Origin: Macrocybe gigantea
Taxonomy: Eukaryota; Basidiomycota; Agaricomycetes; Agaricales; Callistosporiaceae
Assembly (NCBI GenBank): GCA_011319805.1
Contig: SJRY01000136.1
Coordinates: forward strand, 248,001 to 312,000
DNA length: 64,000 nt
Reading direction: 5' to 3'
Position 1 is the first letter of the stretch. Each line of letters begins with the position of its first letter. Shown in pieces: positions 1-64,000 of this stretch. Both the position numbers and the translations under genes were made by a program. The notes below the pieces were generated by a model. The model saw only the letters and a program-made list of their open reading frames with translations, was not told the origin of the DNA and ran no database searches.

Positions 1-670
1 GGAAGGCGCGTGCGCGCAGCTTGGGGAAGGTGTCAGTCGTCATGAAGGCCTTGGCGGCACGCTCCCAGGCAGCAAAATCGGATCCGAGCGACGTCGTCGT
101 CGTCACGGGCCGCTGCGCGCGGATGGCGGAGACGATTTTGGAGATGGGGAGGTGTTGGCCTATCACGCCGGTGGACATGACGAGCGTTTCGTGCTGGCTC
201 TGGGCATCGTCGCTTCGCAGAGGGGGCAGGATGGCGTCGGTCTCCTTGACCATCGCCCATGCATCATCGAGGCCCTGTTTACCGGTGACGGCATTGGCGC
301 AGCCGCTGTTCACGACGATCGCACGCGCCCTGCCGCCGTTTTCCTTCAGGACTTGCTCTGAAACGAGGACGGGTGCGGCCTTGAAAGCGTTGCGGGTGAA
401 GCAGGCGGCGGCGGCGGCGGGGTGCGGCGAGGTGGAGAGAATGAGGGCGAGGTCGGGCACGGTGGGGCTCTTTTTGATGCCGGCGTGCACGCCGGTGAGG
501 AGGTAGCCCTTTGGGAAGAGCGAGGATGGGAGTTGAGCATGGTGGTGCGCTTTTGAGGGCCCCGGCTTGATGGTGACGGTGGAGACGGTGGAGGAGAACC
601 GCCTGAACACCCGTGCGACGGGCAACATTTTGGAAGTAGGGACGAGAGGGAGGATGCTCAGACGAGTCAT
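1..670 (-). CDS. ARG7: Ornithine acetyltransferase / glutamate N-acetyltransferase, 5' part
   Basis: Bifunctional ArgJ-family enzyme of the mitochondrial arginine pathway. It transfers acetyl from N-acetylornithine to glutamate and can make N-acetylglutamate. About 223 codons are open without an intron from ATG at 670 to the window edge. Residues 1-30 are Arg/Ser-rich and look like a mitochondrial presequence (VARVFRRFSSTVS). Family blocks follow in order: GVHAGIKK, PDLALILS, CFTRNAFKAAP, VVNSGCANAVTG, STGVIGQ and AFMTTDTFPK. The self-cleaving KGxGM-T site, which in this family lies just downstream, is outside the window, so catalytic integrity cannot be judged. The identity rests on several consecutive blocks and is firm. 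The gene symbol follows yeast and is the least certain part. Confidence 0.93.
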   Translation of the reverse strand, partial: MTRLSILPLVPTSKMLPVARVFRRFSSTVSTVTIKPGPSKAHHHAQLPSSLFPKGYLLTGVHAGIKKSPTVPDLALILSTSPHPAAAAACFTRNAFKAAPVLVSEQVLKENGGRARAIVVNSGCANAVTGKQGLDDAWAMVKETDAILPPLRSDDAQSQHETLVMSTGVIGQHLPISKIVSAIRAQRPVTTTTSLGSDFAAWERAAKAFMTTDTFPKLRARAF

Positions 671-1150
671 TTTTATATTTCATGGCGTAAATGACTCGAA
701 GTACACGATTGTATCCAATTTCCGTTTGAGCAGCTGTGAAAATGCTCAGCCGTCGTTGGCATCATACGAAATCTTTGGAGATTCGCTCTTCCATCGCTCC
801 GTTACTCTGACAGTCGTCTATAAGGGCCGGGCAGAGTGCAGCACACGTTTGCTGCATCGATGGGTAAAGAAAGAGTTTTGATAGTGAAAATTTGATCGCT
901 ACAGTGCCAGCGGCCACGTGATGCCTCTCATCCTGCTGTTCGGACGCGTCTGGTTACTTGTGCTGTTGCTGTCCATGTGATTCTATCATCCTGTCAGTGT
1001 TCTAGTGCACATGCAACACCATGCATCTCTTGACTTTTCACACTTCGAACGTGTGCGTTGGCATCACATTTCAAGCTTCGGATCAGCTTGCTCCCCTACA
1101 ATTCGAATGAGAATGGGAAACCGGGCTGCTGGGCGACTGGGCTACTCGGC

Positions 1151-1158
1151 TTATAAGG
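1151..1158 (+). promoter_or_regulatory. TATA-like box of the sphingomyelinase gene
   Basis: TTATAAGG lies about 45 bp upstream of the ATG at 1201, in an otherwise non-coding stretch of roughly 530 bp between two divergently oriented genes (671-1200). I see nothing else defined in that interval. Confidence 0.4.
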
Positions 1159-1200
1159 CCAAGCTGGCGTCTTGCTAGCAGATCACTTTCTAGGCCAGGC

Positions 1201-3986
1201 ATGCATTTTCAGCAGCGTCTAGCCTTGTCACTCTCGCTCCTCGCCTCTGTCGTGTCAGGTAGTCTCGTCGACGATATCGTCAACGCGATCGAAAACGCCG
1301 TCGACTGCGGTTCCTGCCATGCACTCCTCGTCCCATTGCAGGGCCTCGCTCTCCTCGGCGATTCTACCTTTTCAAACACGTTCATCGCCGTCTGCAAGGC
1401 GTTGAAGGTGCGGCGAGGCTTCTTTTTTGTGAATTGCGTTGCAGGCGCCGTAGCTTATATCCTACGTTTCGTAAGCTCGAAGACGCAGATGTGTGCCAGG
1501 GCGCCGTCGAGCAGCAGGGTCCAATCCTTGCGCACGATTTGCGTTCCATCTCAGCATTCGGACAGACCGCGACCAAGCTCTGCGACGCTATCTTTGGCCT
1601 TTGTCAGCCGCCCACCGTGAACAAGTACACCGTGCCAATCCCTAAACCGGCTCCCGCGAATCCAAAACAATTCGTGTCAACCGGCAAGCCGCCGGTCCAG
1701 GTCGCGCATTTCAGCGACGTGCACATCGACAGAAAGTATACCGTGCGTGCCTCCCTTCGTTCGGTAATAACAATCGAGGACTATATGCGTGTTCCTCATC
1801 CTTCAGCCCGGATCGGACGCGACGTGCAACAAGCCCATCTGCTGCAGAAACTTTCCCGACTCTCCGAGCACAGCAACGACTCCCGCTGGGCCGATGGGCA
1901 TGCACGGATGCGACACTCCAGCGCAGCTGGCTCAGTCGATGCTCAAAGCCATCTCGGCCAACAACGTGTTCTCCATTTTTACCGGCGATGTCGTCGATGG
2001 TGCGATCCAAACGCCCCTGCTTTGATCGATCTCGCAACGCTGATGCGAATGTGTTTTCATTGCAGCCGCTATCTGGCTTTTGAACCAAAAGTGACTGAGC
2101 CCTGGGTCTTCCCCTGGCACGGTGATGCTGATGATCTCCATCTATAGCGATGTAACCGTCGATCTGGAAACGTTCAACAACGAGATGGCCACCATCCTCG
2201 GTGCACCTGTATACCCCGCCGTCGGTGCGTCATTTCATGATCTCATCTTCCCAGCATCTGCCAACGTGCACTTGGACGTATAGGAAATCACGAATCGGCC
2301 CCTGTGAACAGCTTCCCCCGAAACACGACCACAAAGTCGAGCTCACAATGGGTGTTTGACATTGAAAGCGAAGGGTGGGCCGTGAGTTCGCTAACATTGG
2401 CAGAGTGATTTATCATTCTGACGCCCTCTTGATCTGCCCAGAAATGGATCTCGGCTGCTGGTGCGACCCAGGTCGCGCATTTCTCAGGCAGCTACTCGGT
2501 CGTCCCTCCGGGTACGAATCTGAGGTATGAACTGCAGTCCTCGCGCTATTTGGTCGGTGCTGAGTTGTCACAGGATCATCTCAATCAATACTGTGTATTG
2601 GTACAAGGCAAAGTGAGGCCGTCTTGAATGATGAAAGCAGAAAATCATTCTAACCTGAAATGTTTGCTCAGCTTTTGGCTCTACGACAGCGATACATTGC
2701 AGTGCGTGCTGTTGATGCCACATTGAACTTGACAACAGAACTCATCGAGCCATAGGCCAGATCCAAACGGAATCTTGGCCTTCACCGCTCAAGAGCTGCA
2801 AGCGACTGAAGATGCTGGCCAGCGCGCCTGGATCATCGCCCACATGCCACCCGGAAGACAGGACACCCTTGATGATCAGGTTCGCATTTGCTCCCCACAG
2901 TCCAGGTTGCAACCGCCTGAATGCCTCTGCCAGTCAAACTATTTTGATCAAATCGTCCAGCGCTACAAAAACACCGTTGCGGCGCAGTTTTACGGCCATA
3001 GCCACAAGGTGTGCAATGTAGTCTCGGGTTTGCGTTTCGAATCTGTTCATAGATGATGTTCTAGGACGAGTTTGCGCTCTCGTATTCGGATTATGCGCAT
3101 CAGAGTGCGGATACCGCAGTCAGCGTCGCGTGGATCGCACCTTCTTTGACGCCCAGGAGTACGTCTATTTCTTTTCAGCTCTCGACGATTCCAATGTTTA
3201 CCGTGGGATTCTAGATGGAAATTCCATGTTTAAAGTTTACGACGTGGATCCCGATACATACGAGATCATGGACGCCTGTGTGTTCAGAGGTGGATTTTTG
3301 CGTTTTCTTTTTCTCCTAGAGGCATCTCTGAAATGTCGTCCGAACAGCCGACCTGAGCCAGCCATCTTTCCAGTCAAGCCGTGAGCAACATCTCCCATGA
3401 TCACCAATGTCTTTCATGTCTGATCCCAAATATCTCGCAGCTACGTGGGATCTCTACTATAGCGCACGCCAGACATTTGGTCCGCTGGTCGGCGTCAAAG
3501 CAGAGGAGCCGCTGGGCCCCGCGTTCTGGCATAAAGTCACGGAGGCGTTTGCGACAAACGATACGGCGTTTCAGCAGTACAACACGTTCAAGACCGGCGG
3601 ATTCGGTGTCAAAGAGTGCGATGCAGAGTGCAAGCGCGTCACGATATGCGATTTGAGGGCGTTGCGATCGCAGAATAACTGTGTATGCTTCGCTTTCCTC
3701 GGTTCTGCTATCGTCTGGCTTATCGGTTGTTTTACAGGACAATGCAGAGCCTGGACTGAATTTCCGCAAGAGAAATGTGGATGACAACGTTGCCGGCGTC
3801 GTGCATGAGCAGCCGTGTGAAGGGACTGGACTAAGTCATATTTTGTCGAGACTTCCGAACAAACTTGTGAGTACCCTTGACGATTTCTGGTGAAAGCGCG
3901 CTGATTTGGAACCGTTGCAGACGGTTGAAGAGAGGGCAGCGTTGAGGCAACAGATTGAAGAGGCCGTTTCGGGTTTGCAGGATTGA
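1201..3986 (+). CDS. Secreted acid sphingomyelinase-like phosphodiesterase
   Basis: Hydrolyses sphingomyelin or related phosphodiesters outside the cell or in the vacuole. A hydrophobic signal peptide (about residues 1-20, LALSLSLLASVVSG) is followed by a saposin-B-like domain with spaced cysteines (CGSCHALL, ADVCQG, KLCDAIFGLC). A metallophosphatase core follows: HFSDVHID for the first metal site, GDVVDGA, GNHES interrupted by an intron after Gly, and GHSHKDE near 2995-3070. The C-terminal block VYDVDPDTYEIMD is typical of the family. Exons are joined by many short introns; for example the APSLTP block joins the C-terminal block by an intron at 3159-3214. The stop is TGA 3984-3986. I found no frame break. 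The specific substrate is inferred from the saposin plus phosphodiesterase arrangement; a general phosphodiesterase is the alternative. Confidence 0.9.
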
Positions 3987-4439
3987 TTGTAAGAGTCTGT
4001 CGTTAGCAGTCCTCATGGGGATCGACATTGCTTGGCTTTTTTGTTCTGTCGAGTTCTGTGATCCTTGTCAGTAGAAGATAACATGCATGAGTCGGTGTTA
4101 GCACGGGTCCGCGATTTTCACTGACTCTTCTATGGGACCAAAAGAGAAGGCATGTCTAGGCACCCGAGGTTCTTGACGGCGAAAAGTGAAGGTGGGTGGG
4201 AGTGACCATAAAAGTCATGACCCCAGACACCGAGCAAAAACGGACCCAAAGTCTTACAAACCACACACGATTGGAGCGGTGACTCATTCGGCGCCCTCGG
4301 TCCCTGCTTTTTTCAATTAGCGACTGATCCATATATTTGCTAGCAAAGCAGTGAAAAAAAAAATCGAACTAAAGGCGCTTACTGACCCGAGCCCTCGCTT
4401 TTTTTTTTCTTTTCCTTCTCTGGTCTACAGCTGTTTCCC
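3987..4439. other. Intergenic region, nothing recognised
   Basis: About 450 bp between two same-strand genes. It holds the 3' region of the sphingomyelinase gene and the presumed promoter of the ABC transporter. A pyrimidine tract lies immediately before the ATG at 4440. No ORF or structured element stands out. Confidence 0.5.
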
Positions 4440-7400
4440 ATGCCTCCGTACCAGCTAGAAACGTCGATCGGGCTAGCGGTGGGCGCTTGTGGGAGCCTTC
4501 TCGTGTTCTTCTTGACTAGAGAGAAAGAAGGAAAGATCAAGCTGCCTGTCCATGTCGGCGATGGCAATGGCGCCATCCCGGACGAGGTGGCGTCGCATGA
4601 CCCCTTCGATGTCACGACGCTCGAGGACGTCATCGACGGGTACCCTGTCGAGCCGGACGCGTTTTGGGCAAGGGTGCGTCGTCCTACGCTTCTTTTTCCT
4701 GCGTCATTCCTCGAGTTGAAAATATCTTTCCCTTCCTTTTTTTTTTTTTTGGTGTGTTGGATGCAATATAGATGAGATGGCGGAAAGTGTTCATGACGGT
4801 TCTTCTTGCTATCAACACTTGCGTCACCGGCGTCGCGCTTGGCTGGTCCGCAATGAACAGCGGATCGAGGGAAGTCGCCTCGCACGCTATACACGTCGCC
4901 TTCTCCATCTACCTCCTCATCATTTCCTCTCGGTCCATAAACCAAAACGACACCTCGACGCACGAAGAGTCGATCCTGCACCTCACGACACTCTCAACGA
5001 CCGCCACTGCGCTCATGGGCGCCATCACTGTCTTGCCGTCGAACCCGCCACCGGTCGCCGCATCCGTCGACTCGGTGCCTATTCTCCGCGCTCTGTGGCT
5101 GGCAGAGCTGGCGCTCTATGCGCTCGTGTCGGTGACGGCGTTCACGACCGCGGTCGGTCCGCCGCTCCATTATCCGATTGAGAGGATATATACCGAAAAG
5201 ACCGTCTCCGCGGTTACTAACAAAGAGGAAGAAAACGTCAGCGGCGTCATCGGTAACTTTCTGACCGCGTCTTCGTCTGCTTTTTCTTTGGTCATGCTGA
5301 CGGGTGGCTATCATTCGTGTTTCCTAGGCGCGTCTCCTTTGGACGTCTTGCTCTTCTCGTACACGACCAGAGTGGTCTGGCTGGGCAATTTAGCCGCCAG
5401 TCTGGAAATTGGGGACTTGCCCATCGTCCCTGGCTACATGCGCGCGACGTTCAACTACTCCGCCATGAAACGGCCATGCGAGAAATTTGCCTTCGCATCG
5501 GCTCGTGGTCTCCGAAACCAGGATCGGGATGGAACCTCGCATATCGCCTCTTCAGGCTAAATCTATCGCTATTCGTAACGTTATTAGCTCTCGCTGCGAC
5601 CTCGGCCGCTATGTTTTATACCCCTGCTATATTTTTGCGTCTCTTTGTGGCGTATTTAGAGATCGACGGCGCGAGGGATGATAAAGGATGGGGTTGGGTG
5701 TATGTGCTTGGGTTGTTTTTATCTAATGCTGTCACCTATTTGCGTGAGTCCTCAGTCCTTTCGTCTAGGAAGATTGTCTGGACCTCTTCTTTCCAGTCAC
5801 CGGCCAACTTTGGTCCATTTCAACGACGACGATTCAGGTTCGTCTGCGGATCCAACTGAACTCGCTTCTGTACGCGAAAACGCTGGTTCGCAAAGACATC
5901 GCGTCATCGGCGCCGCCATCGCAGTCGACAAACAAGGACGGCGCGGATGGCTCAGAGCACAGCTCCAGCAGCAGTGACGTCGAAAAGAAAAAGGAAGAGG
6001 AGGACTTTTCCAGCAAGGCTCAGATCATGACCCTCATGACTACCGACGTGGATCGCGTCAGCGAGTTCGCATGGCATGTCTTCTCACTGATCGGTGAGCA
6101 CACGACCGCGAGGCTCATCTCCTCTCGGAAATGCTGACTCTTCGTTAAAGATTCGCCTATCGAAATTGTCATCGGCACCATATTGCTCTATCGGCTCTTG
6201 GGTGCGTCAGACAGTTGTCTTTACACCATTATATCTTCCAACACCCTTGAATGAAGGTGTTTCGTGTTTCATTGGACTCGCGGTAACATGCCTTTTCCTT
6301 CCTATGAACCACTACGCAGGAAAGGTTGTCGTCGGTAAGTCCTTGGGTGATTTTACTGTCGGCCTTTGCTGACCTACATTTTCTCTAAGGTGCACAGGAG
6401 AACCTGATGAAAGCTCGTGATGAAAGGGTGGCGCTCATGAACGAGGTACGCTTTCAATTCTCTTTTGTTTTGCGGCTGTTCGCTCATCGATTCTACTCTC
6501 AGATTCTTGGCGCGATTCGCATGTTGAAGGTCTATCTCTTTACCTTTTTTGACGTCCAGTGCTCTTATCCCTTCTATTCTGAAGTTTATGGCCTGGGAAC
6601 GCAAGTTTGAAGACAAGGTCCTCAAAATTCGCAAAAGGAGTTGAAATACCAGAAACTAAATTATCTCATAGAGGTAGCTGTTCCATCTCGATTCTCCATT
6701 ATTGACATCTCTCATTGACATGCATCACGACGTCAGACACTTTGGAACGCTATATGGTAAGCCAGCCAACCATGTCGAGGGCCATCGCCCGTGCTCACGG
6801 CATGATGCTAGGAATGCAACGCCCATCCTCGTCACTCTAGTTTCATTTTGGCATTATGCAATCATCCGGCATCAGATCTTGACTCCTTCAGTGGCTTTCA
6901 CCTCGGTGCGTTTGATTTTTGTATGCCTTCTTTTCGCCCTACTGATGACAATCAACAGATCCTTGGTATGCCTGCTCCACGGCTTGATCGAGTGGCGTTT
7001 TAACAGTCCATTAATAGTGTTTTCGGAAATGAAATTCGCCCTTGGAGCTTTACCCGAAACCTTTTTGAACATCTTGCAGGCAAGTCATTTTGTGATGTTC
7101 GTTAGCGCATTTAGTATCTGAGACCTTTATGCTCAGAGCGCGGTATCTCTGCGACGCATTGAGAAATACCTAAACGGGGCCGAGGTTGCTCCAGTGCCCC
7201 CTCTCGATCAACAATCCAAGACGATAGCGTTCCAGTCGTGCACCGCGACATGGCCACAGGACAGGACGCAAACCAGTGTCGCGCCCTCCGCAGCCTCGAC
7301 ACCCAGGCACAAGTTCATGTTAGTCGACATGACACTCGATTTTCCGAGGGGTGAGTTAACCCTGGTTTGTGGAAAATTAGGGTCCGGAAAGACGCTGCTT

Positions 7401-10400
7401 TTGTCGGGTACGTGGAACCTGGGTGACATGACGCAGGACATGGCTGAGCCTCGCGTCATTTGTAGCACTGCTTGGAGAAGCGGACATACTGGCGGGTCAG
7501 GTTCTGAGCCCTCGCTCGCCGCCTGATGCTATTGCATCCTTCAAGGGACTACGTATAAAGAAGGAAGACTGGATCGTGGACGGGCTTTGTGCCTACGTGC
7601 CACAAGTGAGTGTGCTGGGCCTGTATCCAGATTGTTGAAACTGACGCCCGGGCAAGGCGGCGTGGCTTCGCAATGCGTCCATAAAAGGTCTGCGTCGATT
7701 TTTGAGACGGGAATACTTGGTGTTAAATGATATTTGCCGACTTAGACAATGTCCTGTTCAATCTGCCCTTTGATGAAGAACGCTACCGCAAAACGTTGGA
7801 GGTGAGAACCAGGTCTCTTCCGGCGCTGCCAGAGCTTGCCTGTTGACGGATTTCAGGTATGCGCCCTTGTGAATGACTTGGAGATCCTTGAAGATGGCGA
7901 TGAATCTGAGATTGGTGAACGTGGTGTAAGACGACTTTGGTTCATTGCCATGCCAGCAATCTTTCTGATGAAACACAGGTCAACTTGTCCGGTGGTCAGA
8001 AGGCTCGAGGTGAGCGAATGATACACACAAATTAGTATTTAACTACAATGACGTCAGTTTCCCTTGCTCGGGCCGTCTACTCTCGTGCCTCTGTGCTCCT
8101 TCTGGATGACGTTCTTTCGGCTGGTTAGTAACGAACCAAAAGCCTTTTTCGTTAACAAGCTGAAGCGTTTCGCAGTCGACGCTCACACCGCCTACCATCT
8201 GTACCATGAATGTCTGAAGGGTGAACTCTTGCAAGGGAGGACTGTCATCCTCGTCTCTCACCACGTCCAGCTGTGTGCTCCTGGTGCCCACTACATCGTC
8301 GCGTTGGATAACGGCCGGGTCATTTTTGAGGGTGGACGGGCCGAGTTCCAGAGTTCGGGAATTATAAAAACTCTGTTACAGTCCGCTGACACAGCAGATG
8401 AGAAGGAAGAAGTCGCGGAAGTCCTGGAAGAGAAAGTCTTATCCCCAGAGACGTCTTCGGAGACGAGCACAACAGCGACCTCACAGACACAGATCGTTGA
8501 ACCCAAACGTGAGAAAAAACCGCCCCGAAAGCTCGTGGAAGAAGAGAAGCGCGCCGTTGGCCGTATTGGCCGAGACATATGGCTGACATATATCCGGGCA
8601 TGTGGCAACGGTTGGTACTGGCTGATCTTCTGCTCTGTGCTGATCGTTGCGTCATTGAGCCCGGTGTTGGAAAACAGCTGGTTGAGGTGAGTTCGGACTC
8701 TGTACTCGAGAACGACATGCCTGATCACCTAGCAGACATTGGTCGAGCATCGCACTCAAGGGCGAACAAGGCGACCCTGTTTTCTACATCGGCGTATATG
8801 CGCTCATTACGACCGCTGGTCTGATCATCACCACTCTGAGGTGGTTCGTACTCTACGACGGGTCCATCCATGCGTCCACCGTATTATACAAGCGACTTCT
8901 TGAAACAGTTTTGTTCGCAAATATACGATTCCATGATACTGTCAGCCGTGGTCGCCTCCTCAACAGATTTGGAAAGGACTTTGAAGGCACGCCTGTCTCC
9001 GATGTGAGCCCATATCATCTGCTGATTATCCGGTGTAGGTATCGATAGCTCTCTGTCTGATAACTTCGGAAGAAGCATCATCTATGGTCTGTCTGCATTG
9101 ACGACTTTGATAACGGTCAGTTTCGTCGGTGGATTGCCATTCATCCTCGCTATCATCGTGCTCGGCTCTATATACTTCAACGGTGCGTAAATCGTAGAGC
9201 ACTGAATTACATTGTTCCTGACTCGAACCCACACAGCCGCGAAAGTGAGGATATCACTAGATAGTCCGTGGATTTGCCGAAGCCTAACATGTCTGGATTT
9301 TCTAGATTTATGGTCAGACGTCCCGTGACATGAGACGACTAGGTAAGTTAGACGTTTAAACCCCCTTCTACATTGATGTATCGATGTATCCATTCGCATA
9401 GACTCTGTGACTCGTTCGCCGCTGTACTCTATCTATGGGGAGACGATAGCCGGTGTCACCATCCTTCGCGCTTTTGGTGCGTCCTCCAAGTTTTTACGAG
9501 ACATGCTATGCTGCGTGGACACAGTAGGCGATATCCTTTTGTGGCCTTAGTCTCGTTCTGATAAAGACCCTAGAACTCGAATCCATTCTACTGGATGTGG
9601 GGAGGTACGATGTCATCGTAACACCCTCCAGACCTCCACTCAACTCCAACAGTGAACCGTTGGCTATCCGTCAGGTTTAACCTGCTTTCAAGCGGGGTTG
9701 TCGGAGCCACGGCCTTTGTCTGTCTCATAACGCCCAGCATCAATGCATCGCTGGCAGGTTTCGCGCTTGCTTTCGCTTCCACGATCACGAACGATATGTT
9801 ATTCATGGTTCGGCGGTTTGTGGGTCTTGAACAGTCCATGGTATGTCTGAATCTGCCTTTCAGCCCTTCGTTCCTCGATGAATCAACCATTCCACCCGGT
9901 TAGGTCGCTCTAGAACGTGTCAAAGAATATTCCGAACTGCAAAAGGAACCACCGGAATTCATAGAACCCCGGCCTCCTGCTGCTTGGCCCTCCACTGGAC
10001 ACATTAAATGTGAAGATCTTGTTATCCGATATGCCGTAAGTCTCATGTTGTACCTCTGAGCCAAGTACCTGAAATTCATTTTTTCACAGCCCGACCTGCC
10101 AGATGTCTTGCACGGACTTAACTTCGAAATCCAACCTGGTGAGAAAGTAGGTTCTTGTACATCGGCGTTGTCCTAGTCGATAATAATGGTCGCGATCTAG
10201 GTCGGAATTCTGGGAAGGACTGGTTCAGGGAAGAGCACGTTGGCACTGTCCTTCTTCCGATTCGTAGAACCTGCACAAGGCCAAATTGTTATTGATGGTG
10301 TCGATATCGCCAAGATTGGTCTCACAGACTTACGAAGCAAGTTGACAATCATTCCTCGTACGTCGAGAGTGTACTTCGCTTCACGGGCATTACTCCTTAA

Positions 10401-11316
10401 CTTCAGATAGAGGATCCAACGATATTAAGTGGCAGTCTCCGGTCAACTTTGGATGTTTTCGATGAATACGAAGATGTCGAAATCGTATGTTCAGAGGCCG
10501 AAACGTCTCGACTTTGCACTAAATCCTGCGTAGTTCGAAGCCCTTCGTCGTGTGCACCTGATACCATCCACAGATGCAGAGGAAGAAAGCGAGTCTGTGA
10601 ATGCCAATGTCTTTAGGAATCTGGATTCCATGGTGTCTGAAGGCGGAGAAAACTTTTCCACCGGGTGAGTAAATCCTCTCATGGATGATAAACCTGAAGC
10701 GTGAATGATCCTGGAAGCGAGAAACAACTATTGTGTATGGCGCGCGCTATCCTAAAACGGTCCAAAGTACTTGTTATGGATGAGGTTAGTCTGAACTATT
10801 AATAGTTTCTCATTGTATCTAATTCAAAAATCTAGGCTACAGCAAGGTCAGCAAAGAAGGCCAAATCGATCCTTGACATGTCGCTGAACATGAAATTATA
10901 GTGTTGACTATGCAACCGATGAACTTATTGGGAAAACAATTCGGCAGTAAGTCTGCTTCATCTGGAAAACCCGACTAAAGCTCTAACAATTTCTTCAGAG
11001 AATTTGCCGAGAGTACAATTCTCACCATCGCGCATCGCTTGCGCACGGTGATCGACTATGACAGGGTGAGAACACAAGAGTTTGTCTGCTGCACCCGCTG
11101 ACAGATTTACAAAGGTGATGTTACTCGATCAAGGCCAGATTGTTGAATTCGCTAGGCAAGTTATCAGCTATTGCATCCAGTGACACCTCACCTCACCGTG
11201 GATTTGCGTGTAGGCCGCGTGTGCTCCTCAGGGATCCTTCATCTAAGTTCTATGCACTATGCAAAGCCACGGGAAAGGAAGAATTTGCCATGTTGAAAAA
11301 ATTGGCCGGTCTGTAA
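4440..11316 (+). CDS. ABCC-type (MRP/Ybt1-like) full-length ABC exporter
   Basis: ATP-driven exporter of conjugates, bile-acid-like compounds or xenobiotics, expected in the vacuolar or plasma membrane. An N-terminal multi-helix TMD0 (from residue 1; second exon starts near 4772) precedes two TMD-NBD halves. NBD1 has Walker A GKLGSGKT (about 7365-7390), signature NLSGGQKAR (about 7983) and [11 protein letters not shown], with the Asp that ABCC NBD1 carries instead of the catalytic Glu. A charged linker ([12 protein letters not shown] region, about 8400-8540) follows. NBD2 has GRTGSGKST (about 10215), a divergent signature FSTGEKQ (about 10668-10725) and VMDEATASVD. The end reads KKLAGL, stop 11314-11316. 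There are about two dozen short introns. Two places need one extra base to keep the frame, near 5471-5475 and 6633-6636 (see findings). The family is firm; the substrate is unknown. Confidence 0.93.
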
Positions 11317-12135
11317 CCAAGGAATGCAGTCATATGACGTCTTTACCTCAGGTTGATCTCTGAACACTACTACAATCTTGGCCACATGATAATACATGTT
11401 ATCGCGAATTCAATCGTTGTTTAGACCTCCTTTGTCCCTGGGACGCAGCCCTTCCGCGAAGATCGTCTTGTGCACGTTGCTAGCCACAGCTTATCGACCA
11501 TTCCGGTGTGCGAATCCCAACGCCTAATAACGCCTTGGGGCAGCCCAGGTATTTCAAAAGCTGGCTATTTCGAGGCCAACTATTTACTGCGCAATGGCCA
11601 GCGTAACGTGAAATCACCTCTATAACCGGAGAATATGCGTACACATTGAGGGGCATTCGAAATAATTGCAGGGCTCCCCGTCAGGAGTGCAAAGATTCTG
11701 TCAAACATCACTGTCAATCCTGGTCTAGCCTTTGACAGACTGCCTCCGTCCGTTTGGGCGGAGCGACAAGCGACTGTAGCCATCTGCGGCCGAGTCGCCC
11801 ACATCCAATCCAACGGATCCATCTCGCATTGAATTTAAGTCGTAAAGATTCCTTTTTACGAGTTTCCCACTTCTTCGCGTGGAAGCTCGACGTATGTCTA
11901 CACCCCAGCCGTCCGAGACTGAATACTGAGGCCTTCCACAAGGTTGAGTGTTTATTTTCAATTAATATGCCTCCAGCGTTGTTGCACATAGGTAAGCCGT
12001 CCGTTTGTAGCGATCTAGAAATGTTACTCACGCAAGTTCCAAGCAAGGCGGGCGCACTATGGCTTCGATAACGAAGCCCCATATTCATCGACCTTTGAAC
12101 TGATCCGCTCAAGAACTCGATGGTCACGGCTGAGG
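11317..12135. other. Intergenic region, no gene seen
   Basis: About 820 bp. Open frames here overlap on opposite strands without domain similarity. It may hold the 5' leader, or a short first exon, of the following membrane protein, whose N-terminus is uncertain. Confidence 0.4.
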
Positions 12136-13224
12136 ATGAGGCGAGACGGCGATGAGGGGGACGACGATGTGGCATCCGGTGGATCAGACGATCCGGATGG
12201 CGAACAACGCCCACGACGAACCCAAGTCGTCGCGACGCCCTCCTCTTCCAATCAAGGGAAGAACTCGACCAAGACTCCCAATTTTCCTGATGGCTCTAGC
12301 TTCTGTTTCAGCTGCGTCGTCGCGGACAACGATGCGAGACTCTTATACAGTGGTCCCTGGTTGCTTAATATTGGACCTTCACCCTTCACCACGCATAGCA
12401 CGACAACGCCCGGTGCTAGTGTATCTTTTCGATTTAACGGTAATGCCAACGAGCCCTTTGATCCACATGGAAAACTAAAGCTCTTTTGTCCGTTAGGGAG
12501 TGCTATCGTTGTCTTTGGTACTGTTCCGATGAACAATGGCACGAGAAAGTCACCAACAGCATCCTATGCCATCGATGCAAACCCTCCTTTCACAACAGCA
12601 CAACCCAACGCCTTATCTAATGTGCCAAATCAGCCGCTGTTCGGAGCCTTCCAGCTCTCCTCTCGTGAGCATCAGCTCACAATAACCGTGATATCCGCGG
12701 AAACTCCCTATATCCTTGACCACCTATTCGTGTTTCCTCGGGCCAATATCACCCAGGCAGCCGTAGAGGGCTCGTCACCGACCAATGGTCCAACTAAACC
12801 CTCCACCTCTAACAGGAGCGAGCCCGCGACCACTGGAAAGCCAGGCATGTCGAGGACCATCGGAATCCTGGCAGGGACGCTTGGAACGCTAATCACCCTC
12901 GTCGTCTTAACCTTGTGTATCTTCATCGTCAGAAAGCGTCGCCGAGCTCTCGGAACGGGTAAATATCCAAATCCTTCAAGTTGCTCGTCCTCTCCTCGAG
13001 CCAGCAGCAGGGGTGCGTAGTTTCCAACATAATTGCTTTTTCACCGACGTCGCTTCTTTCTTTTCCATTTCGCAGAAACAATCATCTTCACAACAACAGA
13101 ATCGATAATGCGCAATGAAGCAAGCTTGTGGTCCAATAGCTTCTATGCCAGGAGCGATGTAGCAGGGCTTGACTACAGGACCTCCTTCGCTACGATCCCA
13201 CCACAACTGCCACCGAAAACATAA
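12136..13224 (+). CDS. Single-pass membrane protein with extracellular beta-sandwich domain
   Basis: Function unknown. The pattern is one I associate with agaricomycete surface proteins: an N-terminal sandwich-like module (VVADNDARLLYSGPW; SVSFRFNG joined to SAIVVFGTV; QLSSREHQLTITV; LDHLFVF), a Ser/Thr/Pro-rich stalk, one transmembrane helix (IGILAGTLGTLITLVVLTLC, about 12860-12925), a basic stop-transfer RKRRR and a short cytosolic tail. Two introns are inferred: 12440-12496 (57 nt, a multiple of three, so the frame also reads through) and 13013-13075, after which the tail ends in LPPKT, stop 13222-13224. The ATG used is not preceded by a signal peptide. A good acceptor (TTCTGTTTCAG, ending near 12311) suggests the true 5' exon may differ, so the start is uncertain. 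Confidence 0.75.
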
Positions 13225-14047
13225 AACGGCCTCAGCGGGTGTTATGCGGACCAGATAGGACATTTATTTCCATTTTTATCTTTATAGTTTTCAGGACCAT
13301 GAACAGTTGATCTGTGTAATTGACATTCCTCGTTCATCTCTAGCTATAGTAACCATAAGGTCAGACCATTGTTTTGGTTCTAGTGATGCGGTTTTCTTGT
13401 GTTTTGGACTGGAAATTTCGTTTTGCTGTGCAAATTTCTCTTTCGTTCTTTTGGCCAACATATATCAATAGTCACCATCGCTGCAGTATTCATTCGTTGT
13501 TTCCGTATCCGTACCGTGACTAGTTTAAGACGACAGTTAATTTCAATCCGATAGTTTGCTGTATCAATCTAAGTAGTCGTGCGACGCACCGGTGACCCAG
13601 TTCAGTCATGCTCGTTCAGTCACGCCTATCTCAATAGCGTCGCCCTTGCCAGCAATTTTAAGGCCACCGTTACTGTTACCAAGGACCAAGTTAACATTTG
13701 CCCTGGCTGTTGTGATGTTTTTGCCTGCAATCTAGTTTCGTGGGCGACATCCAGCAGGGCGTAGTTTGCCAAACACCACGCAAGATAGCCAAAATTTGAT
13801 GAGGATCAGAAACAGCTGATTGGCAGAAATTTCTTCCAACAATAACTTACCAATGGATCCACACAAGATATCAAACAATTGGCTAACACTCAACATCTTC
13901 AACTATCTATGTCTGTTCCAGTGGAACATCCTCAAAGTCTACCACTATCGTCAAAGGCTAACAAGGGCATGAACCAGATTCCAATGCATAGCTGAAGGGT
14001 CATTACTGGGATCGTGTAAGTAGCGTACATCTAGCGTATACAATACC
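13225..14047. other. Convergent intergenic region, nothing recognised
   Basis: About 820 bp between two genes that converge. It has a relatively high AT content, consistent with two 3' untranslated regions. The only ORF (13579-13764) has no recognisable feature. Confidence 0.5.
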
Positions 14048-16284
14048 TTAAGGGTTCCACATTTTTTCGCGAACAAACTTCAGGAGTTCGTCGTCGCTCA
14101 TGTTGCGCAGATCCGGTGACCGGTCCACATTCTGTGAAGGAAAACAAATCAGCGACGACGCAAGAATTTAGCGAAAACAAAATTTACGGCTTTCTGAGCG
14201 GCTCTAATGACTTCCTTGGCGATAATGGCACTGATATCCCGAACTGGAGGTCATATCAGTATGGAAACATTCAGCAGATAAGGGGTGAGGAAGTCGCGTA
14301 CTACGACTGATCTGCGGGTACAGCAAGCCAAGGGAACGCTCTTCGACTGTGAGGCAATCGGCCAAGCCGAGAGATGACGCCTCTACCATGGAGTCGGTTA
14401 CGGAGGACGCCTTAGAGAGAATAGCACCTAGACCCAGGCCTGTCAAATGACATCGTTAGAACAAGGCCAGAGGAATAAAGAACATGTATCTGGCACCTGG
14501 GAAGATGTACATATTGTTACCCTGGCCAGGGTACAGTGTAGTTCCATCGTATTCAAGCTCAGGGAAGGGAGAACCAGATGCAAACAATACGGTGCCGGCA
14601 CTGTTTGTGACAGCATCTTCGAAGGAACATTCAGACAGTCTGACAGGATTCGAGAGAGGGAAGATGATGGGACGAGGATTGAGAGCCGCCATAGCTCGGA
14701 TAACATCGGGACTAAATGCGCCCTATGACCCTCAACGTAAAGATTTGCACCACAGCAACATCTGAAGCTATAACTCACGGAGATGGTTGATAAGCCGAGC
14801 AAAGCAGTCGGTCTCACGTATTCAAGGATATCCAACAAATCCGTAATAGGAGGTCCGGCGTAGTCCTTGCGTGAGAAATCTAAGCCAGATTGTTATTAGC
14901 TAGGCGGTATCTCAAGGGAGGGGAAGGAAGATGACATACATTTCTTGTGCTCGGCTAGCTTGCCGCGGCCATCATACACAAGACCTTGTGAGTCAACCAG
15001 CCAGATGCGGTCGCGAGCTTCCTCTTCGGAGAGCCCATTAAGGGTGAAGAAACTCATGAGTTGCATGCCAACGCCAACACCAGCGGATCCAGCACCGAAG
15101 AAGAGGATGCGGTGAGACGTGAGTGGCTGTCCCGAAGCTGCACTTGCCAGTTTGGCGGCGTTGAGGAAGCCACTAAGCACGACGGCACCCGTCCTTGAAT
15201 ATCGTCGTTGAACACAGGGTATTGGTTGCGGTATCGGTCCAGATACAAGAATGCGTTGTCGGTCGAGAAATCCTAGAAAGCAAGTGAGTATATGCACATT
15301 TAGTCCATCCTGAAGAGTTCCAACCTCGAATTGGACGAGAAGTTTAGGGAAAGCCGAAGACATCTCCCGCATGAATTCATCCATGAACTCGGTCATCTCA
15401 GGACCAGTGAGTCGTTTTTGGCGAAGGCCAAGGTACAGCGGATCATCCAAAAACTTTTGGTTGTTAGTTCCGAGGTCAAGACAGATTGGAATTGTCGACT
15501 GAGGACGAATGCTTTTCCTCCCATCAGCCAAGTCCGACGTAACAAAGGTAGAAAAGGCCAAACCCAGCGCCAGCGATATAAAGTGAGAGCTTGCCAATGG
15601 AAATGGGCATTCCATTAACGCCCAAGTCGCCGAGACCCAAATACGAGAGCCTATATGTCGTCGGCGAAAAGCAACGCCAGGATGTATGGCACACTCACCA
15701 TCAGTCACGACGCTGATCCTGGCTTCATCGATCTGGGGCCAATTGCGGAGGACTGGTGATTAGATATATATCCGTTAGCACCAGGTCTTGAATGAAAACA
15801 TGTGAAGAACATGCCCACCATTGCGGATATTCCCCTTATCTTTGATGGAAACAAACTATATGCGTCTGTTAGAGGATAAAGCAGTCAGATGAAGAGTTGA
15901 TATTGACTAGGCCTTCTGGACGTCGGTAGATGTGAGAGTACTGCAAGCAAGCATCTCCGACAACGGGGGTATAGATGATGGGAGTGAACTCCGCCATATT
16001 TCGCAGGCAGAGTTTGTAGAACAAGCGATGGTCGTGGACCTTAAGGCTGGACAGGTAGATGTATTTCTCGATAGCTTTGTCCTTCGAACGCAACTGGGCG
16101 AGGCTTCGAGCTTCATGTATGGTATTATCTAGCGCAGGAGGCACAAGGCCGCGCTTTGGTTGGGGAGGGTCTGGGACGTCTTGAACAACGTCAGCTTGCT
16201 CAAGATATGTAGGAACGCACCTTCAGACGCAATTTTGAGCTTCTGGACGCCATTGGACCAGTAGGGTGTCAGAATTATGGTCAT
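14048..16284 (-). CDS. NAD(P)-dependent malic enzyme
   Basis: Oxidative decarboxylation of malate to pyruvate. From ATG at 16284 the exons give MTIILTPYW, then an intron, then [71 protein letters not shown], the Rossmann block [16 protein letters not shown] and the C-terminal block LSNP...SECSFEDA...[15 protein letters not shown]...[12 protein letters not shown]. The last two exons (from about 14243) end in [11 protein letters not shown], stop 14048-14050. All family blocks are present in order, but one base is missing in DIQG-TGAVV near 15192 (finding). No clear mitochondrial presequence is visible, so a cytosolic form is possible. Cofactor preference cannot be read from the sequence. Confidence 0.93.
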
Positions 16285-18881
16285 GATGATTATACAAAGG
16301 TAGCAAGTGGTACAGAGAATTCTTTTATGAAGAGAGAGTGTGAAAAAAAGAGGATAAAGGCGCCTATAGTCGAGCGTCGTCTTTAAAAGTGGGGCGATTG
16401 GTTTGGATCCGTGTTAGGCGCGTTCCGTCTGTCGGCTTGTCGTTGCCTTGGGGTTCGTCCCTGATCGATCCACTGTGCTCTGCCTTCGGTAGGCGTGGGT
16501 GTCGTTCCCAACACGCCAATAACCTCACTCGAATGACAGCCTACGTTTCAGATCTATCATATACTCAGTCCAGAACTTGAAATCGCATCTGCAGAAACTG
16601 ATACAAATCACAAGAGAGGCAGACAAACTTCACAGTCGCTCGAGGGTTGCCATGACCTAGACACCCCAACAACCGTTACCTGCCAATACACTGCATAGCT
16701 ATCGGCGACCCAATGGACAAGTTTCCCGAGCTGCAACCTCTTTTCATTCGGCAAGACCAAGACAGACATAGTAGGGCGATAACGCGGTGTCAGCTGGGTA
16801 AAGAAAACCTATTTTGAAATGCTTGACTATGAAATGTGATCAATGAGCTGACGTCTTTGTGAAGAAAGCCTTCAATAAAAAAAACATATGTGGTCTGATA
16901 TGCACGAAGGAATTATTGAGCAAGCAGAATGATGACGAGGAAGTTGTTCCAGCTTTTGAATCCATAAAATCCGGTTAACTTTGTTGACGTCTCACATCTC
17001 AGGCCTCTCTTTTCGTCGAACACCCACCGAACATGGACAATTCAACAGTTTCATCGTTTGCAAGCCTTGATTTCTGTCACGATAACCGAGATGAAAGTCA
17101 CTCCCCGTGCACTCGACATGTGACAATCATTTGCGAGTTCCTACCTGTCCCAGCCGAATACGCCACGCAAGTTTTCCGCAATTATGCTCGTCTGACCTCG
17201 TTGGATATCTAAGGTTGGTTGATGGTTGCCTTGTGTGGTCTTAGCAGATCCGCGCGTCTCCCATCTTCTTCATGTGCGTGCATAGCACGCGGATCAATCT
17301 TCCGCCCTTGCAAGTCCTGGCTTTTGTCCTATGTCCGCAAAGATCCAGCATACTGTGTCCTTTCCCATATTGAGCAGTACGTACGACTCCTCATGCGCTC
17401 GATGCTAGACAAACACGAACGATGAGTTCGGTCATATAAGCTCGCGCGTTAGCAAAACAGGACCTCATAATAGCAGAACTCACCCCGCATCACGGTATGC
17501 AGCTTTCCTTGCATTCACCTCCAAATGCAACTCAACCTCAACCCTCGATAACGAAGCCATTACTCGCTTTTTTTCACAGGTCGCCTACCTCAGCCCGAAT
17601 CAAACTCACGACAGGTTACCGAAGGAACGTCTTTCTTCCCCACGCCGGTAACCGCGGAGAACGTTCCCGTTCGCCAGATTCTGCTTGCTGAGGTGAACCT
17701 TAATGATAGTGGCGTTCCCGTTCTCAAGAACGCCGTCATTCTCGCAGAAGAGCGGAAAGACTGTTCTGCACAGCTCACGGATCATGACTATTTATCAGAA
17801 ATGACTGAAGATTCGCTTCTTCGGCCTGGTTCTGCGCGCTTCGGGCCGCACATGCTTTTCGCGTTATCTCACTAATGAGTGGACGGCTCGGGTACTTCCA
17901 GAAGCCTAACGCCACCCCTCTGTTTAATCATCACCGTCACCTCATTTATGATGAAGGCGAAGGAATTACCTCCGTACGCTGAGCCTATTCCGGAAAAACG
18001 TCCGCATGAAGCACCGAAAACGAGGGTCCAAACCAGAATCGGGTGACTGCGAAGCGGAGTGAACAAACGCCGGTGCAGATGAACCACAGATCTGCCACCG
18101 TGGGCCTTTACGCACCAAGTCCCACCCGTGAGCCCTCACACTGGGGCACCGGCTGCTTCCGCGCTGCTGGCATGCGGAGTTGCTGACACCTGGTCGTTTC
18201 TTCAGCCCCCGGCTTGCCTGCTATGCACGTCGGCCGAAGTCCTAGAAGGAAACGCGAGATGCCCGCACACACGTGAGACAGAATGGTGACGTTACAGGCG
18301 TAATACTAAGCGCCCGTCTTCGTGGTTTCAAGCTTTTGGTGCTCTCGCTGCATATCATTTTCCGGCCCCTCGCGTTCATCGTATTCGCAGTTATTGACTC
18401 GCTCCTTCAGGTTCGGCGGGCTCGAGAGACATAAATTCCGTGTGAGCGGCAGGTGCGGTCCGGATGCATCCTTTATTTTTGCTTTTCCGGCTGCTGATCT
18501 CGTTCTGGAGCCATCAGATAGATAGCAGTTCCGCGTATCTCATGTTAGGATCGCCTGATTCGTCGTGTTCCAATTATCGTTGTTTATCGTTGTCGCCGCG
18601 GAGAGCAGCCCGCAAATCCTCGAACCAATCACATCTACTTCTCCAATCCGCCTTCTCTGGGCCGTTGAGCACGAAAATCCTCCTTTGGGTCTCATACTTA
18701 TCCCCGGTCCATACCTTCAGTCACGGCAAATGATCGGTATCTTCACCTAAACTTTGTGCGAAAGAGCCTTTCAGCGCCCCTGCCATCCTTCGATGAAGAA
18801 CACAGACCTAACTGGACGGGGTCGTGACCAGTCCTGGCCTTCATGATCGGGAGAAGAGGAAGACCTGCAAGCTATTTTCAA
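16285..18881. other. Long gene-poor stretch, possible gene remnant near 17.6-17.9 kb
   Basis: About 2.6 kb with only short, unconvincing frames. The most protein-like piece is a plus-strand frame around 17610-17875 (contains VRQILLAEVNLND and VLKNAVILAEERKD), with no domain, no clear start and no partner exon. It may be a gene remnant or chance. Nothing else is supported. Confidence 0.35.
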
Positions 18882-19201
18882 TCATTTTGAGTACAGTATA
18901 CACATAATCCTGGGTACAACCTGTAAGTTTGTCACCGGGCCGATTCCGGCACTTCAACTCTTGTGGTTAAGTCCTTCCTTACCTTTTTTTTTTGCCACGT
19001 ATGACCAATGAAGATTGCAAGGTTTTCTTTCTCCCAGTCTGGCACCTCGTATCTGGGGTTTGGAACAAAGTGCACAAAATATGAAAATGATGCCATGTTG
19101 TGGAATTTGTCCTCTTGTGGAGCAGCAAGGCACATAAGCATATGAGCGCCGCCCTGAATGTCTAACTCTTCCTTGTTCGCGGGGTTAGCACAAGTAGCCA
19201 T
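18882..19201 (-). CDS. Small hypothetical protein, 85 aa, TATA-driven
   Basis: Not recognised. The first exon (18983-19201, 73 codons) reads MATCANPANKEELDIQ through IFIGHTWQKKK. A 62-nt intron with donor GTAAGG and acceptor TTACAG (18921-18982) joins in phase 0 to a 13-codon exon ending at 18882. A consensus TATA box (19263-19270, minus strand) stands about 60 bp upstream of the ATG. The protein is mixed-charge with aromatic patches (SFSYFVHFVP) and has no signal peptide or membrane segment. The promoter plus a clean intron make a real gene plausible, but there is no homology argument. A truncated relic of a larger gene is possible. Confidence 0.45.
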
Positions 19202-19262
19202 ATTTCAATTTTGATCATTGCCGGAGGAGTCTACTTATTAAGGCCGTGTTTCTTTTCGACGT

Positions 19263-19270
19263 CTTTTATA
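19263..19270 (-). promoter_or_regulatory. TATA box of the 85-aa gene
   Basis: TATAAAAG on the minus strand, about 60 bp upstream of the ATG at 19201. This is the same element and spacing as for the cationic-peptide genes near 53.0 kb. Confidence 0.5.
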
Positions 19271-20418
19271 AGTAGGACGATTGCTTTACGAGGCAAGAGT
19301 CCGACTTTCCCACCGGATATTTCTTCTTTTTCCATGCCAATCAAAAAAGATTCACGGTTCTAAACGTTTTTGTTGTTGTTTTGCGAATGTATAACATTCT
19401 GTGCAATCTTCATCAGAAACGACGGTAGAGAAGTTTCCACCGGAGCGAACAAGCCGGAACTTGCGATACGCGTGGCCACGGAACTATCGTCGTTAGACGA
19501 GATCGAGTTTGTGGAATATCTATACCAACAACTCGTTCCAGTGTCACTAGACCAAGCACAACGCGATATAGAGATCCCTGCAACCTTGTCTTGTTTTTAC
19601 ACGTTGATCATGACAGCATCTGATCGAACCATTAGGATCGTTGGGATATGACCTAGGCAGTGGACAGGATAAACGCCTGGTGCTTTACGACAGGAAAATG
19701 CATGTCGGTTTCTTGTGAGGTCCATCTCGCGATAGTGACTTGCTCGCTTCCTTTCATTTTTCTAAAAAGAGCGCCGTCCCATCTTTTTTTTTCCACAAAA
19801 AAGGCTTGTTCTAGACGCGCGTATTTCCGTATCGCTGAGTCTCAATGCGCGCACATGATGCGATACGAAATATTACAATTCAATCGACAAGCTGAACGTC
19901 GGCCGGTGGCAAGCGGGGAAAGGAAAGAAGCAAAGGCCCTCTAACAGATCTGTCGCGTGCAATTGGGTCTTGTGTGTGTGGATTTATGCGATCATGCCAA
20001 CCACAACCAAGCGGCTTCTTTCAGTCTTCGAAGGGACGATTGCAAACAAAGCTCATCAAATCTGAACTAGAACGTGATCAGTTAGACTGATAAAAGAGGA
20101 AAGCTCTTGCAAATATGACAGAAGACTGTTCGTCGGAGGTAAAAACCTTTTTATGAATCATTCACGTCTCCCACGAGGTCTTTCTCGAAGCTGGAGAGCC
20201 GCAGATGTCGATGGGGCATTTATGGGTGATCTTGTCGTACCGTGTTCTTGGTCCTGTTCTCCATGCATGTAGACATTTGCATTTATGGTCAATCAGTGGA
20301 TAGAGGCGATGGCAAACTGATGAAGGGAATCCTGGGAAAGGGTTCTGTTTTTGTCACTTCCATAAATCGTTCTTGTATGAGGCGGCCGCGCTTCTGGCAG
20401 GGTTAACTTCACGAGCAA
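19271..20418. other. Intergenic region, no supported gene
   Basis: About 1.15 kb. A plus-strand frame at 19370-19651 contains an acidic stretch (ATELSSLDEIEFVEYLYQQ) that could be a coding remnant, but no start context, splice partner or domain supports it. Confidence 0.35.
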
Positions 20419-21550
20419 TTATCGTCCCATCCAACCCTGCGACGAAAATTAGAATGGTGACATATGTAACCAAATTAAGATACCTACACCATCGATGACA
20501 AGCAGTTCGCCACAGACATATTGGCTCGCGGCACTAGCGAGGAATACGATAGGACCCGCAAAGTCTTTCGGTGTTCCCCACCGACCAGCCGGAATACGCT
20601 CTGAGATCTGGCGAAGGCGGGCTGGGTCATTCAGAAGCTTCTCGTTCCTAAATATGGTAATGGATGAATCTGTGAGTCGAAGCCAGCAAAAATGGAGCAA
20701 GGCCATAAAAGGTGAGAATAGACATAGCGTGGGGAGAGGATAGGGCGGAAAGTTATAGCATGTAGCACATACGCGCCGAAGGGTGGCCTTACGATTTGAG
20801 TTGTACCTACATATCTGTTACGATGTACCCGGGACAGATTCCATTGACCTGAACATTGTGCTGGCTCCATTCATTGCTGAGGGCCTTGGTAAGCTGGCCA
20901 AGTGCGCCTTTAGCGGCGGCATAGGCCGGCACGGTGAAGCCGCCTTGGAATGTGAGAAGGGAACAAAAGTTGATGATTTTGCCCCTGCGAAGAGGGACCA
21001 TATGTCGGCCCGCGGATTGCGACAGAAGCCAGACAGATTTAAGATTCACGTCGAGAACCTGCACAGATGGTGATGATTGATTGTCCCTCGTTTTGGAGGT
21101 AGATATATGCGTGTGCATACCACGTCCCAGTCGCTTTCAGGAAAATCAACGCTCGGAGATCGCCGTTGAATGCCGGCACAGTTGACGAGGACGTGGATCT
21201 GCCCATCCATGACATCGAGGGCGCGTTGGAAAAGGTTCTTGACCTCATCGAGGTTTTCCAGGTCGCAGTGGACGACCTGTACATTGACGCTAAGGGCTTT
21301 AATGGCCTCGTAAGTGTTCAGGTTCGGCGCCGAGCCTGGTGCAGGGTGCCTCTGGACGAGGCATATTGAGGCACCAGCCTCAGCGAGGGCGATCGCGCAG
21401 GCGGCGCCAATCCCTGTGCGGTAAATTAGTCGGAGCTGGACGCGATAGATGGGGAACGACGCGTCTACCTCGCGTTGCGCCGGTGATGAGGACGTTATGG
21501 CCAGAGAGATTGAATAGGGCGGGGGCGGGACAGGCGGGAGTTGGATCCAT
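20419..21550 (-). CDS. Short-chain dehydrogenase, 2-deoxy-D-gluconate 3-dehydrogenase (KduD)-like
   Basis: NAD(P)-dependent oxidoreductase of the classical SDR family. Nucleotide-binding motif TGATRG-IGAA is split by an intron after [14 protein letters not shown], the LLTFQGG segment and the active-site YAAAK (in [12 protein letters not shown]) follow, then [13 protein letters not shown], which resembles bacterial KduD and related gluconate dehydrogenases. The C-terminus is DGGWMGR, reached through an intron whose donor follows GAT GGT near 20492; stop 20419-20421. The length of about 260 aa is typical. The ATG at 21550 gives [17 protein letters not shown]; an in-frame ATG at 21586 is the alternative. 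It is divergent from a polyol dehydrogenase gene, which suggests a shared role in sugar-acid or polyol metabolism. The substrate is inferred, not shown. Confidence 0.85.
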
Positions 21551-21643
21551 GACGAAGCGAGTGTCAATACTGCTTATCAAGATCAAGAGAGAGAACGAGA
21601 GAGTGTCGTGTCAAGACGGGCTCTCTCTTTTACAATGGATTTG

Positions 21644-21675
21644 AAAAAAAAAAAAAAGTAAAAAGAAAAAAAAAA
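21644..21675. repeat. A-rich tract in the divergent promoter
   Basis: About 30 bases almost entirely A on the plus strand, interrupted by G and T, within the 377-bp region between the divergent SDR and polyol dehydrogenase starts. Such poly(dA:dT) tracts commonly mark nucleosome-poor promoters. Confidence 0.6.
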
Positions 21676-21927
21676 CTGGAGGCGGGGACCGGTCCCGAGA
21701 TCCGGGATAACGATGTGGATGAATCTACCGTGGAGGAGAGACGATGCGTTAGCCAAAAGGAGTAGAATGACCAAATCGGGCTACGAGCAAAGCCGAGAGT
21801 CACGCGCAGACGCCATGGAACTCTCCGCTACCTCTTCGGCTGCCCGGTCCGCCCAACTTCATACCGAGATCTCACTATTTCTCCTATTCATATTTATTAT
21901 GGCTCACCTCCTCAAGTTCCGCATCCC

Positions 21928-23385
21928 ATGTCTCCAGTCGCCCTACCCACACATTCCGCCGTCGTCCTCCACGGCCCCGCCGACCTCCGCCTTGAAGAGC
22001 GCACAGTATGGCCGCCTCAGACCAACCACGTCCAGGTCGCCGTCGTCTGCACCGGTGTCTGCGGCAGCGACAGTCCGTCTTCTCTTCCTTCGTTCTGCCA
22101 GCTCAGTCAACTGACGCTCTCTGTCCAGTGCATTACTTTCTCCATGGCCGAAACGGCGATTTTGCCGTCCGCCGGCCCCTAGTCCTTGGTCATGAGACTG
22201 CGGGGTATGTTACTGCTGTCGGCAAGGATGTAGAGGGCATCCACGTCGGCCAACGCGTCGCCATCGAACCCGGTATTTACTGCCGTACCTGCGACAATTG
22301 CAAACGAGGTCGCTACAACCTCTGCAGAAGCATGCGCTTCTGCAGCAGCGCCGCCGTGTTCCCTCACGCAGACGGCACCCTACAGGAGTTCGTAAACCAC
22401 CCCGCGTATATCGTTCACCCGTACGTCTTCTTTTCCCCGCTTTCGATTTCCCATCAGAAAGAACGTCCCGTCTGACCCCTCCCTACCTTGATTGTTCGTT
22501 TTCCACCCATAGACTACCCGACAACTGCTCTTTTGAGCTTGGTGCTCTCGCAGAGCCACTGTCAGTCCTCATCCACGCTTCTCGACGTGTAGGTCTCGCT
22601 GCTGGCCAAACTGTCCTCGTCTACGGTGTTGGCGCCATCGGCCTTCTCGCATGTGCACTTGCCCGATCCAAAGGCGCCTCGCGCATAGTCGCGATCGACA
22701 ACAACCCCGCCCGCCTCAACTTTGCCATGTCCCACGGCTTTGCTTCGCAAACATTCTGCACGCCACCGGCCGCGGACAAAGTGAAGATGCCCGACGATCA
22801 ACTCCGACGTGCTAAGGAAATTGCACAGGCGGCGTTAGCGCATTTTGATGCTCCGAACGGTTTTGATGTTGTCTTTGAATGCACAGGAGCCGAGCCCATC
22901 ATACAGATGTCCATTCATGTAAGTTTACTCCCGTCTTGTCTTCGTTTCGCAATACTGTACCAACCCTGACACTCTTTCGTCTTCTCTCTTTCCATTTTCC
23001 TTTCTGTTTTCCATTCCTCCTTTTGTTGTTGGTTTTTGTTTATATCGACATAAAACTGATCACTCGTCTGCTTTTGTCCTCGATGCAGACCGCCATCACC
23101 GGCGGCAAAGTCATGCTGATTGGCATGGGCACGCGTAACACAATGTTCCCCCTCTCTAGCGCCGCACTGCGCGAGGTCGACATTCTGGGCTCCTTCCGAT
23201 ACGCTAACACTTATCCAGAAGCACTTTCGCTCCTCGCATCTGGAAACCTTAAAAACGTCGACAAGATCGTGACCCACCGCGTACCATTGAAGGAGGCGAA
23301 GCGAGCCTTTGACTTACTCGCCAAGGGAAAGGATGACAAAGGAAACATGGTCCTCAAGGTCATGATCCAATCGACGTCGTCGTGA
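21928..23385 (+). CDS. Zinc-dependent polyol dehydrogenase (sorbitol/xylitol dehydrogenase-like)
   Basis: Medium-chain dehydrogenase interconverting a polyol and a ketose with NAD+. The catalytic zinc Cys is in VCTGVCGSD, ending exon 1. LGHETAG and the structural-zinc loop CRTCDNCKRGRYNLC (all four cysteines present) follow. FELGALAEPLSVLIHA carries the Glu seen in sorbitol and L-arabinitol dehydrogenases. The Rossmann motif is VYGVGAIGLLA, followed by an acidic AIDNNPARL that favours NAD+ over NADP+. Introns lie at about 22072-22127, 22421-22512 and 22920-23088; the last is unusually long for this window (about 170 nt). The protein ends in VLKVMIQSTSS, stop 23383-23385. ATG 21928 gives MSPVALPTHSAVV. 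It is divergent from the KduD-like SDR. The exact polyol is uncertain. Confidence 0.9.
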
Positions 23386-25648
23386 AAGGACAAAGCGTAT
23401 TGTATTTCTTGGCCTCCGCCCCGCACCATCTGACCCAGCTGTGATAATGTGACACTCGTTGTCCATCCCGGTCCCCTCCCCTCCTCGTGTCACGCCGTTT
23501 TCATCATATTGTTATGGGAAAAGAAAACACTCTCACTTCATTCCATGTACACAAGGACACATTTGGCTTTTCCTCCGTTCTTCTGGCATGTTTTCGACAG
23601 ATAGATTATACGCAGAATTCATGTACCTCTTGTACCCTTCGTCTTTTCTTGTGTTATTTATTCAATTTATCTCTTATTTTCAATCTTGCGTCATCGTTGA
23701 GACAGTGACGGTATAACTCACTAAGACGAGCCCAGGCCGCTGCTCACACCACAACTCGTTTCGGGCCGTCTATATCTCCATCCTTGGAAGAAGCCATTTC
23801 GAACATTCATTTTCTTCCTTCAAGTCACAACTCCGCCGTTCACCTTCCATGCTAGTGGGCGAAAACTTCGGAGCGATGCGCTCTGGTACCGCCTTCACCC
23901 TCCGCAATTCACTTCTCAAGCGACTAAGTCACTTACGATAGGGTAATATAACCTTTTTCAGAGGACGTCGGCGCAATCGAGTCATCTCCTTATCTCGACT
24001 TTTCCGTGATTATCAATTCCGCTGCTGCAGTTCGCGATTGTTGCAAATATAATCGTTCTGCTGTCGGGTCCTGTGCGTCATTAAACGCGGAAAGCCGACT
24101 CGGCGTCCGGCCGCCGCAGACTGAATATGGACGGAATAAACAGAGAAGCCAGAGGCACGGCCAGAACCAGAGCGTAGGTCAACGTTCTAAAGAAGACCAT
24201 GACGGTTGCATTCCGCCCCTCGACTCTTCCAAGTTTCCTTTGATGGAACAAAATTCCTGGTCTTATTTCTATTCGCTTGGCAGATCTGCAGCTGGGAAAG
24301 GTCGTAGCTGAAAAATGGAGATCTTGTAAGTCATGGAGCGTCTGAGAGCTCAGAGTTTTGTGTATCCGTGTATGTCCCTCTGTGTCCATTTCAATTCATT
24401 TACATAAACTCGAACGGTATGCCTTGGGGCATTCCCTGTGCCTGAGCTGAGGTGGTGGAGGAGCGCTGTTCGCCCATGTTGTCACCTCATCTTATCCTGG
24501 AGCCTTTAATTTAATTCCTCTAGTTATCTCTATAGATTCAAGCCAGCAACATCACACGAGGATATGATCAAGGATCGCCGTATACCTGTCTCGTCAGAAC
24601 GTCAGAACTGCCAATGGACAACCTTTCGGCCACGGAAGAGGTACAATGGTTCGTTGCGAATGCTCGGATGATTCTGCTTTTGGCATAATCAAAACAGAAA
24701 AACAGATGCGACAGATTGGAATACCCTGCTTTAATTACAATCTAAACGCGTACGTCCCAGGCAACGACTTTCTGAGCTGCTCATAAGGGCCGAGTCTGAA
24801 GGGACGATTAGACACCGTGGAGTCCAAGCCCGATCTTTTCGTCAGTGGCGATCGTTCTTTTCCGCTTTTCTGTACCTATTCTGAGACGGGTACGGCATGC
24901 ATAGAGCGAAAAGGCTTTATGCATTCCCCCCGCCGAATTCGCCTAAAAGTAGCGTCGCTATTCATTTGCTAAACACAACAAGCACGAACGGCAGGTTTGG
25001 AACGTGCTCCATTTCCGGTCTGAGTATTCAAGAACACGTACACATGCACGGGGTCCGCTTGCGGAGCACTGACGATCTGACCTCCGTGAACTGGCGTGAA
25101 ATTGAAAGAGAGACAAGCATCCCTGACCTAATACCGAGATTTCAACTCCCGCGAAGTAAAGACCAAAACAGAAAAGACCTAATCATGGGACAGCCGACAT
25201 GTGGTTCAAGATGCCGTTATGGAGGCAATCATAGATATGGCAATCTGGCGCCTCGTTATACCATGGAAAGCGCTAAACACTAGCCTAAAAGCAGTCAAAT
25301 GAACAAATCTATGCCTGGAGCGGAGGCAGTGTCGTTTATGGAGAACAGTCGAATGGAGATAAATTGGCATGAGCAGCAAAAGTGAGTGCGGTAGCGCCAC
25401 TTACACTACACAATCTTGACCCTGTCATCGGCCGATGGGTACGCCTTCACTTTCTTACCAATTTACGCCCTGGATCCTGAAACCTTCGTCCTGATGTTTC
25501 AACCAGTCAACAGTATCGGCAGGAACCGTAAGCATTCATTGTCCTAGTACGACATTTCAACAGTGTCGGGGGTTTATTTAACGAATACATATGAATCCAT
25601 CGGCAAGTTCATATTTTCGGATAAGGAGGCTGGGCGGGAAGAGCCGCC
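23386..25648. other. Gene-poor stretch with a weak small-gene candidate
   Basis: About 2.3 kb. The only interesting frame is on the minus strand from an ATG at 24477: MGEQRSSTTSAQ...PQGIPFEF, which after an intron ending in CATTTTTCAG could continue IYDLSQLQICQA. A hydrophobic minus-strand stretch near 24110-24196 (MVFFRTLTYALVLAVPLASL) might be a further exon. I cannot assemble a convincing gene, so this stays a candidate only. Confidence 0.3.
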
Positions 25649-28600
25649 TTATGACAGCAAGCGGCGGACCAGGTCTTCCCACACGGCAACGGGATTGTTG
25701 ACGCTGGTAATGTGAGCTACGTGCCAGTGCTGCAGACCTATGGAATACTTACAGTTGTACCGTCAGAGGGAGATTGAGGTCTGCTGGATGATTTTGCCAT
25801 TCTGGTTACGAAAGCATGTCAGGATCGATGATTAGAACTAAATACGATGGGAGATCCGGAAGGATGAGAAAAGGGCGATTAGGCGGGGAAGACTTGCCTT
25901 CAGGTTCCGTCGTGTTGTCGATTCCAAAGGCTAATCTCCAAGTGATGCCTTGAACACCATTCACCAATCTGAAGATGCAGATAAGTATCTATGTTCGTTC
26001 ATCCCATAGGTCAGTGGCAGCGGGAGAATTTGTGTCCGGACTTAACCGGGAGACAGACAAGCAATGATTCGATGGGAACGCAAATGAATAAAAATGAGGA
26101 GAGTACGCACAAGTCAGGGGGAGCCAGCGTGCTGTTCTTTAGGTGGGTGGTCTGGTTTGAAGAGCTATCTCAGGTCATTGCCGGTAGAGCACAAAACCCA
26201 TTATACCTTGATTTCGGTGTCAATGGTGGAGAAGTCGGTCGACTGCCCGCCAACAGTGCCACAATATTGTTGTTTGACATCCTTCTTTCCTCCGAGAACA
26301 ACGGTTCTCACGCCTTCTTCTTTCGCCATAGTTATCTGCAATAAATCTCAATATCCTCAGAAACGGATTTCTCCCGAGGTCACACCCACGCTGAACAGGG
26401 AACATGAGCTGGCACACCTATCGACATTGCGGGTGGGCATTTCGCTAGTAAATATAAGGGCCAGAAAGGCACACCTGCCGTTTGACACGATGACGATCCT
26501 CTTCGGGTCAAACAAAGCTTCACCGGGACCATCGTTCGGAAATCCTGCAGGTTGACATTCTTGTCCCAAACTAAAGTAGTATCGAGTTCAATATGAATGC
26601 TTTAGAACCCCTAGTTCTCGACATACCGTTGGCTGAAAGCATCATGTCGTCCATTGATGATCTTTTCGACAGGAGGTTGTAGCCAATCTTGGTCCGCCGC
26701 AAATTGTTGACCCTGCGCATTGTTCCACTGCAACGGATTGTACAAGAGTTGAAGGTCAGGGTCCGCTTTTGTGGTGATGATTTGCTTGACAATCTGCTGA
26801 GCAAGAGGTCCATCCCGAGCGGTTGTATCCAAGCCGGCCTGAGGAACTGTAGTAGACTTAGGTCCTATGATCTGAAAGGAGGATGATCAAGACCCAACTG
26901 AAGATAACACCAGAATGAACCTACAATGCGGTGGAGCCACTAAGACACGTGTATTCCATGAGTCGGGTGTCAGCCAAATGACTGATATGAACAGTCCTCA
27001 CATGAGCAGCGCATATGAATCCACCACCATTATTGGACTGAAAAATTAGGTGAGTGACTGAATTTGCGTCGCCAAGGTCCCATTCCACATACCACATCAA
27101 CGATCAATTGTGTAGCCCCTTGGGATTTGATAGACAACAAGCCTTGGAGCAAGCTGTTCAAAAAAGCGAAATAATCGTTGTCTGAGAAGCTGCCAAGTGC
27201 CAGAACGCCTGTCTTTCCATCCTTCAGTATATAGAATTGAGCAGCGTTACGACTGCCGTTAATGGGGGTCAAACCGGGCTGAAGAGTCGGCGGGAGTACT
27301 ACGTCGGACGGCGGCGACGTATCGAGTAGGACGTTGATTTTGTGCTTGATCGCGTCTGCGGCCGAGATGGCAGGCTGTTGCTGGAACTTCGCCACAGGCT
27401 TTTCTGCGGGACTCGGGCGCGCCACCGAAGGGGCGTATACGTCTATGCCGTTTGTGCCCGGAACAGCTTTGCAGTTGTTTGCAAGGAAGGAATCAGTATT
27501 CGTAAATGCTCTCGCCGTCGTCCCAATACGAGACCGATATGGCAACTACTCCATTCATCAGCCGGAGACTAGCGTTGAAACGATAGAACTTACATTGACA
27601 ATTTCGGGAGTCGTATGGTTCACGCGCTGGATGAGTAATGTCACAGAATCATTCAAAGGTAGCGACTGCTGAGCAAAATTTCCCATAATGTAGGTCCATC
27701 CAGCTGCGGTAGCCTGATAGCTCGAGAAGAACCTGAATACAATGTGATACATTGCGATTTTCGATGGATTTAGATGGACCTACGTATTTTGGCGTGTGCC
27801 AAAGGATTGGAAGCTCCCCGTTATCTGGGCATTAGCATTGACAGCGTCGAACGGGGGCCTGCCATTGATTAAAAGAACTTTGGCTCCAGAAAGCTGTTTA
27901 GGCGTGAGTATCCTGGTCTCAGCACTGCTGACAGGATTGGTACGCATACAGTTTCTAGTTTACCCGTCAAAGGACCAGTCAAAGCATTTTGCCACACATC
28001 AACCTGGTCGGGAAATTCAGCAGATGCGACCGCAAAGGCTTCCGGTGCAATATGGATGTTCTGACTACCATCTTTCTCTGTCAGAAGAACCAAGGGAATG
28101 GGAAGATAGTTGACAAAGAGTGCTGCAGCCCATGTGAACAGCGCAGCAAGAGCGTCAATCAGATAGCTTACAATCCTGCACACGCATTCAGTGAAAAGGG
28201 AAAGGTATGCGAAGCGAATCAGCTCACATAGCAGCGATTGATCCACACACAATGACCATCGTTCAAGCGCTTCAGAGTTCGCGACAAATCGATATGAAGG
28301 TCATAATCCGACTTGTAGCTCTGTTTTCCGATCCTGACTAAATCAGCCAACAGATCTTCATGCACATCATTCGCAAATGGTGCCGGGGCCTTGATCTGAT
28401 AGTTGACTGAAGTATGGAAGGCCAGAGTCTTGTTGATCACATCGATTATCTATAAGATGTTCGTGACTCCTAAGTGTGTCCTGTATTGCAGAAAGCGGAT
28501 GTCATACATTCGTTTTCAGGGTCTGGTCGACCTTGATCGAAGAATAGCAGGCTCTGACGTCTTTTGGCGCCACCCACTTTTTTCCGGCGATAGCGGCACA

Positions 28601-28696
28601 TGGATCAGGAGCGCGATCCTGTAGAGCTGTGCTGCGGGCAAAGGCCACTCCAGCGCTAGCGAAACCCAACAAAGTAATGAGCCCGTAGCAGCGCAT
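25649..28696 (-). CDS. Secreted S41-family (tail-specific) peptidase
   Basis: Serine peptidase of the C-terminal-processing (CPAF/Tsp-like) group, probably secreted. ATG 28696 starts a signal peptide (MRCYGLITLLGFASAGVAFA). An N-terminal domain includes YDLHIDLSRTLKRLNDGHC, a block typical of fungal S41 proteins. A PDZ-like or linker region (LSGAKVLLINGRPPFDAVN) and the peptidase core follow (GVLALGSFSDNDYFAFLNS; ATQLIVDVV). The nucleophile region is IVIVSNGRCASSCSLF near 26430-26510, split by an intron after CA. The C-terminus reads WEDLVRRLLS, stop 25649-25651. At least ten short introns are needed. Upstream in-frame ATG 28846 would hide the signal peptide, so 28696 is preferred. The role is inferred as extracellular protein degradation. 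Confidence 0.88.
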
Positions 28697-29098
28697 CGTT
28701 GAAGATCCTGAGAATAGGCACGAAGGGCACAATCCACCAGGACGTAGTCCACGTCTCTCAACATCAACCCTTTTATAACTCGGCGCCATGTGCAACAACC
28801 GTCTTGTCACTGGTCGGTTCGGCATTAAATTGGGAGAAAGAAGCATCTCATTTGGGAAAAGTTCGCGTGCGCCTGCCGACTATCAGGACGTTGAACACAC
28901 CCAACCGAAATGCGTAGATGCTGCCTTCAACTCGAAGATGGACCACGCAATGCTCTGTGATTGCCATCGCAGCTGTCTGGATCCAAGTGCACTGGCAGTG
29001 TTGAGGATATAAGTAAATGAAAGCGTGAGAAACTCTGGTCAACCTTGGCTTGGCGACTGTTCGCTCACATGGGTGATGATGGTGTCTGCTCCTTCCAG

Positions 29099-30410
29099 AT
29101 GTCGACCACAATGGAGCAACCAGTATCGTCGGCTATGGTAACCAGAAAGTTGACGTTTATAGCAGCACCGATGGTCAATCAGTCTGATCTCCCATTTCGA
29201 TGTCTTGTGCAATGTCACGGCGCGACATTGGCGTACACCCAAATGCTTGTACCGGACAAGCTTCTCAACGAACAGGACTATCTTGAACACCACCTGCGCG
29301 ATCTTCATATCAACACCGAGATGTCAGATCAGCCCGTAGTAGTGCAGCTCTGTGGTGATAATGTTGAGGCGATCGTCCAGGCAGGTCGGAAGCTAGAAAG
29401 TTACTGTCAGGGAATAGGTACGCCCATATATCTTGTTGCATTCATTTGGAGCGAAGGTTTTGGGAAAGCAAATAGATTTGAACCTTGGGTGTCCATTGGA
29501 CGCAGCTAGGGATGGACACTATGGAGCATATCTGCTGGGTCAAAAGGATTGGCCGCTTGTCCAAGACATTGGTACACCGTACTCAAGCTCAAGAGTCTGA
29601 ATCGCTGTACTTATGCCTCCATCGTTCTAGTCTCCGGAATGTCGCGTTCCTTCACTGTCCCTGTCTCAGCAAAATTACGCCTTTGTCAATCTTCCCCTAA
29701 GACTCTTGATTTTGCGCGGACACTGGAGGCATCCGGGGCATCATGGATCACCCTGCACGCCCGCACTGTTTCAGCACGCCGCCGACGCCAAGGTGCAGCG
29801 GACCTAAGCGAAGTGAAGAGACTCAAGGAAAACATGTCCATACCGATCATTAGCAATGGCAATGTCCGGGGTTGGTCTGATATACAAGAAAATCTCACGT
29901 ATACAAACGCGGACGGCGTCATGGTAGGGGAAACACTTTTGGGCAATCCTTGGTCAGTTCGAAATCATGACATGCGGACGCGAACGAGCAATTCATTGGG
30001 TGACAGCCTCTTCGAGAATATCACACCGGATCCTGTATACATCTCGTTGGAGTATCTACATCTATGTGAAGAGTATCCAAGTACCGTGTCGATTCCAATC
30101 ATTCAGACACATGTACGGCACTTCATAGATTTCCAGTAGTAAGTCACATTACCTTCTTACATCGCTCCGTCTGGGAATTCACATATGAACCTGCTTTAGC
30201 GGTCGGCGGCCATGGTTCCCGAAATTCCGAGCCGCACTTGAGGCGACTAGAACAACCGGGGACATTGAGAGACTTCTGAGATTGAAAGTCGAAAAATGGC
30301 GCGGAAGGCATGCTAGAAGAACCGATCACGACGCGCATGAGGAAGAGGAAGTCGACCCGGACGAAGCTGAAGCGGACGAGGATAATTTCGACCGAACATT
30401 GGTTGGATAA
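29099..30410 (+). CDS. DUS1: tRNA-dihydrouridine synthase (Dus1 type)
   Basis: Flavin enzyme reducing uridine to dihydrouridine in the D-loop of tRNAs (positions 16/17 for Dus1). FIAAPMVNQSDLPFR starts the TIM barrel. VVVQLCGDN follows, then DLNLGCPLDAARDGHYGAYL with the catalytic Cys, joined across an intron after YCQGI. SAKLRLC, ITLHART, IPIISNGNVRG and DGVMVGETLLGNPCLF (across an intron) complete the barrel. A C-terminal helical part (HVRHFIDFQ) and an acidic tail (HEEEEVDPDEAEADEDN) end at stop 30408-30410. The start is one of several nearby ATGs (29099 or 29111). The gene is divergent from the S41 peptidase gene, with a promoter region of about 400 bp. The frame is clean throughout. Confidence 0.92.
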
Positions 30411-30836
30411 GACTGGCGGGGCACTCGGAGTAATGTGTTCTGGAATGCTTCTTCCGCAATGTTCGTGGGTTATTCTATCCCTCGAGAAGCCTCTCATGTT
30501 TCTCCACCGAAACGTTGGTCGATCGCACTGCGAAGTGGGGTTCAATATGCAGAGATGCATCTGGGGGCTCGAATCTTGTGCCCAAGTACGACTAACGCAG
30601 CCATGCGACGAACAGAATCACCTCCATTATGGCAACTTACCGCCTTGTGAATGTCCCATTTCGGACCGAGCTTTCCTGCCTTCCGGAATCCGTGGAAACA
30701 ATAGACCGTTTACAACAAGGCGAATGCCGAAAGTCGTGTATATTTCGTCGAGATACTGTACTCCAGGTTTCAAGCTCTAAAAGTCTGTATACAAGATAAA
30801 TTTAATGATAGTTGGTTTATTTTCCACGCCTCCATT
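30411..30836. other. Convergent intergenic region
   Basis: About 430 bp between the 3' ends of DUS1 and the F-box gene. Plus-strand frames continue past the DUS1 stop but show no recognisable domain; they are read as 3' UTR. Confidence 0.5.
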
Positions 30837-33243
30837 TCATAGAGTGAGGACGTCGACGCGCCTCAACTTCCCATTGTTGCCTCTCTGTAAGCAATCACAT
30901 TAGCCGCGGGACTGAGAGAAAGGTAAAGCAAAGACTACCTTCAATAAAAGCAGCCTAGAATCGTCCATCATGACATCCGTCACCTCGAAAGCATCTTTGC
31001 TGATCACTTCAACGTAGGGCAAGCAACTCTTAATGTCGTCCTTGAAAACCCCTCTGACATTGGTGATAGAAGGCTCGGTGACGACACATGGGGCGCGCCA
31101 GTTCATTTTGCCTTTGCCCTTACCGTTGATTGCTTTCTGATCGCTCAGGCAGTTGGAAACAGCATAGGGATTGAAGTCTCTGAGACGCAGATGGCGTCGC
31201 GGCGCAGATGAATCCTGATTCCTTTTGCTCGTTGGCCGGTTGCTCGTCGAGGCGTCGGATGGATCAGAATCTTCGCCGAAAAGGGTTGACGAAGCATCGT
31301 CCGGTATCAGTTTATCGGGCATCGAGACGACCTTTTCAACTAGGAATGTCGACTCTGAGTCCTGTTCACCACCATTCAGACCGTCCGTCTGAGTAGCGAG
31401 GGTAAGACTCCCGTTTTTGACCTTCCCGATTTGGATATATTCTATGGTCTTCAGCCCGTAAGACGAGTGCTGCCAGTCCGTGCTTAGACATTCTTGGAAC
31501 CAGCGAGTATTTTGCGGACCCCATAATGACCAGGGTATGCTCATCAACGAGTGAGGCGACGTTGGCGCTTCATACGAAGGCAAAAAGAAGTTGTGGATTG
31601 GAAAAGAAGCGTGCAGAGGAAGGGGTGGCAGTATCGTGGAGAAAGATAGATGATTGGTAGTGCCATTACTTGGTACGTATAAGTATTCGGGCTCCAGAAC
31701 AACTTGGGACGGATGAGGGGAGGCAGATGGGCTGGGTGGTGACACAGATATGGAATGAGATCGACCTCGTATCTCTTCCCTTTTTGTGTTCGCGCTCGAT
31801 GAGCTTGACTGTGACGACGCCGGTTTGGTCGACGTGTTGGCGACTCTGCGACCTGGATATTTTTGCTGTAACCATTCTTCTGGCGGACGGAGCAATGTTT
31901 TGATGTTGATGAAGAAAACGAAACAATCGACTCGATGGTCGTGGTCTTCGGAAGTCGAGTTGATGATGTACATGCAACAGGCATGTATCCTTTCTTCTGG
32001 ATGTGGGTAGTAAACCTGTTTGTTCCGCATCGCATTTCCAACCCCCCGAGACTTTGGGTGTGGGACAAATCCCGGTGTTGGATTACTGCTCATGGTAATG
32101 TACCAGTACATGTATCCCTTGGAAAGAGGCGGGAAGTCGTAAACGGCCTGACGTATCGCCGAAGTGCCAGAGACAAGAGGATTTTGAAACTTGTACACTT
32201 CAAAATTACCGGTCGGAAGTACCAGCAGAAAAGCGTCGGACGTCAGGAATGTGAAATCGTCGATTCCGGACATTCGTGCCATCTTGCACTTGACCAAGGG
32301 TGTAGATGTCAGCGCGAACTCATCAGGTACATGCAAGGGCACTTACGGATATATGTGGATTATTTTGCCAGTCCCAAATTTCCAGATGAGCGCCAATGCT
32401 ACCATGGACGTCTTTGATCAAGAGGGCGATAAGGTTATCGCAAACCTGTACTCGTACGGCCGTCACATGTTCTGTACTTTGGTGAGAATGTGGCAACATC
32501 GAAAGGCAGGGTAGGATGGCCAAAGGTGCACCAGCATGTGGCTCATTGGTAGACATTGAGCGTAAGTGGAGCTCGTAAACGTAATCTGGCCTGCATAGAC
32601 GTCAAGGTCATCCAAAGCTTGAACGACGACAGCTTACCGACTCGACAGTGCGACTAAAACGAGCAAGTCATGCGAAGGATCCATAGTAAAGTCAATTATG
32701 CTGACATCGGGCATCGAGTGGGTCCAGATATTCAGGTCCGAAAGGTCATTGTCAAGACGCCCGTGCGAGGCAGAAGGCAGCTCCAATATGGAGATAGACG
32801 ATGTAATGCGACGGTCATCCTCATTGCCGATGGCATAAAATCCTCCAATAAATTCGTAAACAGAGCCTGTAGATGGCAGTTGCAAATGATATTGCCCGCT
32901 CCAAGTGAGCGACCTCCAGGCTGCTTCCCGATCGCGCAACAATTGCAGACGCGAAATGTACGAAGGCGCCCGAGAAGAGGATGTTGCAAGAGAAGTCATC
33001 CGATGCTTCCCAAGTTCGATGGTATATTGTAATTGGGAGGAATCTAGCACGACCTTCCGTATCTGCTTTGATAGCTGTGGAGTATTCAGATGTTGCTCGA
33101 CCTATCACACGAGCTCTGCTCACCCGAGTGCATTGAATGAGATCATATATATCGAGCAAGGTCAATATATGGCATATCAATTCGACCGGGAGGTTTGAGA
33201 AAGACCGAGGACTCAAAGAGGTACATGGGACAGGCATGGCCAT
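30837..33243 (-). CDS. F-box protein with large propeller-like C-terminal region
   Basis: Likely substrate receptor of an SCF ubiquitin ligase. The N-terminus carries an F-box (FSNLPVELICHILTLLDIYD, LIQCTRVSR). About 600 residues follow with beta-strand-rich segments of the kind found in fungal F-box proteins with WD-like repeats (for example SIIDFTMDPSHDLLVLV, DNLIALLIKD, HLEIWDWQ, DDFTFLTSDAFLLVLP). A low-complexity Ser/Pro-rich insert (about 31700-31800) is present. The last exon is probably reached by a 54-nt intron with a CTAAT branch point, giving RRVDVLTL and stop 30837-30839. Reading through instead would stop at 30900-30902. ATG 33243 is chosen because it lies close before the F-box. 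The substrate is unknown. Confidence 0.8.
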
Positions 33244-33514
33244 ACAGACTGGCGAGCGAAAGGGCGTCCGAGTGCGAATGACGATGTGGGAGGAAACAGG
33301 TGAAAAGAAAGTAAAAGATATAGATATCAATTGAATACCCGCCCGACGACGATCTTCTGGACGGGCGAGATGACGAAGGACCTAGTCCGTGGTAGTCCCG
33401 AGTGCAACCCTCCCGTGCAGACAGGCCAACTTGAATTATCCCAAGCACGTGCTTACTCCCCTACATGTCCACCCCGAATCACTGCCAGTGAACCACCTCC
33501 AGATCTTGACCTGA

Positions 33515-35344
33515 ATGTCTACCAAGAGCCCCACAAGCTCTCACAGATCATCTGGCTCTTTCTCGAGGTCATCCAGTGTAGTTCAAACCATGCAGCGTAT
33601 GTCCATCGACAGCGACAGGAGCGCTTCTGCGCCAGCGCGGCAGGAGAACGGGGCGACGAACGGAGACGTGCAGGCCTTGGACCATGAAGGTCAGGAGAAC
33701 GGCGATGCGGATCTTGACCCGGTCACTCGTTTGCAAAAGGAACTCGAACGGACGAGGGCGGAAAAAGATGCATTGGCGACTCAGTACCGCAATTTGTTAT
33801 CCAAGTTGACGGCGATGAGGACGACGCTGGGAAATAAATTGCAACAAGATGCTGTATGTCTGCTCTGTCTCCTGAGTCTACGAAATGTTCATTGAAAATG
33901 CACGTGCGTAGGAAGAGTTGGATCGACGCGAACAACTGGTGCAACAGCTGACTGCCCAAAATGAGGACTTGGCAGCCACAATTGAAACTCTCAAGGAAGA
34001 ACTTATAGCATCTCACGAAGAAACTGAGCGCGTTTCGAAGGAAATGGATGCACTGCGGAGCAGAGCTCTCCAAGAAAGTACTCAAGAGAGCCTCCTTCGC
34101 GAACGGGAGCTGCGAGAAACGCAGACCGAGCTGGAACGGTGTAAAATAGAGCGCGATGAATGGGAGAGGGCTGCCCTTCAAGAAAAAACCTTGACTGACG
34201 ATCTGAAAATGACCGTCGAGACATACAAGCGAGACCTGGAACTGGAGCGGGAGGTGAGGGAACGGGAGATGGCGGAACTGGAATCTGAAAGAGAAAAGTC
34301 CAGCAATCTCCAATCAGTGCTTCAGGACTTCCAAGCCGGTATGTAGTTATGCAATTATGCAACTATCTGATCAAGATAGCAAGTTGACACGTTTCACCAG
34401 CACGAGACCACGAACTACGGCAGGCCGTTAAGGATTATGAGTCGCAGCTTAACCAAGCTACACAATCCCTTGCGGAGTTCAAGCATCGAGCCCTGACAGC
34501 CGAGGTAAGATCCACTCTGCATGCGAGTGTGCTGTGCCGGCAAGAGCTCATTCCGGGGTGTCTAGCTTCAATTAGAGGAGTCGCGAACGAACACCTCTCG
34601 TGCCCAGGACCTGGAGAAGGAGGTCAAAGAGAAAACCTTACTTGTCAACAAATTGCGGCATGAAGGTCTTAACACATCTTGCATGTGCTTGGACTGGTCG
34701 CTAATCCGCCCCCCTAGCCGTGATATTGAACGAGCACCTAATGGAGGCATTGCGTCGCCTTAAGCGCTCCTCTTCAGAAACTAACGTGGACAGACGCCTG
34801 GTCACGAACGTTGTTCTGTCGTTCCTGGCCACACCTCGCGCGGACCCTAAACGGTTTGAAATGTTATCGCTGCTTGCCAACATCCTCTCCTGGAACGATC
34901 AGGAACGTGAAAAGGCGGGTTTGCAGCGTGCGCATTCGAATGTCCCGTCATCTTCGTCATTCTGGAGCCGCTCCTCGAGCAATTCACCAGCCAAGTCATT
35001 GGAATTAGACAAGACAGATGAAACCGAAGTAGGTTACCCAGAGTGGTGATCATCTTGTCGTTGATGCTCATTCCTTGACCCAATTTTAGTCTTTCTCACG
35101 CCTTTGGGTGGAATTTTTGTTGACAGAGGCAGCGTCAGGAGAGCTGCCCTCTACAGCAAATTCTCCGTCGTCAAAAAACAATACGTCCCTGCCGAGCACC
35201 CCAATGTCTTTGTCTCCTGGTGCACCGAAAGGCACAAGACGTCTCGCATCCTTAACGTCGACGAATGCGATGGCCAGCTCTCCTAATTTAATATTAAATA
35301 CGCCTCCGTCGAGGAAGGGCAAGGAACGTGACCTGGGGCCATAG
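33515..35344 (+). CDS. Golgin-like coiled-coil protein with GRAB/GRIP-type domain (Rud3-like)
   Basis: Golgi tether recruited by a small GTPase. A Ser-rich head (residues 1-30) is followed by about 250 residues of coiled coil (for example LVQQLTAQNEDLAATIETL, LEREVREREMAELESERE). A conserved block then reads EHLMEALRRL, VDRRLVTNVVLSFL and RFEMLSLLANILSWNDQERE, closing with KAGLQR, which matches the GRAB (Arf1-binding) domain of Rud3/GMAP-210. A Ser/Pro-rich tail follows, stop 35342-35344. Five or six short introns. Distinguishing GRAB from GRIP would need an alignment; the Asn-Leu-rich centre and WNDQERE favour GRAB. Confidence 0.85.
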
Positions 35345-35723
35345 TAATTTATTCTCGACAGCAGTTCTGACCCCATCGACACCTTACAGTTTTATTTCTC
35401 CTCACTGGATTTTGTGGCATTTTTCTCTCGGTTTTTTGCAGTTCCTGCACGCGCTTTTGGACGATTATTCCATGCTGTATCATAAATACCAGTCAATGCA
35501 AGTTAAAGGAAATAGTCTATTGGGTGTAGGTTGTAAGCGACAAAACTCTTAGACCTACTGCGGTGGAGTCACTGGGTTCCTTGACCTACCCTGCGCTCTA
35601 TCAAAGAGACTTCACTATCGTCTGAAAAGCTGAAAAAGAACCATATATGCCGAAGTCCATTAATGCCCGTGATGTACATTGGATTGGTTAAATAGAATAT
35701 ATATCAATCATAGTCTGCACCTT
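35345..35723. other. Convergent intergenic region
   Basis: About 380 bp between the golgin and RPC31 3' ends. It is AT-rich and nothing is recognised. Confidence 0.5.
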
Positions 35724-36552
35724 TTATTCTGTCAATTCACAGAGCTTGGGACGGAAGGGACGGACTTACCTCCTCCCTCATCTCCGCCGCCGCCGCCGCC
35801 TAGATCATCAAGATCGTCTCCTTCGCCATTGTCAAAGTAGTTCTCCGCATAGTCGTTGTCGTTGTCGTCCTCTTCATCGTAATCTGGTTGAGCCTCCTCG
35901 GATCCGTTTTCAGAACGTTCTTCTAGCGATTTATCCTGCGTAACTGTCAACATATTGAGATAAGGGATGAAATATCCGGAAATACCTCTTCCTCTTCATC
36001 CCTAAGTTCATCAAGATTTAGGAACAATTTTGATGCCTTTCTCTGCTCTCTTTTGGATTTTTTGCGCGGGTTGAAATAGCCTTCGAATAATTCGGGCGGA
36101 AAAAACTCAGGATTGAGATCTGAGCGTTTTAGTTTCGGTCGCTCAAAAGCAGATGGGCGGTATTTATCGGAATATCGGGGTAACTCTGAGGAAGTTAATG
36201 AGAAAAGTGGAATATCAATGCCATGCCAAGGATCGCACTCGCCGGTTGATTTCACCCGTTCCACAACGTAATACTCCGATTTCCTGAGGCGGTCAGCAAA
36301 GCCAATTTGAAGCTCAGCTATACGCTTTTCATCGCTCGAGTATTCTGTAAGGACTGGCACCCGTCTAGGCTACTTGCTGGTGAACGAATCGTCGGATGAA
36401 GGGATATATATTCATCAACACACAGGATATAGAGCAGTCGCTTCTCGGGACAAGTTTTGGATGTCTGCAAAAGTCAGACCCATGGGGGGCATGTTGGAAT
36501 TACCCCCAAAGCCGCCTCTGCCACCGCGACCACCACGACCACCACGAGACAT
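35724..36552 (-). CDS. RPC31: RNA polymerase III subunit C31 (Rpc31/POLR3G)
   Basis: Pol III-specific subunit of the C82-C34-C31 initiation subcomplex. An N-terminal Arg-Gly repeat (MSRGGRGGRGGRGGFGG) leads to MPPMGLTFADIQNLSRE, then by an intron of about 57 nt to PVLTEYSSDEKRIAELQ, KSEYYVVERVKSTGECDPW and the block YRPSAFERPKLKRSDLNPEFFPPELFEGYFNP. An extremely acidic Asp/Glu/Asn tail ends in poly-Gly. This order is diagnostic of the family. The 3' end is ambiguous: a perfect donor GTAAGT after GGAGGAG gives a two-codon last exon (stop at 35724); reading through gives an 11-residue extension to 35732. It lies head-to-head with the Yra1 gene, 225 bp between starts. Confidence 0.92.
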
Positions 36553-36777
36553 GAGTGAGGAACGGCCCAGACGTGCTCGACGAGCAGTTGTGGAATCAGC
36601 ATGTGCGCATGTCGGACTTGGCGAAATTGGATCTCCGATACAATTGCATATATCCGGAGAAGCTGTGCAACGCCTTTCAACAGTTCTCTTTGACCCTCAC
36701 CCACCATCTGCGTCCCCTTGTCTGCCCTTTTCGCTCTCGCACCTTCACAAAACGCTTGAAGTCGCACAGTTTGATCA

Positions 36778-38305
36778 ATGGACAAGTCTCTTGACGATGT
36801 TGGTGACCTTTTCGCATTGTCCCGTCCAACGTCCTTGATTGACGCAACTGACACGCAAATTTTCCATTCTGTAGATTATTGCCTCCAACAAGCCACGTCG
36901 CCGCACCGTTCGTCGTGGCGGTGCCCGCGCGCAAATCCTCGGCAGCAAGCCTGCTGTGAGCCCAGCCGCGCGCGCACGCGTCGCTTCAGCGACAGTCACT
37001 CCTGCCGCAGTCGTTCCTGCTTCCCAAGCACCAGCGGACAAAATCATTGTTTCAAACCTGCCTCAGGATGTCAACGAGATGCAAATTAAGGTCGATAATA
37101 TTCATCACCTCAGAAGTTTGCGTCTCAATTTCTTTGTACTACAGGAGTTATTTGCATCCACTGTCGGCCCCCTGCGCGATGTCACGTTGCACTACGACAA
37201 CACTGGCCGCTCCAAGGGTGTAGCCGCCGTCCACTTCCAACGCAAGGGCGACGGCAGCAAGGCTTACCAACAATACAACAACCGGCTCATCGATGGAAGT
37301 TAGTATCGCCTCTTTGCCTTTCGTCCCGTTATATTCTGCGGTTGCCATGGAAGAGCAGCCCGAAGACCCGTTGTTAACCAGGGAATATGCAGCTCCCTGT
37401 CTCTTCAGAGATGTGCTGATGTGCATGTCATCTCCGCCTCTGTTGCCTCGGAGGTTGTGTTCGTGACTTAGGTATCTGGCGCCCATCCAGTCCGGCGAGT
37501 TGCCCCTGCGTGCGTCGCGGTTTCCAGGACCATCTCATCCTCTGGTCTGATCAACCAGTTGGACGGAGGTGTTGGTTGCTGACGGAAAGGCGGTCAGCAC
37601 CATCTCATGACTCGGGCTAACGTACGGGGAGTCATCGGTAGAACGCGAGTGCAGCAGGGTCAGTGGGCATGATCTGGGAGGCTTGGCCCTCCTGCCTAAC
37701 ACTTTCCAGTGGTACTGGTTTGTACACGTCGACTCCACGAAGTCTACGTCGGGCATCGCAACTGTCACGAAGCGCAAAGCGACTCTGGAGACAAAGCACT
37801 ATTCCTGGTAACATTGGATCCCGAAGCGACTCATTCCGCCAATGCCTTTCGTGCTTCTACATTTTACTTCTTGTTGATCGCACCTGTGAACACCGACTGA
37901 TCAAACTTCGCTTTACTCTTTTGCCACTGCCATGTCTACATCGTCATATAGAACGACCCATGAGGATTGAAATTGTCGTAGACCCCGCCCGCCCGACTGC
38001 GCAATCGTTGGTTTCCCGCGTCGCACCTGCCCCGGTTGCTGCCGCTGTTGCCACTGTACCTAGGTTTGTACCTAGATAACACTACCGCTCAACAATACTT
38101 ACATCGTTAATAGGACGGCCAGTCGCCCTAAGAGAGGTCGAGCGAAGGGAAGGAGGGGTGAAAGACCCCCAAGACAGCAGCAGATCTTGACGCTGAGATG
38201 GAGGTTCGTGCTTGGTCTTTCGGCTGCCTATTCGACGGTCCCTGACGCCCATTGCAGGATTATACGGCCAGTAATGCTCCTGCCGCAGCCGCCACTGCTG
38301 CGTAG
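36778..38305 (+). CDS. YRA1: mRNA export adaptor Yra1/Aly (REF)
   Basis: RNA-binding adaptor that hands mRNPs to the Mex67-Mtr2 export receptor. The N-terminal REF box is MDKSLDD joined by an intron to IIASNKPRRRTVRRGG. An RRM follows (KIIVSNLPQDVNEMQIK, ELFASTVGPLRDVTLHYD, GVAAVHFQRKGDGSKAYQQY, then IDGKRPMRIEIV across a long intron). An Arg/Gly-rich linker (RPKRGRAKGRRGERPP) and a C-terminal REF box (LDAEMEDYTASN) end at stop 38303-38305. The intron inside the RRM (37299-37951, 653 nt) is about ten times longer than its neighbours. One C appears missing from the C-run at 38166-38170; adding it restores the frame between the Arg/Gly linker and the C-terminal box. Confidence 0.93.
37299..37951 (+). 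other. Unusually long intron (653 nt) in the Yra1/Aly gene
   Basis: Donor GTTAGT directly after GAT GGA A and acceptor CATATAG before AA CGA CCC restore IDGKRPMRIEIV across the RRM. No continuous coding frame or convincing C/D snoRNA box pair was seen inside, though a structured RNA cannot be excluded by eye. Confidence 0.8.
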
Positions 38306-38579
38306 AATCATTCGCGGCTTTTTGCGTTTCTCTGTTCTTCTATGCTTGCTATTGTAGTCCCTAGGCTCCTTCAATGTTAGTTGGCTTCCCAAACGATGTC
38401 GTGTGTATTAATCATACCCAGACCGACCCTCGGCTCGATTCGGATGTATGGCGATCTGATTTATCCTTAAGGTTTCCACAATGTTGTCTGATTGAGAAAT
38501 TGCAAGTGCCGAGATATCCGACCCGTTGAACTTATTGTGTCATCCGAGACAACGCGCGCTTCTTGTGCGGCCACCAACC

Positions 38580-39927
38580 ATGCCACTCTCATCGTCAGGG
38601 CCCAGCACGCCCACCCTCTACAGTGAACGAGCGGATTGGTCAGACGTGATTCCCATACCCCAGTACGAAGACGAGAATCCGATCGCGCCAATTTTTTATT
38701 CAGAAGAATGTAAGGAGGCAGTTTGCATGCCCTGTGCTGTGTGCTGACCATCCTTTGTTGAGGACAGATAAAGATGCCACAGACTATTTTCGAGGTATTG
38801 TGAAAACAGGCGAGAAGAGCGAGAGAGTCCTGGAGCTCACGGAGAAGATCATCCGGCTGAACCCCGCACACTACTCTGCATGGTGAAAGCCTCGTCCTGA
38901 TTGATCTGTGGAGCGAGATGCTGACTCCGCACTATCCCGTTCCACATCGCGATCTCTCTGAGCATAGGCAATACCGGTATGAGACTCTGATGGCGCTCAA
39001 GTCGCCTCTAGACATGGAACTGAAGCTAATGGACGAGCTCGCGGTGAAGTACCTCAAGACGTACCAAGTGTGGCACCATCGTCGGCTGCTGATTTCGGAC
39101 GCGCGCAATGTGCGGGACCCGGAGGACGAGCTGCGCTTCATCGCGAGCTCGCTGCGCGCGGATGCGAAGAACTACCACACATGGTCGTACCGCCAGTGGC
39201 TCCTTGCGTATCTCAATGACGAGGACCTGTGGACGGGCGAGCTCGACTTTGTGGACCTCATGCTTGCGCAGGATGTCAGGAATAATTCGGCATGGCACCA
39301 TCGCTTTTTCGTAGTATTTGAGTCTGGGCTGAGAGTGGGAGAGGAGGATAGGGCGAGGGTTGTCAAGAGGGAGCTGACGTTCGTCTTTTTTTTCCCTATC
39401 CATTCTATGCGACGTTGAAACTCCATCTTTTCTTGCCATTAGCTATGTGAAGCAGAACATCTCACTAGCTCCCAACAACCTCTCAGCATGGAATTACCTG
39501 CGAGGCGTCCTCGATGCCGCCGCACTCCCATACTCTCTGCTGCTGGACTTCGTCAAACCTTATACGCTGTCGGTAGAAGAGAACCAGTCCACGGACCTTG
39601 TGGATCTGGAAAATCCACCCCCGTCCAAGACGGCAGATCTACCATGCGTCTGCGCAGTGGAGTTCCTCGCTGACGTCTACGAGCAGGACGGCGGGAAGGA
39701 GAATCTGCTACTGTCCATCGAGGTTTGGGCATTCCTTATCATTCTGCTTTCAAGTACGTTACTAAATTCTCCATCCAGCTTTGGAATAAGCTTGGTAGTG
39801 AGCTTGATACGATTAGGAAGAAGTACGTTTTCCAGCTGCATCAGGGTCATGACTTGTCCTTGATTGTTTTTTAGATATTGGGAATATCGCACGAAGGAGG
39901 TATTCTCCAGGATACCAGCGCGATGAC
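38580..39927 (+). CDS. RAM2: Protein farnesyl/geranylgeranyltransferase type I alpha subunit
   Basis: Shared alpha subunit of farnesyltransferase and GGTase-I, which prenylate CaaX proteins such as Ras and mating pheromones. After DWSDVIPIPQYEDENP come PFTA repeats with their Trp-x-x-Arg cores: PAHYSAW-QYRYETL (across an intron), KTYQVWHHRRLL, KNYHTWSYRQWLL, NNSAWHHRFFVV and NNLSAWNYLRGVL. The end is DTIRKK-YWEYRTKEVFSRIPAR, stop 39925-39927. All exon joins are in phase without frame breaks. The length of about 340 aa is normal. Confidence 0.94.
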
Positions 39928-40088
39928 AATTACCCTTGTTTTCTTGTTTCAGCGAGTCGTTTTCTGTTTACGACTGACCCCATGCGTCTCGAAATTTCTT
40001 GGACTGCAACTTGTTTCATGTACTTATACTAACACATGACGAAGCATAGAGCAACACTCTCGATTGAGTATACGAAAAACAAAGCTTG

Positions 40089-41139
40089 TTATACGGCGTT
40101 GTTTTGGACAATCTTGGCGATGTTGCAAGTGTTCCCAGAAGCAGCGGCTCCCGTGACAGTATACGGCTACAATTCTTGATGAGACGACAGGAAATAAGAC
40201 GAGAATTGCAAGGCATTTACATAGCTGCCGAGATGTGCAGTTTTACCGCACCAGCCTGAAGCTGCAGTTGTCGCGGTAATCTTGATGTTGTTCTGCAAAG
40301 GTGCTGCTTAGCGAACGATCAGGCGGAAAGTCTGCACGAATACATAAGTTATGGGACCAAAGTTGAACGGCACGTTGGTGAGCTTGGTGCGGACAGAATG
40401 CATCAGGATAAATGAATAGTTAAACCCGGAGATCATTCCTACCTCAGCGGCAAAGATGGCCCTGTGCCGACGCTTAGATACGGCTTTGAGGTTAATGAAA
40501 GATATGAGCTACCTGTTCATGGTGTTTCCCGTGACGTTCAGCGTTGTTGAAGCCGATCTCCCATTGCTGGAGAGGCTGCAGATCCACACCGAGCCAGACT
40601 GTACCAATCAACGTGCCGTGAAATGTGCGTTCATGTGCTACATCAGAACAACTTACGGAAGTGAAGGAAAAATGAACGGTGTCGCCAGGATTGACGTTAA
40701 ACCCATTGCCCCAAGGAAGAGATGGGGTACCATAAAACCCGTCACCTGTTGAGATATGTAGCAAGGCATCATATTGATCATTGCGAGTTTAGGACATACC
40801 GATCCACCAGGTTCCGCTACGTCCATCGAGGACAGCCTGTAGAACGCCATTGCCACTCTGAAGTCCAGGCCAAACGTACGGAGCACCTGATATGTTGAAT
40901 GCCGGTGTACATAACGTATTTTTCTCAAGGGGAGTTACCTCCTGATTGAGGGAGCTTCGGGACAACCATGTCCCCCGACATAGCAGTGAACGTGCTATCC
41001 AGATGATCTTAGCGTGGCATGAAAAAAATCATTTTCACTTGGAAACAGACGGAGCATCCCATTCGACGGTGTACCAATTCGCCGCGCGAGCGCAGACGAA
41101 GAAAAGCGGCAAAGCGAGGGTGACCAAAGCCAGCATCAT
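40089..41139 (-). CDS. Secreted beta-sandwich protein (possibly peptidase G1/lectin-like)
   Basis: A signal peptide (MMLALVTLALPLFFVCARA) precedes a conserved-looking module: WYTVEWDAPSV, NTFTAMSGDMVVPKLP, APYVWPGLQSGNGVLQAVLD, GRSGTWWIG, PSLPWGNGFNVNPGDTVHFS. The C-terminal exon ends TCNIAKIVQNNAV, stop 40089-40091. The GL-Q-V-LD-G pattern and the GDTVHF strand resemble concanavalin-A-like folds such as the glutamic peptidases (G1), but I do not see the catalytic Gln/Glu pair clearly, so the activity is unassigned. Several short introns; the last is about 54 nt with acceptor TTGTAG. Probably an extracellular protein. Confidence 0.7.
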
Positions 41140-41170
41140 TTCTGGGAGTCTGCTACTGCACGCGACATGA

Positions 41171-41177
41171 TTTATAG
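41171..41177 (-). promoter_or_regulatory. TATA-like element before the secreted beta-sandwich gene
   Basis: CTATAAA on the minus strand, only about 33 bp upstream of the ATG at 41139. This would give a very short 5' leader or favour initiation at the second ATG (41136). Confidence 0.35.
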
Positions 41178-41398
41178 TGCATTCTGGGAGCTGCAACGGA
41201 CCATAGCCGGGCAGACTGAATGCTCAGCTGGTCGGGCAATTCTCCGTGCTGAAACCGAGTTTGAGCCATCGTCGAATTCCGGGATTTGACGACGACGGGC
41301 GACCTCGTCGCTGATGCAAATATTACCAAACAAATTACATCGCCCGTCGTCGCCGTTCTTCTGCCAGCAACTCCTTGACTTCGCTATCACTACGCTGA

Positions 41399-43282
41399 AT
41401 GCTCTCAAAACGTATCGTTGCCGTTGCGCGCGGCCGCGCTCTTCATCGTGCTCTGGCACCGACCCTTTCCAGGGGATGGTATGCATGTCAACCTTGTTCC
41501 GGTCTACTACCTTCCGTGACACACAGGACACAGGAATCTCGCTGGAACTAGTACGCGACGTGCACAGTTTCACTCGTCTCGTCTCTTGCAAGGTGTGTGT
41601 CGTGCTCTTTGAACTGCGTTGCGCACCATGGCGGTGGTGCTCATGCGCTATGCATAATCGGCAGCGGAGACCATCAAGGTCCCCCAGATGGCAGAGTCCA
41701 TCAGCGAGGGCACACTCAAGAGTTGGTCAAAGAAAGAGGGTGATACTGTCACGGCTGATGAGGAAGTCGCCACCATCGAGACTGACAAGGTAACAGATCT
41801 CAAGCTTGGCGTCAGGCTCGCACATCCATGCTCATCCATTTTTTTTTTCACTTGTATAATAAAGATTGACGTATCCGTCAATGCGCCGCAGGCCGGAACT
41901 ATCGTGAAACTTCTCGCTGCAGAGGAAGATACCGTCACTGTTGGTCAAGACCTTTTCATCCTCGAACCCGGCGAGGTGCCGGAAGGTAAGTCAGCCACCT
42001 CGTGCTCTGCCTTCTAAGATGCCAGGTTTCATATTCTGTATCATTCCAAAGCTGCTGCTGAGCCTCCTAAAGAAGAGAAACCGGTTGAAGTCTCGGAGCC
42101 TCGCGAACAGCAGGTGGATAAGAAGCTTCCGGAACCCCCCGCACCATCGGCCGATAAGACAAGGGGTGGCGTCTCAGAGCCTACTGCTCAGGAAAGCAAA
42201 AAGGCTCCCAAGGAGGAGGCAGTGAAGAAGGAGGCCGTTCCCAGTCCCGCACTCGCTCTTGGACCAGGAATGAAACCAGGGTACGTTGCCGCCATCTTCC
42301 CTTCCGGCACCCACTCATTCGGAATACGTGGTACGCATGGACAGGTCAAGATGTCGCGCATGCGTCAGCGCATAGCGGAGCGACTCAAGGAGTCGCAGAA
42401 CGCTGCGGCATCGCTGACGACATTCAATGAGATCGACATGTCGTCGCTGATGGAGATGCGCAAGAAGTACAAGGAGGCGGTGTTGAAGGAGCACGACGTG
42501 AAACTCGGATTCATGTCTGCCTTTGCTCGCGCGTGCACGCTTGCGCTGCAGGAGATTCCGGCCGCGAACGCGTCGATCGAAGGTGATGAGATCGTGTACA
42601 GAGATTATGTTGACTTGAGCGTCGCCGTCGCGACACCGAAGGGCCTCGTCACACCCGTGGTCAGAAATGCGGAGAAGATGGGTTTCATAGAGATCGAGAA
42701 GGAGATTGCGTCACTGGGAAGGAAGGTTTGTATCTTTATTTTTTGAAGGAATGCTCAGGGCTGATTCATGTGGTTTTTCTTTTTGTGCGTGTCTAGGCCC
42801 GCGACGGTAAACTCACCCTCGAAGACATGGCCGGCGGAACTTTCACTATGTATGTTGATTTATTTTTGATGGCGTTTTGTCCATGCTCTGATGTGTGGTG
42901 ATTGTTGCGCAGCTCCAACGGCGGTGTCTTTGGTTCGTTGTATGGAACACCTATTATCAACTTGCCCCAAGCTGCTGTACTCGGTGCGTGCCGTGTAGGA
43001 TGTTTTGGGATCACTAATGGCTGACGTCCTCATTTTAGGAATGCACACGATCAAGGACAGGCCTGTTGTCGTGAATGGCCAGATCGTCATCAGACCCATT
43101 ATGGTCGTCGCTTTGACGTACGATCACAGGCTGTTGGACGGTAGAGAGGCTGTCACCTTCCTTGGTAAGATCCAATTGTTTTCCGTTCTGGTCTCACGAA
43201 TCACTGACGACCTCTGCTCTTTATAGTCAAAGTGAGAGACTATATTGAAGATCCTAGAAAGATGCTCCTCGCCCCTCCTTGA
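41399..43282 (+). CDS. KGD2: 2-oxoglutarate dehydrogenase E2, dihydrolipoamide succinyltransferase
   Basis: E2 core of the mitochondrial TCA-cycle 2-oxoglutarate dehydrogenase complex. An Arg-rich presequence ([19 protein letters not shown]) is followed, across introns, by FHSSRLLQ and the lipoyl domain ([19 protein letters not shown]; lipoyl Lys in IETDK-IDVSV, split by an intron). A Pro/Glu/Lys-rich linker leads to the catalytic domain ([69 protein letters not shown]) with active-site DHRLLDG and the end [10 protein letters not shown], stop 43280-43282. No E3-binding domain is seen, as is usual for E2o. The splice from the presequence to FHSSRLLQ is out of phase by one base (finding). Confidence 0.95.
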
Positions 43283-45399
43283 AAGGGCGAAATGAGGTCA
43301 GTGGCCTCGTGCGCGACCGCTGGTCCGCTTTATCATCATTCGTGCGAGTTGTCGAATTGAGTGGAAGTGGCCAGGGCAAGAGAAAGCGAGAAGGGAAGGA
43401 AAGACGAGTTTGAAAAATCATACACCATCACCGGAAATATCGACATAATCAATCTATCCATCGAATATTTTCTTCTTTTTGTCCATTTCCTTGCGTAATT
43501 GTGATACTTTAAGACTATCATTGTTTTCGACGTTGATGTAAGGCTGATTGAGCAAAGCCGTTCTATCGAAGCCGGAGCTTTTCAACCAACGTATTTGTAT
43601 TCCTGTTAAAGGTTTTAAAACAATGGCGTATCGGAGGATTGTCATGTGACGCCTGAACTGACTTGACTGACAGCAGCTAAAGCTAAAGCCCGAGCTAATC
43701 ATGATCGCAGACCCGGTAGGCTTGCAAGCGGAATGGTGTCAAAAGACAACATTGTCTCGGATAGAGTATAAGCCTGAGAGAGCACGAAGGTGCATGTTTC
43801 TGTCAGAGTTGGATCTAGTTCGATCTGTGCTTCTTATCTTCGCCACGTTGGACTAAGTACGAGCGCCATGCTTCAAGTCCGAGGACATCTGTTTAAGTGG
43901 GTCGCGGCCGACCTATGACTCCCCGAAAAAGGCTGAGTGGAGTTTGCAATAAAAGGACCGATGGAGAGGAAGAACCGCCTCGGAACGAAGGTGGGACAAG
44001 AGGAAACAGAATAAAGGTGAGAAGAGTATCGGAAAGTGGTCGAATGGCCGTTTGTAGACTGGAAGCAGAGGCTTTGGGGAGGGGGGGAGATGATGCTGTG
44101 GGTTTGTTCATTTGAGGACCAGCCAGCTCCGCGATTCGGGGTCGCTTCGACACAGTAGAGCCGCCGAGATGGTTTACGGCATCCCTTCAGGATAATACAA
44201 TGCGAGAGATAAGATGCAAATTAAAATCCAGGAGTCGGTAGCGAGTAAGAACAGGAACCATTCTTTATCGAAACGGAGGTGCGGGGAAAGGCCTCGTTAT
44301 TCCTACATGCTAGCAGCCATAGTGTATTGAAATGATTAAAGACAATACGTCTGAAAGGCCTTGACAACCGCAGGCGTGTCGGCTAGAAGACGATTGATTG
44401 ACGATTCGGTCAAGTCCTTGAGGTGGCGGAGTCCAGTTGTATTGTGAACCCTTGATGTCATGCTGTTGTGCTCTGGTTTTCTTCTCCTGGTTGCTGTGGT
44501 CGCGTGATGATGGAAGAAGGCTTTTTGCGAAAACCGAGGCCCAGTTGGCTGAAGAAGGTCAATTAAACTGACTGCCGCTAGTCACGAGGAATGGGAGACG
44601 GGTCGTGGTGGCGATTTGTTTAAGTGTTGTGAGTACATGGGGATAGTAAGGATGATGCGAGGACAATGCAAAGTTTCAGAACAGAATCTAAGAAGCGAGA
44701 AGACGTGACGTGACTTTGACAGATCTCCCTCGCAGTGAGAGTCGAATGGAGAAGATTGAAGAAAAAGTGAGGCGTGGTGATGCTGATTAGTGGAAAGAGG
44801 AAATCTAGGTTCTGATGGGAGACAAGCGAAAGGTTATTGGTTTGTGATGCGAGTGGCAGGTGCGTTGGGGACGGAGAAAGGGCATGGAATTTCCGCTGAG
44901 AGCGTCGGACATGCTGCCGCTGGCTGGATTGCGTTGGGCCTCGAGGACGATCATGATCTCGGAGGGAGTATGGGCGAAATAGGGACAAGGCTGAGACTCA
45001 ATTTAGAAGTGGAGTGTGATCGGAGAACACATTGGATGATAAGTCAGCGTTTCGTGTCACCTTCAGAGTCCAGTCTCTACATGCCGGAGAACAGATCCAT
45101 GGCATCAGAATCCAAAATACAAGTCGACATAGCCATAAAAATAAGAAACACTGCAATTGTGCCCATGGAATACAAGGGCCGAGTCAAGAAGCATTGGTCA
45201 TGTGGTGTAGTGGCTGTGCGATACGCCACCGGAAGTCAACAAAGCACAACAAATAGCAGCTGAGAAATGCGGCTGGCACGCCGTTTTTACAGGTCAAACA
45301 GACAACGCTCTTCCCACCTCTATCAACTCGCCGCATACATCTTCTCCTCCTCACCCCGTCCTCCTCCTACTCCTCCTCCCTTTTGCCGACCTCGCAATC
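43283..45399. other. Long intergenic region with a weak small ORF
   Basis: About 2.1 kb. A minus-strand frame at 43454-43702 ends with a protein-like stretch (LNQPYINVENNDSLKVSQ, LRKEMDKKKKIFDG) and could be a small gene, starting at the Met near 43702 or 43645. It has no domain and a possible acceptor (CCTTTAACAG) inside. The rest carries no supported feature; the last part is probably the leader of the next gene. Confidence 0.3.
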
Positions 45400-46902
45400 A
45401 TGATGCTGGTTCAGAAACCCCCTACTTTTCCAATGTCGCCCATAAACCACCCCCTACACCACCGTCGACATCCATCAGCCCCTCCGGCTGTTGTGGTTCA
45501 GCCCACCAAAATACCGGGCCTATTGTCCTTATCAAAACCACAGCCTGTCCGCCATCAGCCTCAGCAACGGTCCCCCCGCCTTACACAGCCTGCAGCAGTT
45601 GGCTACACAAGGCCTGCCGGGCCCAAACACAACAATGCCAACACACAGCAGCCACCCGCAACCCCTACTCCGGCCCGGGGGAGGCAAGTCAAAGACAAGC
45701 AACAATCGCCCACAAGGTGAGTATCTTTGTTCATTCCTGTGTATTTAGGCGATTGCAGAAAATTTTCTGATTACATCTCATCCAATTATGTTCAGAAGCG
45801 AATCTGTTTCTACTCGCAGACACCCCCGCCGCCAAGAGTCTCCCTCTCAGCTCCCACCGCCAGTAGTACCTCGCAGGCAGAGGGCACGACGTCAATTCAC
45901 TCAGGCGATCAATCAAGCACCGATCCCTTCCTCGTCTCTTCCACCACTACTTCCCAAACATCACCGAAACTGGCAGTCCGGCCTTCAGGCAAGCTAGCTC
46001 GCAGGAGGCAGCAGCATAACCAGCACCAGCATCCCCCTTGCTCCACAAACGCAAACACCCATAATGCAAACATCCATCAGAGCCCTGCGTCAAAGCAAGC
46101 CAATGACGTACATCCAGTTCCCATTCCAACTTCCCAAACCAAAGCGAACGTAACCAAGCAGCTTTCGCGTTCTGTTCCTCTCCCGCTCCATAAGCCTCCT
46201 ACCAAACGCAATCACAAGTCCATCCCATCCTCAGTAACTGACGATTCGCGCATCCAAGGATGGGACTTCCCCATTTGTGACGACATGACGGACGCCGGTG
46301 ATTATTCAGACAACGATCACTTTGCCAACAACACCGACGGTCACTCGCTACCTGCCACTCCCACTCGCGCCACTACGATCCGTCAGCCTGCCACTGAACC
46401 CCGTGCATTGCCTATTGGCAAGCAACGGGCTTCCAAGGTCAACACTGGAGCAGGCCACGGCAGGAATCACAAGCGCTCTCCTAGCGAAGGCGGCGTTTTC
46501 CACATGAGCTCAGATGAAGCTTCGAGCGAAGATGCGACGTCAGTCGACACAGCCAAAGTTTTTACTCTGGCTCGCAGCAACGGTGTCGCCGCCTTTGTTC
46601 CACCTGGACATGGCGCCGGCAAGCGTAGGTCGCCAGCGAAACCGGCCAAACGCCAATCAGTTCCGTCCTTCCCGACTGTCCCGAGTCCTCGTGGACACGG
46701 CATGCCCGTTGGAGAAGCAGTTACCGACGCTTTTGGACCTTTGCGCACACCCCTCTCAGTCAACCCGAGCTCCCTGAAGGAGAGGCAACTGGAGGCGCAG
46801 GCCCATGCGCAGCTCCAGGCTCAGGGTTCTGGATATTTCGCGAGCTCTACGTTCCAGAATTCACCTAGCCCGGACGAGTTGCCTGATCCTATGTTCGTGT
46901 GA
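45400..46902 (+). CDS. Low-complexity protein with C-terminal PNRC/Edc1-like motif (predicted decapping enhancer)
   Basis: Pro/Ser/Gln-rich, mostly disordered protein of about 470 residues. The C-terminus holds a segment matching the Dcp1-binding motif of PNRC and yeast Edc1/Edc2: FQNSPSPDELPDPMF, i.e. an aromatic residue, then SPxPxxLPxPxF. Other recognisable pieces are RPSGKLARRRQ and KVFTLARSNGVAAFVPPGH. An intron (donor GTGAGT at about 45717, acceptor TTCAG at 45795) separates an N-terminal exon (MMLVQKPPTFPMS through KDKQQSPT). Continuing in phase gives SESVSTRRHPRRQESPSQ, whereas the long downstream frame is shifted by one, so either the first-exon frame or one base around 45820-45916 is wrong. 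The decapping role is inferred from the short motif only. Confidence 0.65.
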
Positions 46903-49545
46903 AGAGGTACGTTGATTACTTTATTCAGGCATGTCGTCAGTTGGCTTACTAGGTGAACGGCGTTTTCTCTATTCGGTGTTCGAAGGTATAGAGAAGTCCT
47001 TTTCTCACTGGCTCAAAAGTCTAGTTTTTATTCGGTTATCGGTATCACATCGCTCTCAGGACATCCGCGCTAATTTTTCACGATCCTTAATGGATTGTTC
47101 TTCCACCTGCTTGGAATTTTCTTCTTTGGAGGGTGGGGTGTTCCCGGTGAAATTTTCCGTTCGGCATCCCCACCTTTTCCCCTTCACGGGTCTTTTCTCA
47201 AATGCACTCTATTCCCACACTCTTAACCCTTTCCATCCGTCTTCCTGACGACTCGTGAAGGTCGCGCTTCACCCGGTGCCACTCTTTTCATCCTCGGCAC
47301 GGTGGACTGCGCCACCCCTCGTTTTTGTCACATGGTGCACGCTGTCGAAAGTCTCCTCTTGGGTTTTTCCTCCAACCTGGTTCCGGGTTTCATCCCTCAT
47401 ATATCTCTGTTCAACTTCTGGAGTCAAAAGACAAACGCTTCTCAAGACCAAATCAAGTCAAATCGATGTAACATCAGTCTCTTTTCTTCCACCGGCTTCA
47501 CAAAGTCTCTTTCTCCTTCCTGGTGCACATATTGTCCCAACGAACATTAACAGCAATTCTTCGCCCATGCCCAGCACACGTTGGCCAGGTGGTGGATCCG
47601 TCAAGGTCTTCCAGCAATCGTATCGTAACTATCTATTTAACATATATCAGCTACTATTATTCGTTTGGTTTCTCTTGACGGAGGGTTCCCTTCGTCCCAA
47701 GCGCCCTCGCCACGTCCGCCTCGACTGCTGTCGTTGCCCTTTGCTTTCGTTGGCCATCTCCAGGCGAGCGACTGGCTTCTCTCGGCAAGCTTCCATATCT
47801 TCTTTTCCCTTCGAACTTGTGGATATTCCTCCGCGCCCCTTCAACCTGTACGTGCGGACTTGAATCATAGTTTTCGGTGTTTCATTTTTCATTTTCCACC
47901 TTCTTATTAATGACAACCCCAGTTGTATCGAATAATTCCAGCAAGCCCCTCTCCCCGTTTCTTACTCCCTTTCGCCTCTTCCAACTCCTCCCGCACCCGT
48001 TGATCCTATTTCTTTTATTTTATTTTTCTTCCCCGAATCTGGAGGGCCCTTGCACTTGTACAACTTTGCATGCATACCTCGTTTCTTTTCTTTTTTTTCC
48101 CCTCATGTTACGACTGGCTGGTTTCTTCGCCTTTTTCTGTATTTCTTACGTGCTTCTTAGATGAGGCAGGGCTGATTGTGTTGCGCCTTCAATGCTTTCA
48201 TAGCTCTCCTTCCTTAATTTTATTTCTTTCACCACCTTCATTCGTTTTCTTCCCAGCACACACCCCCCTCCGCCTATTCGCCTGTACTTCCTTCAGCTTC
48301 AAAGGATCGCAAGGTCGTTTGCTTCATCTACCTTCCCGACGCCGCCTCTCAATCCACTTTCCTCAATGGGAGCAGCCGATGATCCCGCTGTGTTATTTCT
48401 CATTCATCCTTCTTGGTGTAATTGTTGGTGGAGTTGTAAGTTTATTCTGTTTTCTTTTTTATTTTTTTTATTCTCGTGTCTAACTGTCCAGTGGTTGCGC
48501 CAGATTATGCTTAATGACTTTTTGCATCCATCACTCGCATCAAACCTCGCATCCAGTACCCACGTTCCGCGTCTACAGTCGTGTGGTTGTTTATCTGCTT
48601 GCATGATCCGACATACTGACTGCCCCTGCCGACCCCAACCGCGTCGCCTTCCGCCGATCTCCTTAACGTCCTCGTTTCACCCGAGCCATCATGCGCTGAC
48701 AGATCATGCGAGCAGAACAACACGGACTTGGATGCAGGCGTAAAATTTTCTTTTTCTCTCTTGGCATTGCAACGCGAATTACACAACAATTCTAGACAAC
48801 GCCCATTTCTCCGTTCCCCGGCAACGAAAGTTTTTTCCGCCTGCTGTACATAAGCAACTCAAAAACGCCGTCGACATATATTGCGCCCCGTGGCCTTACT
48901 TTGCGTTCTATCGTTGACGGAACTTGGTCCTTTTCACGTCTCCCATCCCTCCGGCCCGTACTTCGCCCTTTCCTGGTCTCCGCCCCAATGACGCCACAAG
49001 ATCCTCATCAAGATCGCAGTCGGCGCTTTTTTTTCTAGTCTAAACGTCCATCATACAGCTATCTAAAGCGTAGGTCAAGATGAGAAAGTTTTCGATGCTG
49101 TACAATTTCCCTTTTCTTGATCCTTTTCATCCTTTCCATCAATTCCTCGAAAACAACCCAAAACCAGTGCGCGCACGCTCTTTTTTTTTTCCTCATTCTT
49201 CCCCCCGCCGCTCCCCTTCTACTGTATTTCTTTTTTTTTCCCCTCCCTGGTGTCAACCGTTGAATTCGGTGATCTTGCCTTCTCGGTCATTGGTCTGATC
49301 GCCGGATTTGTCACTTCGGAGATTTCTCTTATTCTTCCCGCCTGTCTATTTTACGAAGTAAACACAATGTTAAATGCTACGTAACATCACACTCGTTGAA
49401 ATAAAAGTGTTTCGTCTGCTTTGAACTCGCTTCAATTTTGTGGATAGACCTTCAACCCTCCTTCATGTAGATAATGCGGTCCAAAGTCTTTCTTCGGACG
49501 GCAACGTTAACGTTATCCCGGAGCAACTGACAACAAGGTAGCTAC
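46903..49545. other. 2.6-kb pyrimidine-biased non-coding stretch
   Basis: The plus strand is strikingly rich in C and T (many runs such as TTTTCTTTTTTTTCCCC near 48085-48105 and 49180-49240), with no convincing gene on either strand. Long frames here are leucine/phenylalanine/serine artefacts of the bias. It probably contains the 3' UTR of the upstream gene and a long pyrimidine-rich promoter or leader region. Confidence 0.55.
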
Positions 49546-50340
49546 CATGGCGTCCGTTTGGGATGTCAAGTCGTCTTCAGAGCTTTTTCGCCCATCGGCC
49601 ACGTCCAAGCTGCGGTGCAGGCGCAATCTCTCTTTGAATTTGAAAGTGGACTGTCTTCAACTGCTCCACCAATGCCCACTCCTCCGCAGCACCTCGTCTG
49701 ACAACCCACTCTGCTCTCGACATGTAGGACTTGTGCGTATTCGAATGCGGGAGCTGGAGGAGCGAGGGCTCAGTGATGAATAATCGCGAGCTGCTCCGGT
49801 TCCTGTGGCCCATCGTTGACGGCGCGAGCGTGGCAAAGCTTGCATACGACTTGATATGTGCATTCGTTCGCTCGTTCAACTTCAACGTCGGGAAGGCGTG
49901 CGTCAGTGTTCTGATGTATTGCCCACAATTACCTGCCGCTGCCAGATCCCTATGCTTTTGCGTCTGGCGGCTTGGATCACGGTCAGCCAGAGACGGACTC
50001 GTTTCCAGCGCAACTCGCGTTCTTTGCTCGTTTTCGCCGGCAAGTCTTCGCGCGTGTTCAAGGTTCTGGAGGCGCATCGGACTTGTGTGTCTCGTGTGGC
50101 ATCCAGTGTTCCAAGCTGATGATACTTGCAGGTGTCTCCGCTGCGGTTCTATGCCTCGAGCTCTCTCCAAAGCGGTACGATCAAGGCCATGAACATTTCG
50201 ACAATTGTGCACGTGGGAGTAAAGACAGGGCTATTGTATCAATGGAAGAGAAGAGTCTTTCAGAGGGCAAACATGGGAGCGGAATGTCTGTTCGGGGAGG
50301 AGAAAAAGAGATTCTAGAGGCATGGAATGTAGGTGTCTGT
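49546..50340 (+). pseudogene. Unresolved coding-like stretch, possibly a degenerate gene
   Basis: Several short plus-strand segments read like real protein but sit in different frames: VQAAVQAQSLFEFESGLS (about 49600-49655), VRIRMRELEERGLSDE (ending 49783), LPLPDPYAFASGG continuing LDHGQPETDSFPAQLAFFAR (about 49930-50030), and VSPLRFYASSSLQSGTIKA (about 50130-50190). I could not join them with good splice sites into one frame and recognise no domain. It could be a multi-exon gene with assembly indels, or a decayed gene. A 211-codon open frame on the opposite strand (49577-50212) looks like a shadow. Confidence 0.35.
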
Positions 50341-50401
50341 TCCGAGCCGCAGCATTGAAACTGAGTCTCCTGCCCTCTACCCGCGGCAGACGTGAAAACG
50401 T

Positions 50402-50667
50402 TTACCACTTGCGGTGCTTGCGATGCCTGCGGCGGCGGCGGCGGCGACGGCGGCGACGACGGCGCCTTCCCTCAATGTCGGGGTCGGCTTCAGGGTCGGG
50501 AGACCTCACCTAAAGGACGAACACAGTGCGACAAGATGGTTAACCGACGAACTGGTGGACGAGCGATATGCAAAAGTTACCTCCAAAGCATCCTCATCCA
50601 CGGCAACACCGGGGGATGCGATAGCGCCACTGATAATGGCGAGGAGAGCCAAGATGTAAAGCTTCAT
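50402..50667 (-). CDS. Small secreted polycationic protein A (14-Arg run), 64 aa
   Basis: First of three tandem paralogs; no described family recognised. Exon 1 (50581-50667) gives a signal peptide MKLYILALLAIISGAIA and an acidic segment SPGVAVDEDALE. A 70-nt or so intron (donor GTAACT, acceptor TTTAG) lies exactly after Leu-Glu, in phase 0. Exon 2 (50402-50509) reads VRSPDPEADPDIEG, then 14 consecutive Arg, then HRKHRKW and stop. The mature tail is among the most basic possible sequences. The Arg run is encoded mostly by CGC with some CGT and AGG. The same layout recurs in genes B and C. A secreted DNA/RNA-, membrane- or polyanion-binding peptide is inferred from charge alone. Confidence 0.8.
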
Positions 50668-50733
50668 TGCAACTGATTGAGTTTCGATAGGTAGGCGTCA
50701 ACCTGAAGAGACCAAGTGCGGTTTGCGATACCC

Positions 50734-50741
50734 TTTAAATA
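50734..50741 (-). promoter_or_regulatory. TATA-like box of gene A
   Basis: TATTTAAA on the minus strand, about 67 bp upstream of ATG 50667. Between it and the ATG lie the words ACCTGAAG and GACCAAGTGCGG; close matches occur at the same place in gene B. Confidence 0.5.
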
Positions 50742-51367
50742 CCTCACCGAATATGCGCTAAACTTGGACGCCGTATGCTGTAGAAGGTTTTCCGTACTCC
50801 GTTGGGGTGTGTCTCTCAATCAAAGTCGGTTTCTGGGATCACGCCATAGGACGGCGTCCTAAGACTGTCGCGCATCCTTCCCCGTCTCCGCCCTTGATTA
50901 AATTCAGGTCACATCCTTCATGGCCGTCAGCTCGTCATCATGGCTCAGACAACCCTAGTTCTTTCACAATCGACCACGATGCCTCCTATTAGCATGAGGT
51001 TCGGCGCGTTACATCATCACCTTTGCGGACACCTGTGGTTATTCTGGAGAGACCAAGTTTCGTCTCGCTTTCATCAGTGTGGAGCGTCTGATCTTCACTC
51101 ATCACTCACCCTTCCCAATGTACAAAACGTGAATCGCCAAGTCGTCCGTTCGCGCCTATTTATATCTCTTATTGTCGATCGCTGTGTTCAGGAATGACAA
51201 TGCAATGTGGGCCAAGCACAAATCAATTGGAAGATACATGAGCAATAGCGACATCTCAAATTTTTCAAAGGAAAGAAGGCGAATTGCAGACAAGTGTATA
51301 TGATGCGATACGCTAAAAATGAACAACGTCCTGGGCGCCGCTTTTTTTTCTGGCTCCCACGAGCCCT
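50742..51367. other. Spacer between genes A and B
   Basis: About 630 bp containing the distal promoter of gene A and the 3' region of gene B. No further copy of the family and no other gene was seen. Confidence 0.5.
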
Positions 51368-51633
51368 TCACCAGTTCTTGCCCTTGTGGTGTCTCATCTT
51401 GCGGTGCTTGTGCTTTCGGCGCTTGTTGTGCTTCCGACGGCGACCGTGTCCGCGTCGACGACCTTCAGAAGCGGGCTCTGGGGACCTCACCTAGTCAGAC
51501 AGCGAAACGTCAGCTTAAAGGAAGGAGCATGGTAAACCATGAGTCATACCTCCAAGGCCTCTGCCTCCTCGATCATGGGGTCGGCGAGAACACCGCTGAC
51601 GAGGGCGAGAATGGCAAGGATGGCGAACTTCAT
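51368..51633 (-). CDS. Small secreted polycationic protein B, 68 aa
   Basis: Second tandem paralog. Exon 1 (51550-51633) encodes signal peptide MKFAILAILALVSGVLA and acidic segment DPMIEEAEALE. An intron of 59 nt (donor GTATGA, acceptor GACTAG; 51491-51549) follows Leu-Glu in phase 0. Exon 2 (51368-51490) reads VRSPEPASEGRRRGHGRRRK and continues with alternating Lys, His and Arg to HHKGKNW, stop TGA. About two thirds of the last 35 residues are Arg, Lys or His, with no Cys. The start is fixed by the signal peptide and by the match to genes A and C. Function unknown; high histidine content could also allow metal binding. Confidence 0.82.
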
Positions 51634-51690
51634 GTTAGCTTTTTGTAGGCAGACAATTGACCTGAACGATAACGGACGACCAGTGCGGGG

Positions 51691-51698
51691 TTTTTATA
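51691..51698 (-). promoter_or_regulatory. TATA box of gene B
   Basis: TATAAAAA on the minus strand, about 58 bp upstream of ATG 51633, preceding the GACCAGTGCGG and ACCTGAAC words that have close matches in gene A. Confidence 0.6.
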
Positions 51699-52771
51699 TG
51701 CGAATCGCCCCCATCACAACCACTTGTCTATGCCGCGTAGTCGACCGCGGCTGAAGACAATCCTTGGCCCCTGTTATGATTCAAGTACCCCTGTTCGCCG
51801 ATTCCGCTTGGGACATTGGCAAATGTCTTCGAAAGTTTTCTCTCCGTCCCGTTGGACTGCGAACGTCGCCCTACTGTCCGCGCTAGAACAAGCGCTCCGG
51901 GGAAAGACTAGTGATTATATTATGATTCTGGCCCCAGACACCGTTTCTGTACATCTCCCGGTTCGAATTAGCTGCACCCCCGCCCAAGTTTCGCAAAGCG
52001 GGATCGATTCATTGAGAGATCAAATCCCAAATATCTCAGAAGGAACCTGCCACCCGACGCTGACTGAAATTCCACCTTCTAGAACAAGGTACTCGATGCT
52101 CATGGATGGATTGGACTACATATCATTACCTTCGTTTGGTCCGTTCTGCGACGTATGGCGGAGTTACAGTAGGAGCTCACATAGTCGTCACGTGGTAGCC
52201 AGTACATACAGTAGTACTTTGATGTAAAATTTTTGCTTCATTACCCAACTGCACATGCCGTTTCGTCGTCCTCTTTCAACAGATGTTGCCTGGAAAGGTA
52301 GCCAAATGCAAGGGGACGAAAGCGGCTAGCAGGCTTGTCATGCAATTGGAAGTGCAATCTCAGAAGTCCACTGCACGTCGGAACTGGTTCCCTTAGGCTA
52401 GCGCTTGGTTAGGCATCCTTTCGCGGAATGTTTATCGGATTTTGGCAAGCCCGTCTCCAAATATATGGGCAGCCAGTTTGCCCATGGCAGTCTTCCTGCG
52501 TTGTGCACGCTGCGCTGTGTCTGGTTCAAAATTTCATCGATGATGCTCATCATTGGGTTAATAGACAGGAACTATCGACGAGCGTATGACACGATGGGTT
52601 TGACAAACACTGTTATGATTCACATATAATTCTCGTCGATTGACGAACGTTACAGTTACGCTTTTTGTACAACAAGATGGGAGCTAAAAGTGTACAGACA
52701 GGATCCTTCACGAACAAAAAGGAATGTCCCCGCCCCCAGCCGCCCATCCGGTCACGATCAGCGCGAAACGC
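51699..52771. other. Spacer between genes B and C
   Basis: About 1.07 kb. A plus-strand open frame (51724-52227) overlaps the gene B promoter and has no recognisable feature. No fourth copy of the cationic family was found here. Confidence 0.45.
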
Positions 52772-53025
52772 TTAGTGACGCTTCTTGCCGTGCTTTTTGA
52801 CCTTACGGTGCTTGACTTTACGGTGCTTGACCTTCCTTCGGCGGCGCGGTTCGGGCTCCGGTTCGGGCTCCGGAGACCTCAGCTAGAAACATGGCGACAG
52901 TCAGTGAACCGGGTGATGCCAGAAAAGTTGTGCCATGCCTCTAGATCGGCGTCGTCACCGATGGGCTCGGGCGTGGCCATGGCCATGCCAAGGATAGCGA
53001 GAAGAGCGAAGATGGAGAACTTCAT
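52772..53025 (-). CDS. Small secreted polycationic protein C, 65 aa
   Basis: Third tandem paralog. Exon 1 (52939-53025): signal peptide MKFSIFALLAILGMAMA and acidic segment TPEPIGDDADLE. Exon 2 (52772-52882): LRSPEPEPEPEP, then RRRRKVKHRKVKHRKVKK with an internal KVKHR repeat, ending HGKKRH, stop TAA. The intron (52883-52938, 56 nt) sits at the same place and phase as in A and B but starts with GC instead of GT (GAG|GCATGG), with a normal CTAG acceptor. The only nearby GT donor (in ATCGGTGAC) would shift the frame into an early stop, so a GC-AG intron or a base error is the best reading. Function unknown. Confidence 0.8.
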
Positions 53026-53077
53026 TGTCGAAATGTGAATAGGTATGAACCTGCTGGGACACTCAGCCTCCCATGGT

Positions 53078-53085
53078 CTTTTATA
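53078..53085 (-). promoter_or_regulatory. TATA box of gene C
   Basis: Consensus TATAAAAG on the minus strand, about 53 bp upstream of ATG 53025. Confidence 0.6.
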
Positions 53086-54656
53086 CCTTCAGCTCAGGGA
53101 TATGTCTCGCTCTCAACTCAAGTGTTGGAATTTACTCTACGCGGGCGATCATCCCGCTATGCACATGCAGCGGAGTCCGTGACTTCGCAAGCTGCTCAGC
53201 GCAGCATGAAAGTACCTACCTTCATCCGTGCCGTCCCATGTGCGCAGTCGTGTACCCGCTTGGAAGAAGGCAAGCTATACTTAGACTCTCTGACCAAGAA
53301 TAGAGGAGGCCACGCGCGTTTATGGGACCCTCAGTATATCCGCCCGCTTTGAGTTCGGAGTTCATTTTCACAAGCTAGATACTTTCGCCAGGAGCGAGGA
53401 GGATTTCGTTGACCAACAACGTTGATGGCATCGTTGGACGAGTTTATTAACATATCAACATAGTATCCGCATTTTGGGACTGTAGGTGTTCGTTAGGGGG
53501 GGTTAATAGACCTTCAAGTCCAGAAACGGTGTCGAATGATTAGAGGACAACGGAACGCTCTTACCACGTTTCACCTAAATTCAAAACATACTTTTTTTAG
53601 TGTCATTGACTATTCATACAGTTGATCTGAGTGAACAAACGCCGTGAACTATTCGAAGGAGAACCATCGAAGCTTAGGAGTCATCTAATTTTGGTTTACA
53701 AGTGATGCTAACTTGGTATGAGTCGCCTTCGTCGAACAGAAATTCACATTCCGGTCATCATCAAACCAGAAAGCGAGAATATGGTCAGACAAAAAGTGCT
53801 CTTCACAGATCCACTCACTCCAAACAAGTGCATATGTGAAGACGAGACAAATGCGCCGCCATGGTCGCGGTCTGCGTTGAATTGAAGAGCACGCCACGTG
53901 AGATAGCACAGACTTCAGGTTGTATGCAAGACAATCCGTGTTCCGCGGTGGCACTGGTGTCTCGTTTAATGTGCCAGCGCATAGAACGTGAGACATGGGA
54001 AAGAAGAAGCTATCGAGCCCTTGAATCGGTTTCTGCTGCCCGTGTCTTGGCTTCAAAGTAAGTGCCGAGATCGACAGAGGGCTCACCGCCTGGCCACAGC
54101 CGGGGCGAGGCTCCGGTGATGTGCTGTCCCAACATCATCCGTGGCGGCTCCGGCTACGGATTGCAAACTGTCCACACCGTTCGAGGGGGGACATATCCAA
54201 GAAACATCCGTCGTCGTCGGGGGTGCATCATTGTTAAATTGTCTCAAGGCGTCGGGTTTTCATTCGGGCCCGAAAATAATCGGCTTACGTTCGCAGTGTG
54301 GCCTCCATGTACGCCTCTTATTCAATCGCTAGTGCAATTTAGAATGTATTCGGTGATATATAGTGGAGAATCTATAAAATATATGCTCTACTGGTGTCTG
54401 TATAGAGATAACCAAAAAACGTAACGGATCATTGGGTTGAGCCGTCAATACTTAAAGCAAGGCTACATGTCACGGTGAAAATAACATCGGATCTGTCATA
54501 CAACGTTTCCAATAAAAATCAGAAGCACTCGCCACGGTCATAAAAGGCATTGAATACATAGCATACGCAAAATGAAGTTTCGGACCGTACAACGTCTCTT
54601 TGGTCGTATCATCCTGGCGGCGATGTGAGAAAGGCACAGTTCAAGGCTTGGTTTCA
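53086..54656. other. Intergenic stretch, one weak ORF
   Basis: About 1.6 kb. A 133-codon minus-strand frame (53685-54086) contains WRRICLVFTYALVWSEWI and LAFWFDDDRNVNF but has no recognised domain, TATA box or intron support. No other feature is supported. Confidence 0.35.
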
Positions 54657-57600
54657 TCAGGTATATTCCTGGGCATCTCCAGGAGTCATCGATGCGAACG
54701 CGACTACTCGATCTCGAATTGAGGTCCTGCCATCATTTTGGGAAGAATGTGAGCTGATGGAATCCAGATCTTGCTGTGTCAAGGGACTATCAGACCGGTC
54801 TTGCTCGCCGAGCTCGGAGGGTGACTGCGTGCGAAGGATGGAGGCTCCGACTACAGCATTGTCGTGTTCTTGCAAGTAACTATCTTGGCGCTTGGTCCAT
54901 ACTCGCACCGCCCCGTCGTGGCTGCCGGTCGCGAACATGAAGGGATCTTCAGTGGCAAGGTTCCATGCAATGCAGGTCAAGTCTCCACCGAGAGCTCCCG
55001 TTCGGATGTGATGCAGTAACGCCCCTGATTCCTGGTCCCAGATATGGATGTCACCGCCTACACGCGTTAGGTCATTCATAATGATGTTCGGTTTAAGAGA
55101 TACCTTTCCCAGCACAGAGGACGAGCTCGTGGTTCTTTCCACCAAAGTAGCTTGGTCCGGCAAAATCGACAGGTGCTTTCGGCATATAAGTGTGTCTATT
55201 TCCATGGATAAGCAAACTGACACGGAGAGGGGCTGACGCGGGGGGGGGGGGGGGGCGAACCTCAAGGTAAGCCTACCAATAGTTGTATTATTCTCGCGGT
55301 CCTTGACAAGCTCCAGTTTCCACAGTTGGGGCGGTGCCTACGAATTGATCAGTAATCTCCCGACATTGCAAGGGCATGGAATATACCCACCTTGTTTTCG
55401 TAGCTGACCAATGCGATGATACCACTGCGGTTGTTCTGCGCTACTGTGATATCGCGAACATCATTCAGAACAGGTGTACGGCTTGAAGGGAGAAGGTATG
55501 GGTCCTGAGTAACACGAGGATCAATACAGGGACTCACTTTTCGACTTGTTTGGTTTCCATGTTATACACTGGGCATAGATTAAATAAGCTGGATCTGAAG
55601 TGTCTGCACGACATCGACTTACCAGCGAGTTGTTTCTCCGCTCGTGATTTGCTAGGCTGAAGTCCGGAGGGTGATTCCAACAGCGGACCGACACCAATCA
55701 AGCGCAATGAATCGGGAGTGATGGCAACGTCATGCAATTTCATTTTGCCAAAGTGATACTGTTCCATGACCTGAGAATAGCCATTAGCGGCTTTTCGGCC
55801 AAATACGGTCCACTACGACGAACTTTGCCGCTGAGATCCTGGGTGGTGTTGTGTCAGCATCATCTATAATCAGTTGGAAAAGGCCATACCAGTTTGGTCA
55901 CCACGTTTGCTTCGACCGAGATGAAGGCTGCGACTCGAATGTCAGAGGGCTGCACAATATGGGAGCTAATGGCATACTCTGTCCGTCTGGGAACCATGTC
56001 ACCGCTTCTACCGAGGCCTGTCGATCTATTGTCTTCTTGCAAACACCATCCTGAGATGGATATTATCAGGAACTTATCTGTCGCAGTGCCGAGCACTCAA
56101 GCCTACCTCCGCGGTCCAAACCTTGATGGCTCTGTTCAACTTGGTTAGGAGGGTGTGGCCAGTAGGCGACCTGAGGGTGTTGGCTCGGGTTAATGAACGG
56201 AGTTGTTGGGTTCGGTGTGGTACCTTACCACGCGACTTGTCCGACGAAGCCTTTGGCATGCGCAAGGACACGATGAGAAACAAACGGTTCCTTGTCAGTT
56301 GCATTGCGTCAGTCGGCCGAGGTATGGATTCATCGGAGTTGCTCACCCCGACGCGGAAGATGATGGATGTTCGATCCCAGCTGATCACCGGTTTATTGAG
56401 TCCTCGGACACCAACGGGTACCAGCAACGCGACACATACCTCGACGTGGCCAAGTACTTTCCATCCGGCGAGAACTGCAAATGCCGCACCAAAGCCGAAT
56501 GTGCCGCAAGATCTTGGGTGGCCTCCATGATTTTGAGTTTCGGCACAAGAGCGGCCACGCGGGAACGCAAGACCGCTTTGACAGGCTCATCCGCCATTGT
56601 CCTCTTACGCTCAGAGGCGCTCCCCGTCAAATTTGAAGACGACGTGCGCTGCCGATGTGGTTCACGGAGGGCGTTCAATGCGCTCATAGCATTAGGGGCT
56701 GAGAGCAAGGACCGCATCTTGATGCTCCGGAGGGCATCGCGCCACAGCTGTTTTCCAGGTGAGGGTGGAGTCGGTGGCGCGGGAGCCTCTTTCTCGATGG
56801 GCGACGCGGGGACGGAGAATGACTTGGAAGGTTCAATAGGCGAGTTGGGCTCGAGATCGGAATGGCGGCGCGCGGGGGCCAGGCGCTCCACGGATGGTCC
56901 GCTGCGAGAGAAGGCGATCGGGAGTGTGCCGGCTTCCAAATCATCGGAGCCATCGGAGTCACCATGGGGCCTGTGGAACACGCACCCCAACCCAGATGCG
57001 ATCTTGCCGAGCAGGGCGTGCGCCCGATGAAACTGGTTTTGGATAGTGCTGAGCATTTCACGCAGTCTGATCATTCCAGGCATACGGAGGATAGTCTGCT
57101 GGTATTCGAATATCGCGTCGCCCAGCCATTTCTGCCCACGATGCCGAAGGAAAATCCAGCGCTCGGATGCGAACCATGTTGACACGGCAGTGAGGCCAAA
57201 GGACGTGATAGCTGTGAAAACTGTAGTCATGGTCGATGTCGCTTGTGCCTATATTTTTTACGTTGTCCATCGGAAATTAGACCCTTGGCGAGCGGTTTAT
57301 TATGTACATACCTGTTCAGAGGCATAGGCGAAACAACAAAGGCCGATTGAGAAACATGCGACGGACACGACGAGGAACACGAGTGGTGATCTCTTGATCC
57401 AGATCAAAACCCACCAGGGAACGCGATCTCCCGGCGATCGACTGGACAAACGGCGAAAATCAGTTCTGGCATCCGGGCCGATAGGGCAGATGATAAACAT
57501 ACTACATGGCTTGTTTCCATGTCAATCCGAGCAAACTGTTCACAGCGGCGGCAATGCTGAAGACGAGGGATGCGAACCAAAAACAGTTTACGGCATCCGC

Positions 57601-58936
57601 CACTCCTGAATGAGGAAGGTCAAAGGAGTATTGAATCGTAGTCGCTGTGACGGCGGAAAAGAAGGTGGCGACAGTGGACAGATTGAGAAGATTGGCTGCC
57701 CCATGCTTTTGTGCGAACCGAATGGTCGGTACACCTAGGATCAATCCACTTGGTACAAAAATGAGGACTTGTATACGACAAGATGACTGACCAACTTCAA
57801 TGAACATGGACAAAGTTGATGTTATGCTATCAATATGCTCGCCCATTTCCGTTGATAAATCGTGAATGTAGCGTTGTACGGCAGGGTAGCGAAAGTGTCC
57901 TACGATCAGGGTCGAATTCAATTATGGTTGTGCTTGGTAAATTTGCCAAGTCACCAACCTGCATATTCCTTCAGACACGAGGCCCAATACTGACGGATGG
58001 GATCAGACACTAATATCTTGAACGTAGATGCTCTTCACCTTGAGATCACCCTCAAACGAAGAGATCGAAGCGTTGACTGCTTCATCCGTGAACTCCGGAA
58101 ACTCGTTTAGACAGTTGAGAAAGGTCATCACGTCCGTTGCCAAGGCTTCTAATTGTTGCGGGAAGAACTCCAAGTCCAAATTTTCCATGACTATTGGACG
58201 CGAGACGTGCGGTGGGGTCTTTTGTTTTGTTTTTCCGCGCCTTCGGCGTCGGCCTATGGTTTGTGTTTCATTGATGAACTCTCTGGAAATTCTTGTGATC
58301 TTGCGTGGAAAGAGGTCGGCAGCATTCTCTCGATAGAGGTACAATATTTGAGCAAGCCGTTCTCGAAGATGGAACGCAGATGATAGGATAGCGACCGAGC
58401 TGCCAAGTTGACGGGCGGCGTTTGCAAAATTCCGGAGCTGAGAAGAATACGCGTCAGTAATTGAGGTTCTGGGCATCCACCAAGTCAGAAGGAGACCAGA
58501 CTTCTTTGTCCAAATTATTTATGCGCCTTGTGATAATGATAAGCCGTGATCCGCAAAGTCGAGGAATAGTCCCACCTCTGAAATTTATTGAACGCCTCAG
58601 CACCGACGACCTGGAGATGTTCATCGACCGTCGCTTGAAATGCGCGACCTTATTGAGACATTGCCATTGGTCGAACAGTATTTACTCACGAACGTCTCTG
58701 TCATCCTCAAAGTTCGGTTGTTGTGCCAAGCCTTCGTGGACACGTTAACACTCGGTGGGGGGATCAAAAAGAGCGGGTGACGAACTGGGTACAGCCTCCT
58801 CCCCTTGCTTGAGTAGCATCTCGACCAAGCTCAGGATGGTTTCCCTCCGGCTAGGAGACTGTATCGGACGGCCGGTGGGAGTGGTGGCTCCATGGGGACG
58901 GGATTCAACGAAATCTGTAGGAAAGACAGTGGGCAT
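54657..58936 (-). CDS. Membrane-anchored WD40-repeat protein
   Basis: Large multi-exon protein joining an N-terminal helical and membrane part to a C-terminal WD40 propeller. The N-terminal exons read MPTVFPTDFVESRPHG, then EMTETF-VVGAEAFNKFQR, LRNFANAARQLGSSVAIL, LRERLAQILYLYRENAADLF, YPAVQRYIHDLSTEMGEHID and FIEVGVPTIRFAQKHGAANL. Three or four hydrophobic helices follow (VATFFSAVTATTIQYSF, FWFASLVFSIAAAVNSLL, SPLVFLVVSVACFSIGLC, TVFTAITSFGLTAV). A disordered Ser/Pro-rich stretch (about 56750-56900) leads to WD repeats (VRHLQFSPDGKYLATSR, GQVAWSPTGHTLLTKL, LHDVAITPDSLRLIGVG, GGDIHIWDQESG, FATGSHDGAVRVWTKR). Stop 54657-54659. The WD part resembles WDR26-type propellers by pattern only. The N-terminal exon joins use two short introns that I inferred. 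Function unknown. Confidence 0.78.
55240..55255. repeat. 16-base G homopolymer in an intron
   Basis: A run of 16 G on the plus strand (C on the coding strand) inside an intron of the WD40 gene, just before the acceptor that leads to YMPKAPVDFAGPSYF. Confidence 0.9.
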
Positions 58937-60076
58937 AACTGGGCGATGAATACATATAAACGTGCAATCAGAAATCGAAAAGCGCTACTAACTTGAAAGA
59001 AACGACGGCTCCCTTTTTTAAGGAAGACGTGAACGTGAGGGAGTGTTGTGGGCTGGGGTCGTGGTCAGGGCGCCAGATCAGTGGTAATGCGACGAAAATC
59101 GCAGGCGGTCCCCTGAATTAAAAAACGCAGCAGACGGGTCAAACGTCGTGGTAGTGGTGGTGGTCGGAGGACAAGACGAGATCATTTTGTGAATTCAGGC
59201 CGTCGCTAAAGGGTCCCCACACGCGGCAGTCAGTTAATCCCTGCCTTTTTCGGACGCAGTAAACTCACCTCACGTGATCGAGAACGGCCAATTTCATTTC
59301 GGCATCAGCAAAAAAACCAGTCCTCGCCTCTGCGGTGCTGCCTGCGGCAGACATCCTCCTCCTCGTCCCCGTAACTCGTCCCGAACAATCTTCTCACCTC
59401 GCCATCACAGTTTTGACTGATCTAGACTCGCATCTGGCAAGCTGTGTCATTGTGTGAACATCATATCAACAGCCACTACACACCTAACAGCCTCCACAAG
59501 AGCCCGAGGTCCCCCTCACCTGGTATTACGAATTCTGTCCTTGAAAAATGTAAGCATCCTAGATCACTCTTCTCGGCTCTTTTTTCAATGCCTGATAAGA
59601 TCCATCTCGCTGCGAACCAAAGGCACTCCTCCAAAACCCGCCAACACGCTTCCTAATTGCTATCTCAATGGCGACACTCGCTCGTCCAAGGCTTTCCACG
59701 CGTCCTGCAATCAGTCCAAGCCACGATTTGGCTTCGGCAATTCCGACCCCATTTCCGCGAGACCTTCTGGTTCGCGAGCTGAACCACGCAGAGTCTACGA
59801 GCACGGCCCCCTAGACGAGCAGCAATCGCAACCCTTGGCCCAAGTTGATCAGACCAAACAAGGGCAAGAGGAAGAAGCTCATGAGTTGACGGCAAGACAC
59901 GCCCTTGTGAGGATAGATTCCGTTATCTGTGATAGCAAAATGTCTTGACATATGTCCCACAGCACGAAGTAATGCCGTCCATTGCATACGTAAAGAAATC
60001 TTGCCTTATGACTCTCAACAATCTCTTATTCGTACCCGCAAAGTGGAGCCCAATCGTCCCGGACCGTCGGCACTCG
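58937..60076. other. Divergent promoter / leader region
   Basis: About 1.1 kb between the WD40 and E3-ligase gene starts. It includes a TGGTGG-rich patch (about 59145-59170). A plus-strand frame (59454-59948) contains KPRFGFGNSDP and QTKQGQEEEAHEL and might be an upstream exon of the ligase gene; this is not established. Confidence 0.4.
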
Positions 60077-63000
60077 ATGCCTTCCAGCATAAGTTCTCCA
60101 AACGCTTCGCAAGCTGAAGCGGACTCGTCATCGATCGCTTTGCGTACCCTTCTCGCCAACCTGCGCTGTCGCGAGGCTTCGGGTGTCATGGTCGAATTCC
60201 ACGAGCCTCGCGACGAAGCTGAGCTTCTTCATGAGCTCAGAACACGCATTGACTCCATATCTTCTACACTAGACCCTGCAGACGCGGAGCTCGCGACGTC
60301 CCTGGCTTCTCTCTTATTCAATCTGCACCGCCTGTCTCATTTGCAGGCGACCCCGGCCCATCCGCTCTCGCCATCCACGTCTCGTATCGGGTGGTCGAAG
60401 AGCGAATCTTCCACGCCGGGGAATCATTTTGACGTGCTCAAACGGCAACTCAACGATTTCCAGTTGGAACGCATCTCCTTTCAACACGAGCTGTTGGGAT
60501 CTGGTGCTCCACCTGTCCTCGTGGTGGAAACAGCGCTTCTCTGGGCTAAAATTGATGAGGAGCTCGAAACTGTTATGGCAATGTGTAAAGAGCGAACCGA
60601 GGGTCTTCCTCGCGCTTCCATCGATGCACTTCCACCTCAATATGACCCTGAAGATTACCATACAGAGGAGTTACCCGAGTACGAAGCCGGAGGGAGGGTT
60701 TCTTTGGACGGTAGCAAATCACGGTCTGAAAACACGCTGTCGCCAAGCAGTACGCGGCAGATGGATGAGAAGATGAGGTTGGATTTGGAGAACGTCACAA
60801 TGGCAATCGACCGGCTTTACCTGGTGGCCCCCAACTTCACAACCAGCGCGTCGAGTTGAAATCCACCAAGTTGGCACAGATGGAAAAGGCCGAAAAAGAG
60901 GGACCCTTGTCGTTGCGTGCTGGGAAAGGAAAGGAACGCGATGTCCGTGAACTCGAGAACATCCTTGATCTCTTGAACAAGGCCTCCGAGCGTTCGTTGA
61001 AGGACCAGGCAGTGGTCCTTGAGGGCGGATTCCCAGGACTGCTGGAGAAGACGAGACAGAAGGACATCGCAAAGGTGAGTCGCATTTAATGCTGTCGTAT
61101 CGTCTATGCTCACAGTAGCTGCCAGAGAGAAGCATTTGTCGAGCAACTCGCCCAGCACTCCCAGTCTGGCAGACTTCACGACCAAGACGCCGTTCTCCAC
61201 CCGCGTTCCAAGGATCCGCATGCGCTTCTCACCTTTCCGGAGTTCATTCGAGAGCCGGTCCCGTCGAGGGACATTCTACTCCATTACTCTCAGCGAATGG
61301 AAAATTCCACGCGAGAAACAGCGTCCTCGCACATGGAGCAGTCCGAAGACGGTCTCTCTAATGTTCCCGCCGAAAAGGAGAAGAAAAGCCTTCGGAATCG
61401 GAGCTTGTCCGCGTCTTCTCTCTCGTGGTTCAGGCCATCTTCTAGATCGGGTTCATCCAGTAATAGCGGCAGTGAGCCCTCTTCACAGTCTGGGTCGCGT
61501 TCACGCGCAATTAATGTCATACCGTCGGTTCCGACTGGTAAGAATGACCGCTTCATAATATTCATTACTATTAATAATCTCTCGTAATCTCCCGTAGTGG
61601 CTTTTGATATCTCTTATGTTGCTGAATACCACGGGTCGCTCCAGCACGTGTTGGTTTTCTTTACTGCGACGGGCGCTACTCAAGGCCTTGACATGGAGGC
61701 TGAAGTAGTGTCGCCACTTTCCGAGGGCCATCCCCAAGGAAGCGATCGCTTAATTATCAGAAATGGGTCCCCCAATTCTATCGAATTAGCCCTTCCCGCG
61801 TGTGTGCCATACGGCAGACAGGAAGTGAGAGCCCAGTCCGGGTATCACGAGATCAAGCTGGCCACCATCGCGTCGCCATCATCCGCCTCAACGGACGATC
61901 ACTCGACCCTTCTCGATGCGTCACAGCTCTCCACGATGAAGCCCACTGCATTCACATGTGCGTCATGTTCCCTCCCCGTCGTCCAGGCTTCAAAGATCCA
62001 CGACTATCGGGATCTACCGTCAGAACATTGGGAGGAGCTCGTCGACGCTTGGATGTGTCACTCCGATCAAAAGCTGCATGCCCAGGTGCTCGAACGCAGT
62101 CAGCGAGGCTTCTGGCCCAGCGCAGGCCAAGCACTTGTCGGAGGGAGTTACATTCTGTTTGAAGAAGGCTCCATGACGAAACACAACATCCATATCCCTC
62201 AGGACTCAAAGGTAAAGAAACTCGCGCTTCTCTTTTTCATGTTTCCCCGGCAAAAGTCGCTGGACGATCAAGAAGACTGGCGTTGGCATGTTCTCTCACC
62301 AACGGCCGCCTGCTCTGGTGCTCGAGGCAATAGGAACAACGTTTCAGATTGCTCGAAGCCCTTGGTTGGTTTTGAATGATCTGTAAACTATGTTTTATTG
62401 TCGATCGGTGCCAAGGCAGCGGTTACCCGGTTGATACAAGGCGTCCTAAATTAACAAGTGACAGCTTCTCTGCTGCATTTGGTCACTCTTTCAAACAACT
62501 CTCGTGTTGTCGAGGTTCATGTCGCGAGGGCTACGCTTGAGGGCACAGTTTTTTACTACATTTTTTTCTCTCAAAATTTATACCTCGCATTTTGCGCCTC
62601 GTTCTCAATCACTTCCTCGACAGTCTGGAGGAGACTGGTGTCTAGCCCGTTGTCTCTGTGGTGCGATTATTGGCCGATGTCAAGATCATCGAAAGGAGGA
62701 CGGAGTCCGCGAAATGACTTACCGTTTATTCAAGTTTTCCATTCGGCCTGTTAGCCCCACCACCGAGTACGTTGCCTATTCACATATCACAGCGTCATGA
62801 GTTTACAATGAGTGATTCAGGCCCTCGCGGATTCCGCTTTCTGCGTTCATCGTGGAGGACATGATCGAATTTACTCAGGCTCATGCCACATATCGCTTCG
62901 TCGTCATGGATGAAGAAGATGAAATTCCTCGGATTCTCGTGAGCTTGCCGCCCTGGCATACGGCATATTATCTGAACTTTTCCCACAGATTTGGCTTTTC

Positions 63001-63132
63001 AAGCCCAGCTTGCGACTTGCGTATACCACGCCTAGGCCTTATGCCCTGCCGAAGACTGCGTCGATTCGCGCAGCTAAAGTGCTATATAAAGTGCTGACAC
63101 CCTCGGAGCGGTCGGCAGAACTCAAAACGTGA
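60077..63132 (+). CDS. UBE3D-like (HECT_2) E3 ubiquitin ligase with long N-terminal extension
   Basis: The C-terminal half matches the E2-binding UBE3D family: DISYVAEYHGSLQHVLVFF, FTCASCSLPVVQ, YRDLPSEHWEELVDAWMCH, FWPSAGQALVGGSYILFEE, PRCLCGAIIGRCQ, YRLFKFSIRPVSPTTE, IPLSAFIVEDMIEFTQAHAT, DEEDEIPRIL-IWLFKPSLRLAYTT, ending TPSERSAELKT at stop 63130-63132. It should help transfer ubiquitin with its partner E2. The N-terminal half (about 480 residues) is helical and has no family name I can give: ELLHELRTRIDSISSTLD, WAKIDEELETVMAMCKE, HNQRVELKSTKLAQMEKAE, RELENILDLLNKASE. It joins the ligase part by a phase-matched intron ending near 61598. One C appears missing at 60828-60832. The intron at 62282-62645 is unusually long (364 nt). 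Start ATG 60077 is the best guess. Confidence 0.85.
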
Positions 63133-64000
63133 ACTCGTGTCTCCCTGATAGCTTATCGATCGTGGCTGACTTATCGAACCTCATGTAGAATCCTTGATAG
63201 ATACCCTGGCTTCCCTCAGGCGGAATATCTGTATTATCCCCTATCTGTTTGTCGTCGGCTCGCAGGCCTGTTGAGAGAAAGTAACAGTGCCTATCCAGAG
63301 AGCATGCGCACAATGACGGGGCTGCAAGTTGGCTGGCTCCAACGTTCTTGATTAGACCGGACAATGTCTAAGACTCAGCCTGCGGACCCCCTTTTGCTTT
63401 ACCGTGCGCTTCGTTGATTTATTCGTACCTCGTGGTCCTTGTGCATGCATGTATTTCTACATTTGCTAAGAATACGTTTTTGTAAGAGAATGCATCACAG
63501 TCGATGTTCCTACAGTGACATTGCAATGGCACAATCTCCGCTTGGCGGCCTGCATCGGATACCTCCGTGATTTTGATTGACCAACCTCATTTCTCTACTT
63601 GTCAAGCAGTGACACGACACAAATGGCGACAAGGAGACCCTTATGTGGCATTATGAATCTTCATTTACGCATAGAACTCCATTAAAACGCCTGATTATGA
63701 CCTCGACCTGCAAACTCGAACGAACGAGATAGATTGCGAGAAATTCTTGGCTGTTACGGTATTACCCACATCTTCGAAGTTGTCATTATGCATAGTTATT
63801 AATCGTCACCGAATGCATCAGTTCTGCTAGAGGCGCTAAAATGGCGTTTCACCTTCACGAATGCAGAGCATTCTCCGTGTCAAATTGGGGCTTGAAAGAA
63901 AGCCTCCGAGTGGCACGGGATCGAATGACGCCTCTCAAGACCACAGTAATCTTCATTCAAGACAATACCAACCCTTCGGAGCTCGCAGGGAAGAAAAGGG
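63133..64000. other. Distal intergenic region, nothing recognised
   Basis: About 870 bp to the window edge. Frames are short and unsupported on both strands; it presumably holds the 3' UTR of the ligase gene. Confidence 0.5.

Follow-up and report, generated by a model that had tools for sequence, protein, structure and literature searches.

The three minus-strand genes found at 50402-50667 (g1), 51368-51633 (g2) and 52772-53025 (g3) of the window, the whole 64,000-nucleotide stretch of Macrocybe gigantea DNA analysed here, belong to a paralogous family of predicted secreted precursors with a polycationic tail, and the charge of this tail is held more constant across paralogs than either its length or its sequence. 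The existence of such a family is supported by seven paralogs and by constraint on the coding sequence. The observation from which we started, reported in an earlier note on this DNA, is confirmed, and the family reaches beyond the window. With a probability of about 0.4, we read these genes as single-peptide prepropeptides that would release a polycation outside the cell.

The two-exon structure that had been claimed for each gene of the trio stands, with an exon 1 of 84-87 bases, a phase-0 intron of 56-71 bases lying, as proposed, right after Leu-Glu in each of the three, and an exon 2 of 108-123 bases including the stop. In g1, exon 1 (50581..50667, minus strand, like every feature of the trio) encodes a predicted signal peptide, then xP and an acidic pro-segment with an ALE end; a GT-AG intron of 71 bp (50510..50580) separates it from exon 2 (50402..50509), where VR (50509-50504) and an X-Pro/X-Ala spacer (SPDPEADPDIEG, 50503-50468) precede the tail R14-HRKHRKW (50467-50405) and the stop. 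The exon 1 of g2 (51550..51633) likewise encodes a predicted signal peptide and an acidic pro-segment with an ALE end, and is followed by a GT-AG intron of 59 bp (51491..51549) and by exon 2 (51368..51490), which comprises VR (51490-51485), the spacer SPEPASEG (51484-51461) and a tail of 30 R/K/H residues with a KNW end (51460-51371), then the stop. In g3, the predicted signal peptide and an acidic pro-segment with a DLE end (exon 1, 52939..53025) are followed by an intron of 56 bp (52883..52938), which is GC-AG and not GT-AG in both haplotypes, and exon 2 (52772..52882) encodes LR (52882-52877), the spacer SPEPEPEPEP (52876-52847) and the tail RRRRKVKHRKVKHRKVKKHGKKRH (52846-52775) before the stop. 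With a slash at the intron site, the proteins read MKLYILALLAIISGAIASPGVAVDEDALE/VRSPDPEADPDIEG-R14-HRKHRKW for g1, MKFAILAILALVSGVLADPMIEEAEALE/VRSPEPASEGRRRGHGRRRKHNKRRKHKHRKMRHHKGKNW for g2 and MKFSIFALLAILGMAMATPEPIGDDADLE/LRSPEPEPEPEPRRRRKVKHRKVKHRKVKKHGKKRH for g3. All three tail types described earlier, namely a 14-Arg run, mixed RRK/HK and KVKHR repeats, are present, and g1-g3 are indeed devoid of Cys. The proposed exon 2 start, (V/L)RSP(D/E)P, has to be widened: the first residue can be V, L, M or I, the second is R, and SP or AP follows. No non-coding RNA was found in the window by Rfam and tRNA scans.

The three genes also share their upstream organization. TATA-like boxes are found on the minus strand 74 bases before the ATG of g1 (TATTTAAAG, 50733..50741), 65 bases before that of g2 (TATAAAAAC, 51690..51698) and 60 bases before that of g3 (TATAAAAGA, 53077..53085). 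Of the 11 sequences examined, 10 have such a box at a distance of 60-81 bases ahead of the ATG (g6 has TATAAG instead), and a CAGGT(C/T) element after it is common to most paralogs.

Searches of the 41.2 Mb assembly (333 contigs) with g1, g2, g3 and g6, together with gene models, yielded four more paralogs, which brings the family to at least seven: g4, located 20.9 kb past the window end on the window's own contig (C136), g5 on contig C3, and the divergent pair g6 and g7 on C66. Contig C300 carries copies of g1-g4 in the same order, the contig being reversed, and the HECT_2 open reading frame adjoining the trio is 96% identical to its C300 counterpart; C300 is therefore best read as the second haplotype. 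The assembly search found no second copy of g5 or of g6/g7. The intron position, the x-Arg-(Ser/Ala)-Pro motif, the basic tail and, as judged by eye, a signal peptide recur in the paralogs, all of which show on eye inspection an N-terminal MK, a hydrophobic core and AxA. The junction and the motif are in frame in nine copies out of 11. In the assembly, g4 on C136 has a frameshift just inside exon 2 and g7 has one at the end of exon 1, which may reflect assembly error or decay; in g4, a nearby AG would mend the frame at the cost of the Arg. Weak matches on C101 and C138 proved on inspection not to be family members, and another on C259 yielded no gene model.

Comparison of the haplotypes over three pairs (g1-g3, the g4 pair being counted separately) shows that purifying selection acts on exon 1 and on the tail. 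We counted 12 synonymous versus 4 nonsynonymous differences in exon 1 (pS 0.196, pN 0.020; Fisher P 1.0e-5) and 8 versus 2 in the tail (pS 0.160, pN 0.011; Fisher P 1.2e-4), with a Fisher P of 2.8e-9 for the two combined. Both parts that had been singled out for a selection analysis, exon 1 and the exon 2 tail, thus display a synonymous excess and are constrained coding sequence. The spacer, with 2.5 synonymous and 4.5 nonsynonymous differences (pS 0.090, pN 0.056), is the least constrained part of the precursor. In the g4 pair, exon 1 differs by 5 synonymous and 0 nonsynonymous changes and the tail by 3 and 1, respectively. Between g1 and its C300 allele, exon 1 encodes an identical protein despite 4 synonymous changes, 64 of the 71 aligned intron bases are identical, and the tail keeps every residue, all 14 Arg included, with 2 synonymous changes; the codons of this Arg run are mixed (AGG, CGC, CGT). 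The g3 alleles differ by 5 synonymous changes in exon 1 and 6 in spacer plus tail, with no nonsynonymous change in either.

The seven tails are 21, 30, 24, 27, 23, 30 and 39 residues long and, in the same order, their K+R-D-E values are 18, 17, 16, 18, 18, 19 and 17. The standard deviation of this net charge is 0.90, against a mean of 4.29 in resampled tails (P 0.0001; 20,000 permutations yielded no value as low), and 0.94 against 3.07 when g7 is left out (P about 0.003), in a test where g4 is the C300 copy, the tail boundary was set after the sequences had been seen and the paralogs share ancestry. The earlier suggestion that net charge rather than sequence is kept is right for the comparison of paralogs, but not for that of haplotypes, whose tail sequences are themselves conserved. 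Computed charges range from 16.3 to 19.8 at pH 7 and from 20.2 to 30.3 at pH 4, and His, with 2 to 11 residues per tail, behaves as a variable filler. Lys, Arg and His make up a fraction of 0.77-0.97 of the tails, with almost no hydrophobic residues, and Trp is the last residue in five of the seven paralogs, the C-termini being RKW, KNW, KRH, HRW or DDDDC. The tails look disordered. They have the size and charge sign of cationic antimicrobial peptides, being net positive and within 12-50 residues, but not their hydrophobic or amphipathic character; moreover, their charge exceeds the range usual for antimicrobial peptides, given as +2 to +9 in PMC6272668.

Exon 2 contains a further acidic segment, an X-Pro/X-Ala dipeptide array that fills the interval from x-Arg to the tail. 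This spacer reads SP.DP.EA.DP.DI.EG in g1 (SP.DP.DP.DP.DV.EG in its C300 allele), SP.EP.AS.EG in g2, SP.EP.EP.EP.EP followed by RRRR in g3, SP.EP.EP.EV.DG in g4 (C300), SP.EP.DP.EP.EA.DP.G in g5 and AP.EP.EP.EA.AD.LD.H in g6. Counted from x-Arg, its prolines all fall at even positions (29 of 29, in nine sequences including the g1 and g2 alleles), a register to which hexanucleotide (EP)n repeats and common ancestry contribute. Judged by its letters, the array matches the substrate pattern of a Ste13/DPP4-type dipeptidyl aminopeptidase, and it stands directly after a putative kexin-type site, a single Arg at which cleavage is predicted. It runs unbroken to the first Arg of the mature peptide only in g3, the other spacers ending in EG, DG, G or H; DI.EG, AS.EG, EV.DG and AD.LD.H being poor DPP4 substrates, trimming would stop 2-5 residues short. 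The earlier note had proposed that an acidic segment masks the cationic tail. Acidic parts are present, but there are two of them, the exon 2 array being the more telling, and in the six paralogs computed their combined charge cancels only about 35-50% of that of the tail, so that masking would be partial.

In the processing pathway that we favor, signal peptidase would cut at AxA-xP, between AxA and xP, and a kexin-type protease would then cut after LE-x-R, near the phase-0 intron, to leave a (Ser/Ala)-Pro N-terminus. A Ste13/DPP4-type enzyme could next strip SP, EP, DP and EA stepwise, the spacer shrinking towards the arginines, and the product would be an Arg/Lys/His peptide of 20-40 residues and about +18, usually with a Trp end, which would bind anionic surfaces through its charge. 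This product would most likely serve to defend the hyphal surface against microbes or competitors, presumably more strongly in acid conditions, which charge His, or alternatively to bind envelopes; function is the weakest step of the model and a guess. The genome contains candidate processing genes: one DPPIV_N gene on C274, seen as four exon matches, and three kexin P-domain matches on C68 and C228, all counted from domain matches. At least one repeat-type Ste13 precursor is also encoded, on C297 (L055, L063), with -PEW cores between KR/RR sites. It was the only such precursor among ten stretches inspected from the [DE][AP] repeat pattern (67 matches in the genome versus 21 for the reversed control), none of which belongs to the family. 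In bee promelittin and moth procecropin, acidic dipeptide arrays are removed stepwise by a dipeptidyl aminopeptidase. We tentatively propose, as possible but not the expected outcome, that the family is a fungal counterpart of promelittin-type maturation, in which a Ste13-burned X-Pro/X-Ala fuse would arm a Trp-capped polycation of about +18, its charge being under stabilising selection and its sequence free between paralogs. Published work describes the Ste13/DPP4 dipeptide pattern for alpha-factor and agaricomycete precursors (PMC6339444, PMC9769878), Ste13-type trimming, C-terminal Trp cores and single-Arg cuts for agaricomycete peptide precursors, partly in a yeast host (PMC9769878), and a proposed stepwise dipeptide removal for ant hymenoptaecin (PMC3415428).

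Several observations do not sit easily with the prepropeptide reading. The spacer on which it relies is the least constrained part, the tails have no hydrophobic face such as that of classical amphipathic antimicrobial peptides, and the charge argument uses paralogs that are not independent and a tail boundary chosen post hoc. Furthermore, the tails are exposed to Kex2: RR is not depleted in them (46 occurrences in the seven tails versus 43.4 expected from shuffles), and Kex2 could therefore shred them. KR, reputedly the best Kex2 site, occurs 3 times versus 15.4 expected (none of 20,000 shuffles was as low), or versus 7.3 after collapsing tandem repeats (P 0.02). The RR-rich part of the tail could itself be a dense Kex2 zone, from which Kex2 cleavage and Kex1 trimming would release a short Trp-protected C-terminal peptide of the signalling type, e.g. 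HRKHRKW or KHKHRKMRHHKGKNW, the precursor having lost the repeats of agaricomycete Ste13-type precursors. The frequency of RR and the terminal Trp of most paralogs fit this scheme, as do the Trp-ending cores with Ste13 motifs found in this genome and reported for agaricomycetes (PMC9769878); we nevertheless consider it unlikely, since charge constancy and purifying selection over the whole tail would be needless if most of it were discarded, the Ste13-like motif precedes the arginine run and not a short core, and KR is depleted. We are only slightly less doubtful of a protein whose tail is never activated and which, after loss of the signal peptide and perhaps of the pro-segment, would act whole as a disordered binder of cell wall, polyphosphate, oxalate or extracellular nucleic acid, or as a matrix component. 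Charge constancy and constraint would suit any electrostatic binder, and the spacers are variable and often end without DPP4-type dipeptides, but this would leave unexplained why the spacer prolines keep in step with x-Arg and why LE-x-R is conserved.

A role in acid stress seems improbable. The bacterial acid-shock protein Asr consists of a signal peptide and a Lys/His/Arg-rich tail, and by analogy, not homology, a secreted His/Lys/Arg polycation might buffer or shield extracellular proteins where the habitat is acidified. The tails do gain charge between pH 7 and pH 4 (from about +18 to +30 in g7), and the sole above-threshold profile matches of the family are secreted KHRKH-rich proteins, bacterial-looking by eye. 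However, these matches are weak and composition-driven (best E 2.1e-3), and the most Arg-rich tails, those of g1 and g5, hold just 2 and 4 His. That these are not genes at all, but open frames that arose by chance in GC-rich trinucleotide repeats, we regard as very improbable: CGC-type repeats do occur, and in two copies out of 11 the reading frame is broken at the junction, but a single intron position across seven paralogs, the synonymous excess between haplotypes, the mixed Arg codons and the shared promoter all argue for coding sequence.

The family had been called apparently undescribed, and this is borne out by Pfam, NCBIfam and PDB sequences, where no described family was matched. Pfam gave nothing above cut-off for six paralogs, two members matching at E 0.041-0.13, and NCBIfam gave no family for six members, its best match, of one member to TonB at E 0.0043, being read as composition. 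So were the PDB matches, mostly to the arginine-rich part of an RNA-binding protein from a virus, among which there was no relative (best E 0.21). In a protein database, a six-paralog profile retained 6 proteins (P0001-P0006) at E <=1 out of 3,916 candidates, bacterial-looking and matched through composition, with no convincing homolog, and an exon-1 profile retained none at E <=10 out of 393; 36 pattern-matched stretches from a scan of viral contigs were not confirmed. As a coverage control, the HECT_2 open reading frame matched 304 proteins, the best 120 of which were all at <=64% identity. The database thus contains relatives, but none close among the matches listed, so that absence from it is weak evidence and lineage restriction cannot be claimed. 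A literature search found no description of such a family; in a text search, hrkhrkw and rspepepe were absent and khrkhrk occurred only under titles not on fungal genes.

The surroundings of the genes differ: WD40-like segments (below cut-offs), DUF6535 and HECT_2 near the trio, ELYS and DUF155 near g5, and only a short transmembrane-segment model near g4, while three open reading frames tried near g6/g7 gave no Pfam match. As no neighbour is shared between loci, we do not propose an operon-like or island organization. Agaricomycete Ste13-type precursors reported so far are without known function; if our reading is true, the Ste13 processing code would be tied to a charge-based effector, and the family would make it possible to test cleanly whether, in basidiomycetes, dipeptide trimming arms toxic cations outside the cell. 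Charge constancy over rearranged tails would moreover exemplify, in a simple natural setting, selection that acts on a bulk property and not on sequence. If the peptides were just generic binders, this would be one more orphan secreted family among many.

How does the family compare with known systems? Like P0001-P0006 and Asr, its members combine a signal peptide, here a putative one, with a Lys/His/Arg-rich tail, but the bacterial-looking P0001-P0006, whose match is weak and composition-driven, and Asr are without the intron, LE-x-R and RSPEP. With promelittin and procecropin, as with the apidaecin and hymenoptaecin precursors (PMC3415428), it shares the succession of signal peptide (putative in the family), acidic X-Pro/X-Ala array and cationic peptide. 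These are animal precursors with no detectable homology to the family, their mature peptides are amphipathic or proline-rich and not pure Arg/Lys/His, and the family has an extra acidic LE-x-R pro-segment before the array. The DELD family of the basidiomycete Piriformospora indica (PMC3192844) also comprises several genes for small secreted proteins that contain His. Its proteins have 101-135 residues, His/Ala-rich predicted helices and a C-terminal RSIDELD, features absent from the present family, none of whose C-termini carries RSIDELD. The family can also be compared with the agaricomycete STE13-type KEX2-processed repeat proteins (PMC6339444, PMC9769878), secreted precursors that, like the predicted ones of the family, have acidic X-Pro/X-Ala after a basic site and a C-terminal Trp. 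Identity with KEX2-processed repeat proteins was rejected, each protein having one core; RR occurs in runs inside the tail and not between repeats, and KHR or KVKHR units are found inside some tails only. The repeat proteins have repeated cores separated by KR/RR/KK, whereas the family has none of these repeats, relies on a single-Arg site and would yield an almost pure polycation. The family thus shares the Ste13 code of KEX2-processed repeat proteins in part, for a product of a chemically different kind.

Two of the 11 copies of the predicted secreted polycation precursor family are out of frame as assembled. In g4, which lies on the window's own contig (C136, L026:4881 onward), comparison with the copy on C300 (L027), best read as the second haplotype, revealed a frameshift just inside exon 2 of the C136 copy. 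Use of an alternative acceptor near this frameshift would keep the tail in frame, with loss of the conserved Arg. In g7, a member of the divergent pair on C66 (L025:5876-6206), the exon 1/intron junction is out of frame and the tail terminates in DKDDDDC, not in Trp.

Within the window, an ORF at 57502-57921 matches DUF6535 with 27.9 bits, above the Pfam cut-off of 23.9 bits. The search for heme peroxidases (PF00141) returned at least three matches (L060, L061 and L062), two of them above cut-off; because only these three were found, albeit as a lower bound, a large ligninolytic peroxidase set is not suggested.

A pattern scan found a [DE][AP] repeat stretch at C236:26329-27254, with matching hits on C237 and C247. 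The stretches of these three contigs are near-identical, and possibly represent a multicopy element or unplaced haplotypes. On C297 (L063, 73800-75200; also L055), we observed an open reading frame for a peptide precursor of the repeat type. An upstream start resembles a signal peptide but lies in a different frame from the repeat cores, which we read as including SPEW, APEW and TPEW, flanked by KR/RR sites and EA/EP dipeptides.
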